Shown here: one piece after another, positions 1 through 64,000 of the stretch
How the letters are laid out: every line of letters begins with the position of its first letter
How positions within the stretch are numbered: position 1 is the stretch's first letter
Assembly: GCA_031082125.1 (NCBI GenBank)
Contig: JAVHLM010000007.1
Span: forward strand, 166,669-230,668
Reading direction: 5' to 3'
Source: Candidatus Eremiobacterota bacterium
GTDB lineage: Bacteria; Vulcanimicrobiota; CADAWZ01; Ess09-12
DNA: 64,000 bases
The notes under the pieces: model-generated
The model's input: only the letters and a program-made list of their open reading frames with translations
The model's database searches: none
What the model was told of the DNA's origin: nothing
Translations under genes and position numbers: made by a program

Positions 1-1
1 C

Positions 2-1504
2 GATTCTCTTATTGAGCCTCAGAAAAGCCTCGCGTTTTCGGAGCACGGCAGCGCAGTGCTCGTTGTTGAGCCTGAAAGCGCCTCATGGACTGTTCTGGAC
101 GAATTCTCCTGCAATGTTTTAAAAGAGCTTGCAGGGGGCCTCTCCTTTGGGGAGCTTGCAGGGCGCCTTGCATCACATGAGCCTGCCGAGGTGAAAGATT
201 TTATCACGGGCCTCTGCCGGCTCAATTTCCTCCGCGTCAATGGACGCACTTTTTACGATCCGAAGGCACTCTGGGAGAGCGGCAGAAAATATCCCCACTT
301 TATTTCCCTCCATGTCACCAACCGCTGCAATTTCTCATGTCTTTACTGCTACAACAGCTCATCGCCTGCGCGCACAGATATGGCGCTTGAAACTTCAAAA
401 TATCTTGTCAAGAGACTCCTTTTTGAGCTGCCACTCCCTTCCCTCACCATAGAGTTCCACGGCGGCGAGCCCCTTCTCGTCTTCGATGAAGTGGTGCTTC
501 CCACGGTGCGTTATGGACAGAGCCTCTCAAAAGCCCTTGGGAAGACGGTGAACTTCCTTATGCAGACAAACGGCTCCCTGATAACCGGCAGAACGGCCAG
601 TCTTCTTGCGCGCCATGATATAAGGGCGGGAATAAGCTGCGACGGCAGCGAGGCGCTCCATAACAGGAACAGGGTCAGGAGCGACGGGAGCGGAACCTAT
701 GAAGCCACCCTCGGAGGGATAGAAAACCTCATTGCCAGGCGCAGGCATGCGGGCACCCTTGCCACCATTGAAAGGCCTGAAGACTATTCCTCGGTGCTCC
801 GCCACGCTCTTTCCCATGACATCCACGATATCTCAATCCGCCCCGTTTATCCCATGGGACGGGCGAAAGCCCGGGGAGGGATAAGGCCCGAAAACGCCCC
901 CTCTTTTGCCGAGGGATTCCTGGAGGCAGCCGACCTTGTGAAAGAAATCAACAGGGGATCCACCCCCTTCGAGGCTGAAGAGAGGCCTGTCAAAAAGAGA
1001 ATGGTCTTCAGGAACCTCTGCACTTACCTGGATCTCCTGACCTCGAAGGAAAGGGCCGACATGTGCTACCGCAGCCCATGCGGGGCGGGGAACAGCATAA
1101 TTGCCTTTGATACCGATGGCGGTATTTACCCATGCGAGGAGATGACAGGCATTGAGTCCTTCAGGATGGGAAATGTCTATGACAGGGGAGACCTTTCAGC
1201 CATCATCACCGGCTCTTCCCCTTACCAGGTACTCAATGAGCGCAGGGTGGAGAGCCTCAAGAGCTGCGGCCGGTGCAAATGGATGCGCCTGTGCGGCGGA
1301 GGGTGCATCTCAAAGATAGCCGCCAGCGGAGGAGATCCTGAACATGGCGACTATTACTGCGGCTTTCACAAGGTGGTCCTTGAAGAGCTTGCCCTCAGGA
1401 TTTCTTCTGATCCGTCGCTGGTTCAGGACCTCCTGGGTACGGAGTCCCCGGAGAGAAAGCCTGTTTACAGCTCCCTGTGGAGGCTTTCCCTTGGGCCTCG
1501 ATAG
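2..1504 (+). CDS. Radical SAM/SPASM protein, 5' end outside window
   Basis: Likely iron-sulfur radical-SAM enzyme that modifies a peptide or protein. The frame is open to the left edge, so the true start probably lies outside; the first internal start is GTG at 56. Numbering from that GTG, residues about 1-75 form a PqqD/RRE-like region (P-E-S-A-S-W, then F-L-R-V-N-G), and the cluster motif CNFSCLYC follows with Cys 91, 95 and 98. HGGEP is the GGE-type SAM-contact motif. The C-terminal SPASM region starts at CGAG, continues with YPCEE and CGRCKWMRLCGGGC, and ends with a last Cys at YYCGF; it should bind auxiliary Fe-S clusters. The fold is that of anaerobic sulfatase-maturase and RiPP-maturase relatives; the substrate is unknown. 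Its end overlaps the opposite-strand relative by 110 nt. Confidence 0.85.
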   Translation, partial: DSLIEPQKSLAFSEHGSAVLVVEPESASWTVLDEFSCNVLKELAGGLSFGELAGRLASHEPAEVKDFITGLCRLNFLRVNGRTFYDPKALWESGRKYPHFISLHVTNRCNFSCLYCYNSSSPARTDMALETSKYLVKRLLFELPLPSLTIEFHGGEPLLVFDEVVLPTVRYGQSLSKALGKTVNFLMQTNGSLITGRTASLLARHDIRAGISCDGSEALHNRNRVRSDGSGTYEATLGGIENLIARRRHAGTLATIERPEDYSSVLRHALSHDIHDISIRPVYPMGRAKARGGIRPENAPSFAEGFLEAADLVKEINRGSTPFEAEERPVKKRMVFRNLCTYLDLLTSKERADMCYRSPCGAGNSIIAFDTDGGIYPCEEMTGIESFRMGNVYDRGDLSAIITGSSPYQVLNERRVESLKSCGRCKWMRLCGGGCISKIAASGGDPEHGDYYCGFHKVVLEELALRISSDPSLVQDLLGTESPERKPVYSSLWRLSLGPR

Positions 1505-3962
1505 ATGGTACCGCTGCCGGAATGACTCTCATGCTCAGCTCTTCCATCATATGCCTGGTGAATCCGCAGGCAGGATAAGGATCGCCGGGGGCGCGCCTGT
1601 GCTCCCGGCAGACTACCGGGCATTCGCCGGGGCACAAAGCCCTCCAGAAGCATTTTCTGCACCTTGCAGGGCCTGCGGTGCCGCTGCCGAGGATTTTTTC
1701 AAGGGTCCTTGAAGCTCTTCTCTCCGGCGAGGCCTTGGACCTGACGGGTCCGCAGTTGAACTCTTCGCGGCCCATCATCCTTGGGCAGGGGAAAAGATCC
1801 CCTTTCACCGAGAAGGCCAGGCGGTGGGACCCTGCACCGCAGGGACGGCAGGAACAGGGGCTCCCCCTCCTTTTATTCCTGTGGCGGTCTGCGAGGAGAT
1901 CCTCAAAGTTCATCACCGTGGGAGCGCCTGGGGCTCCCTTCCCGCCGGGGCTGTAAAGGGCTTCAAAAATTCTCACATATGCCTTGAGCCATTCATCGAC
2001 GCTCATAAAGTCGCCATGGTTGATGCAAGGCTCAAAACGGAGCGCCGAAGCTCCTGTGCTCCTGAAGCTCCTGAGCTTTTTCAGCGCTGCTGCCGGAGTT
2101 TCTGCGGCTATCGTGAGAATCACGGGGATACCCAGGCCCGAGATCCTTTTTATCAGCTCCGGATCGGGATCGTTTCCCTCCCTTATATGGATTTCAAGGC
2201 TGGCGGAGTGCTCTCTCAAGAGGCCCAGAATCCCTTCATTGAGAGGCAGCTCTTTTACCAGGAGCCTCACCCTGCTCTCCCCTGCCTGTGAAAAGGCGAA
2301 ATTCCCCAATTCCCTGAAGAAAATGCTCAGCCATTCCTCCAGAGTGCCATCATTCTTCTCAAAGATAAGCTCTAATCTCTTCTCCATTCCGCGGTAATGG
2401 ACTTCAAGAGCCTTCAGGATATGGCGGAGAGTTTTTTCACCCATGCGGTTCATATGTTCATCCAGGGCCAGCAGCGAGCATTCTATGAACCTCTTTTCCT
2501 CGGGGGGCTCAGGGAGTGCCTCGTTCCAGAAGCAGATTCCGTTCACCTCGATTATCCCCTCAATGTAGAGGCTCCTGACGAGATTCTCGGCCTTTTCCCT
2601 CCCGAGCCATTCGTGGTCCCTGCAGAAATCGTCAAAATAGCAGGGCTCAGCGAGGCTTCTCACCATGTAGCAGAGGGAGAGCGGTGCGAGATGAAATGAG
2701 GCGCTCTGAGGGTGAAGGATGAGGACCCTGTTCCGCTTCCTGCGGAACATTGCCTCCGGTGAGAGCCAGAGCAGCAGATTCTGGTTGAAATCAAGGATAT
2801 CCCCTTTCCCGCGCCTTTGCATTCCGTGGGGCTGTTCATCGCCTGCGGGCCTCACCCTTGCTGCGGCGAAAGAAAGGAAGCCTCTCAGGTAAAGGGAAAA
2901 GACTTTTCTTAAAGAGGCTTCGCCGTGAATCAAGGCAATTTCCCGCAGGGCAGGCCTCTTGAAAAGAAAGCGGAAGAGGGCTTCATCCCCGGGGAGAATA
3001 GGGAAGGAGTCTTTTTCAAACACAAGCAAGCGGTAATCAAGACCCTTCCTCAGCTCATAGCGCGGCACCGCTTCAAGACATTCATCCATCTGGATAGGCA
3101 GGGTGAGCTCGTTTTCCCGCGACAATGCAGAGTAGTCGGGAAAGCCTGAGATAGTGCAGTGTTTCCTGCTGCGCCAGGCTTTCACCGCCTCTGTATCGTA
3201 AAAACTGTGGAGAGGAGCTTCCAGGATATTTCCCACGGGCGTTTCTGCGTGCTCACAGGGATAGACTCCTCCATCGGAGGTGATAAAGCAGCAGGTAATG
3301 CCTGCACCGCAGCTGCCGGGATATCCCCTGGATGCACCGAAAGGCATGCAGCCGGCAAAAGAGAGAGGCCACCCCTCCTGTGCAAGGGAGCGGAGCCTTG
3401 CTGCCATCGTTCTCTGCAGCTCCGCTCCCCGTGCCTTCTCACCGCTGAAGTTGTGAGGCCGGCGCTCCAGCACGGCAGTTTCCGCACCGCATTCACAGGC
3501 GGCCTCCAGGATCTCTTCAAGGTACTTCTCGGTGCTCTCCCTGAGGGGAATAAGGGCCTTCACCGGCAATCCCATGGAGCGTGCCTGCCTTATCGTGCCG
3601 AAGAGCTCAAGCCTTGTGAAAAAGCTCACATCCCGTTCATCACAGGGAATAATGCGCTCGTCAAAACCTGATATGGCGAGCGCCTCAAGCATCGGGATCC
3701 CGGAGGCTTTCCTGAGAAACCATCCTGGGTCGGACCAGGAGCCTTCAGTCCTTATGATGAAGGGTATGTCCAGGCCTGTGATTTCATCAAGAAGAGGCCG
3801 GTTCTCCCTGCGGGAAGGATCGCTCCATCTGAAGGTAATCTCTTTCACATAAGGCCTGATGTGCTTTCTGAACTTCGGCAGGAATGCCAGGAGCCTTTTT
3901 TCTCCCGGAGAATCAAGATCCACCTCGCAGTGAAGAAAAGACATGGGCAGTTCAATGGCCAT
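1395..3962 (-). CDS. Double-module SPASM protein lacking the radical-SAM cysteines
   Basis: An 855-residue protein built from two degenerate copies of the same architecture as the facing radical-SAM gene. Module 1 has a barrel-like region (about 1-200), a short SPASM-like stretch (C218-GAG, then C224/C225 and YPC at 236) and a PqqD-like segment (about 300-368). Module 2 has a second PqqD/RRE-like segment (about 411-478; P-Q-S-A-S-F, later I-E-V-N-G), a barrel-like region without CxxxCxxC, and a complete SPASM region (CGAG at 708, FPC at 726, CRKC at 768-771, C777, C781, C785, C799). It aligns with the facing enzyme through the SPASM region. I infer a pseudoenzyme partner, scaffold or electron carrier. 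The C-terminal tail after about residue 815 is read from antisense of the neighbour. It could instead be a decaying duplicate, but the intact 2.5-kb frame argues against this. Confidence 0.75.
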   Translation of the reverse strand: MAIELPMSFLHCEVDLDSPGEKRLLAFLPKFRKHIRPYVKEITFRWSDPSRRENRPLLDEITGLDIPFIIRTEGSWSDPGWFLRKASGIPMLEALAISGFDERIIPCDERDVSFFTRLELFGTIRQARSMGLPVKALIPLRESTEKYLEEILEAACECGAETAVLERRPHNFSGEKARGAELQRTMAARLRSLAQEGWPLSFAGCMPFGASRGYPGSCGAGITCCFITSDGGVYPCEHAETPVGNILEAPLHSFYDTEAVKAWRSRKHCTISGFPDYSALSRENELTLPIQMDECLEAVPRYELRKGLDYRLLVFEKDSFPILPGDEALFRFLFKRPALREIALIHGEASLRKVFSLYLRGFLSFAAARVRPAGDEQPHGMQRRGKGDILDFNQNLLLWLSPEAMFRRKRNRVLILHPQSASFHLAPLSLCYMVRSLAEPCYFDDFCRDHEWLGREKAENLVRSLYIEGIIEVNGICFWNEALPEPPEEKRFIECSLLALDEHMNRMGEKTLRHILKALEVHYRGMEKRLELIFEKNDGTLEEWLSIFFRELGNFAFSQAGESRVRLLVKELPLNEGILGLLREHSASLEIHIREGNDPDPELIKRISGLGIPVILTIAAETPAAALKKLRSFRSTGASALRFEPCINHGDFMSVDEWLKAYVRIFEALYSPGGKGAPGAPTVMNFEDLLADRHRNKRRGSPCSCRPCGAGSHRLAFSVKGDLFPCPRMMGREEFNCGPVRSKASPERRASRTLEKILGSGTAGPARCRKCFWRALCPGECPVVCREHRRAPGDPYPACGFTRHMMEELSMRVIPAAVPSIEAQGKASTGSCKQAFSPGTPYPGGPEPATDQKKS

Positions 3963-4093
3963 AAAGCCATATTCTTGGAGGAGCCTTCATATCCTCTCAG
4001 TTGATGCAGATCAGGCCTTTTCCTCCCTGCGGCAAAGAGGAAAAACAGGGCTTCTTCATGAACTATTTCGAAAAGGGGAAGACGCCGGTGCAC

Positions 4094-5827
4094 ATGAAGA
4101 ACCGCTCCATAATGACCCTGGTTATTATCCTGGCCCTCTTCTTTCATGGAGGGGGCTCCCTGCGGGCCGAGACGGAAATCCTGCAGTTTTCCTCTTCCCA
4201 TGCGGGCAGATCGCCTGAAGGCTTCATGTGTGTGTATCCCGGAGAGAATGAGTCCCCCCATGGGGTGCTTACGATTGCCGATGACAAGGGGAACAAGGTC
4301 CTCTCAGGCCTGAATGAGAACAGCGACCGCGCTGCCAAAAAGGTAAATCCCCTCTTCCTGGCCCTTCTGAAAAAAAGCGAGTACCTCGACGGGGAGCTTT
4401 CCACGAGAATGAAGATTGTATCAGGGCGCGGCCATGCCGAAGGGGGACTGGTATGGAGGTACCGGGGGACAGGCGATTACCTGCTCTTCAAGTACTGCGC
4501 GACCCATAACAAAGTGACCCTCTACAGCTATACCAACGGCTATAAATCCAGGATCGGGGTCAAGAGCCTCAGGAACTTCAACAAAAAGAAATACGGCGCA
4601 TGGCACACCCTGAGGGCAAAGGCAGGCGGTGCAAGGCTCCAGTGCTGGTTTGACGGATCCCCCGTCTTTGACATCGAGGACAGGACCCACAGCCTGCCCG
4701 GGAAAGCGGGCCTCTTCATCGGCGCCAACAGCAATGCCTGCTTTGACGATATAATGACCACCCTTGAAAGCGGGCAGCATCAGGCTGCCTTGAAGCCGCC
4801 TCCCGGTGTCACTTCATGGAAGATTGAAACCATTGACAGCGAGTGGGGCACAGGGAATTATCCCTCCCTCTCTTTCGACAGGAATGGCGCTCCCGCAGTA
4901 GCTTATTATGCGCAGGCTTCCAGAACGGGGCGGTTTGCAGTCAGGGGCGAAAAAGCCTGGAAAAAGGATACCTTTGAGATCACGAGCGGCCTTGAGCATT
5001 TCATCTGCCTCGCCTTCAACAGGCTCAATGAGCCCAACCTTGCATTCTGCTTCAACGGATCCCCTTCAGGCTCGCCGGAGGCAGGCCTGAGCCCCTATTA
5101 TGCCTACCTGAGGGACTCCAGGTGGAACACGGCCTTCTCCTTTGACAAGGGAAAGAACTGCTTCATCTCCATGGCTCTCGACAGAAACGATTATCCCCGC
5201 ATTGCCTATCTGAATACGGAGACCCGCCAGGTCAAGCTTGCAAGCTGGAACGGGAAGGAATGGGTCATCGAGGCCCCTCTCCGCCTGGTGAGGAGACCCC
5301 CTGACAAGGGATTCAGGATATCCCTGGCGGTCAGTTCCCAGGGCGTGCCCTCCATCGCTTATTTCGGCCCCCAGTACCATTCAATGAACTACATGGAGAA
5401 AAGGGAGGGGAAGTGGATCGTCGAGATAATCGACAGGGGCTCTCCCGGGCGCGAGGTGGGCGAGTTCTGCTCCATGGCCCTGGACAGCCGCGATATCCCC
5501 CATATCAGCTATTATGACAAGGGCAGGCAGTGTCTCAGATACGCCGTCAGGAAAAACAGGAAATGGCAGACCGTCACCGCAGATGCCGAACCCGGCGTGG
5601 GCCTGTACTCATGCATTGCCATGGGTGCCAATGACAGTCCCATTATTGCTTATTATGACTCCAGGGGAGGGATAATAAGGTGCTGCTCTCTTGAGAGGGG
5701 AAAGTGGAAAGTCCAGAAGACGGACTGCCAGGGCTCTCTCTTTTCAATGAAAGTAGGCCCCGGCGGGAAGCCTTTCATAGCCTTCATGGACCAGCAGCGA
5801 AAATGCCTGATGATTGGCCATCCCTGA
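4094..5827 (+). CDS. Exported protein: concanavalin-like domain plus seven propeller-type repeats
   Basis: A 577-residue exported protein. The N-terminus from ATG 4094 is a signal peptide with a basic start, a hydrophobic core and a likely cut after LRA. Residues about 30-235 resemble the jelly-roll domain of LamG/DUF1080-type proteins (G-G-L-V-W-R-Y near the start, F-D-D-I at the end). The rest carries seven copies of a repeat in which a short S-[LM]-A-[LFV]-D strand leads to x-P-x-I-A-Y-Y-D, as in P-A-V-A-Y-Y, P-R-I-A-Y-L, P-H-I-S-Y-Y-D and P-I-I-A-Y-Y-D. Seven copies fit a seven-bladed beta-propeller. No catalytic residues could be assigned; binding of a glycan or protein is inferred. An upstream in-frame ATG at 4058 is less likely because it would bury the signal peptide. 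It is divergent from the double SPASM gene and convergent, 2 nt apart, with the next radical-SAM gene. Confidence 0.75.
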   Translation: MKNRSIMTLVIILALFFHGGGSLRAETEILQFSSSHAGRSPEGFMCVYPGENESPHGVLTIADDKGNKVLSGLNENSDRAAKKVNPLFLALLKKSEYLDGELSTRMKIVSGRGHAEGGLVWRYRGTGDYLLFKYCATHNKVTLYSYTNGYKSRIGVKSLRNFNKKKYGAWHTLRAKAGGARLQCWFDGSPVFDIEDRTHSLPGKAGLFIGANSNACFDDIMTTLESGQHQAALKPPPGVTSWKIETIDSEWGTGNYPSLSFDRNGAPAVAYYAQASRTGRFAVRGEKAWKKDTFEITSGLEHFICLAFNRLNEPNLAFCFNGSPSGSPEAGLSPYYAYLRDSRWNTAFSFDKGKNCFISMALDRNDYPRIAYLNTETRQVKLASWNGKEWVIEAPLRLVRRPPDKGFRISLAVSSQGVPSIAYFGPQYHSMNYMEKREGKWIVEIIDRGSPGREVGEFCSMALDSRDIPHISYYDKGRQCLRYAVRKNRKWQTVTADAEPGVGLYSCIAMGANDSPIIAYYDSRGGIIRCCSLERGKWKVQKTDCQGSLFSMKVGPGGKPFIAFMDQQRKCLMIGHP

Positions 5828-5829
5828 AA

Positions 5830-7230
5830 TCACCGCCCCGGGGATCTCTGCATGCCGCTGGTGCCGTAGCTGCGGCAGCGTGAAGGAACCGCCCTTTCCT
5901 TGGAGAGCCTGTACACGGCGAGGCGCTGGAGCTCACTCAGGGAGAGCCCCCTCCTTTTCAGGTAATCATCGGGCTCGGCGAGGAAAAGGAGCCTCTCATC
6001 TCCTTTCCTTATCACTGAAAGGGCCTTCTGCACATTCCCGTCATCCAGGAAGTCTTCTCTCCTGTTCCTGTAGACGTTGCCGAAGTGCCTGGCCACGAGG
6101 TCTCTCTCCTCATCGGCCGTGGTATTCATGGGAATGGAGTGGGGCTTTGAAGGGTGCCGCGGGGGCTTCCTTTCAAGAAGCCCCAGAAAACAGTGGGGAT
6201 AGGGCGAAAAGAGATCCTTTGTCATGCCGTAGGCAGTGGTAGGGCACCCGCGGCAGTGCATGTAGAAGGCGCAGGCTCCGCATCCCTTGTAATACTGGGG
6301 GCGCCTGAATCTCTTGAGGAGCTCCGACTCAAGAAAGATCTCTGAAAAGGTCTGCTCGGGCATTTTCCCCGCCACGGAGGGAGCCCTCCTGCAGGCCATC
6401 ACGGTGCCGTCGCTGATGACCGCTATGCTGGTCCACCCGCAGAGGCATCCTGATACGACGGGGAGCTCCTCGGGGGCGAAGGGATAGAAGAGATACTCCT
6501 CGTATCGTATCATCCTGAAAAGCGTGGTCTTTTCAAAGATCCGCTTCCTGCACCCGGCCTCCTTGAAGGCTTTTTTCTCTCTCCTGTAAAGGGCCAGGAG
6601 CTCTCTGAGCTCATCGCGGCCCAGGCTCTCCTTCAGCGATCCTGCATTTCCGGTGCAGGCGCCTATGTCAAAGTTGAAGACACTCGCGCCGGTCGTGGTC
6701 ACGACATGCCTGAAGAGGGGGATAAACTGATCCTTGTTATAGGGATAGAGAGTAAACATGATATGGACGGGGATCCCGCAGGCCTTGAGTTTTTCTATTG
6801 CCTCGACGGTCCTCCTGAAGCTTCCGGGAGAGCGGACGTGATCGTGGACCTCTTCGAGGCCGTCAAGGCTCATCTGGTAGCCCACCACTTCCATCTTTCT
6901 CAGGAACTCAAGGTTCTCATCGGTGAGGTGCTCAGGGTTGCCGAATATGAAGATCCTTTTTCCATGGGCCCTCAGCTCCCTGAAAAAAGCCATCCACTCG
7001 GGGTGGAGAAAGGGGTCTCCCCCTGTGATGTACATGGTGGGTATCTGGGCCTTCCAGGTCCGCTCAAAGCTTATTATGCTTTCCAGGCAGCGCAGCAGCT
7101 CTGCAAGATCAAGCTCATTCTCAACCTCGGAGGCATAGGTGGCGCCCTCGTGCACGTAGCAGTGCCGGCAGTTATTGCCGCACCGCGGCGTAATATGCCA
7201 CTGAACAGTAAGCAGGCGAATCCAGTCCAT
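5830..7230 (-). CDS. Radical SAM/SPASM protein with C-terminal extension
   Basis: A 466-residue radical-SAM protein. The motif CGNNCRHC gives cluster ligands Cys 17, 21 and 24 close to the N-terminus, and ITGGDP is the GGE-like motif. A SPASM-type cysteine set follows (CLCGW, then MACRRAP, CGACAFYMHCRGC and a final PHC). After about residue 350 comes an extension of about 115 residues including F-L-A-E-P-D-D-Y-L and L-S-E-L-Q, which faintly resembles LigA-like small domains found in some RiPP precursors; that resemblance is my impression only. GGAG lies 8 nt before the ATG. The substrate is unknown. Unlike the SPASM gene at the left edge it has no N-terminal PqqD-like domain. Neighbours suggest a peptide- or protein-modification locus. 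Confidence 0.82.
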   Translation of the reverse strand: MDWIRLLTVQWHITPRCGNNCRHCYVHEGATYASEVENELDLAELLRCLESIISFERTWKAQIPTMYITGGDPFLHPEWMAFFRELRAHGKRIFIFGNPEHLTDENLEFLRKMEVVGYQMSLDGLEEVHDHVRSPGSFRRTVEAIEKLKACGIPVHIMFTLYPYNKDQFIPLFRHVVTTTGASVFNFDIGACTGNAGSLKESLGRDELRELLALYRREKKAFKEAGCRKRIFEKTTLFRMIRYEEYLFYPFAPEELPVVSGCLCGWTSIAVISDGTVMACRRAPSVAGKMPEQTFSEIFLESELLKRFRRPQYYKGCGACAFYMHCRGCPTTAYGMTKDLFSPYPHCFLGLLERKPPRHPSKPHSIPMNTTADEERDLVARHFGNVYRNRREDFLDDGNVQKALSVIRKGDERLLFLAEPDDYLKRRGLSLSELQRLAVYRLSKERAVPSRCRSYGTSGMQRSPGR

Positions 7231-7499
7231 CGGGCAAGCTCCGGGTTTTGTCGCAGCGGATAAGCCTCATGGTTACACATCGGTTCCCATTCTCCTTCCG
7301 TCATCAGGAGCTCCTGTTCTGCACCCTGAAGTCCCGGGAAAGCCCGGCGGCTCCAATGGAGATAGGGCCTGCGGGAGGAGGATTTTACCGGCGGTCCATA
7401 CAATCTATACAACGAGGAGTGCCTTCGGGCGCCGCGAAGTGTTGCCGCATCTTGTCCAGAAAGGGATGACCTGCCATAAGGAAGCCACAGGGTCTTACC

Positions 7500-7958
7500 A
7501 TGATAGAGATAGTAATAGCGATATTTGTGGTGTCATTTACCTTGCTTATGGTGCAGAAGATACTCTCCTCGGGCTTTTTTTACCTTGCGAAGACCAGGGA
7601 TCAGACCAAAATGTTCAGGCTCGTGCAGAAGGCCGTGGAGCAGGAGAGAGCCCAGGTGATCTCTTCTGCGTCAAGCTCTGACTCGGGCTGGAACTTCTTC
7701 GACGGTCCTGACACCGATTTCAGGTGGAGGATAGTGAAGAGCCCCGCCACCGAGACCGGCATCTCCACCCTTCTGAAGGAGCACGTCACGGTGGAAGGGC
7801 CCTTTTACCCGGGCGGCTCATTGAAGAAGCCGACCTTCAGGGAATACAGCATCATCACTTACATCGCGAGGACGCCCTTCACCTCAAGGAGCCTCAAATT
7901 CGAGCCTCTTTACCCCGACAGCAATGACGGCCGGTTCTGGAAGATACTGCATGAGTGA
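7500..7958 (+). CDS. Pilin-like protein; true start unclear (possible frameshift or ATA start)
   Basis: From ATG 7500 the frame opens directly with the hydrophobic helix of a type IV pilin/pseudopilin (M-I-E-I-V-I-A-I), with no leader peptide. The three codons just upstream in frame read G-L-T, so the DNA encodes G|L-T-M-I-E-I-V-I-A, a textbook prepilin peptidase site with Gly -1 and Glu +5. That frame has no ATG, GTG or TTG before its stop at 7467; an ATA at 7476 sits about 10 nt after AAGGG. Alternatively, ATG 7466 in another frame would give a basic leader ending A-T-G, joined to L-T-M-I-E by losing one G of the GGG at 7490-7492. The C-terminal part is a divergent globular domain. The next pilin-like gene overlaps its stop. 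Probably a minor pilin of a T2SS/T4P-like machine. Confidence 0.65.
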   Translation: MIEIVIAIFVVSFTLLMVQKILSSGFFYLAKTRDQTKMFRLVQKAVEQERAQVISSASSSDSGWNFFDGPDTDFRWRIVKSPATETGISTLLKEHVTVEGPFYPGGSLKKPTFREYSIITYIARTPFTSRSLKFEPLYPDSNDGRFWKILHE

Positions 7959-8622
7959 CAGCAAGACCTCAAATCATAAAGGAAAAGCAGGGGCCCATGG
8001 GATAATCCTCTTCATGGCACTGGTTATCATGGTGATACTTTTCATCCTCTGCGTGTCATTCATCAGCATAGTGAGCAACAATTACTTCACGGGATCCATG
8101 GGGATTTCAACGACAGAGGCGTTCTGGCTCGCCGATTCTGGCATAGAGTATGCCCTCGAGGCCCTCAGGACAAACGGCGTGGACTGGGCAGCCGTGCCGC
8201 TGGACAGCGGCGGCTGGGGAGCGGAGATATACAGCCCGTCACCTCTTATTGATAAGGGAGCCAACCTTAAAGGTTATTTCTGCCTTGTGCTCAAGCTTCA
8301 CAGTGAAGACTGGAGGGGAAGGGGAAAAGCCTCTCCCACGGGAAGAAACGCCACCTATCCGGAAGGCGAGGATTATGTCTATCCTCCGCCCTCTCATAAA
8401 TACAGGCCTTATCTCTTGTGCAAGACTGGAGGGGGAGCCCTCGCCCTCACGGCGCCCTCCATGAAGAACCGCATCATCATAAGGTCAACAGGAATAATAA
8501 GAGATGACAGCGCCGGGGCGCCGCCCCTGCCGGCCGCCAGGGTGCTCTCGGCCAGGAGCCTCTATGCCGTTTATTCCATGACCTGTGAGGAACTGGAGCT
8601 CTGGTCAGAATGGTACCGTTAG
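7951..8622 (+). CDS. PilX/GspK-like pilus assembly protein
   Basis: A 223-residue protein with an N-terminal basic stretch (K-G-K-A-G) then one long hydrophobic helix (about residues 17-40) and the phrase T-T-E-A-F-W-L-A-D-S-G-I-E-Y-A. That is the Q-A-F-x-A-A-E-A-G-pattern seen in PilX-type minor pilin-like proteins. The start chosen is ATG 7951 (GGAAG upstream, overlapping the previous stop by 8 nt); ATG 7924 is the alternative. The remaining domain is not recognised. The overlap suggests translational coupling with the preceding pilin, so both probably serve the same envelope-spanning pilus or secretion device. Confidence 0.6.
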   Translation: MSDSKTSNHKGKAGAHGIILFMALVIMVILFILCVSFISIVSNNYFTGSMGISTTEAFWLADSGIEYALEALRTNGVDWAAVPLDSGGWGAEIYSPSPLIDKGANLKGYFCLVLKLHSEDWRGRGKASPTGRNATYPEGEDYVYPPPSHKYRPYLLCKTGGGALALTAPSMKNRIIIRSTGIIRDDSAGAPPLPAARVLSARSLYAVYSMTCEELELWSEWYR

Positions 8623-8637
8623 GGAAATGAGGCATCG

Positions 8638-9198
8638 ATGAAGAGATACACCACCGTCACCATGGCAGCCATCTTCCTTCTCATTGCAGGAATCGCTCTT
8701 TTCTATATGGTCGGGAGGCACCTCTTCTCGGGGAAGCATATCAGAACGCGGAGCACCATCACGAAGTATCCCGTGGCTACAGTGACGCAAAAGGTAAACA
8801 GCAAAGAGGGCGGGCCCGATCTCCCCGCGGGGATGAGGTCTTTTTTCCTTATCAGGCTCCGTTTCGCCATAGAGGGGCTTCCCGCAGCGGTGCGGGAGCA
8901 GGGGGCCTCGACCCCTGCGCCGGAGGGTGAAAATCCTTGCAGGATTGAGGATCTGAATGTTGACGCGGCTATCGGAGATGAGAAGATAACGATAAAAGGT
9001 GCCGATCTTACCGCATCCATGCAGATTGTCTGCGATATAAGAATCAGCAGGGAGAGCTTTGAAGCCAGTGACTCCATGAACATCACCGTCACTTACCCGG
9101 GCTACAGGCCCGTGGTGAAAAATGACGTGCCGCTCAGAGAGATCGCGGAAGAGGTAAAAGAAGCGGTGCTTGAGAAGATAATATTGAAGAGAGAGTGA
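8638..9198 (+). CDS. Membrane-anchored hypothetical protein
   Basis: A 186-residue protein starting at ATG 8638, with GAGG 6 nt upstream. One N-terminal membrane segment (about residues 8-26, basic residues before it) is followed by an extracytoplasmic domain of mixed composition ending in a charged helix (E-E-V-K-E-A-V-L-E-K). There is no prepilin cleavage motif and I recognise no family. It lies 15 nt after the PilX-like gene and 7 nt before the glycosyltransferase frame, so it probably belongs to the same transcription unit; a role in the pilus-like machine is inferred from position only. Confidence 0.6.
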   Translation: MKRYTTVTMAAIFLLIAGIALFYMVGRHLFSGKHIRTRSTITKYPVATVTQKVNSKEGGPDLPAGMRSFFLIRLRFAIEGLPAAVREQGASTPAPEGENPCRIEDLNVDAAIGDEKITIKGADLTASMQIVCDIRISRESFEASDSMNITVTYPGYRPVVKNDVPLREIAEEVKEAVLEKIILKRE

Positions 9199-9205
9199 GC
9201 CTCCT

Positions 9206-10437
9206 GTGAGACAGTCTGTATCCGCCTTTCTCAGAAGAGAGCTGCCATATGCCACGGTGCTTTTCCTGCTGCTCATCGCCGCTTTCTCCCTGAGGCTCAT
9301 ACCCTTTTTCCCCCGGAACATCCTGATTTTTGATGAAGCTTATTATACCCCGGTGAAGGATATCCCAGAGCTTCAGCGCTCTCTTCCCCATCCACCCGTC
9401 GCTCTTTACCTGATCAAATGGTGCGGCAAGGTGTGGGGGCCCTATGGATGGAGGGCAGGGGGGGCTCTTACCGGCACTGCGTGCCTCTTTCTTTTCTCGC
9501 TCGTCGCGAGGAGATTTCTCCCGCCGGCCTTTTCTCTGCTGGCCACGTGGTTTCTCTGCCTTGACTTTCTGAACTTCACGCTCTGCCGCCTCGGAATGCT
9601 GGACATTTACGCTTTTTTTTTGTGCTGCTGGCGCTCGTGCTTTTTTTCCGGGGAGAGGATCATCCAGGGCAGCAGGGGCTTCTGTGGCTTTCCATGGGAA
9701 TCGCATGGGGTGCTGCCCTGGGGTGCAAATGGAGCAGCCTGCTTCCTCTTCTCGCCTGCCTGTCATTCTGTCTCTGGAGGATGATGAAGAATAATCCCGA
9801 GAGGTGCGCCCTCTGCCGTGCTCTTTTCTTCTTCCTTGCCGTGCCTCTCCTTGTCTATTTCCTCTGCCACCTGGAGTATGTTTTCCGCTACGGTACATCA
9901 GGCTTTTTTTACCAGCAGGCGGAGAACCTTTTGTATTTAGTCACTCTGGCGGGCCATGACCCGCAGTCTTCTCCGTGGTGGAGCTGGATGCTGCTCATGA
10001 AGCCCCAGCTCCTCTATAAGGATACTTTTTGTTCAGGATCAGGGGAACTCTTTTATTCTGCAGTGGTCCTGCTGGGAAACCCCCTCCTCTGGTGGGCCAG
10101 TATCCCTGCCGTCATCGGCCTGGCATCAAGGGCTTTCAGGGAGGAACTTCCCCTCTTTGTCTTTTTCTCCCTTGTCTTTGAGGTGTTTCTGTGGGTCCTG
10201 TCCCCAAGGAATGGCTATATTTATTATATCCTGAACTTTACTCCTCTGATGATGATAGCGGTGTCATACTATCTTCAACTTCTCTGGGGAAGGGGAAAGT
10301 GGGGAAAGGCGATAGTATGGCTCTTTGGAGCTGCATCGATCCTCAGCTTTGTTTACTTCTCACCCCTGCTTTACGGAACGCCTGTCTGTGCCGAAGGATA
10401 TGGGCAGTTCCGTCTCCTTGGAACCTGGAGCATATGA
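9206..10437 (+). pseudogene. PMT/ArnT-like membrane glycosyltransferase split by a frameshift at a T9 run
   Basis: Two overlapping frames encode consecutive parts of one polytopic membrane glycosyltransferase of the PMT/GT-C type. Part one (GTG 9206) has the early acidic motif F-D-E-A-Y-Y in the first loop and reaches C-R-L-G-M-L-D-I-Y-A-F-F, the usual PMT loop motif. The reading then passes into a run of nine T (9613-9621) and leaves the coding frame; the rest of the protein, with several membrane helices up to T-W-S-I at 10437, continues in the -1 frame from about 9619. Ten T, or a -1 slip on the run, would restore a protein of about 410 residues. These enzymes move a sugar from a polyprenyl carrier to protein or lipid. 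It may be an assembly indel, a phase-variable or slippage-expressed gene, or a true pseudogene. Confidence 0.7.
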
Positions 10438-10445
10438 GAAGGGAG

Positions 10446-11039
10446 CTATTTTTCATCGGTCACGGAGACTGAATCAGCCTGCTTTACCACCCTTCTTTTG
10501 GACTGGGTGGCTGAGCGATAGGTGATGTCCCTGTTCTGCACCTTGTCCCTGGATTTGATTTCGCACTTCAGTGACGAGGTGAATCCCGGTTTTGCCAGGT
10601 CCACCACATACCCCAGGTCGAGGCTCTCGATATTGGTGGCTATCACGTCACGGCCGTTTGCCCCGCTGGGATTGTCGGTCCGCCACCATGCTCTTTCAAC
10701 AGTGTCTTTCACCTGCTCGTATGATATCTTATAGACGTATGCCTGCCCGGAATTCCGGTCTTCAAAGCTCCTGAAAAAAACCACGCGGCTGTTGTTGCAG
10801 GAGGCGGTGTCCAGGGCATAGGCGGAGCGGATCTCGGAGGTGAGCTGCTCTATCACGCCATCAGCCTTCTGCTTCACCGACGTCTCGGCTTTCATGTTCC
10901 TGTAGGCTTTCAGGCTGTCGGTGAGGATAAAGGCAAAGATCAGGATGCACAGTGCCATGAGCGCAATGGCAATCACTGCCTCCAGGAGGGAAAAAGCCCT
11001 GCTTTTCCCTGCGGACTTTCGTGGATGATCTTTATTCAT
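10446..11039 (-). CDS. Prepilin-like minor pilin with Ala at the cleavage position
   Basis: A 197-residue minor pilin. A basic leader (K-S-A-G-K-S-R-A) is followed by F-S-L-L-E-A-V-I-A-I-A-L-M-A-L, the conserved prepilin helix with Glu at +5. The residue at -1 is Ala rather than the usual Gly, which prepilin peptidases accept less often. The rest resembles GspJ/PilW-like globular domains (paired strands, one internal Cys). ATG 11039 is inside the end of the upstream gspH-like gene, overlapping its stop by 8 nt, so the two are translationally coupled. Confidence 0.7.
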   Translation of the reverse strand: MNKDHPRKSAGKSRAFSLLEAVIAIALMALCILIFAFILTDSLKAYRNMKAETSVKQKADGVIEQLTSEIRSAYALDTASCNNSRVVFFRSFEDRNSGQAYVYKISYEQVKDTVERAWWRTDNPSGANGRDVIATNIESLDLGYVVDLAKPGFTSSLKCEIKSRDKVQNRDITYRSATQSKRRVVKQADSVSVTDEK

Positions 11040-11547
11040 GGCCCTCACAGTAAGAATTTCTGGAGACCTCGATGCTCCTTTCGTGCTTCCCGCACTTTAT
11101 TTTAATAGAGAAGGGAGCAGGCAGCGAGTTCATTCTGGCAGTGAGGGGAGCCCACTGGCTGTCCGCGCTGTCTCCCACTGAAGCTGCCGGGCTGAAGGAG
11201 AGGACGGAGCCGTCAGCCACATCGATAAAGAAAGTGCGGGATGCTGAGTCAGCAAGATTCCTCCTTATCTTTTTTTCAGGCTCGGCCCATAGAAAAGCCT
11301 CATCGGCGCTGCATACATATTGATAGGATGATTCCCCCGTAATCTTTATGCCCCACATTTTCTCTTCGTGCTGGGCAAGGGTCCTGCACCTGTTCAGATC
11401 GCTCACGATCATATCCTTCCAGAACTCAACGGCGCGCACTTCGCTGTAGTTGCGGTAATAAGGGATAAGGAGGCCGAGAGCTATCCCGAACAGCATCAGG
11501 ACCACTATCATTTCAACGAGGGTGAAGCCCCCGGTGCTTCTTGTCAT
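11032..11547 (-). CDS. GspH/FimT-like pseudopilin
   Basis: A 171-residue pseudopilin. The short leader M-T-R-S-T-G-G is followed by F-T-L-V-E-M-I-V-V-L-M-L, an ideal prepilin peptidase site (Gly -1, Phe +1, Glu +5). The globular part has the length and beta-rich look of GspH/FimT family proteins. It is the first gene of a two-gene minus-strand unit with the minor pilin downstream, and is divergent from the gspF-like gene, so the 170-nt gap 11548-11717 probably holds promoters for both directions, although I could not define convincing boxes there. Confidence 0.75.
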   Translation of the reverse strand: MTRSTGGFTLVEMIVVLMLFGIALGLLIPYYRNYSEVRAVEFWKDMIVSDLNRCRTLAQHEEKMWGIKITGESSYQYVCSADEAFLWAEPEKKIRRNLADSASRTFFIDVADGSVLSFSPAASVGDSADSQWAPLTARMNSLPAPFSIKIKCGKHERSIEVSRNSYCEGHE

Positions 11548-11717
11548 TTCAGGCTCCTCGGGGGAGGCCGCCCTTCTCTTCCCCCCCGCATTCTCTCATA
11601 ATGAAGGACTTCTTCTTTTATATTCTATCAAATTATCCGGTGAATCGCAATAAAGGAAAAGGCCCTTGATGAAAACGAATTTTCTGATTATCGGCCCTGA
11701 GCAAAGGCAGTGTCCAG

Positions 11718-12968
11718 GTGGTGCGAGTGAAGTCATACAAATATGTGGCGATAGACAGCTCCGGTGAGACCCATGGCGGCGAGGTCAGCGCCAGGAATGT
11801 TGACACAGTGATCATGATGCTGAGGAGAGATGATCTCACCATCATTGACGTTTATTCACCCTCTGACAGACCTGGCATACTGCAGAGAATTTCCGGGTTT
11901 TTGATGACTCTCTTCGGCGTGAAAGAGAGGATCGACGAAAGGACGGTCATATTATTCACGCGCCAGTTCTCGACACTCATCGGTGCGGGGATAAACATCC
12001 TGAGAAGCCTCAGAAGCATCCTGATCGTGGAACAGGACAGAAAATTTAAAAAGGTGATCTCAGGGATACTGATGGCCCTGAGGGAGGGCTTCTCGATCTC
12101 CGGTGCCCTGGCGAAGTTCCCCTTTGTCTTCTCCGAAGTATATATCGGCATAGTGAAGGTGGGGGAGACCTCCGGAAGGCTCTCCGAAGCCTTCCGGACC
12201 ATCGCGCAGGATCTCGAGAAATCATACTCTTTCAAGCAGAAAACCGTTGCCATCCTGACCTATCCGGCGGCAGTCCTCATCTTTTCCCTCGTAATAATCC
12301 TGCTCATGTTCATCTATTTTGTACCCAGCTTTACCGGGATATACGACAAGGTGAACATGGAGCTGCCCCTCTGCACCCTCATCGTCATCAAGGTGGGAAA
12401 GTGCATTCTTGATCCGGTTTTCTGGCTCTATGCCCTCATCATTTCCGCGGTGGCGATCTTCCTGGCTCAGAGCTATATAAGGACGCCCGTGGGCCGTTTC
12501 ACATATGATTCCATGAAGCTGAGGCTCCCCATCTTCGGGGAGCTTATCACGAAAAGGTATCTCTATCAGGTATTCCTTAACCTGGCCTGCATGCTCGAGT
12601 ACGGTGTCTATATGAACGAAGCGCTCACAAAGATAAAAGAAATCTCGCAGAATACCATCCTGAAATACCATATGGAAGAGGTTTACCAGAAAGTCAGGCA
12701 GGGCGATGATCTCTCGGAAGCCATGAGTGCTATCTGGTTCGTGCCAAGGTTTGCCGTCGATTTCATAATGACGGGAGAAGCTACGGGCACGATGGCGGAC
12801 ATGCTCAGGAAGTCGTCGGAGGTCATAGAGCAGGAGCTTCTCCAGAGAGTGGAGACGCTCCTGGCCATGTTTGAGCCATTGGTCATCTCATTGCTCTCCG
12901 TAGTGCTCGGGTTCATCATTATTGCAACTTTTCTTCCCCTCTACAACCTCATAAAGGTTCTCTCATGA
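11718..12968 (+). CDS. Type II secretion/type IV pilus inner-membrane platform protein (GspF/PilC-like)
   Basis: A 416-residue GspF/PilC family protein, the inner-membrane platform that couples the assembly ATPase to pseudopilin polymerisation. It shows the two tandem GspF domains (each with an F-x-R-Q-[FL] type opening; the first at about residue 80 with F-T-R-Q-F-S-T-L-I-G-A-G) and three membrane segments at about 180-200, 230-250 and 385-410. The E-T-S-G-R-L and E-A-T-G-T-M segments match the family's G-E-x-[ST]-G signature in each repeat. The start is uncertain among GTG 11718, 11721 and 11727. No GspE/PilB ATPase, secretin or prepilin peptidase lies in the window. Confidence 0.9.
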   Translation: MVRVKSYKYVAIDSSGETHGGEVSARNVDTVIMMLRRDDLTIIDVYSPSDRPGILQRISGFLMTLFGVKERIDERTVILFTRQFSTLIGAGINILRSLRSILIVEQDRKFKKVISGILMALREGFSISGALAKFPFVFSEVYIGIVKVGETSGRLSEAFRTIAQDLEKSYSFKQKTVAILTYPAAVLIFSLVIILLMFIYFVPSFTGIYDKVNMELPLCTLIVIKVGKCILDPVFWLYALIISAVAIFLAQSYIRTPVGRFTYDSMKLRLPIFGELITKRYLYQVFLNLACMLEYGVYMNEALTKIKEISQNTILKYHMEEVYQKVRQGDDLSEAMSAIWFVPRFAVDFIMTGEATGTMADMLRKSSEVIEQELLQRVETLLAMFEPLVISLLSVVLGFIIIATFLPLYNLIKVLS

Positions 12969-13736
12969 TTTCTCCTTTTCCTGGGCGCCATGCTTCTTCA
13001 GAAGCTCGATTATCTTCACGTTTCCTGTCTTGCGCGCCAGTTCAAGCGGTGTTATGCTGAAATTGTCCACCGCGTTGGCATCGGCGCCCTTCTCTATGAG
13101 AAGGAGAGCCAGTTCCTCGTGGCCTTTTGTAAGGGCGATAAGAAGGGGCAGCGGATCTTTTTCGTTCATTGCGTTTACCTTGGCCTTCCTGGAGAGAAGG
13201 AGCCCGGCAGTCTCGATGCGCCCCTCCTGCACGGCCTTATGGAGAGGCGTCTCATCGATATTATCCTTGGCATTTACCTCGGCGCCGGTCTCGATAAGCC
13301 TTTCCGCCGAGGCTGCATTGCCTTTCATGGCGGCAATGTGGAGGGGGGTGATATTTTCAAAGCTCTGGGAGTTCACATCCAGCCCGCGGGAGAGCAGAAA
13401 ATCCAGGAGATGGGGAGTATTGCAGAGTGCCGCGAAATGGATCAGCGTTTTGCCGGTATTTTCCTTGAAGGTGATGTCAGATCCCGCCTTGAGGAGATGA
13501 AGTCCTGCCTCGCCGTGGCCGTTCTCAAGTGCCACAAGCAGAGCCGTGCGGCCATCCCTGTTCCTGGCGTGCACGAGCCTTTTGTTGGTTTTCAGAAACC
13601 CGATGAGCCTGGGGGAGTTGCCCTCTGCAGCATACTGAAAGAGCTCAATGATTTTCTGTTTTTCATTGAGCTTCAATATGACCAGTACCGCTGCTATGCA
13701 TAGCAGCATGAGCACAATGATAAAGAAGGCCTGCAT
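12963..13736 (-). CDS. Membrane-anchored ankyrin-repeat protein
   Basis: A 257-residue protein. Residues about 2-24 form a hydrophobic anchor (M-Q-A-F-F-I-I-V-L-M-L-L); the rest is six ankyrin repeats with the consensus T-P-L-H-x-A-A and G-A-x-V-N-A-K, as in I-T-P-L-H-I-A-A and E-T-P-L-H-K-A-V, and a terminal T-P-L-E-L-A-R-K-T-G-N. ATG 13736 is chosen because the frame upstream has no protein-like sequence. Ankyrin arrays bind other proteins; the partner is unknown. Its stop overlaps the end of the convergent gspF-like gene by 6 nt. Confidence 0.85.
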   Translation of the reverse strand: MQAFFIIVLMLLCIAAVLVILKLNEKQKIIELFQYAAEGNSPRLIGFLKTNKRLVHARNRDGRTALLVALENGHGEAGLHLLKAGSDITFKENTGKTLIHFAALCNTPHLLDFLLSRGLDVNSQSFENITPLHIAAMKGNAASAERLIETGAEVNAKDNIDETPLHKAVQEGRIETAGLLLSRKAKVNAMNEKDPLPLLIALTKGHEELALLLIEKGADANAVDNFSITPLELARKTGNVKIIELLKKHGAQEKEKS

Positions 13737-13869
13737 TTCGTTTCCAAGGCTCCTTGCTGAAGGGTGCGCTGACGGATTTCCCCCCAGGAGAATTATATCA
13801 GAAGTCAGTGCAAAAGTAAAAGTAACACACACTTCATGAAATACCGTTACAGGCGCCCCCGGAAGTGCA

Positions 13870-14814
13870 TCAGCTCGGCATGCTGCGTGCCTCGCCGCTC
13901 TGAGCCCCGGTAAACTCCACTGTTCTTTTGAGACCTTCATAGAGGCCCACCTCAGGTTTCCATCCCAGCCTCTCGAGGGCCTTCCTGTTGTCAAGGTAAA
14001 CCCTGAACACCTCGCCGGGGCGGGCTGCCTGGTAGGTGGCCTCGCCGCTTGACCCGAGGACTTTCCTGAGCTCGTTGAAAACAGTATTTACCGATGTCTC
14101 CTCGCCTGTACCGATGTTGAAGATATCGCGGCTTCCCTTTTCCAGGGCGATGACATTGGCCTTCACCACGTCGCTTACATAGACAAAATCGCGGGTCTGT
14201 TCCCCGTTGCCGAAAATAACGGGGCTTTTTCCCTCAAGCATTTTCCCCGTGAAGATTGCTATTACGCCCGCCTCACCGAGAGGATCCTGGCGGGGGCCGT
14301 AGACGTTCGCGTACCGAAGGATTGTGTAATCGATGCCGTAGAGATCAGAGAACAGCTCTATGTAATGCTCCAGGGCGTACTTGCTCACCCCGTAGCCTGC
14401 CATGGGCCTTATGGGATGCTTCTCATCGGCGGGCAGATACCGGGGCTCTCCGTAAATGGCGCCGCCTGTCGAGGAGTAGACAATCTTTTTCACTTTGAAT
14501 TTCTTCGCGGCCCTGAGCAGGTTGATCCCTCCCAGTATGTTGATATCTGCGTCAAAAGAAGGGTCCTCAACGGATTTTCTCACGTCAATCTGGGCAGCGA
14601 GGTGGACAATGGCATCTAATCTGTGGCTTTCAAAAACCTTATCTATCTCAGGATTTCTCACATCCATCTCGTGAAATGCCGCTTCTTTGTTAAGGTTGTC
14701 CCTTCTCCCTGTCGAGAGATTATCGATGATCACCACGCGGTGCCCCCGGGCGATTAATTCGTCCACAATATTGGAGCCGATGAATCCTGCCCCCCCCGTT
14801 ACAAGGATGTTCAT
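13870..14814 (-). CDS. NAD-dependent epimerase/dehydratase (UDP-glucose 4-epimerase-like)
   Basis: A 314-residue extended short-chain dehydrogenase. It has the NAD(P)-binding G-G-A-G-F-I-G-S motif near residue 7, D-N-L-S-T-G-R, the H-L-A-A-Q strand, catalytic S-S-T-G-G and Y-G-V-S-K (Tyr and Lys), and N-V-Y-G-P-R further on. This is the typical signature of UDP-glucose/UDP-galactose 4-epimerases and related sugar-nucleotide enzymes; exact substrate not known. AAGGAG precedes ATG 14814 with normal spacing; ATG 14820 is closer than ideal. It probably supplies activated sugars for surface glycans, perhaps for the nearby glycosyltransferase. Confidence 0.88.
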   Translation of the reverse strand: MNILVTGGAGFIGSNIVDELIARGHRVVIIDNLSTGRRDNLNKEAAFHEMDVRNPEIDKVFESHRLDAIVHLAAQIDVRKSVEDPSFDADINILGGINLLRAAKKFKVKKIVYSSTGGAIYGEPRYLPADEKHPIRPMAGYGVSKYALEHYIELFSDLYGIDYTILRYANVYGPRQDPLGEAGVIAIFTGKMLEGKSPVIFGNGEQTRDFVYVSDVVKANVIALEKGSRDIFNIGTGEETSVNTVFNELRKVLGSSGEATYQAARPGEVFRVYLDNRKALERLGWKPEVGLYEGLKRTVEFTGAQSGEARSMPS

Positions 14815-14925
14815 GTTCATTCTCCTTTCTGTGAGAGACTCTGGCTTCTCGGATACTCTCCGTGACTTTCATGGAATCATTTCGTGAGAATGGGAGAGTA
14901 TCCCTTTAGAGATGCAAAAGGGTTA

Positions 14926-16278
14926 ATGAGCTCCCTGTTGAATTATGTCTCTCACTCACTAGAAGGAGGGCTTGAAGTGGAGCCTCACATTGCCATACCT
15001 TTTGAAAACAATTATCTGATTTTGCTGATACTTCTGTTCTGCATCGGCTGCGTTGCCTTTTTCTCCAGCTCTGAAGCGGCGCTCATCTCGGTGAACAGGA
15101 TCAGGATTAAAAACCTTGTCGAGAAGGGGAACAAGCAGGCCAAGGCGGTGGAGAGGGTCATCTCCAAGCATGACAAGCTCTTCGCCACGATCCTCACGAC
15201 GGAGAACATGTTCATAATCCTTGCCTCGTCCCTTGCAGGCGTCCTTGCGGTGAGCCTGCTGGGGAAAAATGGGATTGCCATCTCGACCCTGTTCATGACA
15301 ATCTTCATCGTGATATTCGGCGAGATCACGCCCAAGACTTTTGCTGCCCAGAATGCCGTGAAGGTCTCGCTGCTGGTGGGGCAGGTGATGGAAAAAATAA
15401 TTTATGTGCTCTCTCCCGTCATATCACTTTTTGCTTTCATATCCCGCTCAATAATCAAAGCCCTTGGCGTGAATCCTGCTTCCAACCCCTATCTCCTCAC
15501 CGAGGACGAGATAAAGATGGTCATAAGCGACGGGGCGAAAGAAGGGGTCCTGGCAAAGGCGGAAAAGAAGATGATAGAGGGAATATTCGAGTTCAGCGAT
15601 ACCCTTGCGGGCCAGATCATGGTGCCCCGCGTGGACATGGTGGCCGTATCGGATGAAGAGCCACTGGCGAAAGCCATCGAGTTGATAAACAAAACCGGCC
15701 ATTCCAGGATACCGGTGAGAGAGGGGACCAACGTAGACCATATTGTCGGCGTGGTCTATGCCAAGGACATCCTGAAGCACATGGAAAGAGATATCGCGGC
15801 CATGCCGGTAAAAGAGATCATGCGCTCCCCCCATTTCGCCCCTGAAAGCCAGAACGTCATGGCCCTGCTGTCGGATCTCCGCGAGAAGAAAGCAAGCATC
15901 ACTTTCATCATCGACGAGTTCGGAGGCACGGCGGGGATGATAACCATCGAGATGCTGCTGGAGGAGATTGTGGGCGACATTGAAGACGAGTTTGACATCA
16001 GCCTCCCGAAATATGAAAAAATAAGCGACGACGAGTACATTGTTGATGCCAAGATGACCATCTACGAATTGAAGGAGAAGCTGGACATCGAGCTTCCCGA
16101 GGGTGATTATCAGACCGTGGGAGGTTTTGTCATAAATCTTGTGGAAAATATCCCGTCACTTGGCGATACGGTGGAATACGGTGCCTATGAGTTCATCATA
16201 GAAAAAACCGAGTCGTACCGCCTCTCGCGGATCCGCGTCAGAAGAAAGAAATCCAGGAAAAAAGCCAACCATGGTTGA
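14926..16278 (+). CDS. CNNM/CorC-type membrane protein with CBS pair
   Basis: Residues after the start include a DUF21/CNNM membrane domain (four hydrophobic segments; F-F-S-S-S-E-A-A-L and G-E-I-T-P-K-T are family marks), then two CBS domains (with M-V-P-R-V-D-M-V at the first and a H-S-R-I-P-V loop) and a C-terminal CorC/HlyC domain (D-E-F-G-G-T-A-G-M). These proteins are linked to magnesium/cobalt efflux or transport regulation. ATG 14926 is a choice; in-frame ATG 14890 and GTG 14884 are possible. The stop overlaps the next gene by 8 nt, which suggests coupled translation. Confidence 0.88.
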   Translation: MSSLLNYVSHSLEGGLEVEPHIAIPFENNYLILLILLFCIGCVAFFSSSEAALISVNRIRIKNLVEKGNKQAKAVERVISKHDKLFATILTTENMFIILASSLAGVLAVSLLGKNGIAISTLFMTIFIVIFGEITPKTFAAQNAVKVSLLVGQVMEKIIYVLSPVISLFAFISRSIIKALGVNPASNPYLLTEDEIKMVISDGAKEGVLAKAEKKMIEGIFEFSDTLAGQIMVPRVDMVAVSDEEPLAKAIELINKTGHSRIPVREGTNVDHIVGVVYAKDILKHMERDIAAMPVKEIMRSPHFAPESQNVMALLSDLREKKASITFIIDEFGGTAGMITIEMLLEEIVGDIEDEFDISLPKYEKISDDEYIVDAKMTIYELKEKLDIELPEGDYQTVGGFVINLVENIPSLGDTVEYGAYEFIIEKTESYRLSRIRVRRKKSRKKANHG

Positions 16279-17473
16279 TGTAGTGATTGCAGGAGCAGGT
16301 CCCATGGGGAGCTATGCAGCTGAGAGGCTCTCCTCGAAGGGGTTCCATGTGATGGTCATGGAGGAGCATGAGCAGGTGGGATACCCTGTCCATTGCGCAG
16401 GGATAGTAAGCGAGAGATTTCTTGAAAAATTTCACATCCCGGAAGATATTGTGCAGAACAGGCTCACACGGTTCAGGATCTTTGCTCCCCATGGCCGCAT
16501 CGTAGAATGTCCCCCTGCCATAAGGGCTGCCGTGGTGGACCGCAGAAAGCTCGATGAATACTACGCCGGGCTTGCCCGTCAGGCAGGAGCCCTGTTCTCT
16601 CTCTCCTCAAGGGTGATACAGGTTGATCAGGACAGCGACAAGGTCTACGTGAGGGCAAGAGAGGGGGGCGAGGAGAAAACCATCACGGCAAAGCTCTGCA
16701 TTCTTGCCACGGGATCGATGTCCAACCTTCCCTTCCGCTGCGGAATAGACAGGCCGCACTTCTATTCGAACAGCTTCCAGGTTGAAGCGGTGATAGAGGG
16801 GCTCGAGGGAGTGGAGCTTTACCTGGGAAATGACTTTGCCCCGGGCTCCTTTGCCTATGCAGTCTCGGTAAACAGCGCCACCTCAAAGATAGGGATCATG
16901 GTGAGAAAGCGCCTGAAACAATGCTTTGACAATCTGGTGGGGAGCCCCTATCTCGAGGGGAGAATTGTCAGGCTTGAGAAAAAAAGGGAGTTCCGCAGGA
17001 TTCCCCTGGGCTTCCCCGAGAGCTCGCAGAACGGCAGGATATGCGCCCTTGGCGACGCTGCGGGGCAGCTTAAGACCACCACGGGCGGCGGCATATATTA
17101 CGGCCTCCTGTCTGCGGGAATCCTCGCTGAAACTATTGTGTCGTCAAGGAAATCGGGGGATTTTGACACAAGGGCTCTTGGGAGCTACGACCGTAAATGG
17201 AAAAGGGTAATCGGGAAGGAGCTGCGCATGGGCCTTCTCTTCAGGAGGTTCATCGAGTATCTCTCTGATGATGATTTTGATGCCATTTTCTCCATACTGC
17301 AGAAGAAGGATCTCCTTGACGTCGTGGAAAGGGAGGGGGACTTTGACTTTCACCAGCATCTTGTGCTTTCCCTCCTGAAGGAGCGGGAGTTTCACAGGGT
17401 GGTTTACGGGCTTCTCCACAGGGGAATAAGGCGCCTTTTCCAGCGGAGAAAGAAAAACCTCCATGCCGCGTGA
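16271..17473 (+). CDS. Geranylgeranyl-reductase-like FAD-dependent oxidoreductase
   Basis: A 400-residue flavoprotein of the geranylgeranyl reductase/FixC-like family. The N-terminal dinucleotide-binding motif is G-A-G-P-M-G-S at residues about 8-14; E-E-H then C-A-G-I-V-S follow, and the second FAD contact G-D-A-A-G-Q lies near residue 260, with the T-T-G-G-G-I-Y-Y stretch typical of these enzymes. Members reduce isoprenoid chains or hydroxylate aromatic or lipid substrates; I cannot say which here. The C-terminal 90 residues are rich in charged residues. ATG 16271 overlaps the CNNM-type gene by 8 nt. Confidence 0.85.
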   Translation: MVDVVIAGAGPMGSYAAERLSSKGFHVMVMEEHEQVGYPVHCAGIVSERFLEKFHIPEDIVQNRLTRFRIFAPHGRIVECPPAIRAAVVDRRKLDEYYAGLARQAGALFSLSSRVIQVDQDSDKVYVRAREGGEEKTITAKLCILATGSMSNLPFRCGIDRPHFYSNSFQVEAVIEGLEGVELYLGNDFAPGSFAYAVSVNSATSKIGIMVRKRLKQCFDNLVGSPYLEGRIVRLEKKREFRRIPLGFPESSQNGRICALGDAAGQLKTTTGGGIYYGLLSAGILAETIVSSRKSGDFDTRALGSYDRKWKRVIGKELRMGLLFRRFIEYLSDDDFDAIFSILQKKDLLDVVEREGDFDFHQHLVLSLLKEREFHRVVYGLLHRGIRRLFQRRKKNLHAA

Positions 17474-17577
17474 AAATTTTCCTGGAAACAAATCTGCCTG
17501 CCGGGAGTCTAACACCGGCAGCAGGGTGTTATGAGGCTCTGCGGAAGTCTTGAGGTCATGAAAGGGGTTGAGACAGG

Positions 17578-18738
17578 GTGGAAATCGCGAGAAGGGAGTT
17601 CCTGAAAAGTACGGCGGCATTTTCCCTTGGATGCATGATGGGCATGACGGCTTTTTCAGGGGAGGCTCTGGCCGCCCCGTCAAAGACCAGGATGCCTCTG
17701 CTCCAGAAGGGCGCCCGCGAGGCCATGTTCTATGAATCCCTCGAGGGAGGAATCGCCCACTGTCTTCTCTGCCCCTGCTCGCCCCTGGATGAAAACTGCG
17801 GGTTTCTCAAAGAAGGCGAGCTGTGCGTCTGCAACGTGCGGTATTCAAGCGGCGGGAAGCTCTACGTGACCAATTACGGGAAGCTTTCGGCCCTTCACAT
17901 TGATTCTATAGAGAAGAATCCCATCTATCACATGACACCCGGCAGGAACAACCTTGCCGTGGCCACGGCGGGCTGCAACCTAGACTGCCAGTGCTGCCAG
18001 AACTGGGAGATGTCACAGAAGCGCGTTGACCAGGTGAAGTGCTTTTCCATGACGCCCCGTGAGGTGGTGAAAAAGGCGAAAGAAAACAAGTGCCACGGAA
18101 TATCTTATACCTACACGGAGCCCGTAATATTCTACGAATACATGCTTGACACTGCAAAGCTTGCACAGCAATCAGGCCTCAAAAACTGCATGGTCACCGG
18201 GGGATATATCCTTTCAGAGCCGCTGAAGCTGCTCACAAAACACATCGATGGGTTCTCGGTAAGTGTCAAGGGATTTACCGAGGATTTTTACAAGAAATAT
18301 TGCCGCGGGAGGCTCGGAACAGTCCTCAACGCCCTCAAGATCCTCAAGGAGAAGGGGAGCTGGTGCGAGATTGTGGTGCTTGTCATACCCACCCTGAGCG
18401 ACAATATGGATCAGATTGACTGGTTCTGCCAGTGGGTGAAGGATAATCTCGGCGTGACGGTGCCCCTTCACTTTTCCCGTTTTTATCCCTCATACCGCAT
18501 GAGCAGCCTCCCCAAGACGCCCGTGACCACGCTGGAGAAGGCATACAAAATCGCCAGGGGAAAGGGGCTGCAGTACGTGTACCTCGGCAACCTGCCGGGC
18601 CATGAGGGCGGCAATACTTTCTGCCACAAGTGCCGGACTCTCCTCATCCAGAGAATTGGAATGAAGCTCATCAAGTCAAATATCCGCGGCGGAAAATGCC
18701 CCTCATGCGGGGCAATAATTCCCGGCATATGGTCCTGA
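17578..18738 (+). CDS. AmmeMemoRadiSam-type radical SAM enzyme with apparent Tat signal
   Basis: A 386-residue protein of the AmmeMemoRadiSam/PFL-activase-like family. It has the N-terminal C-L-L-C-P-C region with later C-G-F and C-V-C, the I-E-K-N-P-I-Y-H phrase, the cluster motif CNLDCQCC followed by Q-N-W, and a C-terminal Cys set C-H-K-C / C-P-S-C-G with a final G-I-W. The oddity is the N-terminus: R-R-E-F-L-K, then a hydrophobic stretch and a small-residue cleavage-like site (A-L-A-A-P), which is a textbook twin-arginine signal. Family members normally work in the cytoplasm next to AMMECR1 and Memo partners; neither is in this window. GTG 17578 is the chosen start. Confidence 0.85.
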   Translation: MEIARREFLKSTAAFSLGCMMGMTAFSGEALAAPSKTRMPLLQKGAREAMFYESLEGGIAHCLLCPCSPLDENCGFLKEGELCVCNVRYSSGGKLYVTNYGKLSALHIDSIEKNPIYHMTPGRNNLAVATAGCNLDCQCCQNWEMSQKRVDQVKCFSMTPREVVKKAKENKCHGISYTYTEPVIFYEYMLDTAKLAQQSGLKNCMVTGGYILSEPLKLLTKHIDGFSVSVKGFTEDFYKKYCRGRLGTVLNALKILKEKGSWCEIVVLVIPTLSDNMDQIDWFCQWVKDNLGVTVPLHFSRFYPSYRMSSLPKTPVTTLEKAYKIARGKGLQYVYLGNLPGHEGGNTFCHKCRTLLIQRIGMKLIKSNIRGGKCPSCGAIIPGIWS

Positions 18739-18789
18739 TTAATCAAAGAACGGCAGGATTTGGAGAGAAATTGTTGAAATTTCAGGGAT

Positions 18790-20850
18790 ATGAGCGCCCT
18801 TGAGAAAGCGACAAAGACCATCCTGCTCGTCGATGATGAACACATCATCAGAAAGCTTGCCCGCAGCACCATAGAGAGCCAGGGCTACCGGATACTTGAA
18901 GCTTCTGACGGCCAGGAGGCTCTGGAGATTGCCAGGGAGGAAAAGCCCAACCTGGTACTGCTCGACATCACCATGCCGAAGATGAGCGGCTTCGAGGTAT
19001 GCAAGATCCTCAAGGAGGATACCGCCACCAAGGATACGATCATCATAATGGTCACCGGTGATCTCTCCGAGGAGCATAAAATCAAGGGCATAGACTCAGG
19101 GGCCGATGATTTTTTTGTCAAGCCTTTCAGCCCCATTGAACTCCTCAACAAGATACGGGAGCGCCTGGAGGACGGCGGAGAGATAGTGCGCCTGGATAAG
19201 AGCCCCAGGGCCATGGCAGAGATGAACAGCCTCAAGGCCGACCCGGAGCTGAAGGGAGAACTGATACATCTCGAGAGAGGGCAGCTCCTTCTCTATGCCA
19301 ACGACCTCGGAAAAATCTACCAGGAAGAGCTGAAAAAGGCCTCAGAGCTCAAGATGGCCTATCAGCGCCTCAAGGACATGGAAAAAATGAAGGATGCCTT
19401 CATTTCTCTCGTGTCCCATGAGCTCAGGACTCCCCTCTCCATCATCAAGGGCTATATAGGCCTCATCAACGAGGTCATGAAGAGCCGCCACGTGGGCAGC
19501 GATCTCCATGAGTTCATGAAGGCCATCACGCAGGCCTCCGAGAAGCTAGAGAGCCTTATCCAGGAGCTTCTGGACTTTTCCAAGATGAAGTCGGGGCTCA
19601 TCTTCTTCGAAAAGGAGGAGATTTCACTCCCCGGGATCCTTGAACTCGTCGTCAATGAGCACATGGCCGAGGCAATGCGCAAGAACATAGATCTCACCCT
19701 CTCGCTCAAAAGTGACTTCAGGCCCCTCAGGGCAGACAGGGCGCGCCTCAGGGAAGCTTTCGGCCACCTCGTGAAGAATGCTGTTTCCTTCACGCCCTCC
19801 TACGGGAAGATTGCCGTCGATGCCGTTGATGAGGGAGTATGGGTGAAAGTGAAGGTCATGGATACAGGGAAAGGGATCCCTGTCGAGGATCTCGATAACA
19901 TTTTTTCCCCATTTTACCAGAGCATGGAATTCCTGACGCGCGACGTGAGCGGCATCGGTCTGGGGCTCACCATCACCAAGCATATCATAGAGGATCATGG
20001 CGGATACATAAAGCTGGAGAGCACCGTGGGCAAGGGGACCGCATTCACCGTGGCCCTTCCCCGCTCATACATGGATGCCAAGGAGATTGTGGCGGAACTC
20101 CAATCCAGGTATCCCCAGAAGATTGACAGCCTCTCGAGCGGCATCGAGATAGCGGAGAAGGAGCTCCTCCTCTATGCGCAGGAAATGAGCACCCTTTATA
20201 ACGCGGAAAAGATCAAGAACGAGCAGCTTGTTGATACCCTCAACGAGCTTGAGGTCACCTATGTCCAGACGATCGCCGCCCTCGCCCAGGCCATCGACGT
20301 GAAGGACGCCTACAAGGGGGGCCATACGGGGCGCGTTTCTTTCTATGCGAAGTGCATCGCCACGCAGCACAATCCCGCGATTCTCAAGGAGAAGGAATTT
20401 GTCTACAGCCTGCTCCTCCACGATGTGGGAAAGATCGGCGTTGCCGAGGACATCCTCGGCAAGGCGGGGAAGCTCTCCGACGAGGAATGGGAGAAGATCA
20501 AGAGCCATCCCGAGATGGGCGCCAGGATCGTGGGCCAGGTGAAATTCCTCTCGCCGGCCATTTCGAGTGTCCGCTCCCATCATGAGCGCTGGGACGGGAA
20601 AGGCTACCCTGACGGGCTGAAAAGGGAGGAGATACCTCTCTCAGCAAGGATAATAAGCGTTGCTGACGCCTTTGACGCTATGACAAGCGAAAGGCCTTAC
20701 AGGAACAGAGTAACCAAGGAAGAGGCCAGGGAGGAGATCATAAAAAACTCCGGTGTCCAGTTTGATCCTGCCGTGGTGGAGTCATTCCTCAACGCATGGC
20801 CGGAGATAATCTCCTACAGGGATGACGGGAGCGACAAAGTCCTGGATTAA
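18790..20850 (+). CDS. Receiver-histidine kinase-HD-GYP fusion protein
   Basis: A 686-residue cytoplasmic signalling fusion. Residues about 9-125 are a response-regulator receiver (D14-D15, phospho-acceptor D59, K111). A helix follows, then HisKA with H210 in S-H-E-L-R-T-P-L-S and an HATPase domain with N330, D-T-G-K-G at about 358-362 and G-I-G-L-G-L at about 388-393. From about 485 to the end is an HD-GYP domain (H544-D545, H-H-E-R-W-D, G605-Y-P) of the c-di-GMP phosphodiesterase family. Two similar linker helices (L-L-L-Y-A near 167 and 460) precede the kinase and HD-GYP parts. No membrane segment is visible. The order suggests phosphorylation input controlling c-di-GMP hydrolysis. Confidence 0.92.
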   Translation: MSALEKATKTILLVDDEHIIRKLARSTIESQGYRILEASDGQEALEIAREEKPNLVLLDITMPKMSGFEVCKILKEDTATKDTIIIMVTGDLSEEHKIKGIDSGADDFFVKPFSPIELLNKIRERLEDGGEIVRLDKSPRAMAEMNSLKADPELKGELIHLERGQLLLYANDLGKIYQEELKKASELKMAYQRLKDMEKMKDAFISLVSHELRTPLSIIKGYIGLINEVMKSRHVGSDLHEFMKAITQASEKLESLIQELLDFSKMKSGLIFFEKEEISLPGILELVVNEHMAEAMRKNIDLTLSLKSDFRPLRADRARLREAFGHLVKNAVSFTPSYGKIAVDAVDEGVWVKVKVMDTGKGIPVEDLDNIFSPFYQSMEFLTRDVSGIGLGLTITKHIIEDHGGYIKLESTVGKGTAFTVALPRSYMDAKEIVAELQSRYPQKIDSLSSGIEIAEKELLLYAQEMSTLYNAEKIKNEQLVDTLNELEVTYVQTIAALAQAIDVKDAYKGGHTGRVSFYAKCIATQHNPAILKEKEFVYSLLLHDVGKIGVAEDILGKAGKLSDEEWEKIKSHPEMGARIVGQVKFLSPAISSVRSHHERWDGKGYPDGLKREEIPLSARIISVADAFDAMTSERPYRNRVTKEEAREEIIKNSGVQFDPAVVESFLNAWPEIISYRDDGSDKVLD

Positions 20851-20917
20851 CCGCGGCCCTGTTATCAGCGGCACCTTTTTTCACCAGCCCCGGTCGGAAA
20901 TAGAGACTCTGGAGACC

Positions 20918-22915
20918 ATGCAGGAAAAAAAAGTAATAGAGATATTTCACAATAAATCCATCCTCTGCGCGCTCTGCCGGAAAAAGGAGCTGGAGCAGCT
21001 CTGGTGTATCACCGAGGAAGGGAGAGAGCTGAAAGTAAGCGAAGACAAGGCTCTCTTTACCGATACCATCTCAGGGAAGGACCTCGAGGAGCGCGAAGGC
21101 ATCATTGCGGCACTCCGCGCCCTTGCCGCAAAAAGGGAGGCTCTCAAGGAGAGTATTGCCCTCAGTGACCTGTGGGAGCTCTGCCTTGAAGAGAGCGAGT
21201 CCTATACCCTGGAAGACCTCGCGGCCCTTTATTTCGGCTCTTCCTATTCCTGCGATGAGCGCTCCGCCATGTTCAGGCTCCTTCACCAGGAAAAGCTTTA
21301 TTTCAGGAGAAAGGATGAGCACTATTATCCTCAGCCGCGGGACCATGTGGAGGGAGTTCTCCTCCAGAGGCAGAGAGAGGATGAGCGCCGCAGAAGGCAC
21401 GGGATTCTTGCCGAGAATGCCCGGGCCCTCTATGAGGGAAAGGCCGGGGCATTTATCGCCGAAGCCCAGGAATTCATCGCCTCCCTCAAGGATGTTGCCA
21501 TAAAGAAGAAGGAATCGCCCCGGTTCAAGGAAGTATCCGATGTCCTGGCTCTCGCCGGTATCACCTCTCCCCAGGGGCCCTTTGAGCTTCTGGTGAAGGC
21601 CGGGATCTGGAACGATCATGAAAACCTTCTCATCAAGGAGCACGGGGTGCCTCTCTCCTTTCCCCCTGAAGTAGAGCGCTCCTGCGAAGAGCTGGCAGCA
21701 GAGCGGGGCACCAGGAGCTTCCAGGGATATCTTGATTACCGCCATGTGCCTGCCGTCACCATCGATGACCTGAAGACCAGGGATTTTGACGATGCGCTCT
21801 CTATCGAGGAGGTCCCGGAGGGATACCTGGTGGGCGTTCATATTGCCGATATCACGGGCTTTATCCCCGAAGGCTCTCCCCCTGACCTCGAGGCCCGGGC
21901 CAGGGGCACGTCGGTCTATCTTCCGGACCTCAAGATACCTATGCTGCCCGGGGCTTTAAGCGAGGACCTCGCAAGCCTGGTGGAGGGAGGGACAAGGCCT
22001 GCCCTATCTTTCTTTGTCACTTTCTCGCCAGGGGGAGACGTCGTGGCCTCGAGAATCGAAAAAACTCTTATTGCCGTCACCAGAAGGCTTACCTATGATA
22101 TGGTTGATGATACTTACCAGGATGCCCTGGACCTTGCACGGCTCTATGATATTGCAAGGGTGCTGCTCCAGAAGAGGATAGCGCTGGGCGCTCTCTATAC
22201 TCCCATTCCCCGCGTGAACGTGAGCGTTGATGATCATTACTCTGTTTCGATAAAGTTGGACGATCCCTCAAAGCCCAGCCAGGTTCTTGTTTCGGAGTTG
22301 ATGATCCTGGCAAACTCAGTGGCAGGGGAGTTCTGCGTCAAGGAGGGCATCCCCGCGATATACAGGGGGCAGCCGGCCCCTGAAGAGAAGATTGCCCTCA
22401 GCGAGCCCGTCACTCCTCTCATGTGCTACCAGATGAGACGCGTCCTGAAGAAAGTGACCGTTGACGTGTCGCCCCAGAGGCACTCGGGACTGGGCATTGA
22501 CAGCTATATCCAGGCGACATCCCCTCTCAGGCGTTACAGCGACCTTGCCATGCACCGTCAGCTGAAATCCGTGCTGGAGGGAGGGCCTCCACGCTATACT
22601 TCCGAAGAGCTTGCCGCCCTCATTGCCGAGACAGAGAGAGTGATTGAGATTGCCGAGCTCCTTGAGCGCGAGAGAAAAACCTACTGGATTCTCAGGTACC
22701 TTGAAAAGCAGACAGGGAGGGAAAAAAATGCCGTCGTGCTGCGTGTTCATCCTGACAAGCTCCACGTGCAGCTCTCCGAGACTCTCCTGGAGGCTGACTG
22801 CCCCAAGCCGAGAAAAATGGAGTTCGCCCCCGGTGAAGCCGTCATCGTGGTGCCTGAGCTGGTGTGGCCCAGGGAAGGGACCCTGAGGCTCTCTTACCAG
22901 GGCCGCAAAGAATAA
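20918..22915 (+). CDS. RNB-domain exoribonuclease (RNase II/R family)
   Basis: A 665-residue RNase II/R-type 3'-5' exoribonuclease. The catalytic RNB domain spans roughly residues 255-585; the metal-binding cluster T-R-D-F-D-D-A-L lies near 285-293, and A-T-S-P-L-R-R-Y-S-D near 530 is the second signature. The N-terminal 250 residues replace the cold-shock domains of RNase R with less recognisable sequence, and the last 70 residues look like a divergent S1-like domain. ATG 20918 (GGAG just upstream) avoids overlap with the preceding signalling gene. It sits directly upstream of the rpoB promoter and probably is a separate transcript. Confidence 0.88.
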   Translation: MQEKKVIEIFHNKSILCALCRKKELEQLWCITEEGRELKVSEDKALFTDTISGKDLEEREGIIAALRALAAKREALKESIALSDLWELCLEESESYTLEDLAALYFGSSYSCDERSAMFRLLHQEKLYFRRKDEHYYPQPRDHVEGVLLQRQREDERRRRHGILAENARALYEGKAGAFIAEAQEFIASLKDVAIKKKESPRFKEVSDVLALAGITSPQGPFELLVKAGIWNDHENLLIKEHGVPLSFPPEVERSCEELAAERGTRSFQGYLDYRHVPAVTIDDLKTRDFDDALSIEEVPEGYLVGVHIADITGFIPEGSPPDLEARARGTSVYLPDLKIPMLPGALSEDLASLVEGGTRPALSFFVTFSPGGDVVASRIEKTLIAVTRRLTYDMVDDTYQDALDLARLYDIARVLLQKRIALGALYTPIPRVNVSVDDHYSVSIKLDDPSKPSQVLVSELMILANSVAGEFCVKEGIPAIYRGQPAPEEKIALSEPVTPLMCYQMRRVLKKVTVDVSPQRHSGLGIDSYIQATSPLRRYSDLAMHRQLKSVLEGGPPRYTSEELAALIAETERVIEIAELLERERKTYWILRYLEKQTGREKNAVVLRVHPDKLHVQLSETLLEADCPKPRKMEFAPGEAVIVVPELVWPREGTLRLSYQGRKE

Positions 22916-22939
22916 AGACCCATTTTTTTCGAAAATATA

Positions 22940-22968
22940 TTGACAAATATCTAAAAATTTGCTAACAT
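22940..22968 (+). promoter_or_regulatory. rpoB promoter
   Basis: TTGACA at 22940-22945, a 17-nt spacer, then TAACAT at 22963-22968 preceded by TGC (extended -10). The start of transcription would lie near 22975, giving a leader of about 125 nt. The region is A/T-rich compared with its surroundings. Confidence 0.75.
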
Positions 22969-22980
22969 AATATGACGTGT

Positions 22981-23075
22981 AAAAGCCACTGAAGGAAACG
23001 GAGAAAACGTTGGTATAGGACTGTTTCCACGGTCAAAATAAAAGCGAGGTCTGTTGTTATGAGCCTGGCTTTTTT
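22981..23075 (+). promoter_or_regulatory. Foldable rpoB leader, attenuator-like
   Basis: AAAGCGAGG (23041-23049) can pair with CCTGGCTTT (23064-23072) with one mismatch, followed by T73-T75 and a T-rich stretch. AAAAGCCA (22981-22988) can pair instead with TGGCTTTT (23066-23073), so the two folds exclude each other. A third hairpin pairs GGAAACGG (22994-23001) with CTGTTTCC (23021-23028). The layout would allow regulated read-through; function is inferred. Confidence 0.4.
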
Positions 23076-23099
23076 GCATTTTGAGAGGGAGGTTATTCT

Positions 23100-26000
23100 A
23101 TGGACATTATGAAAGCCAATCGACATCGAAACCCAGAGAAGGTAAGCTTCCAGAAGATCTTCCAGGCAGTCGAAGTTCCGAACCTGATAGAGCTTCAGAG
23201 ATCATCATATGAAAAGTTTCTTGATGAAGGCATAAGAGAGGCTTTCCGTGATATCTCCCCTATCGAAGACTTCACCGGCAACCTGATCCTGGAGTTCCTG
23301 GACCACTCGCTGGGTGAGCCGACCCACTCCATAGAGGAGTGCCAGGACAAGGACATGACCTATGCAAGGCCCCTCAAGGTGAAAGTAAGGCTCATCACCA
23401 AGGAAGAGAATGAGATCAAGGAGGTAAAAGAGCAGGAGATCTTCATGGGCGACTTCCCCAGCATGACCCAGAAAGGCACCTTTATAATCAACGGTGCCGA
23501 AAGGGTCATCGTAAGCCAGCTCGTGCGCTCTCCCGGAATTTACTTCCAGACAGTGCCGGATCCTACGGGAAAAACGCTCTACCTGGGAATGGTCATACCC
23601 AACAGGGGTGCCTGGCTCGAATTTGAAAGCGATGTATCCGATATCATAGGGGTCCGCATAGACAAGACCAGGAAGATCCATGTCACGGTGCTGATCAGGG
23701 CCCTCGGCTATGAGACGGACAAGGATATCCGCGATATCTTCAATAACGATCCCATCATAGAAGAGACTCTCACCAAGGATTCCATAAAGACAAGGGATGA
23801 TGCCCTCATAGAGATATACCGCAAGCTCAGACCCGGTGATCCTCCCAATGCCGACAGCGCAAAGACGCTCCTGAAGAACCTCTTCTTCGACCCCAAGCGC
23901 TACAATCTCGGCAAGGTGGGCAGGTACAAATTCAACAAGAAGCTGGGAATCAAGCTTGTATGCGGCAAGTGCGGAACCCTTTCAAAACCCGGCGCCGTTG
24001 AGTGTGCAGAATGCGAAGCCCCCATGAGCTATGGTGAGATTCTCTCGAAAGAGGACATCGTGGCAGCGGTCCGTTACATGGCGGCCCTCCTCAGGGGGGA
24101 GAAGGGCCTGAGTGCCCAGGATGATCGCCACCTTGACGTAATCGTGAAGCATGACGACATAGACCACCTTGGGAACAGGAGGGTAAGGGCTGTCGGCGAG
24201 CTGCTGCAGAACCAGTTCCGTGTGGGGCTCCTGAGGCTCGAAAGGGTTGTGAGAGAAAGGATGACCGTGCAGGACATCGAGACCGTGACACCGCAGGCCC
24301 TTATCAATATAAGGCCCGTCGTGGCCGCCATCAAGGAGTTCTTCGGCTCCAGCCAGCTCTCCCAGTTCATGGACCAGACCAACTCCCTGGCTGAGCTGAC
24401 TCACAAGAGGAGGCTCTCGGCCCTCGGCCCGGGTGGCTTGAGCAGGGAGCGCGCCGGTTTCGAGGTCCGCGATGTCCATTATTCCCATTACGGAAGGATA
24501 TGCCCCATCGAGACCCCTGAAGGCCCCAACATCGGCCTCATCGGCTCCCTTGCCTGCTTTGCCAAGGTAAACGACTTTGGCTTCATCATGACGCCTTACC
24601 GGAAAGTAGAAAGGGGCACCGTGATGGACCATGCTGATTACCTGAGCGCCGACGAGGAGGATGAGTTTGTTATCGCACAGGCCAACACACCCCTTGATGC
24701 CGGCGGAAATATCGTCACCGAGAAGGTAGTGGCCCGGTCAAGGCACGACACCATCCTGGTGAACAAGGATGAGATTGACTATATCGACGTCTCGCCCAAG
24801 CAGGTCGTCAGCGTCGCCACGGCGCTCATCCCTTTCCTTGAGCATGATGATGCAAACAGGGCCCTTATGGGAGCCAACATGCAGCGCCAGGGCGTGCCGC
24901 TTCTCAAGCCCGAGGCGCCTCTCGTGGGAACGGGCATGGAGTTCCGCGCGGCGAAGGATTCAGGCGCACTGATGAATTCCGAGGAGGACGGCGTGGTGAT
25001 AGCCGTGAACTCAAACGATATCGTGGTGCAGAATGAAAAAGGCAAGAAGAAGACTTACCGGCTTATGAAATTCAAGCGCTCAAACGCCGGTACCTGCATC
25101 AACCAGAGACCCACGGTGAGAAAAGGCCAGAAAATCAAGGCCAACCAGGTGATAGCTGACGGCGCATCCAGCGTGGAAGGCGAGCTTGCCCTGGGAAGAA
25201 ATGTCCTTGTCTCCTTTATGCCCTGGGAAGGATACAATTACGAGGACGCCATTCTCATCAGCGAGGAGCTCGTGATGGACGACGTCTTCACCTCGATCCA
25301 TATTGAAGAATACGAGTGCGAGGCCAGGGACACCAAGCTGGGAGCCGAGGAGATCACGAGAGATATCCCCAACGTCGGCGAGGAAGCTCTCAAGGACCTT
25401 GACGAGAGAGGCATCGTGCGCATCGGCGCCGATGTGCGCCCCGAAGACATCCTCGTAGGGAAAGTGACACCCAAGGGCGAGACGGAGCTCACCGCCGAGG
25501 AGAGGCTGCTTCGGGCGATTTTCGGCGAAAAGGCCAGGGATGTGAGGGACACCTCCATGAAGGTTCCCCACGGTGAAAAGGGGAAGGTCATTGATGTAAA
25601 GGTCTTCTCCAGGGAGAGCAGCGATGAGCTTTCGCCGGGCGTGAACCAGCTCGTGAGGGTCTACGTGGCACAGAAGAGAAAGATCCTCCAGGGCGACAAG
25701 ATGGCAGGCCGCCATGGAAACAAGGGGGTCATCGCGAAAGTGCTCCCCATAGAAGACATGCCTTATATGCCTGACGGCACGCCGCTGCAGATAGTCCTTA
25801 ACCCTCTCGGCGTGCCTTCCCGTATGAACATCGGGCAGATCCTGGAGACTCACATCGGCGGCGCAAGCCGCGATATAGGCGTCCGTGTTGAATGCCCGGT
25901 TTTTGACAGTGCCAGCGAAGGGGAGATCCGCCTCTTCATGAAGCGCGCTCATCTCAAGAAGATCCTGGATGACAGGGGAATCATTCTCACCGACGCCTCA

Positions 26001-26834
26001 ATAAAGTATCTCCTCGAGAGCGATGATCCCGTCGAGCGCCTGGGTATCTACCTCACGGGCAAGATGATCAAGCTGAGCAAGGAAGAGCTTGCCAAGATCG
26101 TCGAGAGCCCCAAGGCCAAGGAGAACCTTCTCAAGCAGGCGAAGAAAAAGAAGACCGCCATCAACGAGGAGGAACTGGACCATATCATACAGACCAAGAC
26201 CGTGAGGGAGAAGGTACGCTCCGTGGTAAAGAAGGAGTATGTCAGCCTTTCTGAAGAGGCCTTCAACAGCCTGGCAGACTATATCGAGGTATTCAACACA
26301 GTCCCTGAAGACGGGAAATCGGTCCTTCTGGACGGGAGGTCGGGCGAGCCCTTTGACTGCAGGATCACCGTGGGGCAGATATACATGATGAAGCTTGCCC
26401 ATCTTGTTGACGACAAGATCCATGCGCGATCAACGGGTCCATACTCCCTCATCACGCAGCAGCCTCTCGGCGGCAAGGCTCAGTTCGGCGGCCAGAGGTT
26501 CGGCGAGATGGAGGTCTGGGCCCTTGAGGCTTACGGCGCGGCCTATACGCTCCAGGAGCTTCTCACGGTGAAATCCGATGACGTCGTGGGTCGCGTAAAG
26601 ACCTACGAGGCCATCGTGAAGGGTGAAAACGTCCTTGAGCCCGGCGTTCCCGAATCCTTCAAGGTGCTCATCAAGGAGCTCCAGAGCCTCTGCCTGGACG
26701 TGAGGATCCTCTCGGAGGACGAGCTCGGCCACCTCAAGGAAATCGAGCTGAAAGGCTCTGAGGACCTGGATGTCAAAGCGACTGCGAGGGAGATCGGGCT
26801 TGACCTGGAAGATGAGGCCCTCTCGTCAATCTAG
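23100..26834 (+). CDS. rpoB: DNA-directed RNA polymerase subunit beta
   Basis: A 1244-residue beta subunit. The core is well conserved: the rifampicin region [12 protein letters not shown] with L-S-A-L-G-P-G-G-L and [10 protein letters not shown], the [10 protein letters not shown] motif, and the C-terminal [27 protein letters not shown] precedes ATG 23100. An unusual insertion near residues 288-305 carries C-G-K-C then ten residues and C-A-E-C, a zinc-ribbon pattern absent from E. coli at this point, between the G-R-Y-K-F-N-K segment and L-S-K-E-D-I. The rplKAJL genes that usually precede rpoB are not upstream; an RNase gene is. Confidence 0.99.
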
Positions 26835-26929
26835 CACTATGGTGTCCTCGTGCGGGCGCCTGGTTTGAGATATAATGAAGCCTGAAAGCAGGAAAACGCA
26901 TCGTTCCTGAGAGATAAGGAGGGACAAAA

Positions 26930-29900
26930 TTGATAGACGTCAACAATTTTGAAGCAATGAAAATAGGCCTCGCCTCGCCTGAGCAGATCAGGGAGTGGTC
27001 CTTCGGAGAGGTAAAAAAGCCCGAGACGATAAACTACCGGACCCTCAAGCCGGAGAGAGACGGTCTCTTCTGCGAAAAGATCTTCGGCCCCATCAAGGAC
27101 TGGGAATGCCATTGCGGGAAATACAAGAGGATCAGGTTCAGGGGCATCATATGCGACAAGTGCGGCGTAGAGGTGACGCGCTCCAAGGTGAGACGCGACC
27201 GCATAGGACACATTGAGCTCGCGAGCCCCGTCTCCCACATCTGGTACTTCAAGGGCGTCCCGAGCAGGATAGGCCTTCTCATTGACATGTCGCCGCGTAC
27301 ACTGGAGAAGATAATCTATTTCGCGGCATACGTCGTCATCGATCCAGGCGACACCCCCCTCCACCACAGGCAGCTCCTCACCGAGATGGAATACCGCGAG
27401 ATGAGGGAAAAATACGGCGATGCCTTCAAAGCGGGAATGGGCGCCGAGGCGATAAAGGAGCTTCTTGCCGCAATTGAGCTCGAAAGCCTTTACACGAAGC
27501 TGCGCGATGACGTGAGAACCCTGAGCGGCCAGAAGAGAAGCAAGGCCATCAAGAGGCTTGACGTCGTCGAGGCTTTCAGGAAATCGGGAAACAAGCCCAC
27601 GTGGATGATCCTGGAAGTGATCCCTGTCATTCCCCCGGAGCTCCGCCCCATGGTGCAGCTTGACGGCGGCCGCTTCGCCACGTCGGACCTTAATGACCTT
27701 TATCGCCGCGTGATCAACCGTAACAACAGGCTCAAGAGGCTTCTGGACCTGGGAGCGCCTGATATCATCGTGAAGAACGAGAAAAGGATGCTCCAGGAGG
27801 CCGTTGACGCCCTCATAGACAACGGAAGGAGGGGACGGCCCGTCACCGGTCCGAACAACAGGCCCCTCAAGTCCCTCTCGGACATGCTCAAGGGAAAACA
27901 AGGCCGTTTCAGGCAGAATCTCCTGGGCAAGCGCGTCGATTACTCAGGGCGCTCAGTCATCGTCGTGGGACCCTACCTGAAGCTTCACCAGTGCGGACTC
28001 CCCAAGGAAATGGCCCTCGAGCTTTTCAAGCCTTTTGTGATGAAAAAGCTCGTGGACAGGGGCCTTGTGCACAATATCAAGAGCTCCAAGAAGATGGTGG
28101 AGCGTGTGCGCCCCGAGGTATGGGACGTGCTGGAAGAGGTCATCAAGGACCACCCCGTGCTCCTCAACAGGGCCCCGACTCTCCACCGCCTGGGAATCCA
28201 GGCTTTTGAGCCCGTGCTTGTCGAGGGGAAGGCAATCCAGATTCACCCCCTTGTCTGCACGCCTTATAACGCCGATTTCGACGGCGATCAGATGGCTGTC
28301 CATCTGCCCCTCTCGGCGGGTGCCCAGGCCGAGGCGAGACTCCTCATGCTCTCGTCTAACAACATCCTGCTCCCCGCCTTCGGGGTCCCTGCCTGCACTC
28401 CCACGCAGGACATGGTGCTGGGGTGCTATTACCTCACCATAGAAAAGCCCAACTCAAAGGGAGAGGGCCGTTATTTCAGCTCCGAGGACGAGGCCATCAT
28501 GGCATACCACGAAGGGATAATCGAGCTGCAGGCCCTGGTCAAGGTGATAATCTCCAGCAAGAAGCTCAGAATCGCTGAAAAGGACCTGGGCGAAGGCAGG
28601 ATAACCGTGGAAGAATTCGAGGCAATAAAGAAAACAGAGCAGAGGCTTGAGGAGACCACCGTGGGGAGGCTTCTTTTCTACCAGGCCATTCCCGATGACC
28701 TGGACATCTCCTTCGTCAACGAGGTGGTCCATAAGAAACTCCTCAGGAACCTTGTGCATGACTGCCACCGCGCCCATGGCAACTCCAAGACCGCGAGGCT
28801 CCTTGACAATATCAAGCAGCTTGGCTTTGAGTTCGCCACGCGCTCGGGCACGACCATCGGCGTCGATGACATCCAGATCCCCCCCGAAAAGGTGGAGATT
28901 CTCCGCAATGCCGACGATCAGGTGAACAAGGCGGAAAACCATTTTGAGATGGGCCTCACTACTGATGAGGAGAAATACAAGAAGATTGTCAGCATCTGGA
29001 ACAAGGCCACCAATGACGTGGAAAACGCAATGATGCGCCACCTTGACCGCCTGAACCCCATCTTCATGATGGCCACGTCAGGCGCGAGAGGAAACCCGGC
29101 CCAGGTGAAGCAGATAGCCGGTATGAGGGGCCTCATGGCAGACCCGTCAGGCCGCATCATCCCCCTTCCCATCAGGTCAAACCTGCGGGAGGGTCTCTCG
29201 GTCCTTGAGTACTTCATCTCAACACACGGCGCCCGTAAAGGACTTGCCGACACGGCGCTGCGCACCGCCGACTCCGGTTACCTCACCAGGAGGCTCGTTG
29301 ACGTGGCGCAGGACATCATCGTGAGGGAAGAGGACTGCGGCACCAAGGATTCCGTGTACGTGACCGACATCAAGGAAGGCAGCGAGAGCACCGTTGAGGT
29401 CTGGGAGCGCGTGATAGGCCGTGTTACCGCCGAGGATGTCTTTGATCCCGAAACAGGCGATCTCATTGTCTCAAAGGGCAGCGAAGTAAATGAAGCCGAT
29501 GCTGCGAAGATACAGAAGGCCGGCCTTGAAAAAGTGAAGGTGCGCTCTGTCCTCACATGCAAGACTCGGCATGGAGTGTGTATCCAGTGCTATGGAAGGA
29601 ACCTTGCCACGGGCAAGATGGTGGAGATCGGCGAGACCGTGGGCATCATTGCGGCCCAGTCCATCGGGGAGCCGGGCACTCAGCTGACGCTCCGCACCTT
29701 CCATCTGGGCGGCGTTGCAACGGAAGACATTATCCAGGGTCTTCCCCGCGTCGAGGAGCTCTTCGAGGCCCGCAAGCCCAAGCACGTCGCCGTGATAGCA
29801 GAGGTGGACGGCATTCTCCAGATAACTGACGAGAAGAACATGAGAAAGCTCATCGTGAGAAACCCCAACGGCGAGGAAAGGTCCTATTCCATTCCCTTCA

Positions 29901-30595
29901 ATGCCCGCCTCAAGGACATTAAGGGCAGAAAGCTCATGGACGGCACGGCTATTGAAGCGGGCACTCAGCTCACCGAGGGTCCCAAGAACCCCCACGACGT
30001 GCTCAGAATACAGGGTGTCGTGGAAGTACAGCGCTACCTTGTCGATGAGATCCAGATAGTGTACCGCTCACAGGGCGTGGACATCAATGACAAGCACGTG
30101 GAAGTCATCGTGCGCCAGATGCTCAGGAAGGTAAAGGTCGAGGATTCAGGCGAGACCGATCTCCTCCCGGGGAGCCTTGCGGACACCTGGGACTTCGAGG
30201 AAGCCAACAAGAAGATCATGAAGGAGTACGACGATCCCGAGAAGTTCGCCAAGGCAAGACCTGTCATACTCGGCGTCACCAAGGCATCGCTGGCCACGGA
30301 CTCATTCCTGTCGGCGGCATCGTTCCAGGAGACCACCAGGGTACTCACCGAGGCCGCCATCAACGGGAAAGTAGATCCCCTCCTTGGCCTCAAGGAGAAC
30401 GTGATCATCGGCAAGCTGATCCCTGCGGGCACTGGCATGACGCGCTACAGAAGCGTCGAACTGGAGGGAGTCCAGGAGCCTGACAGGTTCGACCAGGCCT
30501 TCGCCGAGGCGGCAAGGCATGAGGACTTCGGCAGTGAGGCCGAGGAAGAGGAAATGGAAGAGGAAGAGGAAGAAAGCGTAATGAGCGAGACTTAG
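26930..30595 (+). CDS. rpoC: DNA-directed RNA polymerase subunit beta'
   Basis: A 1221-residue beta' subunit starting at TTG 26930 behind AAGGAGGGA. The N-terminal zinc site is C-H-C-G-K then C-D-K-C-G (about residues 61-80). The catalytic N-A-D-F-D-G-D-Q-M occupies residues about 447-455, and the second zinc site [12 protein letters not shown] lies near residue 880. The C-terminus ends in an acidic tail of Glu runs. The 95-nt gap after rpoB has no clear terminator, so the two form one operon. Confidence 0.99.
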
Positions 30596-30625
30596 CGCGA
30601 ATTCTTCAGAGGAAAAGCGGCACAG

Positions 30626-30682
30626 AGGAACTGCCTTGGAATTCAATGGGGCCGGAGGCTTCATGGAGGGGAGGCAGTTTCT
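30626..30682 (+). terminator. Terminator-like hairpin after rpoC
   Basis: AGGAACTGCCT (30626-30636) pairs with AGGCAGTTTCT (30672-30682) over 11 bp with one G-U, with a 35-nt loop that holds an inner GCC/GGC pair. T-rich sequence follows. It lies about 30 nt after the rpoC stop and before the channel gene. Confidence 0.5.
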
Positions 30683-30748
30683 TTATAAGGTTTTCTTTTC
30701 GACTGAGCAGCAGTGCTGAAGCAGGCTGGCGACAGGTGAGGGAAGTCC

Positions 30749-32293
30749 ATGGTATGGAATGAGCTTGAGTTTCTCAGGAAGCTCCTTGATGGAGTGATAG
30801 TGTTTCTGCTTCTCAACTTCATCTATTTTTTCACTTTCAAGATCGTAAAGTGGAAATCCAGGCTGCTCACGACGATTCTCTCCCGTATAAGGCTTATCTC
30901 CTATTTCCTCGTGAACGTATCGGTAGTCTGGTGGTTCGCCAATTTCTTCCCCCCCACGGCGGTGACACCTCTCATCCAGAGCATCATTCTCATGCTCTTT
31001 GTCATTCTCCTCGGGATGCTTATGATTGAGATGTTCAACGGCGGCTTCTTTGACTATTTCCTCCCCAAGGTGGGGAAAGGGGAGACTCTCCAGGTCTACC
31101 GGCAGCTCCTGATTGCCTCCCTCTACCTGGTGCTCCTCTTTATCACTGTCGGAGTGATCCTCAAGGTGAACGTGGCGAGCCTTCTCACCACGTCGGCAAT
31201 AATTTCGGTGGTCATAGGTCTGGCGCTCCAGGACACCCTGGGGAACCTCTTTGCCGGCCTGGCCCTCAACCTTTCAAGGCCCTATTCTGTCGGCGACTTC
31301 GTGAAGCTTGACGGCTACGAGGGGAAAATCGTAAGCATAGACTGGCGCTCAATCTCGCTCCTGACCATCGATGACAATATTGTGACATTTCCCCACAGCA
31401 TGGTAGCAAAGCTGGAAGTGCTCAATTACTCCCTTCCCGCCCTTTCCCACTGCAGGGCCCTGACGGTGAATGTCCACAGCAGGCACAGTCCCAGGAAGGT
31501 CATGAACGCCCTCAAGGAGATCATGACAGCCACTGAAGGGATCCTCTCAGAGCCTGCCCCAAGGATGAGAGTCGTGGAATACGGAGATTATTTCGTGAAA
31601 TACAAGCTGGTGTACTGGACTGAGGACTTTTTCCAGAACTCTCCCATTGCTTCAGCTGTCATGGAAAAGATATGGTACAAGTTCCAGAGAGAGGACATCG
31701 TGTTCCCCGCCCCTTTCCAGAATATCTACCTGAGGGAGTATGTGAAGGGGATATCGATGGAAGACAAGATCGCTCTCCTCAAGAGCATAGATTTTCTGTG
31801 CTTCCTGGAGGACAAGAACCTGGAATACCTGGCGGAAAAGCTCAAGATACTGGTCTTCGGCGCCGGCGAGACCATATTCAGCCAGGGAGAGCAGGGTGAC
31901 ACCTTCTATATCGTGAAGAAGGGAAAGGTCCTCGTGAAAGCCGAGAATGACAAGGGCGACGTGTACCTCGAGAAGGAGATGAAGGAGGGGAGCTTTTTCG
32001 GCGAGATATCGCTCCTCACCGGTGAGCCAAGGACCGCCACGGTATCAGCCATGGACGACCTTGAGCTTTTCTCGATGGGGAAAGAGGACCTGCGCTATAT
32101 CCTCAAGCAGAATCCTAAGGTGGAGGAGACACTGAGCGAGGCCCTCGCAAGGAGGCAGCAGCGCTCTATGGTCGAAAGGGAGAGGGCCGAGTCAAGGGAG
32201 CAGGAAGGCGTATGCGATCATGCCTCTCAAAGCGAGATCCTCTCCATTGCCGACGATTTCCTTAAGAAGATAAGATTTTTCTTCTCCTACTGA
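30749..32293 (+). CDS. MscS-family channel with C-terminal cyclic-nucleotide-binding domain
   Basis: A 514-residue membrane protein. Four or five hydrophobic segments occupy residues about 15-190, with the pore-lining helix near L-T-T-S-A-I-I-S-V-V-I-G-L-A-L-Q-D-T-L-G-N. The MscS beta domain follows (G-D-F-V-K-L, G-K-I-V-S-I-D-W-R-S). Residues about 345-460 are a cyclic-nucleotide-binding domain (G-E-T-I-F-S-Q-G-E-Q-G-D-T-F-Y-I-V, then F-G-E-I-S-L-L-T-G-E-P-R-T-A-T-V, which matches the phosphate-binding cassette). Such fusions are known in MscS relatives gated or tuned by nucleotides. The unusual point is location: it sits between rpoC and rpsL. Confidence 0.9.
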   Translation: MVWNELEFLRKLLDGVIVFLLLNFIYFFTFKIVKWKSRLLTTILSRIRLISYFLVNVSVVWWFANFFPPTAVTPLIQSIILMLFVILLGMLMIEMFNGGFFDYFLPKVGKGETLQVYRQLLIASLYLVLLFITVGVILKVNVASLLTTSAIISVVIGLALQDTLGNLFAGLALNLSRPYSVGDFVKLDGYEGKIVSIDWRSISLLTIDDNIVTFPHSMVAKLEVLNYSLPALSHCRALTVNVHSRHSPRKVMNALKEIMTATEGILSEPAPRMRVVEYGDYFVKYKLVYWTEDFFQNSPIASAVMEKIWYKFQREDIVFPAPFQNIYLREYVKGISMEDKIALLKSIDFLCFLEDKNLEYLAEKLKILVFGAGETIFSQGEQGDTFYIVKKGKVLVKAENDKGDVYLEKEMKEGSFFGEISLLTGEPRTATVSAMDDLELFSMGKEDLRYILKQNPKVEETLSEALARRQQRSMVERERAESREQEGVCDHASQSEILSIADDFLKKIRFFFSY

Positions 32294-32406
32294 CGTTCCC
32301 TTATTCAGCACTCATCCTTTTAAGTTGTGGCGCCATTTTAAATGTAGCTGAAGTGCATGCACCTCCTGTTCTAATTATGAAATTCATGGAAAATATTGAA
32401 AAAGTC

Positions 32407-32435
32407 TTGACAGATTGAAGTTTGGGTGCTAAAAT
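32407..32435 (+). promoter_or_regulatory. rpsL promoter
   Basis: TTGACA at 32407-32412, a 17-nt spacer and TAAAAT at 32430-32435 preceded by TGC. It has the same layout as the rpoB promoter, including the TGC extension. It would start a leader of about 150 nt before rpsL. The gap 32294-32592 contains no gene. Confidence 0.8.
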
Positions 32436-32538
32436 GAATAAACGTATCGAAGGAACTCAAGGGGGTATTATTTTCCGGGGTTTCTCGCTGAGAATATAAG
32501 GCTCTATCTTGTGTACGTTCCTGCTGTGATACTAGAAA

Positions 32539-32557
32539 GATAACAAATGCTGTTATC
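32539..32557 (+). promoter_or_regulatory. Hairpin in rpsL leader
   Basis: GATAACA and TGTTATC form a perfect 7-bp stem around a 5-nt loop, 36 nt before the rpsL ATG. It could be an autoregulatory target of S7 or S12 or an operator; only the fold is visible. Confidence 0.4.
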
Positions 32558-32592
32558 ATTGAGATTTTAAGCATACAGGGAGGTATTTTTTT

Positions 32593-33021
32593 ATGCCTAC
32601 CATCAATCAGCTGGTGAGAAAAGGCAGAAAACAGGCTACAAAGAAGAGCAAGTCCCCAGCCATGAGGGTTTCCTACAATTCCCTGCAGCTTCGGACTTTC
32701 AACATCCCCGGTGCACCGCAGAAGAGAGGTGTCTGCACCCAGGTGAAGACCATCACACCCAAGAAGCCCAACTCGGCCCTCAGGAAGGTGGCCAGGGTCC
32801 GTCTCTCGAACGGCGTGGAGGTCACTGCCTACATACCGGGCATCGGGCATAATCTTCAGGAGCACTCGGTGGTGCTTATAAGGGGCGGAAGGGTCAAGGA
32901 TCTTCCCGGCATCCGCTACCATATCATAAGGGGAACCCTTGATACGGCAGGCGTGGCAAACAGGCGCCAGGGAAGGTCGAAATACGGAGCGAAGAGGCCC
33001 AAGGAAGCCGCGGCAAAATAG
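32593..33021 (+). CDS. rpsL: 30S ribosomal protein S12
   Basis: A 142-residue S12, the decoding-centre protein at the subunit interface. The signature [10 protein letters not shown] and [11 protein letters not shown] are intact. It is longer than the 124-residue E. coli protein because of an insertion near residues 25-40 before A-P-Q-K-R-G-V-C, a form found in Firmicutes and relatives. It opens the str block and is 18 nt from rpsG. Confidence 0.98.
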
Positions 33022-33039
33022 CGTGGGAGGTTGAAGAAG

Positions 33040-33510
33040 ATGCCAAGAAAAGGACCTGTTGAAAAGAGAAAAGTTTTCGTGGACCCTGTATACGGCGATG
33101 AGGTCATCGCCAGGTTCATCAATAAGCTCATGCTCAGGGGGAAGAAATGCACCGCCGAGCGGATCTTTTACGGATCAATGGATACGATCTCAAAAAAGAC
33201 CGGCAAGGACCCTGTAAAGGTCTTCAAGATGGCCATGGAAAACGTATCACCTCAGGTAGAGGTAAGGCCGAGAAGAGTCGGCGGCGCCACCTACCAGGTG
33301 CCCATGGAAGTGAGGCCTGAGAGGAAAAGGGCCCTTGCGATGAGGTGGCTCATAGGCTTCACCCGCAAGAGGGGGGGCAAGACCATGCAGGAAAAGCTTG
33401 CCAATGAGCTTATGGATGCCTCTCAGGGCGTGGGAGCCGCGGTGAAAAAGCGCGAGGATACCCACAAGATGGCTGAAGCCAACAAGGCTTTCGCCCATTA
33501 CAGGTGGTAA
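33040..33510 (+). CDS. rpsG: 30S ribosomal protein S7
   Basis: A 156-residue S7, the usual length, which nucleates assembly of the 30S head. The start M-P-R-K-G-P and the R-K-R-G-G-K-T-M stretch are typical. ATG 33040 follows GGGAGG; an in-frame TTG at 33031 is rejected because homologues begin M-P-R. It is followed by a hairpin-rich gap rather than directly by fusA. Confidence 0.98.
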
Positions 33511-33544
33511 TATAAAAGTTTCTGTTTTTCTCACGGGAATAGGC

Positions 33545-33629
33545 TTCACCGGGAAGGTGAATGGAGACTTTTCTTCGGAAAAGTTTTTCCGATTTTTTAA
33601 TGACGCACATTCTGCGCGATTGCAGAATG
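33545..33629 (+). terminator. Three hairpins between rpsG and fusA, the second terminator-like
   Basis: TTCACC/GGTGAA (33545-33550 with 33556-33561), then ACTTTTC/GAAAAGT around a TTCG loop (33567-33573 with 33578-33584) followed by a T run, then CATTCTGC/GCAGAATG (33608-33615 with 33622-33629). The middle one looks like a partial intrinsic terminator; the set may lower fusA expression relative to rpsL-rpsG or act as a leader. No clear fusA promoter was found after it. Confidence 0.5.
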
Positions 33630-33695
33630 ATGTCGTCAGTAATGCTCCGTGAGTATAACGAGAACGTGGTGAGAAGTTCTTGGGAGTTGTCCGAA

Positions 33696-35807
33696 ATGAA
33701 AGCCCAGGTGAATCAAAAACCGGAATATTCGCTGCAATCTACGAGGAACATCGGGATCGCTGCTCATATTGACGCAGGGAAAACGACGACGACCGAGAGG
33801 ATTCTCTTTTACAGCGGTCGCGTGCACAGGATGGGAGAAGTCGATGACGGTGCGGCGACCATGGACTGGATGGTCCAGGAGAAAGAGCGGGGAATTACCA
33901 TCACCTCGGCAGTGACGTATTGCCAGTGGCGCGATCACAAGATAAACATCATCGATACCCCGGGCCACGTAGATTTTACCGTCGAAGTTGAGCGCTCAAT
34001 GCGCGTTCTCGACGGTTTAATTGTTATATTCGACGCGGTGGCGGGTGTGCAGCCCCAGTCAGAGACGGTCTGGCGGCAGGCCGACCGTTACCATGTGCCC
34101 AGAATTGCCTACATCAACAAGATGGACCGGACCGGCGCCAATTTCTACAACGTGCTGGACAGGTTCAGGGAAAAGATGAAGGTAAATGCCGTTGCCGTGC
34201 AGCTCCCCATAGGGGATGAGAGCCGCTTCGAGGGAGTCATTGATCTCATTTCAATGAAGGCCATCCAATACACCGATGAGCTTGGCACAAATCTCGTCAA
34301 GGAAGACATCCCCGAGGACCTGGTCTCGCAGGCCACGCTCTACCGCGAGATACTTCTTGAAGCGGTGGCAGAGCAGGATGAGGAACTCCTGGACAGATAC
34401 TATGAATCCCACACGCTTACCGCAGAAGAGATAATAAGGGGCCTGAGAAAAGGCACCATCAGCTATTCGATTGTTCCCGTCCTCTGCGGTGCCTCTTTGA
34501 AAAACAAGGGTGTCCAGCCGCTCCTTGATGCCGTCGTTGATTATCTCCCCTCCCCGGCCGATGTCCCTGCAGTGATAGGAATCAACCCCGACAAGAGGCT
34601 CGAGGTGACGAGGAAGGCCGATTTTGAAGAGCCCTTTTCGGCACTGGCCTTCAAGATCCAGTCAGACTCATATGTGGGAAAGCTCACCTATTTCAGGGTC
34701 TATTCCGGCACCCTCAACGTGGGCTCATCGGTCTATAATGCCACCCATAAGAAAAGGGAGAGGGTGAACAGGATCCTGAGGCTCCATGCCGACCGCCGCG
34801 AGGACATCTCCTTCATCGGAGCAGGCGACCTGGCGGCGCTGGTGGGGATGAGATTCACGCGGACAGGCGACACCCTCTGCGACGAGAAGCACCCGATCCT
34901 TCTCGAGGACATCAAGTTCCCCGAGCCTGTCATATCCGTGGCCATCGAGCCCAGGACCAAGGCGGACCAGGACAAGCTCAGCGACGCCATCAACAGGATA
35001 CTGGACGAGGATCCCACCATAAAGATGAAAACTGATGACGAGACGGGGCAGATCCTTCTCTCGGGTATGGGCGAGCTCCACCTGGAGATCATCATTGACA
35101 GGCTCCTGCGGGAGTTTAACGTGGAAGCCAACGTGGGCAAGCCCCAGGTTGCCTACAAAGAGGCCATAAGGCGCCCGTCGCGGGGTGAAGGCAAGTTTGT
35201 CAAGCAGACAGGCGGCCGGGGACTTTACGGCCACGTGGTCATCGAGATAGAGCCTCTTAACAACGGTCAGCGCTTTGTATTCTTGAATGACCTCCCACCG
35301 GGAACGATACCCAAGGAGTTCATACCGGCAATAGAGCAGGGCCTGCGCGAGTCCATTGAGACAGGCTACCTGATTGGCTACCCTGTCATAGGGATAACGG
35401 CGACCCTTCTCGGGGCATCGTATCATGAAGTGGATTCCACAGAGCTTGCCTTCAAGATAGCGGCCTCCATCGCCCTCAAGAATGCCCTGAGCACCACCGA
35501 GTGTTACCTGAAGGAGCCCATTATGAAGGTTGTCGTCGAGACGCCCGAGCAGTATCTCGGCGAGGTAATCGGCGACCTCAATTCAAGAAGGGGCAGGATT
35601 GAGCGGATGGAAGCCCTCCCGGGCGGCATACAGGCAATCTATTCCCATGTGCCCCTCGCACAGATGTTCGGCTATGCCACTGACATGCGCTCTCTCAGCC
35701 AGGGAAGAGCCATCTTCACCTCGGAGTTCGCCCAGTATTCTGAAGTGCCCAAACCGATACAGGAAGAGATAATGGAGCGCGTTTACGGGAGGAGCTATCA
35801 ACATTAA
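33696..35807 (+). CDS. fusA: Elongation factor G
   Basis: A 703-residue translocation GTPase. G1 is [12 protein letters not shown]2 is near R-G-I-T-I-T, G3 is D-T-P-G-H-V-D-F and G4 is N-K-M-D-R. Domain IV contains [15 protein letters not shown] 33696 (GGGAG about 9 nt upstream) gives the usual N-terminus. The open frame continues upstream to 33561, but that part is not EF-G-like and crosses the hairpins. Domain lengths match normal EF-G. Confidence 0.97.
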
Positions 35808-35828
35808 TAAAATTTAACGAAAAAGTAC

Positions 35829-35857
35829 TTGATTTTTTTCAGGATATTCAATATACT
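35829..35857 (+). promoter_or_regulatory. tuf promoter
   Basis: TTGATT at 35829-35834, a 17-nt spacer, TATACT at 35852-35857. It lies in an A/T-rich stretch after fusA. The leader to tuf (about 134 nt) can form GCCGG/CCGGC and GCTGCG/CGCAGC stems (35906-35947). Confidence 0.75.
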
Positions 35858-35997
35858 AGTTGAGTTAATATTTTCTCGCGGATTAAAAGGCGGAATGCAA
35901 TGAAAGCCGGTGGGCCGGCGCTGCGGGAAGCCTGTCGCCTGCGCAGCAAGTACCAGTTACGCGGGATTGACGGGTGGAAAGAAAGGAAGAAAAAAGA

Positions 35998-37194
35998 ATG
36001 GCAAAGCAGAAATTTGACAGAACCAAGCCCCATGTCAATATAGGGACCATCGGCCATGTCGATCATGGCAAGACGACCCTTACGGCAGCAATTACCAAGT
36101 TCCTCTCCGCAACGGGAACCACCAAGGCTCTCAATGTCGATCAGATTGACAATGCTCCTGAAGAAAAGGAGCGCGGCATCACTATCGCGATATATCACGC
36201 CGAGTACGAGACTGCCAAGAGGCATTATGCCCATGTGGACTGCCCTGGTCATGCCGACTATATCAAGAACATGATCACCGGTGCGGCACAGATGGACGGC
36301 GCAGTCCTCGTGGTCTCCGCCGCCGACGGCCCCATGCCCCAGACGCGCGAGCACATTCTCCTGGCGCGCCAGGTGAATGTGCCCTATATTGTGGTGTTTC
36401 TGAACAAGGTGGACATGGTTGACGACCCGGAGCTCATCGACCTTGTAGAGCTTGAAGTAAGAGAACTCCTCAGTGCGTACAACTTCCCCGGCGATAAGCT
36501 GCCTGTCATAAAGGGATCAGCCCTGAAGGCCCTCGAAGGGGGTGAGGAGGATCCCAAGTGGTACAAGGCCATTGAAGATCTCTGCAGCGCCATAGATGAG
36601 TATATCCCTCTCCCGGAGCGCCCCATTGACAAGCCTTTCCTGATGCCCGTCGAGGACGTTTTCACCATCACGGGAAGAGGCACGGTGGCCACGGGAAGGG
36701 CAGAGCGGGGAATCGTCAAGGTGGGCGACGAGATAGAGATAGTGGGCTTTTCCACAGAGGTGAAGAAGACTGTCTGCACCGGTGTGGAGATGTTCCGCAA
36801 GATCCTCGATGAGGGCCGCGCCGGCGACAATATAGGCGTGCTCCTCCGCGGTGTAGACAGGAAAGAAATTGAGAGAGGGCAGGTCCTGGCGAAGCCCGGA
36901 TCCATCAAGCCCCACACAAAGTTCAAGGCCGAGGTCTACGTGCTCTCCAAGGAAGAAGGCGGTCGCCATACGCCGTTTTTCAACGGGTACCGTCCGCAGT
37001 TCTATTTCAGGACCACCGATGTGACGGGGGCCATCAAGCTGCCCGAGGGCATGGAGATGATCATGCCCGGCGACAACGTGACCATAGAAGTGGACCTCAT
37101 CACGCCAATCGCGATGGATGAGGGCCTCCGCTTCGCAATCCGCGAGGGAGGAAGAACTGTCGGCGCCGGTGTCGTCGTCGGCATCATAGAGTGA
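35998..37194 (+). CDS. tuf: Elongation factor Tu
   Basis: A 398-residue EF-Tu. G-H-V-D-H-G-K-T-T is the P-loop, R-G-I-T-I keeps the switch-I Thr, D-C-P-G-H is G3 and N-K-V-D is G4. Just after G-I-T-I the sequence reads A-I-Y-H-A-E-Y, where most bacteria have a [NA]-T-[SA]-H-V-E-Y stretch, a local divergence. ATG 35998 is preferred over GTG 35974, which would add eight non-typical residues. Only one tuf copy is seen here. It heads the S10 block. Confidence 0.98.
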
Positions 37195-37258
37195 GTGCAG
37201 TCAAGATTAATACGCGCCGGAATGCCGGGCGCTCGTGAGAAGACAAGGAGGAACGCTT

Positions 37259-37570
37259 ATGGCCAAGCAAAAGATCAGGATACGGCTGAAGGCCTATGAA
37301 CACAGGATTCTTGACGAATCGGCAGAGAGGATCGTTGAGATAGCCAAGAAATCAGGCGCCAACATCTCGGGGCCCATCCCTCTCCCGACGGAAAAGAATA
37401 TTTACTGTGTGCTCAGATCGCCTCACGTGGACAAGAAGTCCAGGGAGCATTTTGAGATAAGGACCCATAAGCGTCTCATCGATATCTATTTTGACCCTTC
37501 GCAGAAGACCATCGATGCCCTTATGAAGCTCGATCTCCCTGCAGGTGTCGATATCGAGATAAAGGGCTGA
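37259..37570 (+). CDS. rpsJ: 30S ribosomal protein S10
   Basis: A 103-residue S10, normal length, with K-I-R-I-R-L-K-A-Y and R-T-H-K-R-L-I-D-I. It also acts in NusB-linked antitermination. AAGGAGGA lies before ATG 37259. It is 64 nt after tuf and begins the S10 gene set. Confidence 0.98.
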
Positions 37571-37635
37571 GCGCAGGGCCCCCGGGGGGAAGACCATCAA
37601 TGCATTCCTTGGCATAAGCGCAGGAGGTTAGTGAC

Positions 37636-38259
37636 GTGAAAGGCATAATAGGAAAAAAACTCGGTATGATGCAGATCTTTGATGAGATCGGCAGGGCTGT
37701 GCCCGTGACGGTGATAGCGGCGGGACCCTGCGTGGTGACCGATCTCCGCACGGTGGAGAAGGATGGGTATACGGCTGTCCAGATGGCTTTCGGGAGCATC
37801 AAGCAGAAAAAGCTCATCAAGCCCGTGGCGGGATACTATAAAAAACGGGACATCAAGCCGCACCGGTACATGAGAGAGTTCGCCATGGAGGCAACTAAGG
37901 ACTTCAAGGTGGGACAGGAGATAAAAGTGGGTATTTTTGAGAACGGGCAGCTCGTGGACGTCATCGGGACCTCCAAGGGTAAGGGCTACGCGGGAGGCAT
38001 GAAGCGCCACAATTTCAAGGGCGGCCCCAGAAGCCACGGCTCGATGATTCACAGGCAGCCTGCATCAAGCGGCTCCACCGATGCCGCCAGGACCATCAAG
38101 GGAACGAGAAAGCCCGGCCGCATGGGGTGCGACAGGGTGACTGCCCAGGGCCTCAAGATCATACGGGTGGACAACGAGAAGAACCTGCTCCTGGTGAGGG
38201 GCGCCGTTCCAGGCCCACCGCAGGGACTTCTTCTCATAAGGGATTCAGTGAAGGCGTAA
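37636..38259 (+). CDS. rplC: 50S ribosomal protein L3
   Basis: A 207-residue L3 with a GTG start behind AGGAGG. The N-terminal G-I-I-G-K-K-L-G-M and the loop G-G-P-R-S-H-G-S-M-I-H-R-Q-P near residue 130 are typical, although the loop reads Q-P-A-S-S-G-S where many bacteria have a P-G-S-I-G variant, a mild difference near the peptidyl-transferase centre. Confidence 0.97.
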   Translation: MKGIIGKKLGMMQIFDEIGRAVPVTVIAAGPCVVTDLRTVEKDGYTAVQMAFGSIKQKKLIKPVAGYYKKRDIKPHRYMREFAMEATKDFKVGQEIKVGIFENGQLVDVIGTSKGKGYAGGMKRHNFKGGPRSHGSMIHRQPASSGSTDAARTIKGTRKPGRMGCDRVTAQGLKIIRVDNEKNLLLVRGAVPGPPQGLLLIRDSVKA

Positions 38260-38302
38260 TATCAGCCAAGCAGCGAAAAGGAAGGACATGGGAGGTGCAG
38301 AT

Positions 38303-38926
38303 ATGCCCCAGGTAACGATATACGATAAGACCGGCAAGAACGTCGGCTCCCTGGACCTCAAGAAAGAGGTCTTCGAGGTGCCGGTGAAGGAGTGCCATCT
38401 CCATATGGCGGTGAAAAGGCAGCTCAACAACAAGAGAGCCGGCACGGCGCACACCAAAACCCGCGGAGAGGTCTCCGGCGGTGGTAAAAAGCCATGGAGG
38501 CAGAAGGGGACGGGAAGAGCACGCCATGGGAGCATTCGTTCGCCTATCTGGAAAGGCGGCGGGACAACCTTCGGCCCCAGAATGAGGGACTATGCTACGG
38601 CCATGCCAAGGAAGATGCGGCGGCTCGCCCTCAGGGAAGCCCTTTCCGCCAAGGTGAAGGCGGGGCAGCTCCTGGTCCTGGAAAAGATAGCCATGGATGC
38701 CATCAGCACCCGTACTTTTGCGGCAATGATGAAGGATCTCAAGCTCGAGGGGAAGACCCTCTTCATCGTCAAGGAAATTGACGAGATAGTTGAGAAATCA
38801 GGGAGAAACATCCCCGGGGTAAGGATCGTAAAGCCCGAGGGCATCAATGTTTATGACACTCTTTACTTTGATAACCTTGTCTTTGAGAAGGAAGCACTGA
38901 AGCATGTAGAGGAGGTGCTGTCATGA
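38303..38926 (+). CDS. rplD: 50S ribosomal protein L4
   Basis: A 207-residue L4, with the exit-tunnel loop containing [12 protein letters not shown] and [11 protein letters not shown] 38303 has GGGAGGT upstream; ATG 38288 would place the SD inside the gene. The stop overlaps rplW by 4 nt (ATGA). Confidence 0.97.
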
Positions 38927-39222
38927 AGACGGTGAGAGACATCATCAAGAAGCCCATCATCACGGAGAAAAGCATGGAAGGGGCAGCCATCAACAAGTAC
39001 ACCTTCAAGGTGGAAAAAACGGCCAACAAGGTGGAGATCAGGAAAGCCATCGAAAAGATTTTCAACGTGAAGGTCATCAGTGTGAACACCCTCAACGTGA
39101 CAGGCAAAGTGCGCCGGAGGGGCAAATACGAGGGGAGGACCTCGGACTGGAAGAAGGCCATAGTGACTTTGAAGGAAGGCGACAAGATAGAAATAGGAGG
39201 CGTTGACTACTTCGAACAGTAA
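38923..39222 (+). CDS. rplW: 50S ribosomal protein L23
   Basis: A 99-residue L23, a rim protein at the tunnel exit and docking site for SRP and trigger factor. The P-I-I-T-E-K-S start is typical, and the protein ends as expected for bacterial L23. Coupled to rplD by ATGA. Confidence 0.97.
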
Positions 39223-39275
39223 TCGAGCGCCTGGGTAAAGAATAGAATCGAAATAACAGGAAAGGAGGAGGACAG

Positions 39276-40109
39276 ATGCCAGTAAAGACTTTCAAACCCA
39301 CCTCGGCGGGAAGAAGATTCATGACGGTATCTGATTTCTCCGATATCACCAGGTCTGAATCGGAAAAGAGCCTCATGAGGCCTCTGAAAAAGACCGGTGG
39401 CCGGAACAATCTGGGCCGCGTCACCTCGAGATCGCGGGGCGGCGGAACAAAGAGACTCTACCGCGTGATAGACTGGAAGAGGGACAAGGATCATATCCCG
39501 GCAAAAGTGGCTTCAGTAGAATATGACCCCAACAGGTCAGCCCGCATTGCTCTTCTTCACTATGCCGACGGCGAAAAACGCTATATCGTGTGCCCTCTCG
39601 GCCTCAAAGTGAATGATGTGGTAATGTCAGGTGAGAAGATAGATATCAAGCCGGGGAATGCAATACCCATCTCTGATATCCCCGTGGGCACGCTGGTACA
39701 CAACCTGGAGGTTTTCCCGGGCAAGGGAGCTCAGCTCGTGCGTTCCGCCGGCGCTGCCGCGCAGGTCCTGGCAAAGGAGGGAAGATATGCCCATATTAGG
39801 CTCCCTTCGAGCGAGGTGAGGCTCCTCTCCGTAAACTGCAGGGCCACCATCGGGCAGGTAGGCAACGTGGAGCACGAGAACGAGAGCATCGGAAAGGCAG
39901 GCCGCACCAGATGGCTCGGTAAGAGAGGCAAGGTGAGAGGTATTGCCAAGAACCCCTGTGATCATCCGCACGGCGGCGGTGAAGCCCGCTCCACACCTGG
40001 CAGGCCAAGCTGCACCCCCTGGGGGAAGCCGGCTTACGGCCACAAAACCAGGAAGAAGAAGAAGGCCGACTGGATGATCATAAGAAGAAGAAATGAAAAG
40101 GGAGGGTAA
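39276..40109 (+). CDS. rplB: 50S ribosomal protein L2
   Basis: A 277-residue L2 with the strongly conserved [10 protein letters not shown] and C-terminal [11 protein letters not shown] region (the His near position 229 of E. coli). AAAGGAGGA precedes ATG 39276. It is 5 nt from rpsS. Confidence 0.98.
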
Positions 40110-40114
40110 GCATA

Positions 40115-40399
40115 GTGTCCCGGTCAGTCAAAAAAGGTCCCTATGTGGACAAGAACCTAATAAAAAAAGTAGATATGCTCAATGCGCGGAACGAGAAAAA
40201 GGTCATCAAGACCTGGGCGAGAGCATGCACCGTCGTGCCGCAGATGATCGGCCACACCCTGGCCGTCCATGACGGAAGGAAGCATATCCCTATTTACATC
40301 ACCGAGCAGATGGTGGGCCACAAACTTGGCGAGTTTGCCATCACCAGGCATTTCAGGGGCCATGGCTCCCACACGGAAAGATCCTCGGCGCTGAAATAA
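40115..40399 (+). CDS. rpsS: 30S ribosomal protein S19
   Basis: A 94-residue S19 starting at GTG 40115. R-S-V-K-K-G-P-Y-V and [15 protein letters not shown] are the usual signatures. Head-domain protein near S13. Confidence 0.97.
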
Positions 40400-40442
40400 G
40401 AGGAGCATCGAAGCTCTGCAACACCTGAAAGGGATGAGTGGT

Positions 40443-40847
40443 ATGGAAAAAAAGAAGCTGAAAAAAACAAAGCAAGCGGCAGATCCCGAGGTCACGGAAA
40501 ACCGGGAAGCAAGGGCTGTTGCCCGCTACGTGAGAACGGCACCCAGAAAATTGAGGCTTGTGGTTGATGCCATAAGAGGCCGGCAGGTCGAGGAGGCGCT
40601 CAAGATCCTGAGGTTCACTCCCAAGCGAGCGGCAAAGGTCCTTGAGAAGGTCCTGAAGTCAGCCGTCGCCAATGCGGAGAACAACCTGAGGCTCTCTGCC
40701 GACAACCTTTATGTCCACAAGGCATTCATAGACGGGGGCCCAGTCATCAAGCGCTGGATCCCACGCGCGATGGGAAGGGCGAGCAAGGTGCACAAGCGCA
40801 CGAGTCACATCACGTTCATAGTAAGAGAAGGAGAGGCGGTGAAGTAG
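40443..40847 (+). CDS. rplV: 50S ribosomal protein L22
   Basis: L22 with a basic N-terminal extension (K-K-K-L-K-K-T-K) before the usual [14 protein letters not shown] region; the tunnel hairpin and the C-terminal H-I-T-F-I are present. ATG 40443 gives proper SD spacing from AAAGGG; ATG 40434 is too close. Its stop overlaps the GTG of rpsC by 1 nt. Confidence 0.96.
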
Positions 40848-41533
40848 TGGGCCAGAAAATACATCCCATAGGATTGAGGCTGAAAATCACCAGGGGCTGG
40901 GACAGCCGATGGTTTCAGGACAAGAAATACACGGAATGGCTTCACGAAGACATCAAGATAAGGAAGTTCGTACGTGACAGGCTGAAGAACGCAGGCGTAT
41001 CCCATGTGGAGATAGAGCGTGCAGATCGCGTTGATGTGATTATCAACACGGCCAAGCCGGGACTTGTCATAGGCAAGAAAGGCGCAGGCATAGAGGATCT
41101 GCGCAAGAACCTCAATGCCCTTATCAACAAGCCGGTAAAAGTCACCGTGCAGGAGATCAAGACTCCGGAGCTCGATGCCTCCCTTGTTGCTGAGAACATT
41201 GTGGAGCAGCTTGAGAAGCGCGTTGCTTTCAGGAGAGCCATGAAGCAGGCGATGTCAAGGAGCATGAAGGCAGGCGCGAAAGGCATCAAGGTAGAGTGCA
41301 GCGGAAGGCTGGCAGGCGCTGAAATAGCAAGGTCAGAGAGAGTGTTTGAAGGGAAAGTGCCTCTTCACACTCTGAGAGCCGATATTGATTATGCCATCAG
41401 GGAGGCCTTCACCACGTACGGCCAGATCGGCGTGAAGGTATGGATATACCGCGGTGACATTCTTCCCGTGGTCAGAACTAAGAAGAGGGAAGAGGATGAC
41501 AAGACTCTTTCCGGGATCGGCAGGGAGGGATAG
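40847..41533 (+). CDS. rpsC: 30S ribosomal protein S3
   Basis: A 228-residue S3 with a GTG start. [11 protein letters not shown] opens it; the KH domain has [11 protein letters not shown]; the C-terminal half carries [11 protein letters not shown]. It helps form the mRNA entry site. Confidence 0.98.
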
Positions 41534-41536
41534 ACA

Positions 41537-41980
41537 ATGATAATGCTTTTGATGCCCAAAAGAGTAAAATTCCGCAAGCTTCAGCGCGGAAGAATGAAGG
41601 GGAAGGCCCAGCGCGGCAATGCCCTGGTCCATGGCGAGTTCGCCCTTCAGACCACCGAGTGCTGCTGGGTGACGGACCGGCAGATAGAGGCAGCCCGTAT
41701 CGCTATCACCCGCCATGTGAAAAGGGGAGGAAAGCTCTGGATCAGGATCTTCCCCGACAAGTCGGTCACGAAGAAGCCTGCAGAGACCCGTATGGGAAGC
41801 GGCAAGGGCTCGCCCGAATACTGGGTGGCAGTGGTAAAACCTGGAAGGATCCTCTTTGAGCTTGCCGGCGTCGCAAAGGACACCGCAATAGAGGCCCTTA
41901 TGCTTGCATCCCACAAGCTGCCGATGAAGACCAAAATACTCGAAAGAGAAGAAGTGGGTGGTGAAAAGCATGAAGCGTAG
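41537..41980 (+). CDS. rplP: 50S ribosomal protein L16
   Basis: L16 of about 147 residues. [10 protein letters not shown] opens the conserved part and R-M-G-S-G-K-G-S-P is the functional loop (modifiable Arg region). ATG 41537 has the best SD spacing from GGGAGGG; homologues usually begin two or five residues later (ATG 41543 or 41552). Confidence 0.96.
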
Positions 41981-42176
41981 AGACGTGAAAAAGAAGCTCC
42001 GTGAGATGACTCCCCTGGAGCTGGAGGACAAGCTTAAGGACGCCACCGAGGAACTTTTCAACGTCAGGTTCCAGCTGGCAACAAACCATCAGGGCGACTT
42101 CACGAAGATAAGACAGAACCGGCGCCAGATTGCACGCATAAGGACTGTCATGCGTGAACGGCAGCTTGCCCAGTGA
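41970..42176 (+). CDS. rpmC: 50S ribosomal protein L29
   Basis: A 68-residue helical hairpin protein with [12 protein letters not shown] and a terminal I-A-R-I-R-T-V. ATG 41970 is preceded by GGGTGGTG; GTG 41958 is in frame but less likely. It overlaps rplP by 11 nt. Confidence 0.95.
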
Positions 42177-42202
42177 AGTACTGGAGATAGAGAGGGATTA
42201 CT

Positions 42203-42469
42203 ATGGAAGAGACAAAAGCGCGAGGCAGGAGAAAGATAAGGATCGGCAAGGTAGTGAGCAACAAGATGGACAAGACTGTCGTGGTGCTCTGTGAACGGCA
42301 GTTCGCCCACCCGATGTACAAAAAAATCATCAAGAGAAACTCCAAGTTCAAGGCTCATGATGAGAAAAATGAGTGCAACGAGGGCGATCGCGTGAAGATC
42401 ATGGAAACAAGGCCTCTCAGCAAGGAAAAGTGCTGGAGAGTGGTGGAGATACTTGAGAGGCAGAAATAG
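42203..42469 (+). CDS. rpsQ: 30S ribosomal protein S17
   Basis: An 88-residue S17, primary 16S rRNA binder, with [14 protein letters not shown] and the C-terminal E-T-R-P-L-S-K. Follows rpmC by 26 nt. Confidence 0.96.
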
Positions 42470-42531
42470 CCCTTCAAAGGAAAGCTGAAAGCATATGAGC
42501 TCCAGGACATGAGCACATGGAGGAATGAGAG

Positions 42532-42900
42532 ATGATACAGCAGCAAACTCGTTTAAGGGTAGCGGACAATTCTGGTGCCAGGGAAATAATGTGCATCAGG
42601 GTCAAGAAGGGATTTCACCACAAGTATGCCAAGGTGGGCGACATCATCACCGCATCGGTCAAGGAGGCGACTCCAGGCGCACCGGTAAAAAAAGGTGACG
42701 TGGTAAAGGCCGTTGTGGTGAGGACGAAAAACAGGATCAGGAGAGCTGACGGCTCCTTCATCAAATTTGATGAGAACGCGGCAGTGCTTATCAATGAGCA
42801 GCTCAATCCCAGGGGCACGAGAATCTTCGGGCCCGTGGCGAGAGAATTAAGGGACAAGGAGTTTATGAAGATATGCTCCCTTGCGCCCGAAGTGCTCTAA
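42532..42900 (+). CDS. rplN: 50S ribosomal protein L14
   Basis: A 122-residue L14 with the strict N-terminus M-I-Q-Q-Q-T-R-L and A-D-N-S-G-A, and F-G-P-V-A-R-E-L-R near the end. Opens the spc-like part of the cluster. Confidence 0.98.
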
Positions 42901-42918
42901 GTCATAGAGGTGAGAAAA

Positions 42919-43260
42919 ATGAAAAAGAATGAAAGTGCTCCAAGAAAGATACATGTGAGAAGAGATGACACCGTCATGGTGGTCTCGGGAAAGGACAAGG
43001 GCAAAAAGGGGAAGGTCATGAAAGTCTTCCCCAAGGAAGGCAGGGTGCTGGTTGACGGCATAAACATCGCGAAGAAGCACACCAAGCCGCGGCCCCCCAA
43101 GGTGCCCCAGGGAGGCATTCTTGAAAAGGCGCAGCCTGTCGATTCAAGCAAGGTCATGCTCATGTGCACAAAGTGCAACCTGCCCATGAGGGTGAAAAAG
43201 CGTGATACGCCCGAGGGTAAAAGAGAACGTATCTGCAGAAAATGCGGCGAGCATATATAA
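42919..43260 (+). CDS. rplX: 50S ribosomal protein L24
   Basis: A 113-residue L24. The KOW motif region (V-V-S-G-K-D-K-G-K-K-G-K-V) is followed by a C-terminal four-Cys site, C-T-K-C and C-R-K-C-G, likely zinc binding. ATG 42919 fits the GAGGTGAG SD; GTG 42910 would overlap the SD. Confidence 0.96.
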   Translation: MKKNESAPRKIHVRRDDTVMVVSGKDKGKKGKVMKVFPKEGRVLVDGINIAKKHTKPRPPKVPQGGILEKAQPVDSSKVMLMCTKCNLPMRVKKRDTPEGKRERICRKCGEHI

Positions 43261-43296
43261 GCCTGAAAAAATACCTAACCACAAGAAGGTGAGAAT

Positions 43297-43839
43297 ATGA
43301 TGAGGCTCAAGGAGAAATATCAGCAGGAAGTCATCCCGCGGATGCGGGAGAAGTTCAATTACGACAACGTCCAGATGGTGCCGCGGTTAGAGAAGGTCGT
43401 GATCAGCATGGGACTCGGAGAGGCCATCACGAATCCCAAGGTGCTGGACAATGCCGCTGAGGACCTCAGGCAGATAGTTGGCCAGGCGCCCGTTATCACC
43501 AAGGCCAAGAAATCTGTGGCGGCCTTCAAGCTGAGGGCAGGCACGAAGATAGGCTGCAAGGTCACGCTGAGAGGCCCGAAGATGTATATTTTCCTGGACA
43601 AGCTCTTTAACGTGACGCTGCCGCGGATCAGGGACTTCAGGGGGCTCTCGGGGAAATCCTTTGACGGGAGGGGCAATTACGCCTTCGGGCTCAAGGAGCA
43701 GATCATATTCCCCGAGATTGAATATGACAAGGTGGACAAGGTCAGGGGCATGGACATCAATATTGTCACGACGGCCAGGACCGATGAGGAGGCCCGTTAC
43801 TTCCTCAAGCTGCTTGGGTGCCCTCTGAAGGAGAACTGA
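43297..43839 (+). CDS. rplE: 50S ribosomal protein L5
   Basis: A 180-residue L5, 5S rRNA binding, with [12 protein letters not shown] and [14 protein letters not shown]. Start may be ATG 43297 or 43300. Confidence 0.97.
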
Positions 43840-43883
43840 CCCGTGGGATTTCATATTTCTGGCAATGGGCCGGGAGGATTGAT

Positions 43884-44069
43884 ATGGCAAGATTAGCGAT
43901 GATAGTAAAGGCGAACAGGAAGCCGAAATTCGGGGTAAGGCATAGGAACCGCTGCATGGTGTGCGGCAGGCCCCGCGCATATCTTCGGAAATTCGGCATG
44001 TGCAGGATTTGCTTCAGATCGATAGCCCATAAAGGCGAGATACCGGGTGTGTCCAAGTCCAGCTGGTAG
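43884..44069 (+). CDS. rpsZ: 30S ribosomal protein S14, zinc-binding type
   Basis: A 61-residue type Z S14. C-M-V-C-G and C-R-I-C-F form the zinc site; N-R-C and A-H-K-G-E-I-P-G-V are typical. This short form is usual in Firmicutes, Actinobacteria and many deep lineages. ATG 43884 has GGGAGGA upstream; the longer open frame to 43818 is not used. Confidence 0.96.
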
Positions 44070-44113
44070 CAAGCCGCGGGCGTGCATAACTCACTAAATA
44101 TGGAGGCGAAACC

Positions 44114-44515
44114 ATGGCGATGACTGACCCTATCGCGGATATGTTCACCAGGATAAGGAATGCCAACACGGCCTTCCACGAACAGGTAGACATACCTGCG
44201 TCAAAAATGAAGGAGCGTTTGGCGAAAATCTTCAAGGAAGAAGGCTTCATAAATGATTTCCAGGTGATTAACACGGGAAATTCACAGGGCATAATCAGGA
44301 TCAAGATGAAATACGGCCCGAACCGCCAGAAGATCATATCGGGCATAAGGAGAATAAGCAAGCCGGGGCTGAGGGTTTATGTCGGTAAATCACAGGTTCC
44401 CAGGATATTCGGCGGGCTTGGAGTGGTGATCCTCTCCACGCCGGGCGGCCTTATGACGGGAAAGCAGGCCCAGCATAAGGGCGTGGGCGGCGAAGTTCTG
44501 GGATACGTCTGGTAG
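44114..44515 (+). CDS. rpsH: 30S ribosomal protein S8
   Basis: A 133-residue S8, central-domain rRNA binder, with [13 protein letters not shown] and the C-terminal S-T-P-G-G-L-M-T. In related operons S8 regulates the spc block; no site was examined in detail. Confidence 0.97.
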
Positions 44516-44529
44516 AAGGAGGAGTAGCA

Positions 44530-45084
44530 ATGTCAAGAATAGGAAAAGCTCCCATCAAGCTTCCGCCTCAGGTAACGGTGACCATCAAGGAGAACGAAGT
44601 GAAGGTCAAAGGCGCCAAGGGAGAGCTCAGCAGGAAGGTCCACCAGGACATGAAGATAAAGGTGGCCGATGGTGCGGTAATCGTCGAAAGGCCGACGGAC
44701 AGCAAGGAGCACCGGTCGCTCCACGGTCTTACAAGGACCCTGATCAACAACATGGTGGTCGGTGTGACGACGGGCTTTGAAAAGGAGCTCCACCTTATCG
44801 GCGTAGGGTACAAGGTCCTGAAACAGGGCAACGGCATACAGATACTGTGCGGCTATTCCCACCCTGTGGACATAGCGCCCATCAAGGGCATTGACTTCGA
44901 TGTGGAAGTCGAAAAAGGCGTCAACAAGATCAAAGTAAAGGGAATCGACAAGGAACTCGTGGGGCAGGTGGCGGCCAATATAAGGTTTGTGAAGCCCCCT
45001 GAGCCATACAAGGGAAAAGGCATCAAGTATGCCAAGGAAGTAATTATCAGAAAACTCGGTAAAGCCGGCAAGACCGGTAAGTAA
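44530..45084 (+). CDS. rplF: 50S ribosomal protein L6
   Basis: A 184-residue L6 with duplicated fold; S-R-I-G-K-A-P-I start and [11 protein letters not shown] end are diagnostic. 14 nt after rpsH. Confidence 0.98.
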
Positions 45085-45103
45085 CCATAGTGAGGGATGT
45101 TCC

Positions 45104-45469
45104 ATGATAGATAAAATTTCTCGTAACACAAACAGATTAAAGCGGCATGCCCGGATCCGGAAGAGCCTCAGAGGCACCAAGGATCGCCCCAGGCTCTCGG
45201 TGTTCAGGAGCCTCAAGCACATTTATGCCCAGCTCATCGATGATGAAGAGGGCAAGACCCTTGTTTCAGCAAGCTCTATTGAGAAGGCAGTCAAGGAGGG
45301 CCGCGAAGGCTCTCTCAAGGTAGTGGCAAAAAAGGTCGGCTCCCTTCTGGCTGAAAGAATCAAGGAGAAAGGCATTGAAGGCATCGTGTTTGATCGTGGC
45401 GGCTACAAGTACCACGGGAAAATCGCAGCGCTTGCCGAGGGCCTGAGAGAAGGCGGCATTCAATTCTAG
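45104..45469 (+). CDS. rplR: 50S ribosomal protein L18
   Basis: A 121-residue L18, 5S rRNA binder, with R-K-S-L-R-G-T and P-R-L-S-V-F-R-S and a final [11 protein letters not shown] region. Normal length. Confidence 0.97.
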
Positions 45470-45483
45470 CAGGGAGGACCATT

Positions 45484-45993
45484 ATGGCCAGGTATGACAG
45501 GTATGATCAGGTTGACAAAGAATTCAGCGAAACTGTGGTAAAGGTGAACAGGGTTGCCAAGGTGGTGAAGGGAGGCAAGAGGTTTTCCTTCAGCGCCCTC
45601 GTGGTAGTGGGGAACGGCCAGGGCACCGTGGGCGCCGGCCTCGGCAAGGCCGGTGAGGTCCCTGAAGCCATAAGAAAGGGAGCCGAGGAGGCAAAGAAAA
45701 ACCTCATCAGCGTCCCAATTGTGGGCACGACGATTCCTCACGAGCTCACGGTGAAGTTCGGCGCAGCAAAAGTGATGCTGAAGCCTGCCTGCCCGGGCAC
45801 AGGCGTAATAGCCGGTGGAGCCGTCCGCGCTGTGGTGACGCAGGCAGGAATAAAGGATATTCTTACGAAATCTTTAGGTTCTGATAATGCTATCAATATA
45901 GTGTACTGCACGTTAAAGGCGCTCAAAGGGCTTAAAAAGGCTGAAGATGTGGCGAAACTCCGCGGCAAGCAGCTTTCAGAGATCCTGCAGTAG
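45484..45993 (+). CDS. rpsE: 30S ribosomal protein S5
   Basis: A 169-residue S5 with the N-terminal double-stranded RNA-binding fold ([10 protein letters not shown]) and [12 protein letters not shown]; it monitors decoding with S4. In most bacteria rpmD (L30) follows; here rplO follows with a gap of under 40 nt. Confidence 0.98.
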
Positions 45994-46031
45994 CCAGGTG
46001 CACCAGCCATAATGAAAGGGGAATGACTCTT

Positions 46032-46472
46032 ATGCAGCTCTCAGATTTACGACCTGCAAAGAATTCAACGAAACGGGTAAAACGCGTGGGCAGGGGCCAT
46101 GGCTGCCATGTGAAGACAGCGGGGAAAGGCTCGAAAGGCCAGAACAGCCGCTCGGGCGGAGGGAAAACACCGGGCTTCGAGGGCGGGCAGACCCCATGGT
46201 ACAGGAGGCTTCCCAAGTTCAAGGGCTTCAGGAATCCCTTCAAGACTGTCTATACGGTCGTGGGGCTCAGTGCCCTTGAAGAATGCGCCGAACACAAGGA
46301 GATTACTCCCGATGTGCTCCTGAAAGAGGGATTTGTCAGGAACCTGAACAACCCGATCAAGGTGCTTGCCAATGGCACAATAGAAAAAGCAGTCACCGTG
46401 AAGCTTCACAAGTTCAGCAAGACTGCACAGGAGGCCATTGAAAAGGCTGGCGGGAAAATTGAGGTGATCTAA
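46032..46472 (+). CDS. rplO: 50S ribosomal protein L15
   Basis: A 146-residue L15, Gly/Lys-rich in the extended N-terminal part (G-R-G-H-G, S-G-G-G-K-T-P-G-F-E-G-G-Q). ATG 46032 gives a normal start (M-Q-L-S-D-L-R-P-A) and SD spacing; ATG 46023 is nearly on the SD. Overlaps secY by 1 nt. Confidence 0.96.
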   Translation: MQLSDLRPAKNSTKRVKRVGRGHGCHVKTAGKGSKGQNSRSGGGKTPGFEGGQTPWYRRLPKFKGFRNPFKTVYTVVGLSALEECAEHKEITPDVLLKEGFVRNLNNPIKVLANGTIEKAVTVKLHKFSKTAQEAIEKAGGKIEVI

Positions 46473-47782
46473 TGATCGGAACATTTTTTAGCTCCTTCAG
46501 AGTAAAAGAGTTAAGGGACAGAATCCTTTATGTTGCCTTTGGATTCGCGGTCTTCGTCCTTATGGTGCACATCTCGGTGCCCGGTGTGGATCTGAAAACC
46601 TGGGATCAGCTCCTCACCCAGGGAGCCCTTTTTTCATTCCTGGGGATGTTCACCGGCGGCGCTCTTAACCGCTTCTCAATAGGGGCGATGGGCATAACGC
46701 CTTATATCAACGCATCTATTATCATGCAGCTTCTCACCGTCGTCATCCCCAAGCTCCATGAGCTCCAGAAGGAAGGGGGAGAGATGGGGCGCCGCAAGAT
46801 CGGCCAGTATGTCCGTACCCTTACCATGGCGCTTGCCCTTCTCCAGGCCACGGTGATGACCTTGAGCCTTTCCAAATGGAAGGGCGAGAATGGGGAGCAC
46901 ATTTTCCTCATGACAGGTCCCATGTATTACCTGATGGTGATACTGTCGCTCACGGCAGGCACGGCATTCCTGATGTGGCTCGGTGAGCGGATGACTGACA
47001 AGGGCATCGGAAATGGAGTCTCGATGATCATATTCGGCGGCATCGTGCTGAGATACCCCGTATATATCGGGCAGACATTCTTTTACGCCAGGGTGTCCAA
47101 CGATCCCAATTTCTATGTAAGGCTGTTCCTTTTCGCGATTGTGGCAGTGCTGCTTATCATGGCTATCATCATGCTCACCCAGGGAATGAGAAAAGTCCCG
47201 GTGCAGTATGCAAAGCGCGTCGTGGGAAGGCGTGTCTTCGGGGGGCAGAGCACCTATATCCCCATAAAGGTGAACAACTCGGGCGTCATCTCCATCATCT
47301 TTGCCATATCCATCCTGTATCTCCCTACGACCTTCACGTCGTTCCTGAAACAGGATACCGCCACATGGTATACTCCCATTGTGAATCTCGTTGAACAGCT
47401 CTTCAGTCCCCGGCATTTCTTCTATAACCTGTGCTATGCCTTGCTGGTTATTTTCTTCACCTATTTTTACTCGGCCATCACCTTCAACATTGGCGATGTG
47501 GCAGACAACATGAAAAAGTACGGAGGCTTCATTCCGGGCATAAGGCCGGGGCGCCCCACCGTGGAATACCTTGAGAAGATCATGAACCGCATCACCCTGG
47601 TATCGGCGGTATCACTGGCCTTTATAGCCGTTGCTCCCACCTATGTCATGCAGCTCACGGGAGTGACGAGCTTTTACCTGGGGAGCACCTCCATGCTTAT
47701 CATCGTAGGCGTGGCACTGGACACGATGCAGCAGATAGAAGCACGCCTGGTGATGCGCAATTACCAGGGCTTTATGAAGTAA
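46472..47782 (+). CDS. secY: Preprotein translocase subunit SecY
   Basis: A 436-residue, ten-helix translocase channel protein. I-T-P-Y-I-N-A-S-I-I-M-Q is the plug/TM2 region, G-G-F-I-P-G-I-R-P-G the conserved cytoplasmic loop, and the length matches bacterial SecY. Coupled to rplO and followed by adk after 16 nt. Confidence 0.97.
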   Translation: MIGTFFSSFRVKELRDRILYVAFGFAVFVLMVHISVPGVDLKTWDQLLTQGALFSFLGMFTGGALNRFSIGAMGITPYINASIIMQLLTVVIPKLHELQKEGGEMGRRKIGQYVRTLTMALALLQATVMTLSLSKWKGENGEHIFLMTGPMYYLMVILSLTAGTAFLMWLGERMTDKGIGNGVSMIIFGGIVLRYPVYIGQTFFYARVSNDPNFYVRLFLFAIVAVLLIMAIIMLTQGMRKVPVQYAKRVVGRRVFGGQSTYIPIKVNNSGVISIIFAISILYLPTTFTSFLKQDTATWYTPIVNLVEQLFSPRHFFYNLCYALLVIFFTYFYSAITFNIGDVADNMKKYGGFIPGIRPGRPTVEYLEKIMNRITLVSAVSLAFIAVAPTYVMQLTGVTSFYLGSTSMLIIVGVALDTMQQIEARLVMRNYQGFMK

Positions 47783-47798
47783 CCAGAGGGAAGAGTCT

Positions 47799-48455
47799 AT
47801 GAATCTCATTTTGCTTGGAATGCCGGGAGCGGGGAAGGGGACTCAGGGGCACCTTATCAAGGAGGCCTTCGGGATTGCCCATATCTCCACCGGCGACATG
47901 TTCAGGGAGGCTATCAAGAACAGCACGCCTGTAGGCATGAGGGCAAAGCGCTTCATGGACAGGGGCGAGCTTGTGCCTGACGAGGTTGTTCTTGACATGG
48001 TGAAAGAGCGCCTGGAAAAGGATGACTGCAGGAAGGGGTTCATACTGGACGGCTTCCCCCGCACCGTCAAGCAGGCCGAGGCCCTTGATGGAATGCTCTC
48101 CCTGAAAGGTGTGAAAATTGAGGCAGTAATTGATTTCAGCATCCCGAAGGAGGAAGCTGTCAGGCGCCTCTCTTCAAGGAGGAGCTGCAGGAGCTGCCAG
48201 GAAATCTACAACCTCCTCGGGAGGCCGCCTATAAAGCAGGACATCTGTGATGAATGCGGAGGCGAGCTCTACCAGAGGGATGATGACAAGGAAGAGGTGA
48301 TTCTGAACAGGCTGGATGTCTATGAGCAGCAAACGGCGCCTTTACTGAAGTATTATGATGCGAAGGGGAACCTTCATGCACTCAATGCCGGCGCCCCTGT
48401 CGAGGTGATAATGGAACAGGTAAGGGAGCTCCTTAAAGAACACGCTGTCTCATGA
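47799..48455 (+). CDS. adk: Adenylate kinase, zinc-lid form
   Basis: A 218-residue adenylate kinase. P-loop G-M-P-G-A-G-K-G-T, D-G-F-P-R-T for AMP binding, and a LID with C-R-S-C then C-D-E-C, the four-Cys zinc form seen in Firmicutes and other lineages. Interconverts ATP, ADP and AMP. Overlaps map by 4 nt. Confidence 0.97.
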   Translation: MNLILLGMPGAGKGTQGHLIKEAFGIAHISTGDMFREAIKNSTPVGMRAKRFMDRGELVPDEVVLDMVKERLEKDDCRKGFILDGFPRTVKQAEALDGMLSLKGVKIEAVIDFSIPKEEAVRRLSSRRSCRSCQEIYNLLGRPPIKQDICDECGGELYQRDDDKEEVILNRLDVYEQQTAPLLKYYDAKGNLHALNAGAPVEVIMEQVRELLKEHAVS

Positions 48456-49234
48456 TTATTCTTAAGTCTGACGATGAGATAGCCCTGATGCGCGAGTCGG
48501 GACACATAACGGCAACAGTCCTTGAGGAGCTGAGGAATGCTTCCGGGGTGGGCGTCACCACCAGGGAGCTTGACAGGATAGCCGACAGTCTCATCGTGAA
48601 AATGGGAGCCCGGCCGGCCTTCAAGGGCTACAAGGGCTACCCGAGTGCGACGACGATATCGCTCAATGATGAGGTGGTGCACAGCATCCCCAACAAGAGG
48701 AAGCTCAAGAGCGGTGACGTGGTGAGCATCGATATGGGGGTCTTTTACAGGGATTATTGCTCTGACGCGGCAATAACCGTCGCCATAGGCGACGTGGAGC
48801 CTGAAAAGCTCAGGCTCATGCAGGTGACGAGGGAATCGCTCTACAAGGGCATAAGGAAGGCTGTGATTGGAAACAGGCTGGGAGACGTGTCCAGCGGTAT
48901 CCAGGAGCACGTGGAATCAAACGGCTTTTCCGTGGTGAGGGACCTTGTGGGCCACGGAATCGGCCGGGCAATGCATGAGGAGCCCCAGGTCCCAAATTAC
49001 GGGACGCCTGGAATAGGGCCTCTGCTCAGGAAGGGAATGGTCCTGGCCCTGGAGCCGATGGTGAATCTGGGGACTTACAAGGTGGCAGTAAAACGGGATA
49101 ACTGGACGGTAGTGACGGAAGACGGGAAATGCTCGGCCCATTTTGAGCACACCGTTGCAGTGACTGAGAAGGGGCCGAGGATACTGACCCTGCCGCACGG
49201 GGCGGCGAAGAACGAGGAATACCCGTTCTCCTGA
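48452..49234 (+). CDS. map: Methionine aminopeptidase, type I
   Basis: A 260-residue type I enzyme that removes initiator Met. Metal ligands are visible in [24 protein letters not shown] and the final F-E-H-T. ATGA overlap with adk suggests coupling. Confidence 0.97.
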
Positions 49235-49283
49235 CAGGGGAGGATTTGATGGTGCCGAGGCGCCAAAGGGGGTGACTGGTGAA

Positions 49284-49499
49284 TTGAAGGAAGAATCGAT
49301 TGAAGTAGAGGGAACAGTAATGGAGGCCCTGCCTAACGCCATGTTTCGCGTGGAGCTCCCCAATGGCCACAAGGTACTGGCCCATGTGTCGGGGAAGATC
49401 AGGATGAATTTCATCAGGATTCTGCCCGGAGACAAGGTGACCGTCGAGCTGTCTCCCTATGATCTCACAAGGGGAAGGATAGTATACCGGTTCAAATAG
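49284..49499 (+). CDS. infA: Translation initiation factor IF-1
   Basis: A 71-residue OB-fold IF-1 with [16 protein letters not shown] and [16 protein letters not shown] 49284 puts GGGGGTG about 9 nt away; GTG 49272 would overlap the SD and add four residues. Confidence 0.95.
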
Positions 49500-49533
49500 G
49501 CCGAGGGATCGGCACGATAAGGAGTGAGGTACA

Positions 49534-49647
49534 ATGAAAGTGCGTCCTTCAGTAAAAGCAAGGTGCGAAAAATGCAAGATCATACTGCGCAAGGGAAGAA
49601 TACGCGTACTGTGCAAAAATCCCAAGCATAAACAGGTGCAGGGGTAA
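49534..49647 (+). CDS. rpmJ: 50S ribosomal protein L36
   Basis: A 37-residue L36. M-K-V-R-P-S-V-K begins it; C-E-K-C, C-K-N and P-K-H-K-Q carry the three Cys and one His of the zinc site. AAGGAG lies upstream and the next SD begins at its stop. Confidence 0.95.
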
Positions 49648-49659
49648 GGAGGTGAACAA

Positions 49660-50031
49660 TTGGCACGTATAGCAGGTGTTGATTTACCAAGAGACAAGCG
49701 TGTAGAGGTTGCGCTTACCTATATTTTCGGGATAGGCCGCAGCACAAGCGCGAAGATCCTCTCAATAACCAAGGTCAACAAGGATACCCGGGTGAAGAAC
49801 CTCACCGAGGAGGAGCTTGTAAAGCTGAGAGAGGAGATTGAGAAGCATCACAAGGTGGAAGGTGACCTGCGCCGCGAGGTTGCAGCGAACATAAGGCGCC
49901 TTATAGAGATTAACTCTTACAGGGGCATACGCCACCGCAGGGGGCTCCCTGTAAGGGGGCAGCGCACGAAGACGAACGCCCGTACAAGGAAAGGCCCTCG
50001 CAGGACCGTGGGCGTCAAGAGGAAGAAGTAG
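49660..50031 (+). CDS. rpsM: 30S ribosomal protein S13
   Basis: A 123-residue S13 from TTG 49660 (AAGGAGGTGA upstream). [10 protein letters not shown] opens it; [13 protein letters not shown] is the tRNA-contacting tail. Confidence 0.97.
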
Positions 50032-50046
50032 GCAAGGAGGATCGCA

Positions 50047-50439
50047 ATGGCTAAAAGAGGAGCAGGGCGAGGGAGAAAGAAGGAGCATAAAAACATCCCC
50101 AGGGGTGTGGCTCACATTCAATCTACCTTCAACAATACGATCATCACCATATCTGATCCCAACGGAAACGCCGTTGCATGGGCCAGTGCCGGTGGCCTGG
50201 GCTTCAAAGGCTCAAGGAAGAGCACTCCCTTCGCCGCCCAGATAGCAGCGGAGGCAGTGGCAAAAAAGGCAATGGAAAATGGCATGCGCTCCGTGGAAGT
50301 ATATGTGAAAGGCCCCGGTTCAGGCAGGGAAGCGGCAATACGCTCACTGCAGGCCACGGGGCTTGAGATAAGCCTTATCAAGGATGTGACTCCCATCCCT
50401 CATAACGGGTGCAGGCCGCCCAAGAGGAGAAGGGTGTAG
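50047..50439 (+). CDS. rpsK: 30S ribosomal protein S11
   Basis: A 130-residue S11 with [12 protein letters not shown] and the C-terminal [12 protein letters not shown]. Platform protein; 15 nt after rpsM. Confidence 0.97.
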
Positions 50440-50487
50440 GCATCAGATTCTAACTAACCGACAGCGGTCAGGAACAGGAGGGAAAAC

Positions 50488-51117
50488 GTGGCTCGTTACG
50501 TTGGACCTGTATGCAGATTATGCAGGCGTGAAGGAACAAAACTCTATCTCAAGGGCGATCGTTGCTACAACGATTCCAAATGCGCGGTGATAAAGCGTGC
50601 TGTCCCGCCGGGGCAGCACGGACAGATGCGCCGCAAACTCTCGAACTATGGCATTCAGCTTCGCGAGAAGCAGAAGCTCCGCAGGATTTACGGCCTCAAC
50701 GAGCGCCAGTTCAAGAATTACTTCACCAGGGCCGAGAGGCAGAAGGGAGTCTCCGGCGAGAACTTCCTGAGGATCCTGGAAAGACGGCTTGACAACGTGA
50801 TTTTCAGGCTTGGCCTCTCAGACTCCCGCAGCGAGGCACGCCAGTTTGTCAGGCATGGCCACGTGGACATCAATGGACACAAGGTGAATATTCCCTCCTA
50901 CCAGGTCAAGATAGGAGAGATAGTGGCGGTGAGGGAGAAGTCCCGGAGCAAGCCTTTCGTCCAGGAGTCCATAGAGCAGTCCAAGTCCAAGAAAGTGCCT
51001 GTGTGGCTTGAGCTGAATTACGAGAAGGCCGAGGGAAGAATCATTTCGCTGCCCACGAGGCAAGAGATTGATACGCAGATCAACGAACAGCTCATCGTGG
51101 AGTTTTACTCCAAGTAG
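50488..51117 (+). CDS. rpsD: 30S ribosomal protein S4
   Basis: A 209-residue S4 with a GTG start. An N-terminal C-R-L-C and C-Y-N-D-S-K-C give a four-Cys zinc site. The S4 domain (V-R-H-G-H-V, I-N-G) binds rRNA. S4 is the usual regulator of alpha-type operons. Confidence 0.97.
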
Positions 51118-51202
51118 TCTCGGTGGGGGTCTGCCGATGATCTGAAAGAGGGCCCTTGAGCTTTTCTTTCGATAAAATCAGTACGTGAGGAGAGATACAC
51201 TG

Positions 51203-52147
51203 ATGCTGGATGTCATAGAAAAACCGAAGATAAAGAGTGACAGTGAGGAAAATTACGGAAAGTTCGTCATAGAGCCGCTCGAGAGGGGGTTCGGCATCAC
51301 GCTGGGCAACAGCCTCAGGAGAATTCTGCTCTCGTCGATCACCGGCGCCGCCGTGACGCATATCCGCATAGAGGGAATTCTCCATGAGTTCTCCACCATC
51401 CCGGGCGTTATCGAGGATGTCACCGAGATAGTCCTGAACGTGAAGAAGCTCAACTTCAAGCTTCTTACCGAAAAGCCCAAAACGGTGAAGATCGAGGTGA
51501 AGGGGGAAGGAAGGGTCACGGCATCCGATATACAGCCCGATCCCGAGGTGGAGGTCCTGAACCCGGACTGCCATGTCGCAACGCTTACCGAGAAAAATGC
51601 CCGCCTGTCGATGGAGATGAGGGTGGGCAAGGGCAAGGGATATGTTGCCGCCGAGAAACAGAAGGCTCCCGAGCAGATCCTGGGCCTTATCCCCGTCGAT
51701 TCAATATTCAGCCCCATCAGGAAGGTGAAATATACGGTAGAGGATACGCGCGTCGGGCAGGTCACCAATTATGACAGGCTCATCCTTGAGGTCTGGACTG
51801 ATGGAAGCGTTCAGCCCCATGACGCGGTGAGCAGCGCAGCGGAGCTTCTCCAGCGCTATCTCAGCTTCTTCACCAACCTGAAGCCGCCTTCAGCAGTGCC
51901 CGTTGCCTCAGGAAGTGTTGACCAGGCTCAGATACTTGACATGCCTATTGAAGAGCTGGGGCTGTCGGTCCGTTCCCTCAACTGTCTCAAGCGTGCGGCC
52001 GTCAGAAAAGTAGGGGATCTCGTGGCACTCTCCGAGGACGATGTCATGAAGCTCAAAAACTTCGGCCAGAAATCGCTTGTCGAGATCAAAGAGAAGCTGA
52101 CACAGTATGAGCTCTCTCTTGCCCCGCCCTCACGGGAGGAAGTATAG
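51203..52147 (+). CDS. rpoA: DNA-directed RNA polymerase subunit alpha
   Basis: A 314-residue alpha subunit. N-terminal domain: F-V-I-E-P-L-E-R-G-F-G-I-T-L-G-N-S-L-R-R; C-terminal domain: E-E-L-G-L-S-V-R-S-L-N-C-L-K-R, which binds UP-element DNA and activators. ATG 51203 has GAGGAGAG upstream; GTG 51185 is rejected. Confidence 0.98.
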   Translation: MLDVIEKPKIKSDSEENYGKFVIEPLERGFGITLGNSLRRILLSSITGAAVTHIRIEGILHEFSTIPGVIEDVTEIVLNVKKLNFKLLTEKPKTVKIEVKGEGRVTASDIQPDPEVEVLNPDCHVATLTEKNARLSMEMRVGKGKGYVAAEKQKAPEQILGLIPVDSIFSPIRKVKYTVEDTRVGQVTNYDRLILEVWTDGSVQPHDAVSSAAELLQRYLSFFTNLKPPSAVPVASGSVDQAQILDMPIEELGLSVRSLNCLKRAAVRKVGDLVALSEDDVMKLKNFGQKSLVEIKEKLTQYELSLAPPSREEV

Positions 52148-52191
52148 GTCATGAGTGAGGGGTTTTATCCTTCCAAGGAGGAGAATCGGTC

Positions 52192-52542
52192 ATGAAACAC
52201 AGGAAATATACAAGGACCCTGGGGCGCAAGACAGCTCACAGGATAAGCATGCTCAGGAATCTCGCCCTGTCGCTCTTTCTGCACAGGAAGATTGAGACGA
52301 CGCACATAAGGGCACTGGAGCTTTCAAAATACGCGGAAAAACTTGTAACCCTCGCCAAGAAAGGCGACCTGGAGTCAAAGAGAAGGGTTTTCGCCCAGCT
52401 CAGGAACAAGGAGATTGCCCGCCAGCTCTTTGATCTCGCCAAAGCCCAATACAGCACCAGGAACGGCGGTTACACGCGCATCGTGAAACTCGGATTCAGA
52501 AAGGGAGACGCGGCACCCATTGTTCTGCTGGAGCTTGTATAG
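52192..52542 (+). CDS. rplQ: 50S ribosomal protein L17
   Basis: A 116-residue L17 with H-R-K-Y-T-R-T-L-G-R-K and I-E-T-T-H-I-R-A-L-E. Last ribosomal protein gene of the run; ATG after AAGGAGGAG. Confidence 0.97.
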   Translation: MKHRKYTRTLGRKTAHRISMLRNLALSLFLHRKIETTHIRALELSKYAEKLVTLAKKGDLESKRRVFAQLRNKEIARQLFDLAKAQYSTRNGGYTRIVKLGFRKGDAAPIVLLELV

Positions 52543-52620
52543 CCCAGCCTTTCCCGCGATTTCTCCCGGGTTTTCATTCACATGGAGGACGTCTGCCTCC
52601 ATGAGCCCCGCCTCTTCACG

Positions 52621-53484
52621 ATGATACATGTAGAGGGAGTCACCCATCATTATCATGCCGGCATGCCTGACGAGATCTGCGCCCTGCGGGATGTGACGCT
52701 TCAGATCTGCCAGGGAGAGTTTGTCACGCTCCTCGGCCATAACGGGAGCGGAAAATCCACCCTGGCAAAGCTCTTTAACGCCCTGATTGTCCCGGGGACC
52801 GGAAAGGTCACCGTTGATGGCATTGATACAGGCAATGAGCAGGAGCTCTGGAGCATCAGGAGCAGGGTGGGCATGGTCTTTCAAAACCCTGATAACCAGC
52901 TTGTTGCCCCCACCATTGAAGAAGAGCTTGCCTTTGGCCCCGAGAACCTTGGCGTGCCCCGCGAGGAGATCATAAGGCGTATCGACAGTGCACTCAAGTC
53001 CGTCGATCTCGAGAAATACCGCTCATCGGCGCCCCATCTCCTCTCGGGAGGCCAGAAACAGAGGGTGGCCATCGCCTCTGTGCTCACCATGATGCCCAAG
53101 TACCTCGTCCTCGATGAGCCGACGGCCATGCTCGACCCCCGCGGACAGCGGGAGATAATGCATACCCTCAGGGAGCTTAATGAAGAGCAGGGGATTACCA
53201 TAGTCCTTGTGACCCAGAACATGGGTGAGGCTCACTATTCGAAAAGATCGATAGTGATGAGCCGCGGTGAGATAGTGATGGACGATGAGCCCAGGAAAGT
53301 GTTCAAGGATATGGGCCGCATACAGGCGCTCCGCCTCGATGTTCCTCCCATCAGTCTCCTGGCCCACCGCCTCAGTGCTGCAGGCTATGGGGTCTCTGAT
53401 GAGCTGGTCACCGTCGAGGAGATGGCTCGGGCGCTTGCCTGCCTGTCGGGGCGCCGTGGAGAGGGTAACCATGAGCATCATTGA
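52621..53484 (+). CDS. ecfA1: ECF transporter ATPase, first copy
   Basis: A 287-residue energy-coupling-factor ABC ATPase. Walker A is G-H-N-G-S-G-K-S-T, Q-loop F-Q-N-P-D-N-Q, signature L-S-G-G-Q-K-Q-R, Walker B L-V-L-D-E-P. ATG 52621 matches homologue starts; ATG 52582 is also in frame. It pairs with the next ATPase and EcfT to drive uptake by separate vitamin- or metal-specific S subunits. Confidence 0.93.
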   Translation: MIHVEGVTHHYHAGMPDEICALRDVTLQICQGEFVTLLGHNGSGKSTLAKLFNALIVPGTGKVTVDGIDTGNEQELWSIRSRVGMVFQNPDNQLVAPTIEEELAFGPENLGVPREEIIRRIDSALKSVDLEKYRSSAPHLLSGGQKQRVAIASVLTMMPKYLVLDEPTAMLDPRGQREIMHTLRELNEEQGITIVLVTQNMGEAHYSKRSIVMSRGEIVMDDEPRKVFKDMGRIQALRLDVPPISLLAHRLSAAGYGVSDELVTVEEMARALACLSGRRGEGNHEHH

Positions 53485-54325
53485 AATCAGGGATCTCACC
53501 CATATCTACATGCGCGACACTCCCTTCGAGACGGAAGCCATTCACAAGGTCTCCACAAGCATTGAGGCCGGGAGCATCACGGCCATAGTGGGGCCTACAG
53601 GATGCGGCAAATCGACACTCATCCAGCATTTCAACGGAATCCTCCGCCCCTCGGAGGGCAGGGTGACAGTTGATGGCACCGAGGTGGGAGCCCCCCATAT
53701 CGATCTCAGGAAGATAAGGCAGAAAGTGGGTCTCGTCTTCCAGTACCCCGAGCACCAGATCTTTGAGGAGACGGTCTTTCTGGATGTCGCATTCGGCCCG
53801 GTGAGGATGGGCTTCCCGCCCGATGAGGTGGCCGATTGTGTGCGCATGGCAATGGAGTTCATGGACCTGCCCTTTGAGACCCTCAGAAACAGGTCTCCCT
53901 TCTCCCTGAGCGGCGGCGAGATGCGCCGCGTGGCACTCGCAGGCGTCATCGCCATGAAGCCAATGGTGCTTGTCCTTGACGAACCCACGGCAGGGCTTGA
54001 TCCTCTCGGGAAAAAGAGCCTGCTTGGCAGGCTTGCCGAGCTCAGGGACCTTCAGAAGACCACCGTGGTCATTGTCTCCCACGCGATGGAGGAGATAGTC
54101 GAGATAGCGGACAAAATAATCGTGATGAAGAATGGGGCTGTGGCATGCGAGGGGACACCCCGCGAGGTTTTCTCGAAGAGAGGGGAAATCCAGGAGGCAC
54201 ACCTGCTTCTTCCCGAATATACGAGGCTCATGGTAAGGCTCAATGAGATGGGCTTACCTGTGAGAGACGACATATTCACCCTCGATGACTCTTTATACGA
54301 GATCGCAAAACTTCTGGAGCGGTAA
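53471..54325 (+). CDS. ecfA2: ECF transporter ATPase, second copy
   Basis: A 284-residue ABC ATPase with Walker A G-P-T-G-C-G-K-S-T, F-Q-Y-P-E-H-Q, signature L-S-G-G-E-M-R-R and D-E-P-T-A-G-L-D. ATG 53471 lies 14 nt inside the first ATPase gene, as in many ecfA1-ecfA2 pairs. GGAGAGGG precedes it. Confidence 0.95.
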   Translation: MSIIEIRDLTHIYMRDTPFETEAIHKVSTSIEAGSITAIVGPTGCGKSTLIQHFNGILRPSEGRVTVDGTEVGAPHIDLRKIRQKVGLVFQYPEHQIFEETVFLDVAFGPVRMGFPPDEVADCVRMAMEFMDLPFETLRNRSPFSLSGGEMRRVALAGVIAMKPMVLVLDEPTAGLDPLGKKSLLGRLAELRDLQKTTVVIVSHAMEEIVEIADKIIVMKNGAVACEGTPREVFSKRGEIQEAHLLLPEYTRLMVRLNEMGLPVRDDIFTLDDSLYEIAKLLER

Positions 54326-54328
54326 GCC

Positions 54329-55147
54329 ATGGAATTGATGAGGAATGTGACCATAGGTCAGTATGTGCCTGGCAGCTCGGCCCTTCACCGCCTCGATCCC
54401 CGCGTGAAGATACTGCTCCTCATGCTGATGGTCCTGCAGATTTTCCTTATCTCGCAATGGTGGCTCATTTTCTTACCTTTCTTGTTTTTCCTTGCCGTGA
54501 CGGCAGTGTCGGGGCTCACTTTCAGATACGTGCTCCGCGGTCTCAGGGCCGTCGTAATGCTTGTCCTGATTACTTTTCTTTTCAACGTTTTCCTCACGCC
54601 GGGCCATCCCCTCTGGACATTCTGGTGCTTTACGGTGACATACGAGGGCTTCACCTTCGGCCTTCTCATGGCAATGCGCCTTATTCTCATAGTGCTTGCC
54701 ACCTCGCTTCTCACACTGACCACTTCGCCTATTCAGATCACCGATGCCCTTGAGGATCTCATGAAGTGGGGGAAGCCCCTCAGGATCCCTGTCCACGAAG
54801 TGGCCATGATGATGAGTATTGCCCTGCGGTTTATCCCCACCCTCATGGAGCAGCTGGAGAAGATAATCAAGGCGCAGATGGCCCGGGGCGCCGATTTTGA
54901 GAGAGGCTCACTCATTGAGAGAGTGAAGAGCTTCATCCCTATCCTGGTGCCCCTCTTCGTGCAGGCCTTCAGGCATGCCGATGAGCTGGCCGTCGCGATG
55001 GAGGCGAGGTGTTACAGGGGAGGGGAGGGGCGCACAAGGCTGAGGATACTGAAGATGGGACTCAACGATTTCACCGCGGTAGCGCTCACAGGAGCCTTCT
55101 GCATTTTGCTCTGCTTCGTTGACGGCATGAAAATCCGGGGACTTTGA
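54329..55147 (+). CDS. ecfT: ECF transporter transmembrane protein EcfT
   Basis: A 272-residue integral membrane scaffold for the ECF module, with about five hydrophobic segments and two coupling-helix A-R-G motifs; one is visible as M-A-R-G-A-D-F near residue 190. It follows the ATPases by 3 nt. No S component is encoded nearby. Confidence 0.92.
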   Translation: MELMRNVTIGQYVPGSSALHRLDPRVKILLLMLMVLQIFLISQWWLIFLPFLFFLAVTAVSGLTFRYVLRGLRAVVMLVLITFLFNVFLTPGHPLWTFWCFTVTYEGFTFGLLMAMRLILIVLATSLLTLTTSPIQITDALEDLMKWGKPLRIPVHEVAMMMSIALRFIPTLMEQLEKIIKAQMARGADFERGSLIERVKSFIPILVPLFVQAFRHADELAVAMEARCYRGGEGRTRLRILKMGLNDFTAVALTGAFCILLCFVDGMKIRGL

Positions 55148-55158
55148 ACGGAGTGACG

Positions 55159-55998
55159 ATGCGCAACCTAAGGCTCATAATTGAATATGACGGCACCTAT
55201 TTCAACGGCTTCCAGAAGCAGACCCTTCCCGGCATGGTGACAGTGCAGAACCGCCTTGAGGAAGCCCTGGCAAAAATCCTCAATGAGCCCGTGAAAACCG
55301 TCGTGGCAGGGAGGACCGATACCGGTGTTCACGCCGTGGCTCAGGTGGTGAGCTTCAGGACCTCCTCCCCAAGACCTGCAGGCGAGATCAAGCATGCCCT
55401 CAACGCGCTGCTTCACGGCGCCATGGCCATTCACTCCGTCGATGAGATGCCCCTGAGGTTTCATGCCCGTTTTTCCGCCAGGAGCCGCCTCTATCACTAC
55501 TATATTCTGAACAGGGAAGAGCCTCCGTCCCTGGGGCGATCCTACCTTCACCATGTGAGGCATCCGCTGGATATTGAAAAGATGAGGGAGGCATCCAGGT
55601 TTCTGGAGGGTGAGCATGATTTTACCGCCTTTTCCACCTCCATAAAGGAAGTAAAGACTGCCATACGCAAGATTGAGCACATCAATATCCTGCAGGGCAC
55701 TCACTGCGCGGAGAAGGGGAAGATCCTCTATGTCCCTTTCGAGGCCCTTTACAGGGAGGGCATCATACTTGTGGAGCTCAAGGCCAACAGCTTTCTCCGG
55801 TCGATGGTGAGGATGATAGTGGCCGTGCTGGTAAGGGCAGGCCTCGGGAAGATGGAGCCCCGCGAGGTCTCCCGTATCCTCGCCGAGAAGAATCCGGGTC
55901 TCATCCATACGCCGGCGCCGCCTGAGGGCCTATTTCTTGTGAAAGTGGACTATCAAGAAGGTGATTCAGGGTCTCTTCGAGAAAATAATGTCCCATAA
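55159..55998 (+). CDS. truA: tRNA pseudouridine synthase A
   Basis: A 279-residue TruA for positions 38-40 of tRNA. The catalytic Asp is in A-G-R-T-D-T-G-V-H-A; F-L-R-S-M-V-R is the C-terminal motif. ATG 55159 has GGAG at 5 nt; TTG 55144 is an alternative. Confidence 0.95.
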   Translation: MRNLRLIIEYDGTYFNGFQKQTLPGMVTVQNRLEEALAKILNEPVKTVVAGRTDTGVHAVAQVVSFRTSSPRPAGEIKHALNALLHGAMAIHSVDEMPLRFHARFSARSRLYHYYILNREEPPSLGRSYLHHVRHPLDIEKMREASRFLEGEHDFTAFSTSIKEVKTAIRKIEHINILQGTHCAEKGKILYVPFEALYREGIILVELKANSFLRSMVRMIVAVLVRAGLGKMEPREVSRILAEKNPGLIHTPAPPEGLFLVKVDYQEGDSGSLRENNVP

Positions 55999-56044
55999 AG
56001 GCAGTCACGGGAATCTCAAGAGTAAGACGGGAGGATATTGACAC

Positions 56045-56347
56045 ATGGCAAACACGGAAACCTTTGAAAAACAGCTCGAGGAAGCGGGCGAGAAGATGGG
56101 CCGCCTCATGCAGAAGGCCTCGGATCAGGAAAAGGAGCGCCTCAGGGCGATGAAGAAGGAGATTGAGAACTTTGCGATCGATGAGGAAAAGAAGGGGAAA
56201 TTCTACGACCGTTCAGCCCTCTTTGCCGCCGGCATCATCGCCAATCCCGACATCACCGATGAGGCGATGAAAGAAGCCGCCAAGGAGTATATCGAGAAGG
56301 ACTATCTTTTCATCAAAAGCCTCAAGGAAGAGGAAGAAAAGCACTAG
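56045..56347 (+). CDS. Small charged helical protein, unknown
   Basis: A 100-residue, highly charged, largely helical protein (E-K-E-R-L-R-A-M-K-K-E-I) ending K-E-E-E-E-K-H. No signal peptide or known motif. GGGAGG precedes the ATG. It lies where rplM-rpsI often stand in Firmicutes-type clusters. Confidence 0.65.
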   Translation: MANTETFEKQLEEAGEKMGRLMQKASDQEKERLRAMKKEIENFAIDEEKKGKFYDRSALFAAGIIANPDITDEAMKEAAKEYIEKDYLFIKSLKEEEEKH

Positions 56348-56388
56348 GCTTCAGGGAGGGAGCGTGGAGAGCCGCATGGTGAACTTCT

Positions 56389-56422
56389 CCTTCACGGCGG
56401 GCCCTGAGCCGGTGAAGGGCTT
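56389..56422 (+). promoter_or_regulatory. Hairpin before kinase gene
   Basis: CCTTCACGGC (56389-56398) pairs with GCCGGTGAAGG (56408-56418) with one bulge, followed by GCTTTT. It may end the upstream transcript or sit in the kinase leader. Confidence 0.4.
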
Positions 56423-58543
56423 TTGAAGCCTGTCATGATGTCTTTGAAAGATCAACGCCTCAGAGCTGTTCTGACCATAGCAGCCGGGGTGTTTCTTTTT
56501 TTCCTCGCCATGGGTTCGCAGCAAGGGGTAAAGGACCTCATGGAAAAGTCCGAGGATCTTTACTTCTTCGCCGAGGACTCCCGCAGCTCGGCGGCGATCA
56601 TTGTCGTGAACATGGGCGAAGAGAGGCCTGTCAACAGGGAAAACCTTGCAAAGGCCATCTCATGGCTCAGCGATAAGGAAACAGCCGTTCTGGGCATTGA
56701 TGTGCTCCTCTTTAAAGAGCCTGATGCCGATAAGGAAGTGGCCGCAGCCCTGAAAAGCATGAAGCACGTGGTGATACCGGACGGGGCCGCCTTCAAAAAT
56801 AAATGGCCTTCCCTTGAGGGAGTCACCGAGGCCTCGGCGCTCTTCCCGCCTGAAGGTGATTTCCCTGCCGGCACCATTATAAGGAAAGACTACCTCGTGA
56901 GGAAGGAGGAGGGAGGAAGGAGCTGTTCTTTTGCCCTCGCTCTTGCCCTGCAGGCAAAAGGGATCGCCCTGGATCAGGTCAGGCTCCGCACGGACAATCT
57001 TCAGGCAGGCAGCGGCATTTCCATACCCATAGAGTGGAACCGCCAGGAAGAGGCTCCCCTCATGAGGATAAACTATTACCGGCATGGGTTTCCAGAGATA
57101 GCCTGGCAGGAGCTTCCCGGCAAGCCCCGGGAGCTTTTCAGGGGGGCCGTGGTCCTCATAGGGAGCCACCAGCCCCAGGACCTCTTCGCCACTCCCCTGG
57201 GCCCCCGCACCCCCGGTGTTCATATCCATGCCCATGCCGTCAATACCATCCTTACAGGCCGCTTCGTGAGGCGCCTGCACTGGGCGGGGGACCTTCTCAT
57301 CATGGCAGTGTTCTGCCTTGTTCCCGCCTTGATTGCCGTCTTTACCAGGAAGCCCATGGTCATGGTTCTCAGCTTTCTGCTCCTTCCTGTCCTCTATACC
57401 CTTGCTGCCCTTGAGCTTTTCACCAGGACAGGAATCCAGCTCAGGCTTTTTGACCCTTTTGCTCCCTCGGGTCTTTCCTTCATTCTGGCAATAGCTTACA
57501 GGACATTCTCCCGTGAGTCGGAGAAAGATGCAGGCCCTGCGGCTCGATCTGCAGCAGGGGCCCAGGCCGGCCCCTCTGAGGACCTTATCATCACCGTGTC
57601 AAGAGAAATTGAAAGTGTCCCGCTGGCAGCCGGCGAAACAAGGCGCATGCCAAAGGATGAGAGTGCCCCGGTACAGCAGGGATATGTTCTCGTCCCCGAC
57701 TTCAAGAAAGACGCTGTCATAGGGAAATACAGGGTCCTGGAGTGCCTTGGCACCGGAGGCATGGGGCAGGTCTTCCTGGTTGATCACCTGGGGCTCAATG
57801 TGAAGAGGGTAATCAAGGTGATAAGGCCTGATCTTCTCGCCAATCCTTCCGTAAGGGAGCGTTTCCATCAGGAGGCAGAGGCAGCGGCACGGTTGAGCCA
57901 TCCCTCCATCATCATCATCCACGATTTCGGCGAGATAAGCGGGGTGCCGTACATCGAGATGGAGTATTTTGAGAGCCACAGCCTCCGCTATGAGCTGAAG
58001 AGCCATACTCCCTTTCCCCCTGAGCGCCTTGTCAATCTGCTGGATCAGATTGCCGGGGGCCTCACCTGCGCCCATAACGCCGAGCCGCGCCCCATGATAC
58101 ACAGGGATCTCAAGCCTGAGAACATCCTGCTGTCGGAGAAGGAGCATGACAAGCTGAAGATCATAGATTTCGGCCTTGTCAAGGTGCTCCAGGAGGGTGT
58201 GGACAAGTCGGCCTCGTCGTCGTCACCCATCGGGACGCCCTATTATATGGCGCCCGAGCAGATCAAGATGGAGCATGTGGGACCCGGCACCGACATTTAC
58301 TCCCTGGGCATCATGCTTTTCGAGATGGCGACGGGGAAGAGACCCTTTGACGCGGGGAGCTGCCTCGAGGTCCTCAGCGAGCAGCTCACCAAGGCCATTC
58401 CGTCTGTCCATGCCCTCAATCCCTCCTACCCCCCGGAGTTTGACGATGTGCTGGAGAAGGCTGCGGAAAAGGACATCTCGAGGCGCTTTGCAAGTGTCAG
58501 GGAATTCCTGGACGAGGTGAAAAAGGCCCTCTCCCATTACTAG
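56423..58543 (+). CDS. CHASE2 sensor domain Ser/Thr protein kinase
   Basis: A 706-residue membrane receptor kinase. One N-terminal membrane segment (about 13-30), a CHASE2 extracytoplasmic domain (about 40-285; G-I-D-V-L-L-F and T-P-G-V-H-I-H-A-H-A), three membrane segments (about 288-360), a linker, then a PknB-type kinase from about 433: G-T-G-G-M-G glycine loop, K465 in V-I-K-V, H-R-D-L-K-P-E-N (560-567), D-F-G (582-584), M-A-P-E-Q. All catalytic residues are present. The start may be TTG 56423 or ATG 56435/56438. Confidence 0.92.
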   Translation: MKPVMMSLKDQRLRAVLTIAAGVFLFFLAMGSQQGVKDLMEKSEDLYFFAEDSRSSAAIIVVNMGEERPVNRENLAKAISWLSDKETAVLGIDVLLFKEPDADKEVAAALKSMKHVVIPDGAAFKNKWPSLEGVTEASALFPPEGDFPAGTIIRKDYLVRKEEGGRSCSFALALALQAKGIALDQVRLRTDNLQAGSGISIPIEWNRQEEAPLMRINYYRHGFPEIAWQELPGKPRELFRGAVVLIGSHQPQDLFATPLGPRTPGVHIHAHAVNTILTGRFVRRLHWAGDLLIMAVFCLVPALIAVFTRKPMVMVLSFLLLPVLYTLAALELFTRTGIQLRLFDPFAPSGLSFILAIAYRTFSRESEKDAGPAARSAAGAQAGPSEDLIITVSREIESVPLAAGETRRMPKDESAPVQQGYVLVPDFKKDAVIGKYRVLECLGTGGMGQVFLVDHLGLNVKRVIKVIRPDLLANPSVRERFHQEAEAAARLSHPSIIIIHDFGEISGVPYIEMEYFESHSLRYELKSHTPFPPERLVNLLDQIAGGLTCAHNAEPRPMIHRDLKPENILLSEKEHDKLKIIDFGLVKVLQEGVDKSASSSSPIGTPYYMAPEQIKMEHVGPGTDIYSLGIMLFEMATGKRPFDAGSCLEVLSEQLTKAIPSVHALNPSYPPEFDDVLEKAAEKDISRRFASVREFLDEVKKALSHY

Positions 58544-58598
58544 AGCCCCTGGCATCTGAAGGCTCGACACTGCCGGCTCCCCGCCGGGGTGCATAAAA

Positions 58599-58647
58599 TT
58601 GTTACAAAAATGAAATATATTGTTAAAAAACTGTTTACATTTGTTAC
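58599..58647 (+). repeat. Three TTGTTA repeats at exact 21-nt spacing
   Basis: TTGTTA occurs at 58599-58604, 58620-58625 and 58641-58646; the first and third read TTGTTAC. Starts are 21 nt apart, two helical turns, so a regulator would meet all three on one DNA face. They lie just upstream of the extended -10 of the next gene. Confidence 0.55.
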
Positions 58648-58657
58648 TGTTTATTTA

Positions 58658-58666
58658 TGGTAAAAT
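58658..58666 (+). promoter_or_regulatory. Extended -10 promoter
   Basis: TGG followed by TAAAAT (58661-58666) gives an extended -10; no well-spaced -35 is seen, so activation at the nearby repeats is plausible. Confidence 0.45.
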
Positions 58667-58708
58667 GGGGAGCCATGAGGTATACTATAGGTAGGAGGAA
58701 TTTACCCG

Positions 58709-59128
58709 ATGGGACCTGTATACAGCTACCCCACTTCAGCAGCGATGCTCTACTCCCAGGGCGTTTACGGCCAGGTGCGCAGTGAGGAGCCCCTCACGGC
58801 CGACCAGGTTTTCGACATGATGCTCAGAAAGGAGACCGACAAGTCAGCCCAGATGCGTGACGGAGTAAAGCACGTGAAGGCCGAGTTCAACCAGTATAAT
58901 TACTCCCGCGCCATGTCCTCGCTGGCCCTGATGAACCAGATGTCCGCCCAGATGAATCCGCCGCCTGCTGCGGAGACCGAGAATCCCGGGCAGGCCCCTG
59001 AGGGTGCCGACCCCGGTAATGCTGCTCCCGAAGGCACCGCTTCCGAAGGTGCCGCTCCTCAGGCTGCCGGTTCCCAGGCCGCCGCTCCCCAGGCCGCAGG
59101 TGCTGTCCGGCCTGTCGCCGCCTCATAG
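58709..59128 (+). CDS. Orphan protein with Ala/Pro/Gly-rich tail
   Basis: A 139-residue protein unrelated to any family I know. The first 80 residues are Tyr/Met/Gln-rich and likely helical (D-Q-V-F-D-M-M-L-R-K); the last 55 are low complexity (repeats of A-A-P-Q-A-A-G). TAGGAGGAA lies upstream. Its stop overlaps that of the convergent HD-domain gene. Confidence 0.65.
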   Translation: MGPVYSYPTSAAMLYSQGVYGQVRSEEPLTADQVFDMMLRKETDKSAQMRDGVKHVKAEFNQYNYSRAMSSLALMNQMSAQMNPPPAAETENPGQAPEGADPGNAAPEGTASEGAAPQAAGSQAAAPQAAGAVRPVAAS

Positions 59129-59671
59129 GCCGAGCTCGCCGCTTATCTCCTTCATCGACTCTACGCCCATCTCAATGAATTCCGGGAGAGGAATACCGAT
59201 TTTTTCACATTCTCTGATGGCCTCCCTCGACACGTTCCTCGCGAAGCCCTTCTCTTTCATCCTCTTGATGATGGAGCTCGCCTTCACGCTCGAGAGCTTC
59301 TTGTCGGGGATGATGAGGGCCATTGCCGTCACGAGGCCCGTGAGCGATTCGCTCGCCGTGAGGGCGAAGTCGATGGTGCCCTCCCGCACTGAGCCGTTCT
59401 GCTCGTTGTGCCTTTTTATGGCATTCCTGACCTCGGCGGGAAGAGAGTCGGGCAGCAGGTCCATCGCAATAAGGGCGTGCTTCTCGGGCATGTTCTCCGT
59501 GAGCTCGACATCGATGTCATGGAGGAGGCCTGCAAGGGCGTACCGATCCTCGTCGCCTCCCAGCTTCCTGGCCACTCTCTTCATGACGGCCTCGGAAGCA
59601 ATGCTGTGCTTGATGAGGTTATCAGCTTTCATGTGCTGCTTTAACAAGGCAAGGGCTTTTTCCCGTTCCAT
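59123..59671 (-). CDS. HD-domain hydrolase
   Basis: A 182-residue HD protein. H-D-I-D is the HD doublet, with an upstream His in L-I-K-H-S, and a later H-A-L-I-A-M-D and R-H-N-E-Q-N. No GYP motif, so it is an HD metal-dependent phosphohydrolase of unknown substrate rather than a c-di-GMP enzyme. Confidence 0.85.
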   Translation of the reverse strand: MEREKALALLKQHMKADNLIKHSIASEAVMKRVARKLGGDEDRYALAGLLHDIDVELTENMPEKHALIAMDLLPDSLPAEVRNAIKRHNEQNGSVREGTIDFALTASESLTGLVTAMALIIPDKKLSSVKASSIIKRMKEKGFARNVSREAIRECEKIGIPLPEFIEMGVESMKEISGELGL

Positions 59672-59785
59672 GGTTCCTCCTGAAATCCTGAAGTGACGGC
59701 CAGTGGTTATTTCTGGTTTAAAAAAGGTGAATCCTTCATATCGTGAAGTTACGGGGACTCAGAGGGAAGCCCCTGTGATGCCGCA

Positions 59786-61123
59786 CTATGTGCGAAGCGA
59801 GGGGTGAGGGCGGCCTCGGAACACTGCGAAATAAAGCGCCAGAAACGCCAGGAAAGCACCGATGCCCGTTACCGCCATCATGGGAGTGTTCACCGCTATG
59901 GTGATGCCTATGAAGAGATACGCAGCAATGAAGATCAATGGCATGAGGGGGTAAAGCCTCATGATGAAGATTCCCGACGAGTCCTGGCCCCTGGCGCGCC
60001 TGCGCAGGATGAATATGGTGGCTGCAGAGGTGGCCATGCCGATTGAGTCTAGAAACACCGTGAAACCGAGGATTTTCTCGAAGGTATTGGCGAAGAAGAG
60101 CACCATTATGGTGGCAGCGGTAAATGCCGTGAGGCTCACGGTGATGACGCCCCTCTCCCTGCTCGTGCGGCTGAAGGCAGCGGGGAGTATGCCGTCCCTG
60201 CTCATTGCAAACATAACCCGCGGGTTCGAGAGGAGCTGCACGTTCACATAGGCCAGCACCGCCAGGAACAGCAGCAGGGAGAAAATGAACCTTCCGGTCT
60301 CGCCGTAAGCCTTCTCAGCAACGATGGCCGCGATGCCTTTTGCCGTCTTCAGCTCCTCAAAGCCTATCACTGTCACATAGGATACCTGTGCCAGAAGATA
60401 AAGGATTATCACGGCGACGATTCCTATGCAGATCCCCCTGGGAATGTTCCTCCTTGGCTCGGCCACGTCCCCGCCGAAGTTGATGCTGTGCTGGTAGCCC
60501 CCGTAAGTGAAGGAGACCGCCGCGAGGGCCATGCCGAAAGACCTCAGATAATCGAGGAAAGAATATGAGGTATTGACAGAAGATGCGGCATGCGGCACAC
60601 CTGTGCCCTTGAAGACTGCGAGAATAAGAGCCAGGAGCATGGCGAGCTTGATGAGCATCAGCACGTTCTGCGTTCCTGCGCTCATCCTGAGGCCTGCCAG
60701 GTTGACAAAATAGAAGGCCCCGATGGCTGCCATGGCGATGAGAGCCTTGACAAAATCAGGTGGCGGCAAGGGAAAAAGTATCTGGGAGAGATATTCGCTC
60801 CCGATGAGTGCAATGGCTGCCAGGCTGGAGGCATTCGAGATGAGGATGATGCAGTTTATAGCGAAGGCAACCGAGGGGTGGTAGCATTCGGCAAAGACCT
60901 TGTAATAACAGCCCGTCACGGGGAGGCGCGATCCAATCTCAGCATAGGTGATGGCGCCGCAGAGAGCAATAATTCCGCCGGCGACCCACGCGCCATAATA
61001 AAGCGCCGGGCTAATGGCTGCCTCGGCAGAGTCGGTGGCGGTGCGGAATATGCCCATGCCTATGATGAGGCCGATGACAATCATCGTGAGGTCAAAGAGG
61101 CGGAGAAGGTTTCGTGACTCCAT
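59786..61123 (-). CDS. APC-family amino acid permease
   Basis: A 445-residue transporter with twelve hydrophobic segments. G-L-I-I-G-M-G-I-F-R is the conserved TM1 motif; A-L-C-G-A-I-T-Y-A-E-I-G is TM2. Substrate not clear. Divergent from the FecR-like gene. Confidence 0.9.
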   Translation of the reverse strand: MESRNLLRLFDLTMIVIGLIIGMGIFRTATDSAEAAISPALYYGAWVAGGIIALCGAITYAEIGSRLPVTGCYYKVFAECYHPSVAFAINCIILISNASSLAAIALIGSEYLSQILFPLPPPDFVKALIAMAAIGAFYFVNLAGLRMSAGTQNVLMLIKLAMLLALILAVFKGTGVPHAASSVNTSYSFLDYLRSFGMALAAVSFTYGGYQHSINFGGDVAEPRRNIPRGICIGIVAVIILYLLAQVSYVTVIGFEELKTAKGIAAIVAEKAYGETGRFIFSLLLFLAVLAYVNVQLLSNPRVMFAMSRDGILPAAFSRTSRERGVITVSLTAFTAATIMVLFFANTFEKILGFTVFLDSIGMATSAATIFILRRRARGQDSSGIFIMRLYPLMPLIFIAAYLFIGITIAVNTPMMAVTGIGAFLAFLALYFAVFRGRPHPSLRT

Positions 61124-61299
61124 GGAAAACTGGCTCCAGGTTCTTTATCCTCAATACTTCTCTACATTCATGGTATTCCTGCCGGGGGGGATCATTTCGG
61201 CGGGCCGGCGGGAAATACGGGCATTCCCCGCTGTCGGGAGGTAAGATGCTCTTGAAGAAAGAAGTAGAAATGAGCAGTATTTCCAGGAGGGGTGGCCCT

Positions 61300-62283
61300 A
61301 TGAAACCTATCGCTTATATCTGCCTCGTACTGATTGCGCTTGGAGTGAGGGCGGCGGAGCCGGTCTTTTCCGAAGGTGACGGGGCGGCGGCCTGGGTGTT
61401 GGAGATCAGTGGGAGCGCCCATGCGTCGAGGCAGACGCCTTCACAGGGGAGCAGCCTCTCGGTGGGGAGCCCCCTCAGCAGGGGAGACCTCGTGGAGACT
61501 GACAGTGACAGCACTATAAGAATACTCTATCCTGACGGCGGCGTAGTGACCGTGGGAAAGGGAAAGAGCCACAGGGTGGGCGCAGGTGAGGAGCGCTCGT
61601 ATACCTTCGGGAAGAGCTTTGTCAACCTCTGCACCCTGCTGGTGGAAAAAATCCAGGGCAGGGGAAAGGCCTCCGACGTCAACGCCATGTCCAGGCCCAT
61701 GGGTGCCACAAGGGGGGATCCCGCATCGGTGGTGCTCTGGTCCCCCAGGGATTCACGGATCCTTGAGACGGAGCCGTCATTCAGGTGGAGCGGGAGTGAC
61801 AGCGAGAGCTACACGTTCAGGCTCTGGTCGGCCCAGAGCCAGGAGAAACGCGGCTCCCTTCTCAAGGAAGTGAAGAATGTGAAGGGAAACACCATAGACT
61901 ATGACGTGGCTACATTTCCCCGTCTTCGCCGCGGCGCCTTCTATATGTGGTCAGTAACGGGAGAGCAGGGGAAAAAACAGCCCCCTCCCGTGTGGTTCTC
62001 GCCCGTGGCCTATGATGAAAGGGTCATGATAGACGAGGACATCGAGGGCCTTATGGAGGCTTTCCCCAAGGCAGACAATAAAAAAGCAGGCCAGCCGCCA
62101 GGTGACGACGGAGTGCGGCACCTTCTCCTGGGAGTCTATTACGAGAAGAGAGGGCTTTTCAACAATGCCCTGATCGAGTATAAATGGCTCATGGATCACG
62201 CGGTGAAAAATGATGCCTACGTGAAAATGTACGGCACTGTTCTCTACAAGATGGGCTTCCCGGAACAGAAGCCGACGGAGTGA
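61300..62283 (+). CDS. Exported FecR-like protein
   Basis: A 327-residue exported protein. ATG 61300 follows AGGAGGGG. The signal peptide ends at about V-R-A|A-E. Residues about 25-100 have the FecR-like pattern (S-G-S-A, V-G-S-P-L-S-R-G-D-L-V-E-T-D-S-D-S). A beta-rich domain follows, and the C-terminal part contains a TPR-like helix pair (L-L-L-G-V-Y-Y-E-K-R-G-L-F-N-N-A). No anti-sigma partner is seen. Role unknown. Confidence 0.8.
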   Translation: MKPIAYICLVLIALGVRAAEPVFSEGDGAAAWVLEISGSAHASRQTPSQGSSLSVGSPLSRGDLVETDSDSTIRILYPDGGVVTVGKGKSHRVGAGEERSYTFGKSFVNLCTLLVEKIQGRGKASDVNAMSRPMGATRGDPASVVLWSPRDSRILETEPSFRWSGSDSESYTFRLWSAQSQEKRGSLLKEVKNVKGNTIDYDVATFPRLRRGAFYMWSVTGEQGKKQPPPVWFSPVAYDERVMIDEDIEGLMEAFPKADNKKAGQPPGDDGVRHLLLGVYYEKRGLFNNALIEYKWLMDHAVKNDAYVKMYGTVLYKMGFPEQKPTE

Positions 62284-62338
62284 TTCCTTCAGGCATGGCA
62301 AAGAAAAAAGAGAGCAGAATGAGCCTCACCGCCATAGT

Positions 62339-63775
62339 TCAGATCTCGCCGGGCCATTTCGCGATGGTGCCGACGATGCGGTCTTCCAGGTCTTTGTAGA
62401 ATCCCTGGGAAAGCTTGTGGTTGTTGGAGATGATTGAGAATACCACGACCTGGCCGTAGGCGGTCCACACGTACCCCGAGAGCGATGAGTTCTCATTGAT
62501 GGTCCCCGTTTTTGCAAAGACCTTGGACCCGGAGAGCCTGTATTTCATCGTGCCGTCAACGCCGGCCTGGGGCAGGGTGGCGATAAACTTCTTTCCATGG
62601 GGATGGAAATACATGTAGTCAAGGACCCCCACGAGCTGCCTGGTAGTGACCCTGTTGAAATTTGAGAGGCCCGAGCCGTCGGCCATCTTGAGCCCTTCCT
62701 TGTCAACACCCGCCTTATCCATAAGATCCCTGATGACGTCTTCGGAGTTTTTGAGAGTGCCTTTCCCCTTCACCTCGGCGCCCAGGGTGCGGAAGACCTG
62801 CTGGGCCAGGAAATTGTCACTCTCCTTGTTGAGCTGCTTCACTATTTCGAAGAGCTTCGGCGACTCATGCGAGCAGAGGGGAAGGAACCCGCGGTAGGAG
62901 TACTTGACTGGCTTTGGCTCTATAAGCTTTACCTTCCCCGAGACATAAATGCCGTGGTCCTTCAGTATCTTCCCGAAGGCCGCCGTCGTGAAGAGGGGCG
63001 GGTTGTGCACCGTGATGGTGGCGCCTCCCGGCGCTCCGTACCCCACGGTGCCGGTGATGAGGACCCTGTTGGTGCCGGATTCGCGTTTTACCTCGACTTC
63101 AGTGTATCCCCCCGTTGAAGTCTTGTTCACAATCTCTATGGCGGGGCACTCAGGGAAGAGGGTCACCTTGCCGGGCTGCACCAGGACCTCCATGAGATTG
63201 GCATTGAGGGAGAGCCCCCCGCATTCGGCGGCGTAGTCATCGAGGATGTACCTTGTCTTCCAGCCCTTGCCGATGAACTCCCTGTCAAAGACAGAGTCAT
63301 CGCCCACAAGGTCCCCCTCGACTCTTCTCAGGCCCAGGGCGAAGAGGCGCTGGGCAAAATCCTCAAGGACCGCCGTGGGGGTTTCCGTAAAAGGCATGCC
63401 GAAGGTGGGATCGCCGCTCCCCACCAGGTAGAGAGAAGTTTCAATTATTCCCCTTGAAGGATCGATGGGTCCGCCATAGAGGGTGGTTTTGTACCGGTAG
63501 TCGGGCCCCAGGCAGGCAAAAGCCGCTGCCGAGGTGAGGACCTTGAGGTTTGACGAGGGCACGAGGGGGATATCGGCATTTTTGGCATAGACTATCTCGC
63601 CGCTTTTCAGGACCTTGACAAAGACTCCCACCGAGGCTGACTGGCAGCACTGGCTCTCCTTCACGAGCCTTTCAATGGTACGGGAGAGATCCCAGAGGGA
63701 TTTCTGGGCATGAGCAGGCGAGGGGAGGAGTATGAAGAGCGCAAGGAGAATAAGTATGGAGTTAGGGCGCTTCAC
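62339..63775 (-). CDS. dacB: D-alanyl-D-alanine carboxypeptidase/endopeptidase, PBP4 (S13) type
   Basis: A 478-residue S13 penicillin-binding protein. Signal peptide residues 1-23 (cut after A-H-A). Active site S75-N-L-K78, second motif S319-D-N321, third motif K422-T-G424, with the usual large insertion between the first and second motifs. It trims or cross-link-cleaves peptidoglycan outside the membrane. Confidence 0.93.
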   Translation of the reverse strand: MKRPNSILILLALFILLPSPAHAQKSLWDLSRTIERLVKESQCCQSASVGVFVKVLKSGEIVYAKNADIPLVPSSNLKVLTSAAAFACLGPDYRYKTTLYGGPIDPSRGIIETSLYLVGSGDPTFGMPFTETPTAVLEDFAQRLFALGLRRVEGDLVGDDSVFDREFIGKGWKTRYILDDYAAECGGLSLNANLMEVLVQPGKVTLFPECPAIEIVNKTSTGGYTEVEVKRESGTNRVLITGTVGYGAPGGATITVHNPPLFTTAAFGKILKDHGIYVSGKVKLIEPKPVKYSYRGFLPLCSHESPKLFEIVKQLNKESDNFLAQQVFRTLGAEVKGKGTLKNSEDVIRDLMDKAGVDKEGLKMADGSGLSNFNRVTTRQLVGVLDYMYFHPHGKKFIATLPQAGVDGTMKYRLSGSKVFAKTGTINENSSLSGYVWTAYGQVVVFSIISNNHKLSQGFYKDLEDRIVGTIAKWPGEI

Positions 63776-63827
63776 GCTTCACCTCAGGTAGTGCGGCACT
63801 GTAAACCCTGGACGGGATGACAAGACA

Positions 63828-64000
63828 ATGACATCTGGTAGAAAAATTCTTTTCCTTGCCGAGAAATCCTTTCTCCTTCTCAGGAAAAAAGAGATTCCCC
63901 TCCCTGATTTTGAAAGGCTCCTTCCCGGAGGGAGAGAGGTCGCAAGCCTGCTGGTGGACCTCCGCAGTCCCATGCTTATAGCAGATTCCAGGGAACTTGT
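63828..64000 (+). CDS. Unrecognised gene, cut by the right edge
   Basis: An open frame from ATG 63828 to the window end (58 codons), beginning M-T-S-G-R-K-I-L-F-L-A-E-K, divergent from dacB. No domain can be assigned and the SD is weak. Confidence 0.4.
   Translation, partial: MTSGRKILFLAEKSFLLLRKKEIPLPDFERLLPGGREVASLLVDLRSPMLIADSREL

Follow-up and report, generated by a model that had tools for sequence, protein, structure and literature searches.

In the 64,000-nt stretch of a Candidatus Eremiobacterota genome analysed here (the window), an active radical SAM maturase, P0002, faces an 855-residue protein, P0001, whose two radical SAM/SPASM-derived modules both lack the CxxxCxxC and GGEP motifs. 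We propose, with a probability of about one half, that P0002 cross-links the Trp repeats of the protein encoded immediately upstream of it and that P0001 is its non-catalytic, substrate-binding Fe–S partner. Whatever its exact role, P0001 is probably no enzyme but a partner that serves in binding or in passing electrons.

We infer a physical partnership between the two proteins with a division of tasks. P0002 would be a peptide- or protein-modifying maturase acting on the repeat protein, whose gene ends 3 nt before its own, and would most likely link Trp with the Asn or Asp at +3 (W-x-x-[N/D]), in the manner of the dynobactin enzyme. P0001 would no longer bind the SAM-cleaving cluster; its RRE-like domains would grip the precursor, and its complete second SPASM domain would carry auxiliary Fe–S clusters. 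Its C-terminal half would trace back to the "first" of two maturase paralogs in an old tandem, with radical chemistry left to the second, and its N-terminal half would be a copy, now dead, of a different type of maturase.

Table 1. Coordinates of the genes and domains discussed (window positions unless a locus is named)
Feature	Position	Strand	Description
Repeat protein gene, 5' of P0002	L009:13825-14619 (window -844 to -50)		W-x-x-[N/D] repeats; outside window
P0002	1..1504	+	Active RRE–radical SAM–SPASM maturase; CteB 5wgg match
CxxxCxxC of P0002	326..349	+	C91, C95, C98
SPASM domain of P0002	1064..1360	+	All cysteines present
P0001	1395..3962	-	Two fused modules derived from radical SAM/SPASM proteins, 855 aa in all; neither has CxxxCxxC or GGEP
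Module 1 of P0001 (residues 1-375)	2838..3962	-	Dead radical SAM–SPASM–RRE, of the type adjoining HTN-repeat proteins
SPASM remnant of module 1 (residues 205-267)	3162..3350	-	Early cysteines kept; CxxC...C..C part lost
RRE-like domain 1, C-terminal part of module 1 (residues 290-367)	2862..3095	-	Recognized by hhalign
RRE-like domain 2, N-terminal part of module 2 (residues 396-473)	2544..2777	-	hhalign 98.1%
Barrel of module 2 (residues 492-670)	1953..2489	-	CxxxCxxC-bearing stretch of relatives deleted
SPASM domain of module 2 (residues 703-800)	1563..1856	-	8/8 conserved cysteine positions kept
P0003	5830..7230	-	Radical SAM/SPASM protein; nearest ACGX-system and SbtM families

The active maturase and the repeat protein gene upstream

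The CxxxCxxC motif and full SPASM cysteine set that the original prediction had read in P0002 are indeed there and, in the alignment, are accompanied by GGEP; the PF04055 profile matches at 39.1 bits against a cut-off of 29.5, which places P0002 in the radical SAM superfamily. Its best PDB match is CteB 5wgg (residues 2-419, E 2.5e-31, phmmer) and its top NCBIfam score is with NF047865. The gene crosses the left window edge, with its ATG 46 nt outside (L009:14623). The gene for the likely substrate lies just beyond the window, out of sight of the original prediction.

The upstream gene encodes a protein with a Gly-Ser tail in which N or D stands at +3 for 15 of the 17 Trp residues, where shuffles lead one to expect 3.7 and none of 10,000 reached as high. 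Dynobactin provides the chemical precedent, a C–C bond joining Trp(i) and Asn(i+3) (PMC11002830), and the W-x-x-[N/D] protein is probably cross-linked by the adjoining radical enzyme P0002. A search for W-x-[GA]-N-W repeats in the rest of the genome returned none, and family searches with the repeat protein matched nothing, SbtA included. The gene carries two in-frame TGA codons, and the genome has tRNA-Sec and SelB (382.8 bits). Rfam models found nothing on the gene, and the hairpins 3' of both TGA codons, examined as SECIS candidates, are no better than those of shuffles (z 0.36 and 0.35). The Gly-Ser TGA context is no widespread signal, its only two sites in the genome being those in this gene. 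Six-frame scans of the examined loci for Cys/Sec-rich, Trp-rich and aromatic-x-N/D peptides brought up, besides this gene, only repeat proteins on contigs C23 and C22 as notable; the remaining peptides, which look like wrong-frame translations, were set aside.

Two maturase-derived modules in P0001

Judged by its sequence, P0001 is a fusion of two different maturase types whose RRE-like domains lie next to each other. The original prediction had described a double module of one architecture, but the halves differ in both family and domain order, the first running radical SAM–SPASM–RRE and the second RRE–radical SAM–SPASM, which argues for fusion and rules out internal duplication. Module 1 aligns with HTN-type enzymes (hhalign 99.5%, E 9.5e-23, residues 30-367). 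Module 2 aligns with P0002 at 99.6% (E 5e-24), so that the kinship first noticed between them stands, although "aligns closely" overstated it, identity being about 20–23%. We compared P0001 module by module, since a joint alignment left module 1 unaligned to relatives.

Both RRE-like segments that had been predicted can be recognized, on unequal grounds. The second is predicted at a pLDDT of about 82–95 and in Foldseek matches CteB, TigE and the TbiB1 RRE, whereas the first is recognized through its homology to the C-terminal domain of HTN-type enzymes (94.9%) and resembles the second, like other N-terminal RREs, weakly (52.6%, E 1.4e-4). Profiles likewise match both SPASM-like regions, PF13186 at residues 218-267 (35 bits) and TIGR04085 at residues 708-786 (58.7 bits, cut-off 27), but the cysteine set is complete in the second region only. 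Module 2 is modelled as RRE, barrel and SPASM, matching TigE, CteB and anSME, with the beta/alpha barrel predicted at low to moderate confidence. The full-length model is poor (mean pLDDT 56.6), so module 1 was not interpreted from structure.

The central observation of the original prediction, that CxxxCxxC is missing from both modules, holds: alignments place no such motif at the expected position in either half, and PF04055 finds no match in P0001. That P0001 might do redox chemistry of its own through a non-canonical cluster is highly improbable, since the cluster ligands and GGEP are gone from both halves and no radical SAM profile matches, even though a full SPASM set is left, along with other, scattered cysteines. 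We also consider it improbable, though less so, that P0001 is a pseudogene in decay, left over from former maturases. Both catalytic centres are lost, the fusion is unusual, and the phylum genomes searched hold no full-length relative, the fusion being seen in one genome only; however, the reading frame is intact across 855 codons, all eight SPASM cysteines of module 2 are kept, and the first partner of a pair in another genome is equally dead. GC by codon position (0.57/0.47/0.64 in P0001, 0.56/0.47/0.64 in P0002) is like that of a maintained coding sequence.

Active and dead partners in maturase pairs

The family of P0002 occurs mostly as tandem pairs. Comparison of 12 such pairs shows CxxxCxxC and GGEP in every second member, whereas four of the first members lack both, which takes three or more changes on the tree. 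This excess of losses among first partners (4/12 vs 0/12) is modest (Fisher p 0.047 one-sided, 0.093 two-sided), and the 12 pairs include some close relatives. First and second members cluster by position on the tree; P0002 is not firmly placed among the "second" partners, and the dead partners sit on long branches. Three of the four dead partners belong to this genome, where active-plus-dead pairs also lie on contigs C23 and C41, and a further such pair is found in another Eremiobacterota genome. Co-occurrence elsewhere, which the original prediction would lead one to look for, therefore holds for the kind of pair and not for the fusion, and its proposal of an enzyme with a scaffold survives as an enzyme with an inferred non-catalytic partner, the best supported reading. 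On C23 and C41, the pairs have HxsC/HxsC4-like proteins as neighbours, and a 30-bp array of ambiguous frame and strand adjoins a pair in L127. Elsewhere, most of the tandem pairs have no obvious repeat precursor adjoining them, and the L069 pair with its dead member is one of these.

Three of the four dead partners, P0001 among them, retain every one of the eight SPASM cysteine positions despite about 20% identity. P0001 could on this ground be chiefly an electron carrier, the clusters of its second SPASM domain exchanging electrons with P0002 while the RRE-like domains only dock, and PapB sets a precedent, in that its radical cluster becomes active again only through intermolecular electron transfer (PMC10470005). 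We regard the electron-carrier reading as unlikely: the fourth dead partner (L035 3195-4640) has lost three of the SPASM cysteine positions while its RRE-like N-terminus remains alignable, and module 1 of P0001 has also lost most of its SPASM domain.

P0001 and P0002 are convergent, their 3' ends overlapping by 110 bp (1395-1504), unlike the co-transcribed tandem pairs, an arrangement that counts against a partnership. Quite unlikely, in our judgement, is that P0001 partners another radical SAM enzyme and faces P0002 by accident of position. Candidates are P0003, encoded on the strand of P0001 at a distance of 1.9 kb, and the active HTN-type enzyme on contig C17, which lies there with an HTN-repeat gene and is of the type from which module 1 comes; P0001 shares no operon with P0002. 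Module 2, however, derives from the family of P0002, whose members occur as neighbouring pairs. P0003 scores 235.6 bits with TIGR04340, below the ACGX cut-off of 400, and 156.5 bits with TIGR04082. A relative of it adjoins a P0002-type gene in G002:C245, and P0003 is possibly a further component of the system.

Returning to P0001 as the substrate-binding Fe–S partner of P0002, we tentatively extend the proposal to a picture that is itself rather unlikely as a whole, in which two different dead maturases were fused into a dedicated two-RRE carrier that presents a selenoprotein precursor with Trp repeats to a single active enzyme. The carrier would then mark the far end of a recurring trend, in which one member of a pair drops radical chemistry and keeps its Fe–S and binding functions. 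A literature search for radical SAM pseudoenzymes found no relevant paper in the collection searched. If the proposal is right, labour becomes divided as maturase pairs evolve, one partner dropping its defining cluster time and again while keeping the auxiliary Fe–S domain. The dead partners would then be natural mutants in which the making of radicals is separated from binding the precursor and from the work of the auxiliary clusters, a matter still open for SPASM enzymes. The W-x-x-[N/D] protein would likewise be a new kind of repeat substrate in the radical SAM repertoire of a little-studied, uncultured phylum.

Comparison with known systems

GeoRSP loci, to which the original prediction had likened the pair, also set an active radical SAM protein beside a SPASM protein without the radical SAM cluster, but P0001 differs in its RRE-like domains and two modules, and its TIGR04304 score of 22.7 bits over ~50 residues, against a cut-off of 300, rules out membership. 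The Hxs system (HxsA with HxsB/HxsC) shares the use of repeat-protein substrates, and P0002 scores with HxsB (TIGR03978) at about 162 bits (161.6–161.9), far below the cut-off of 370; the Hxs repeats, however, are His-Xaa-Ser, P0002 has no HxsC neighbour, and scores with HxsC models fall far below their cut-offs of 268–500. PapB/CteB-type ranthipeptide maturases have the RRE–radical SAM–SPASM architecture of P0002, which nevertheless reaches 162.9 bits with NF047865 against a cut-off of 340, and the Trp-repeat region, having no cysteines, is not expected to form thioethers.

The spacing of the repeats matches the Trp(i)–Asn(i+3) bond made by DynA, the dynobactin maturase, although P0002 scores 124.2 bits with the DynA model (NF041298), far from its cut-off of 450. 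To our knowledge, DynA has no paired dead partner. Aromatic-to-N/D C–C bonds define the Trp–Asn/Asp cyclophane systems, triceptides and dynobactin among them, with which the present repeats share the motif.

Thuricin CD differs in that its substrate is a sactipeptide, whereas here it looks like a repeat protein, and in that TrnD has an intact CxxxCxxC and cleaves SAM, whereas P0001, a two-module fusion, has lost the motif in evolution. In both systems, nevertheless, a pair of radical SAM proteins bearing SPASM or Twitch domains would act together: TrnC and TrnD form a complex, TrnA is still fully modified when TrnD lacks its radical SAM cysteines, and TrnD is in the authors' model mainly a leader binder (PMC12093266). 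A partner whose radical SAM cluster is dispensable and which mainly binds the leader is much what we propose for P0001.

The convergent genes P0002 and P0001

P0002, the active maturase encoded at the left edge of the window, has CxxxCxxC, GGEP and the SPASM cysteines in our alignment, and its residues 2-419 match the RRE-radical SAM-SPASM enzyme CteB (5wgg, E 2.5e-31). With family membership judged by profile scores, many NCBIfam peptide maturase models score against P0002, each under its own cut-off; PapB is the best (162.9 bits, cut-off 340), and HxsB and DynA score 161.9 (cut-off 370) and 124.2 (cut-off 450). The 3' end of P0002 overlaps by 110 bp with that of the gene for P0001, the facing 855-residue protein, in which profile searches found SPASM matches at residues 218-267 and 708-786 and no radical SAM match. 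Residues 30-367 give an end-to-end alignment to a radical SAM-SPASM type whose C-terminal domain is PqqD-like (hhalign 99.5%, E 9.5e-23). From about residue 396 onward the protein aligns with the P0002 family (hhalign 99.6%, E 5.5e-24); two RRE-like domains therefore lie back to back in the middle of P0001. By alignment, module 2 retains 8/8 SPASM cysteine positions, with the CxxxCxxC stretch deleted and GGEP gone, and module 1 (residues 1-375) lacks both motifs and keeps only the early SPASM cysteines. AlphaFold2 modelled full-length P0001 poorly (mean pLDDT 56.6) but nonetheless predicted the second RRE well, and module 2 alone reached pLDDT 66.5. Foldseek matched these models to TigE, CteB, anSME and SuiB, and weakly to the TbiB1 RRE, with the fold biased toward that of the active homologs in the underlying alignment.

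The window belongs to contig C7 of a 7.43-Mb draft genome, which has 126 Radical_SAM domain matches, an unusually large repertoire. In each of two genomes, an ACGX/SbtM-like radical SAM protein is encoded close to a gene of the P0002 type.

Coordinates of the maturase and repeat-protein features
Feature	Position	Remarks
P0002	ATG L009:14623, 46 nt left of window, to window 1504	+ strand
P0001	window 3962 to 1395	minus strand
W-x-x-[N/D] repeat protein gene	L009:13825-14619 (window -844 to -50)	directly 5' of P0002
Transglutaminase-like protein	L009:12752-13753	just upstream of repeat gene, same strand; PF01841, 72.7 bits
ACGX/SbtM-like radical SAM protein	window 5830-7230
ACGX/SbtM-like radical SAM protein	L032:9550-10638
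Dead first member	P0001 module 2
Dead first member	L035:3195-4640
Dead first member	L037:1709-3166
Dead first member	L069:9068-10438
GxxxG-rich membrane proteins, one with terminal WSN/WSD/YSD/HSN repeats	L035:6247-9221 (own contig C23)	downstream of dead/active maturase pair
His/Trp/Tyr repeat peptide	L041:12600-12917 (own contig C22)	beside radical SAM enzyme; weakly like HxsA4 (26.9 bits, cut-off 55)
About 13 copies of 30-bp repeat	L127:3489-3876	directly after maturase pair; coding strand and frame ambiguous
HTN-repeat protein gene, then intact radical SAM-SPASM-RRE enzyme	L034:6778-9358 (own contig C17)
Conserved 454-aa protein, no known family	L029:5966-7330 and L030:1-278	beside dead HTN-type enzyme

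Tandem pairs and dead partners

Searching 149 genomes of the phylum with a model of P0002 relatives yields family members in 14. Our own count of family loci gives 14 tandem pairs, one convergent arrangement (the window locus) and four single genes, of which two sit at contig ends. When 12 pairs are placed in one tree, the members cluster by position, first with first and second with second (2 changes each vs about 8 in shuffles), with exact placement limited by long branches and P0002 itself lacking a resolved position. The second member is intact in all 12, and four first members are dead, that is, have lost CxxxCxxC, with at least three changes of state on the tree.

Four relatives of module 1 all adjoin genes with HTN, HSN or WSN repeats; those in L034 and L033 are intact in the alignment, and those in L029 and L030 have lost CxxxCxxC and retained GGEP. 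Loci related to the L034 HTN locus occur in genomes G004, G013 and G046, the last two without CxxxCxxC and with GGEP.

A probable repeat-protein substrate

The protein encoded directly upstream of P0002 is probably its substrate. Asn or Asp stands three residues after 15 of its 17 Trp (shuffle mean 3.7; 0/10,000 as high), its N-terminus carries a hydrophobic segment, and it gave zero matches to family profiles. The gene is preceded by a Shine-Dalgarno-like GGAG and stops at a TAG 3 nt before the P0002 ATG. The repeat protein of own contig C23, a membrane protein that follows a dead/active pair and ends in WSN, WSD, YSD and HSN repeats, supports aromatic-x-N/D repeats as P0002-family substrates.

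Two in-frame TGA codons, both in the same context, interrupt the Gly-Ser tail. Read-through of these codons would fit a tight coupling of the repeat gene to P0002, and tRNA-Sec and SelB are both found in the genome; hairpins after the two codons are not stronger than in shuffled sequence, and a plain alternative is that a stop codon was duplicated within a repeat. Two SelB-like proteins score above cut-off (C6:170366-172246 and C8:16892-18754), one adjoining tRNA-Sec.

Proposed division of labour and known systems

We infer that P0001 may bind the precursor and supply Fe-S clusters, and that P0002 would make the cross-link. In dynobactin, Trp(i) is bonded to Asn(i+3) (PMC11002830), and PapB requires intermolecular electron transfer (PMC10470005). 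Our model for P0002/P0001 is the thuricin CD pair TrnC/TrnD, which form a complex, and in which the radical SAM cysteines of TrnD, but not those of TrnC, can be replaced with slight loss (PMC12093266). The auxiliary-cluster cysteines matter in thuricin CD, since every double mutant is inactive (PMC12093266).
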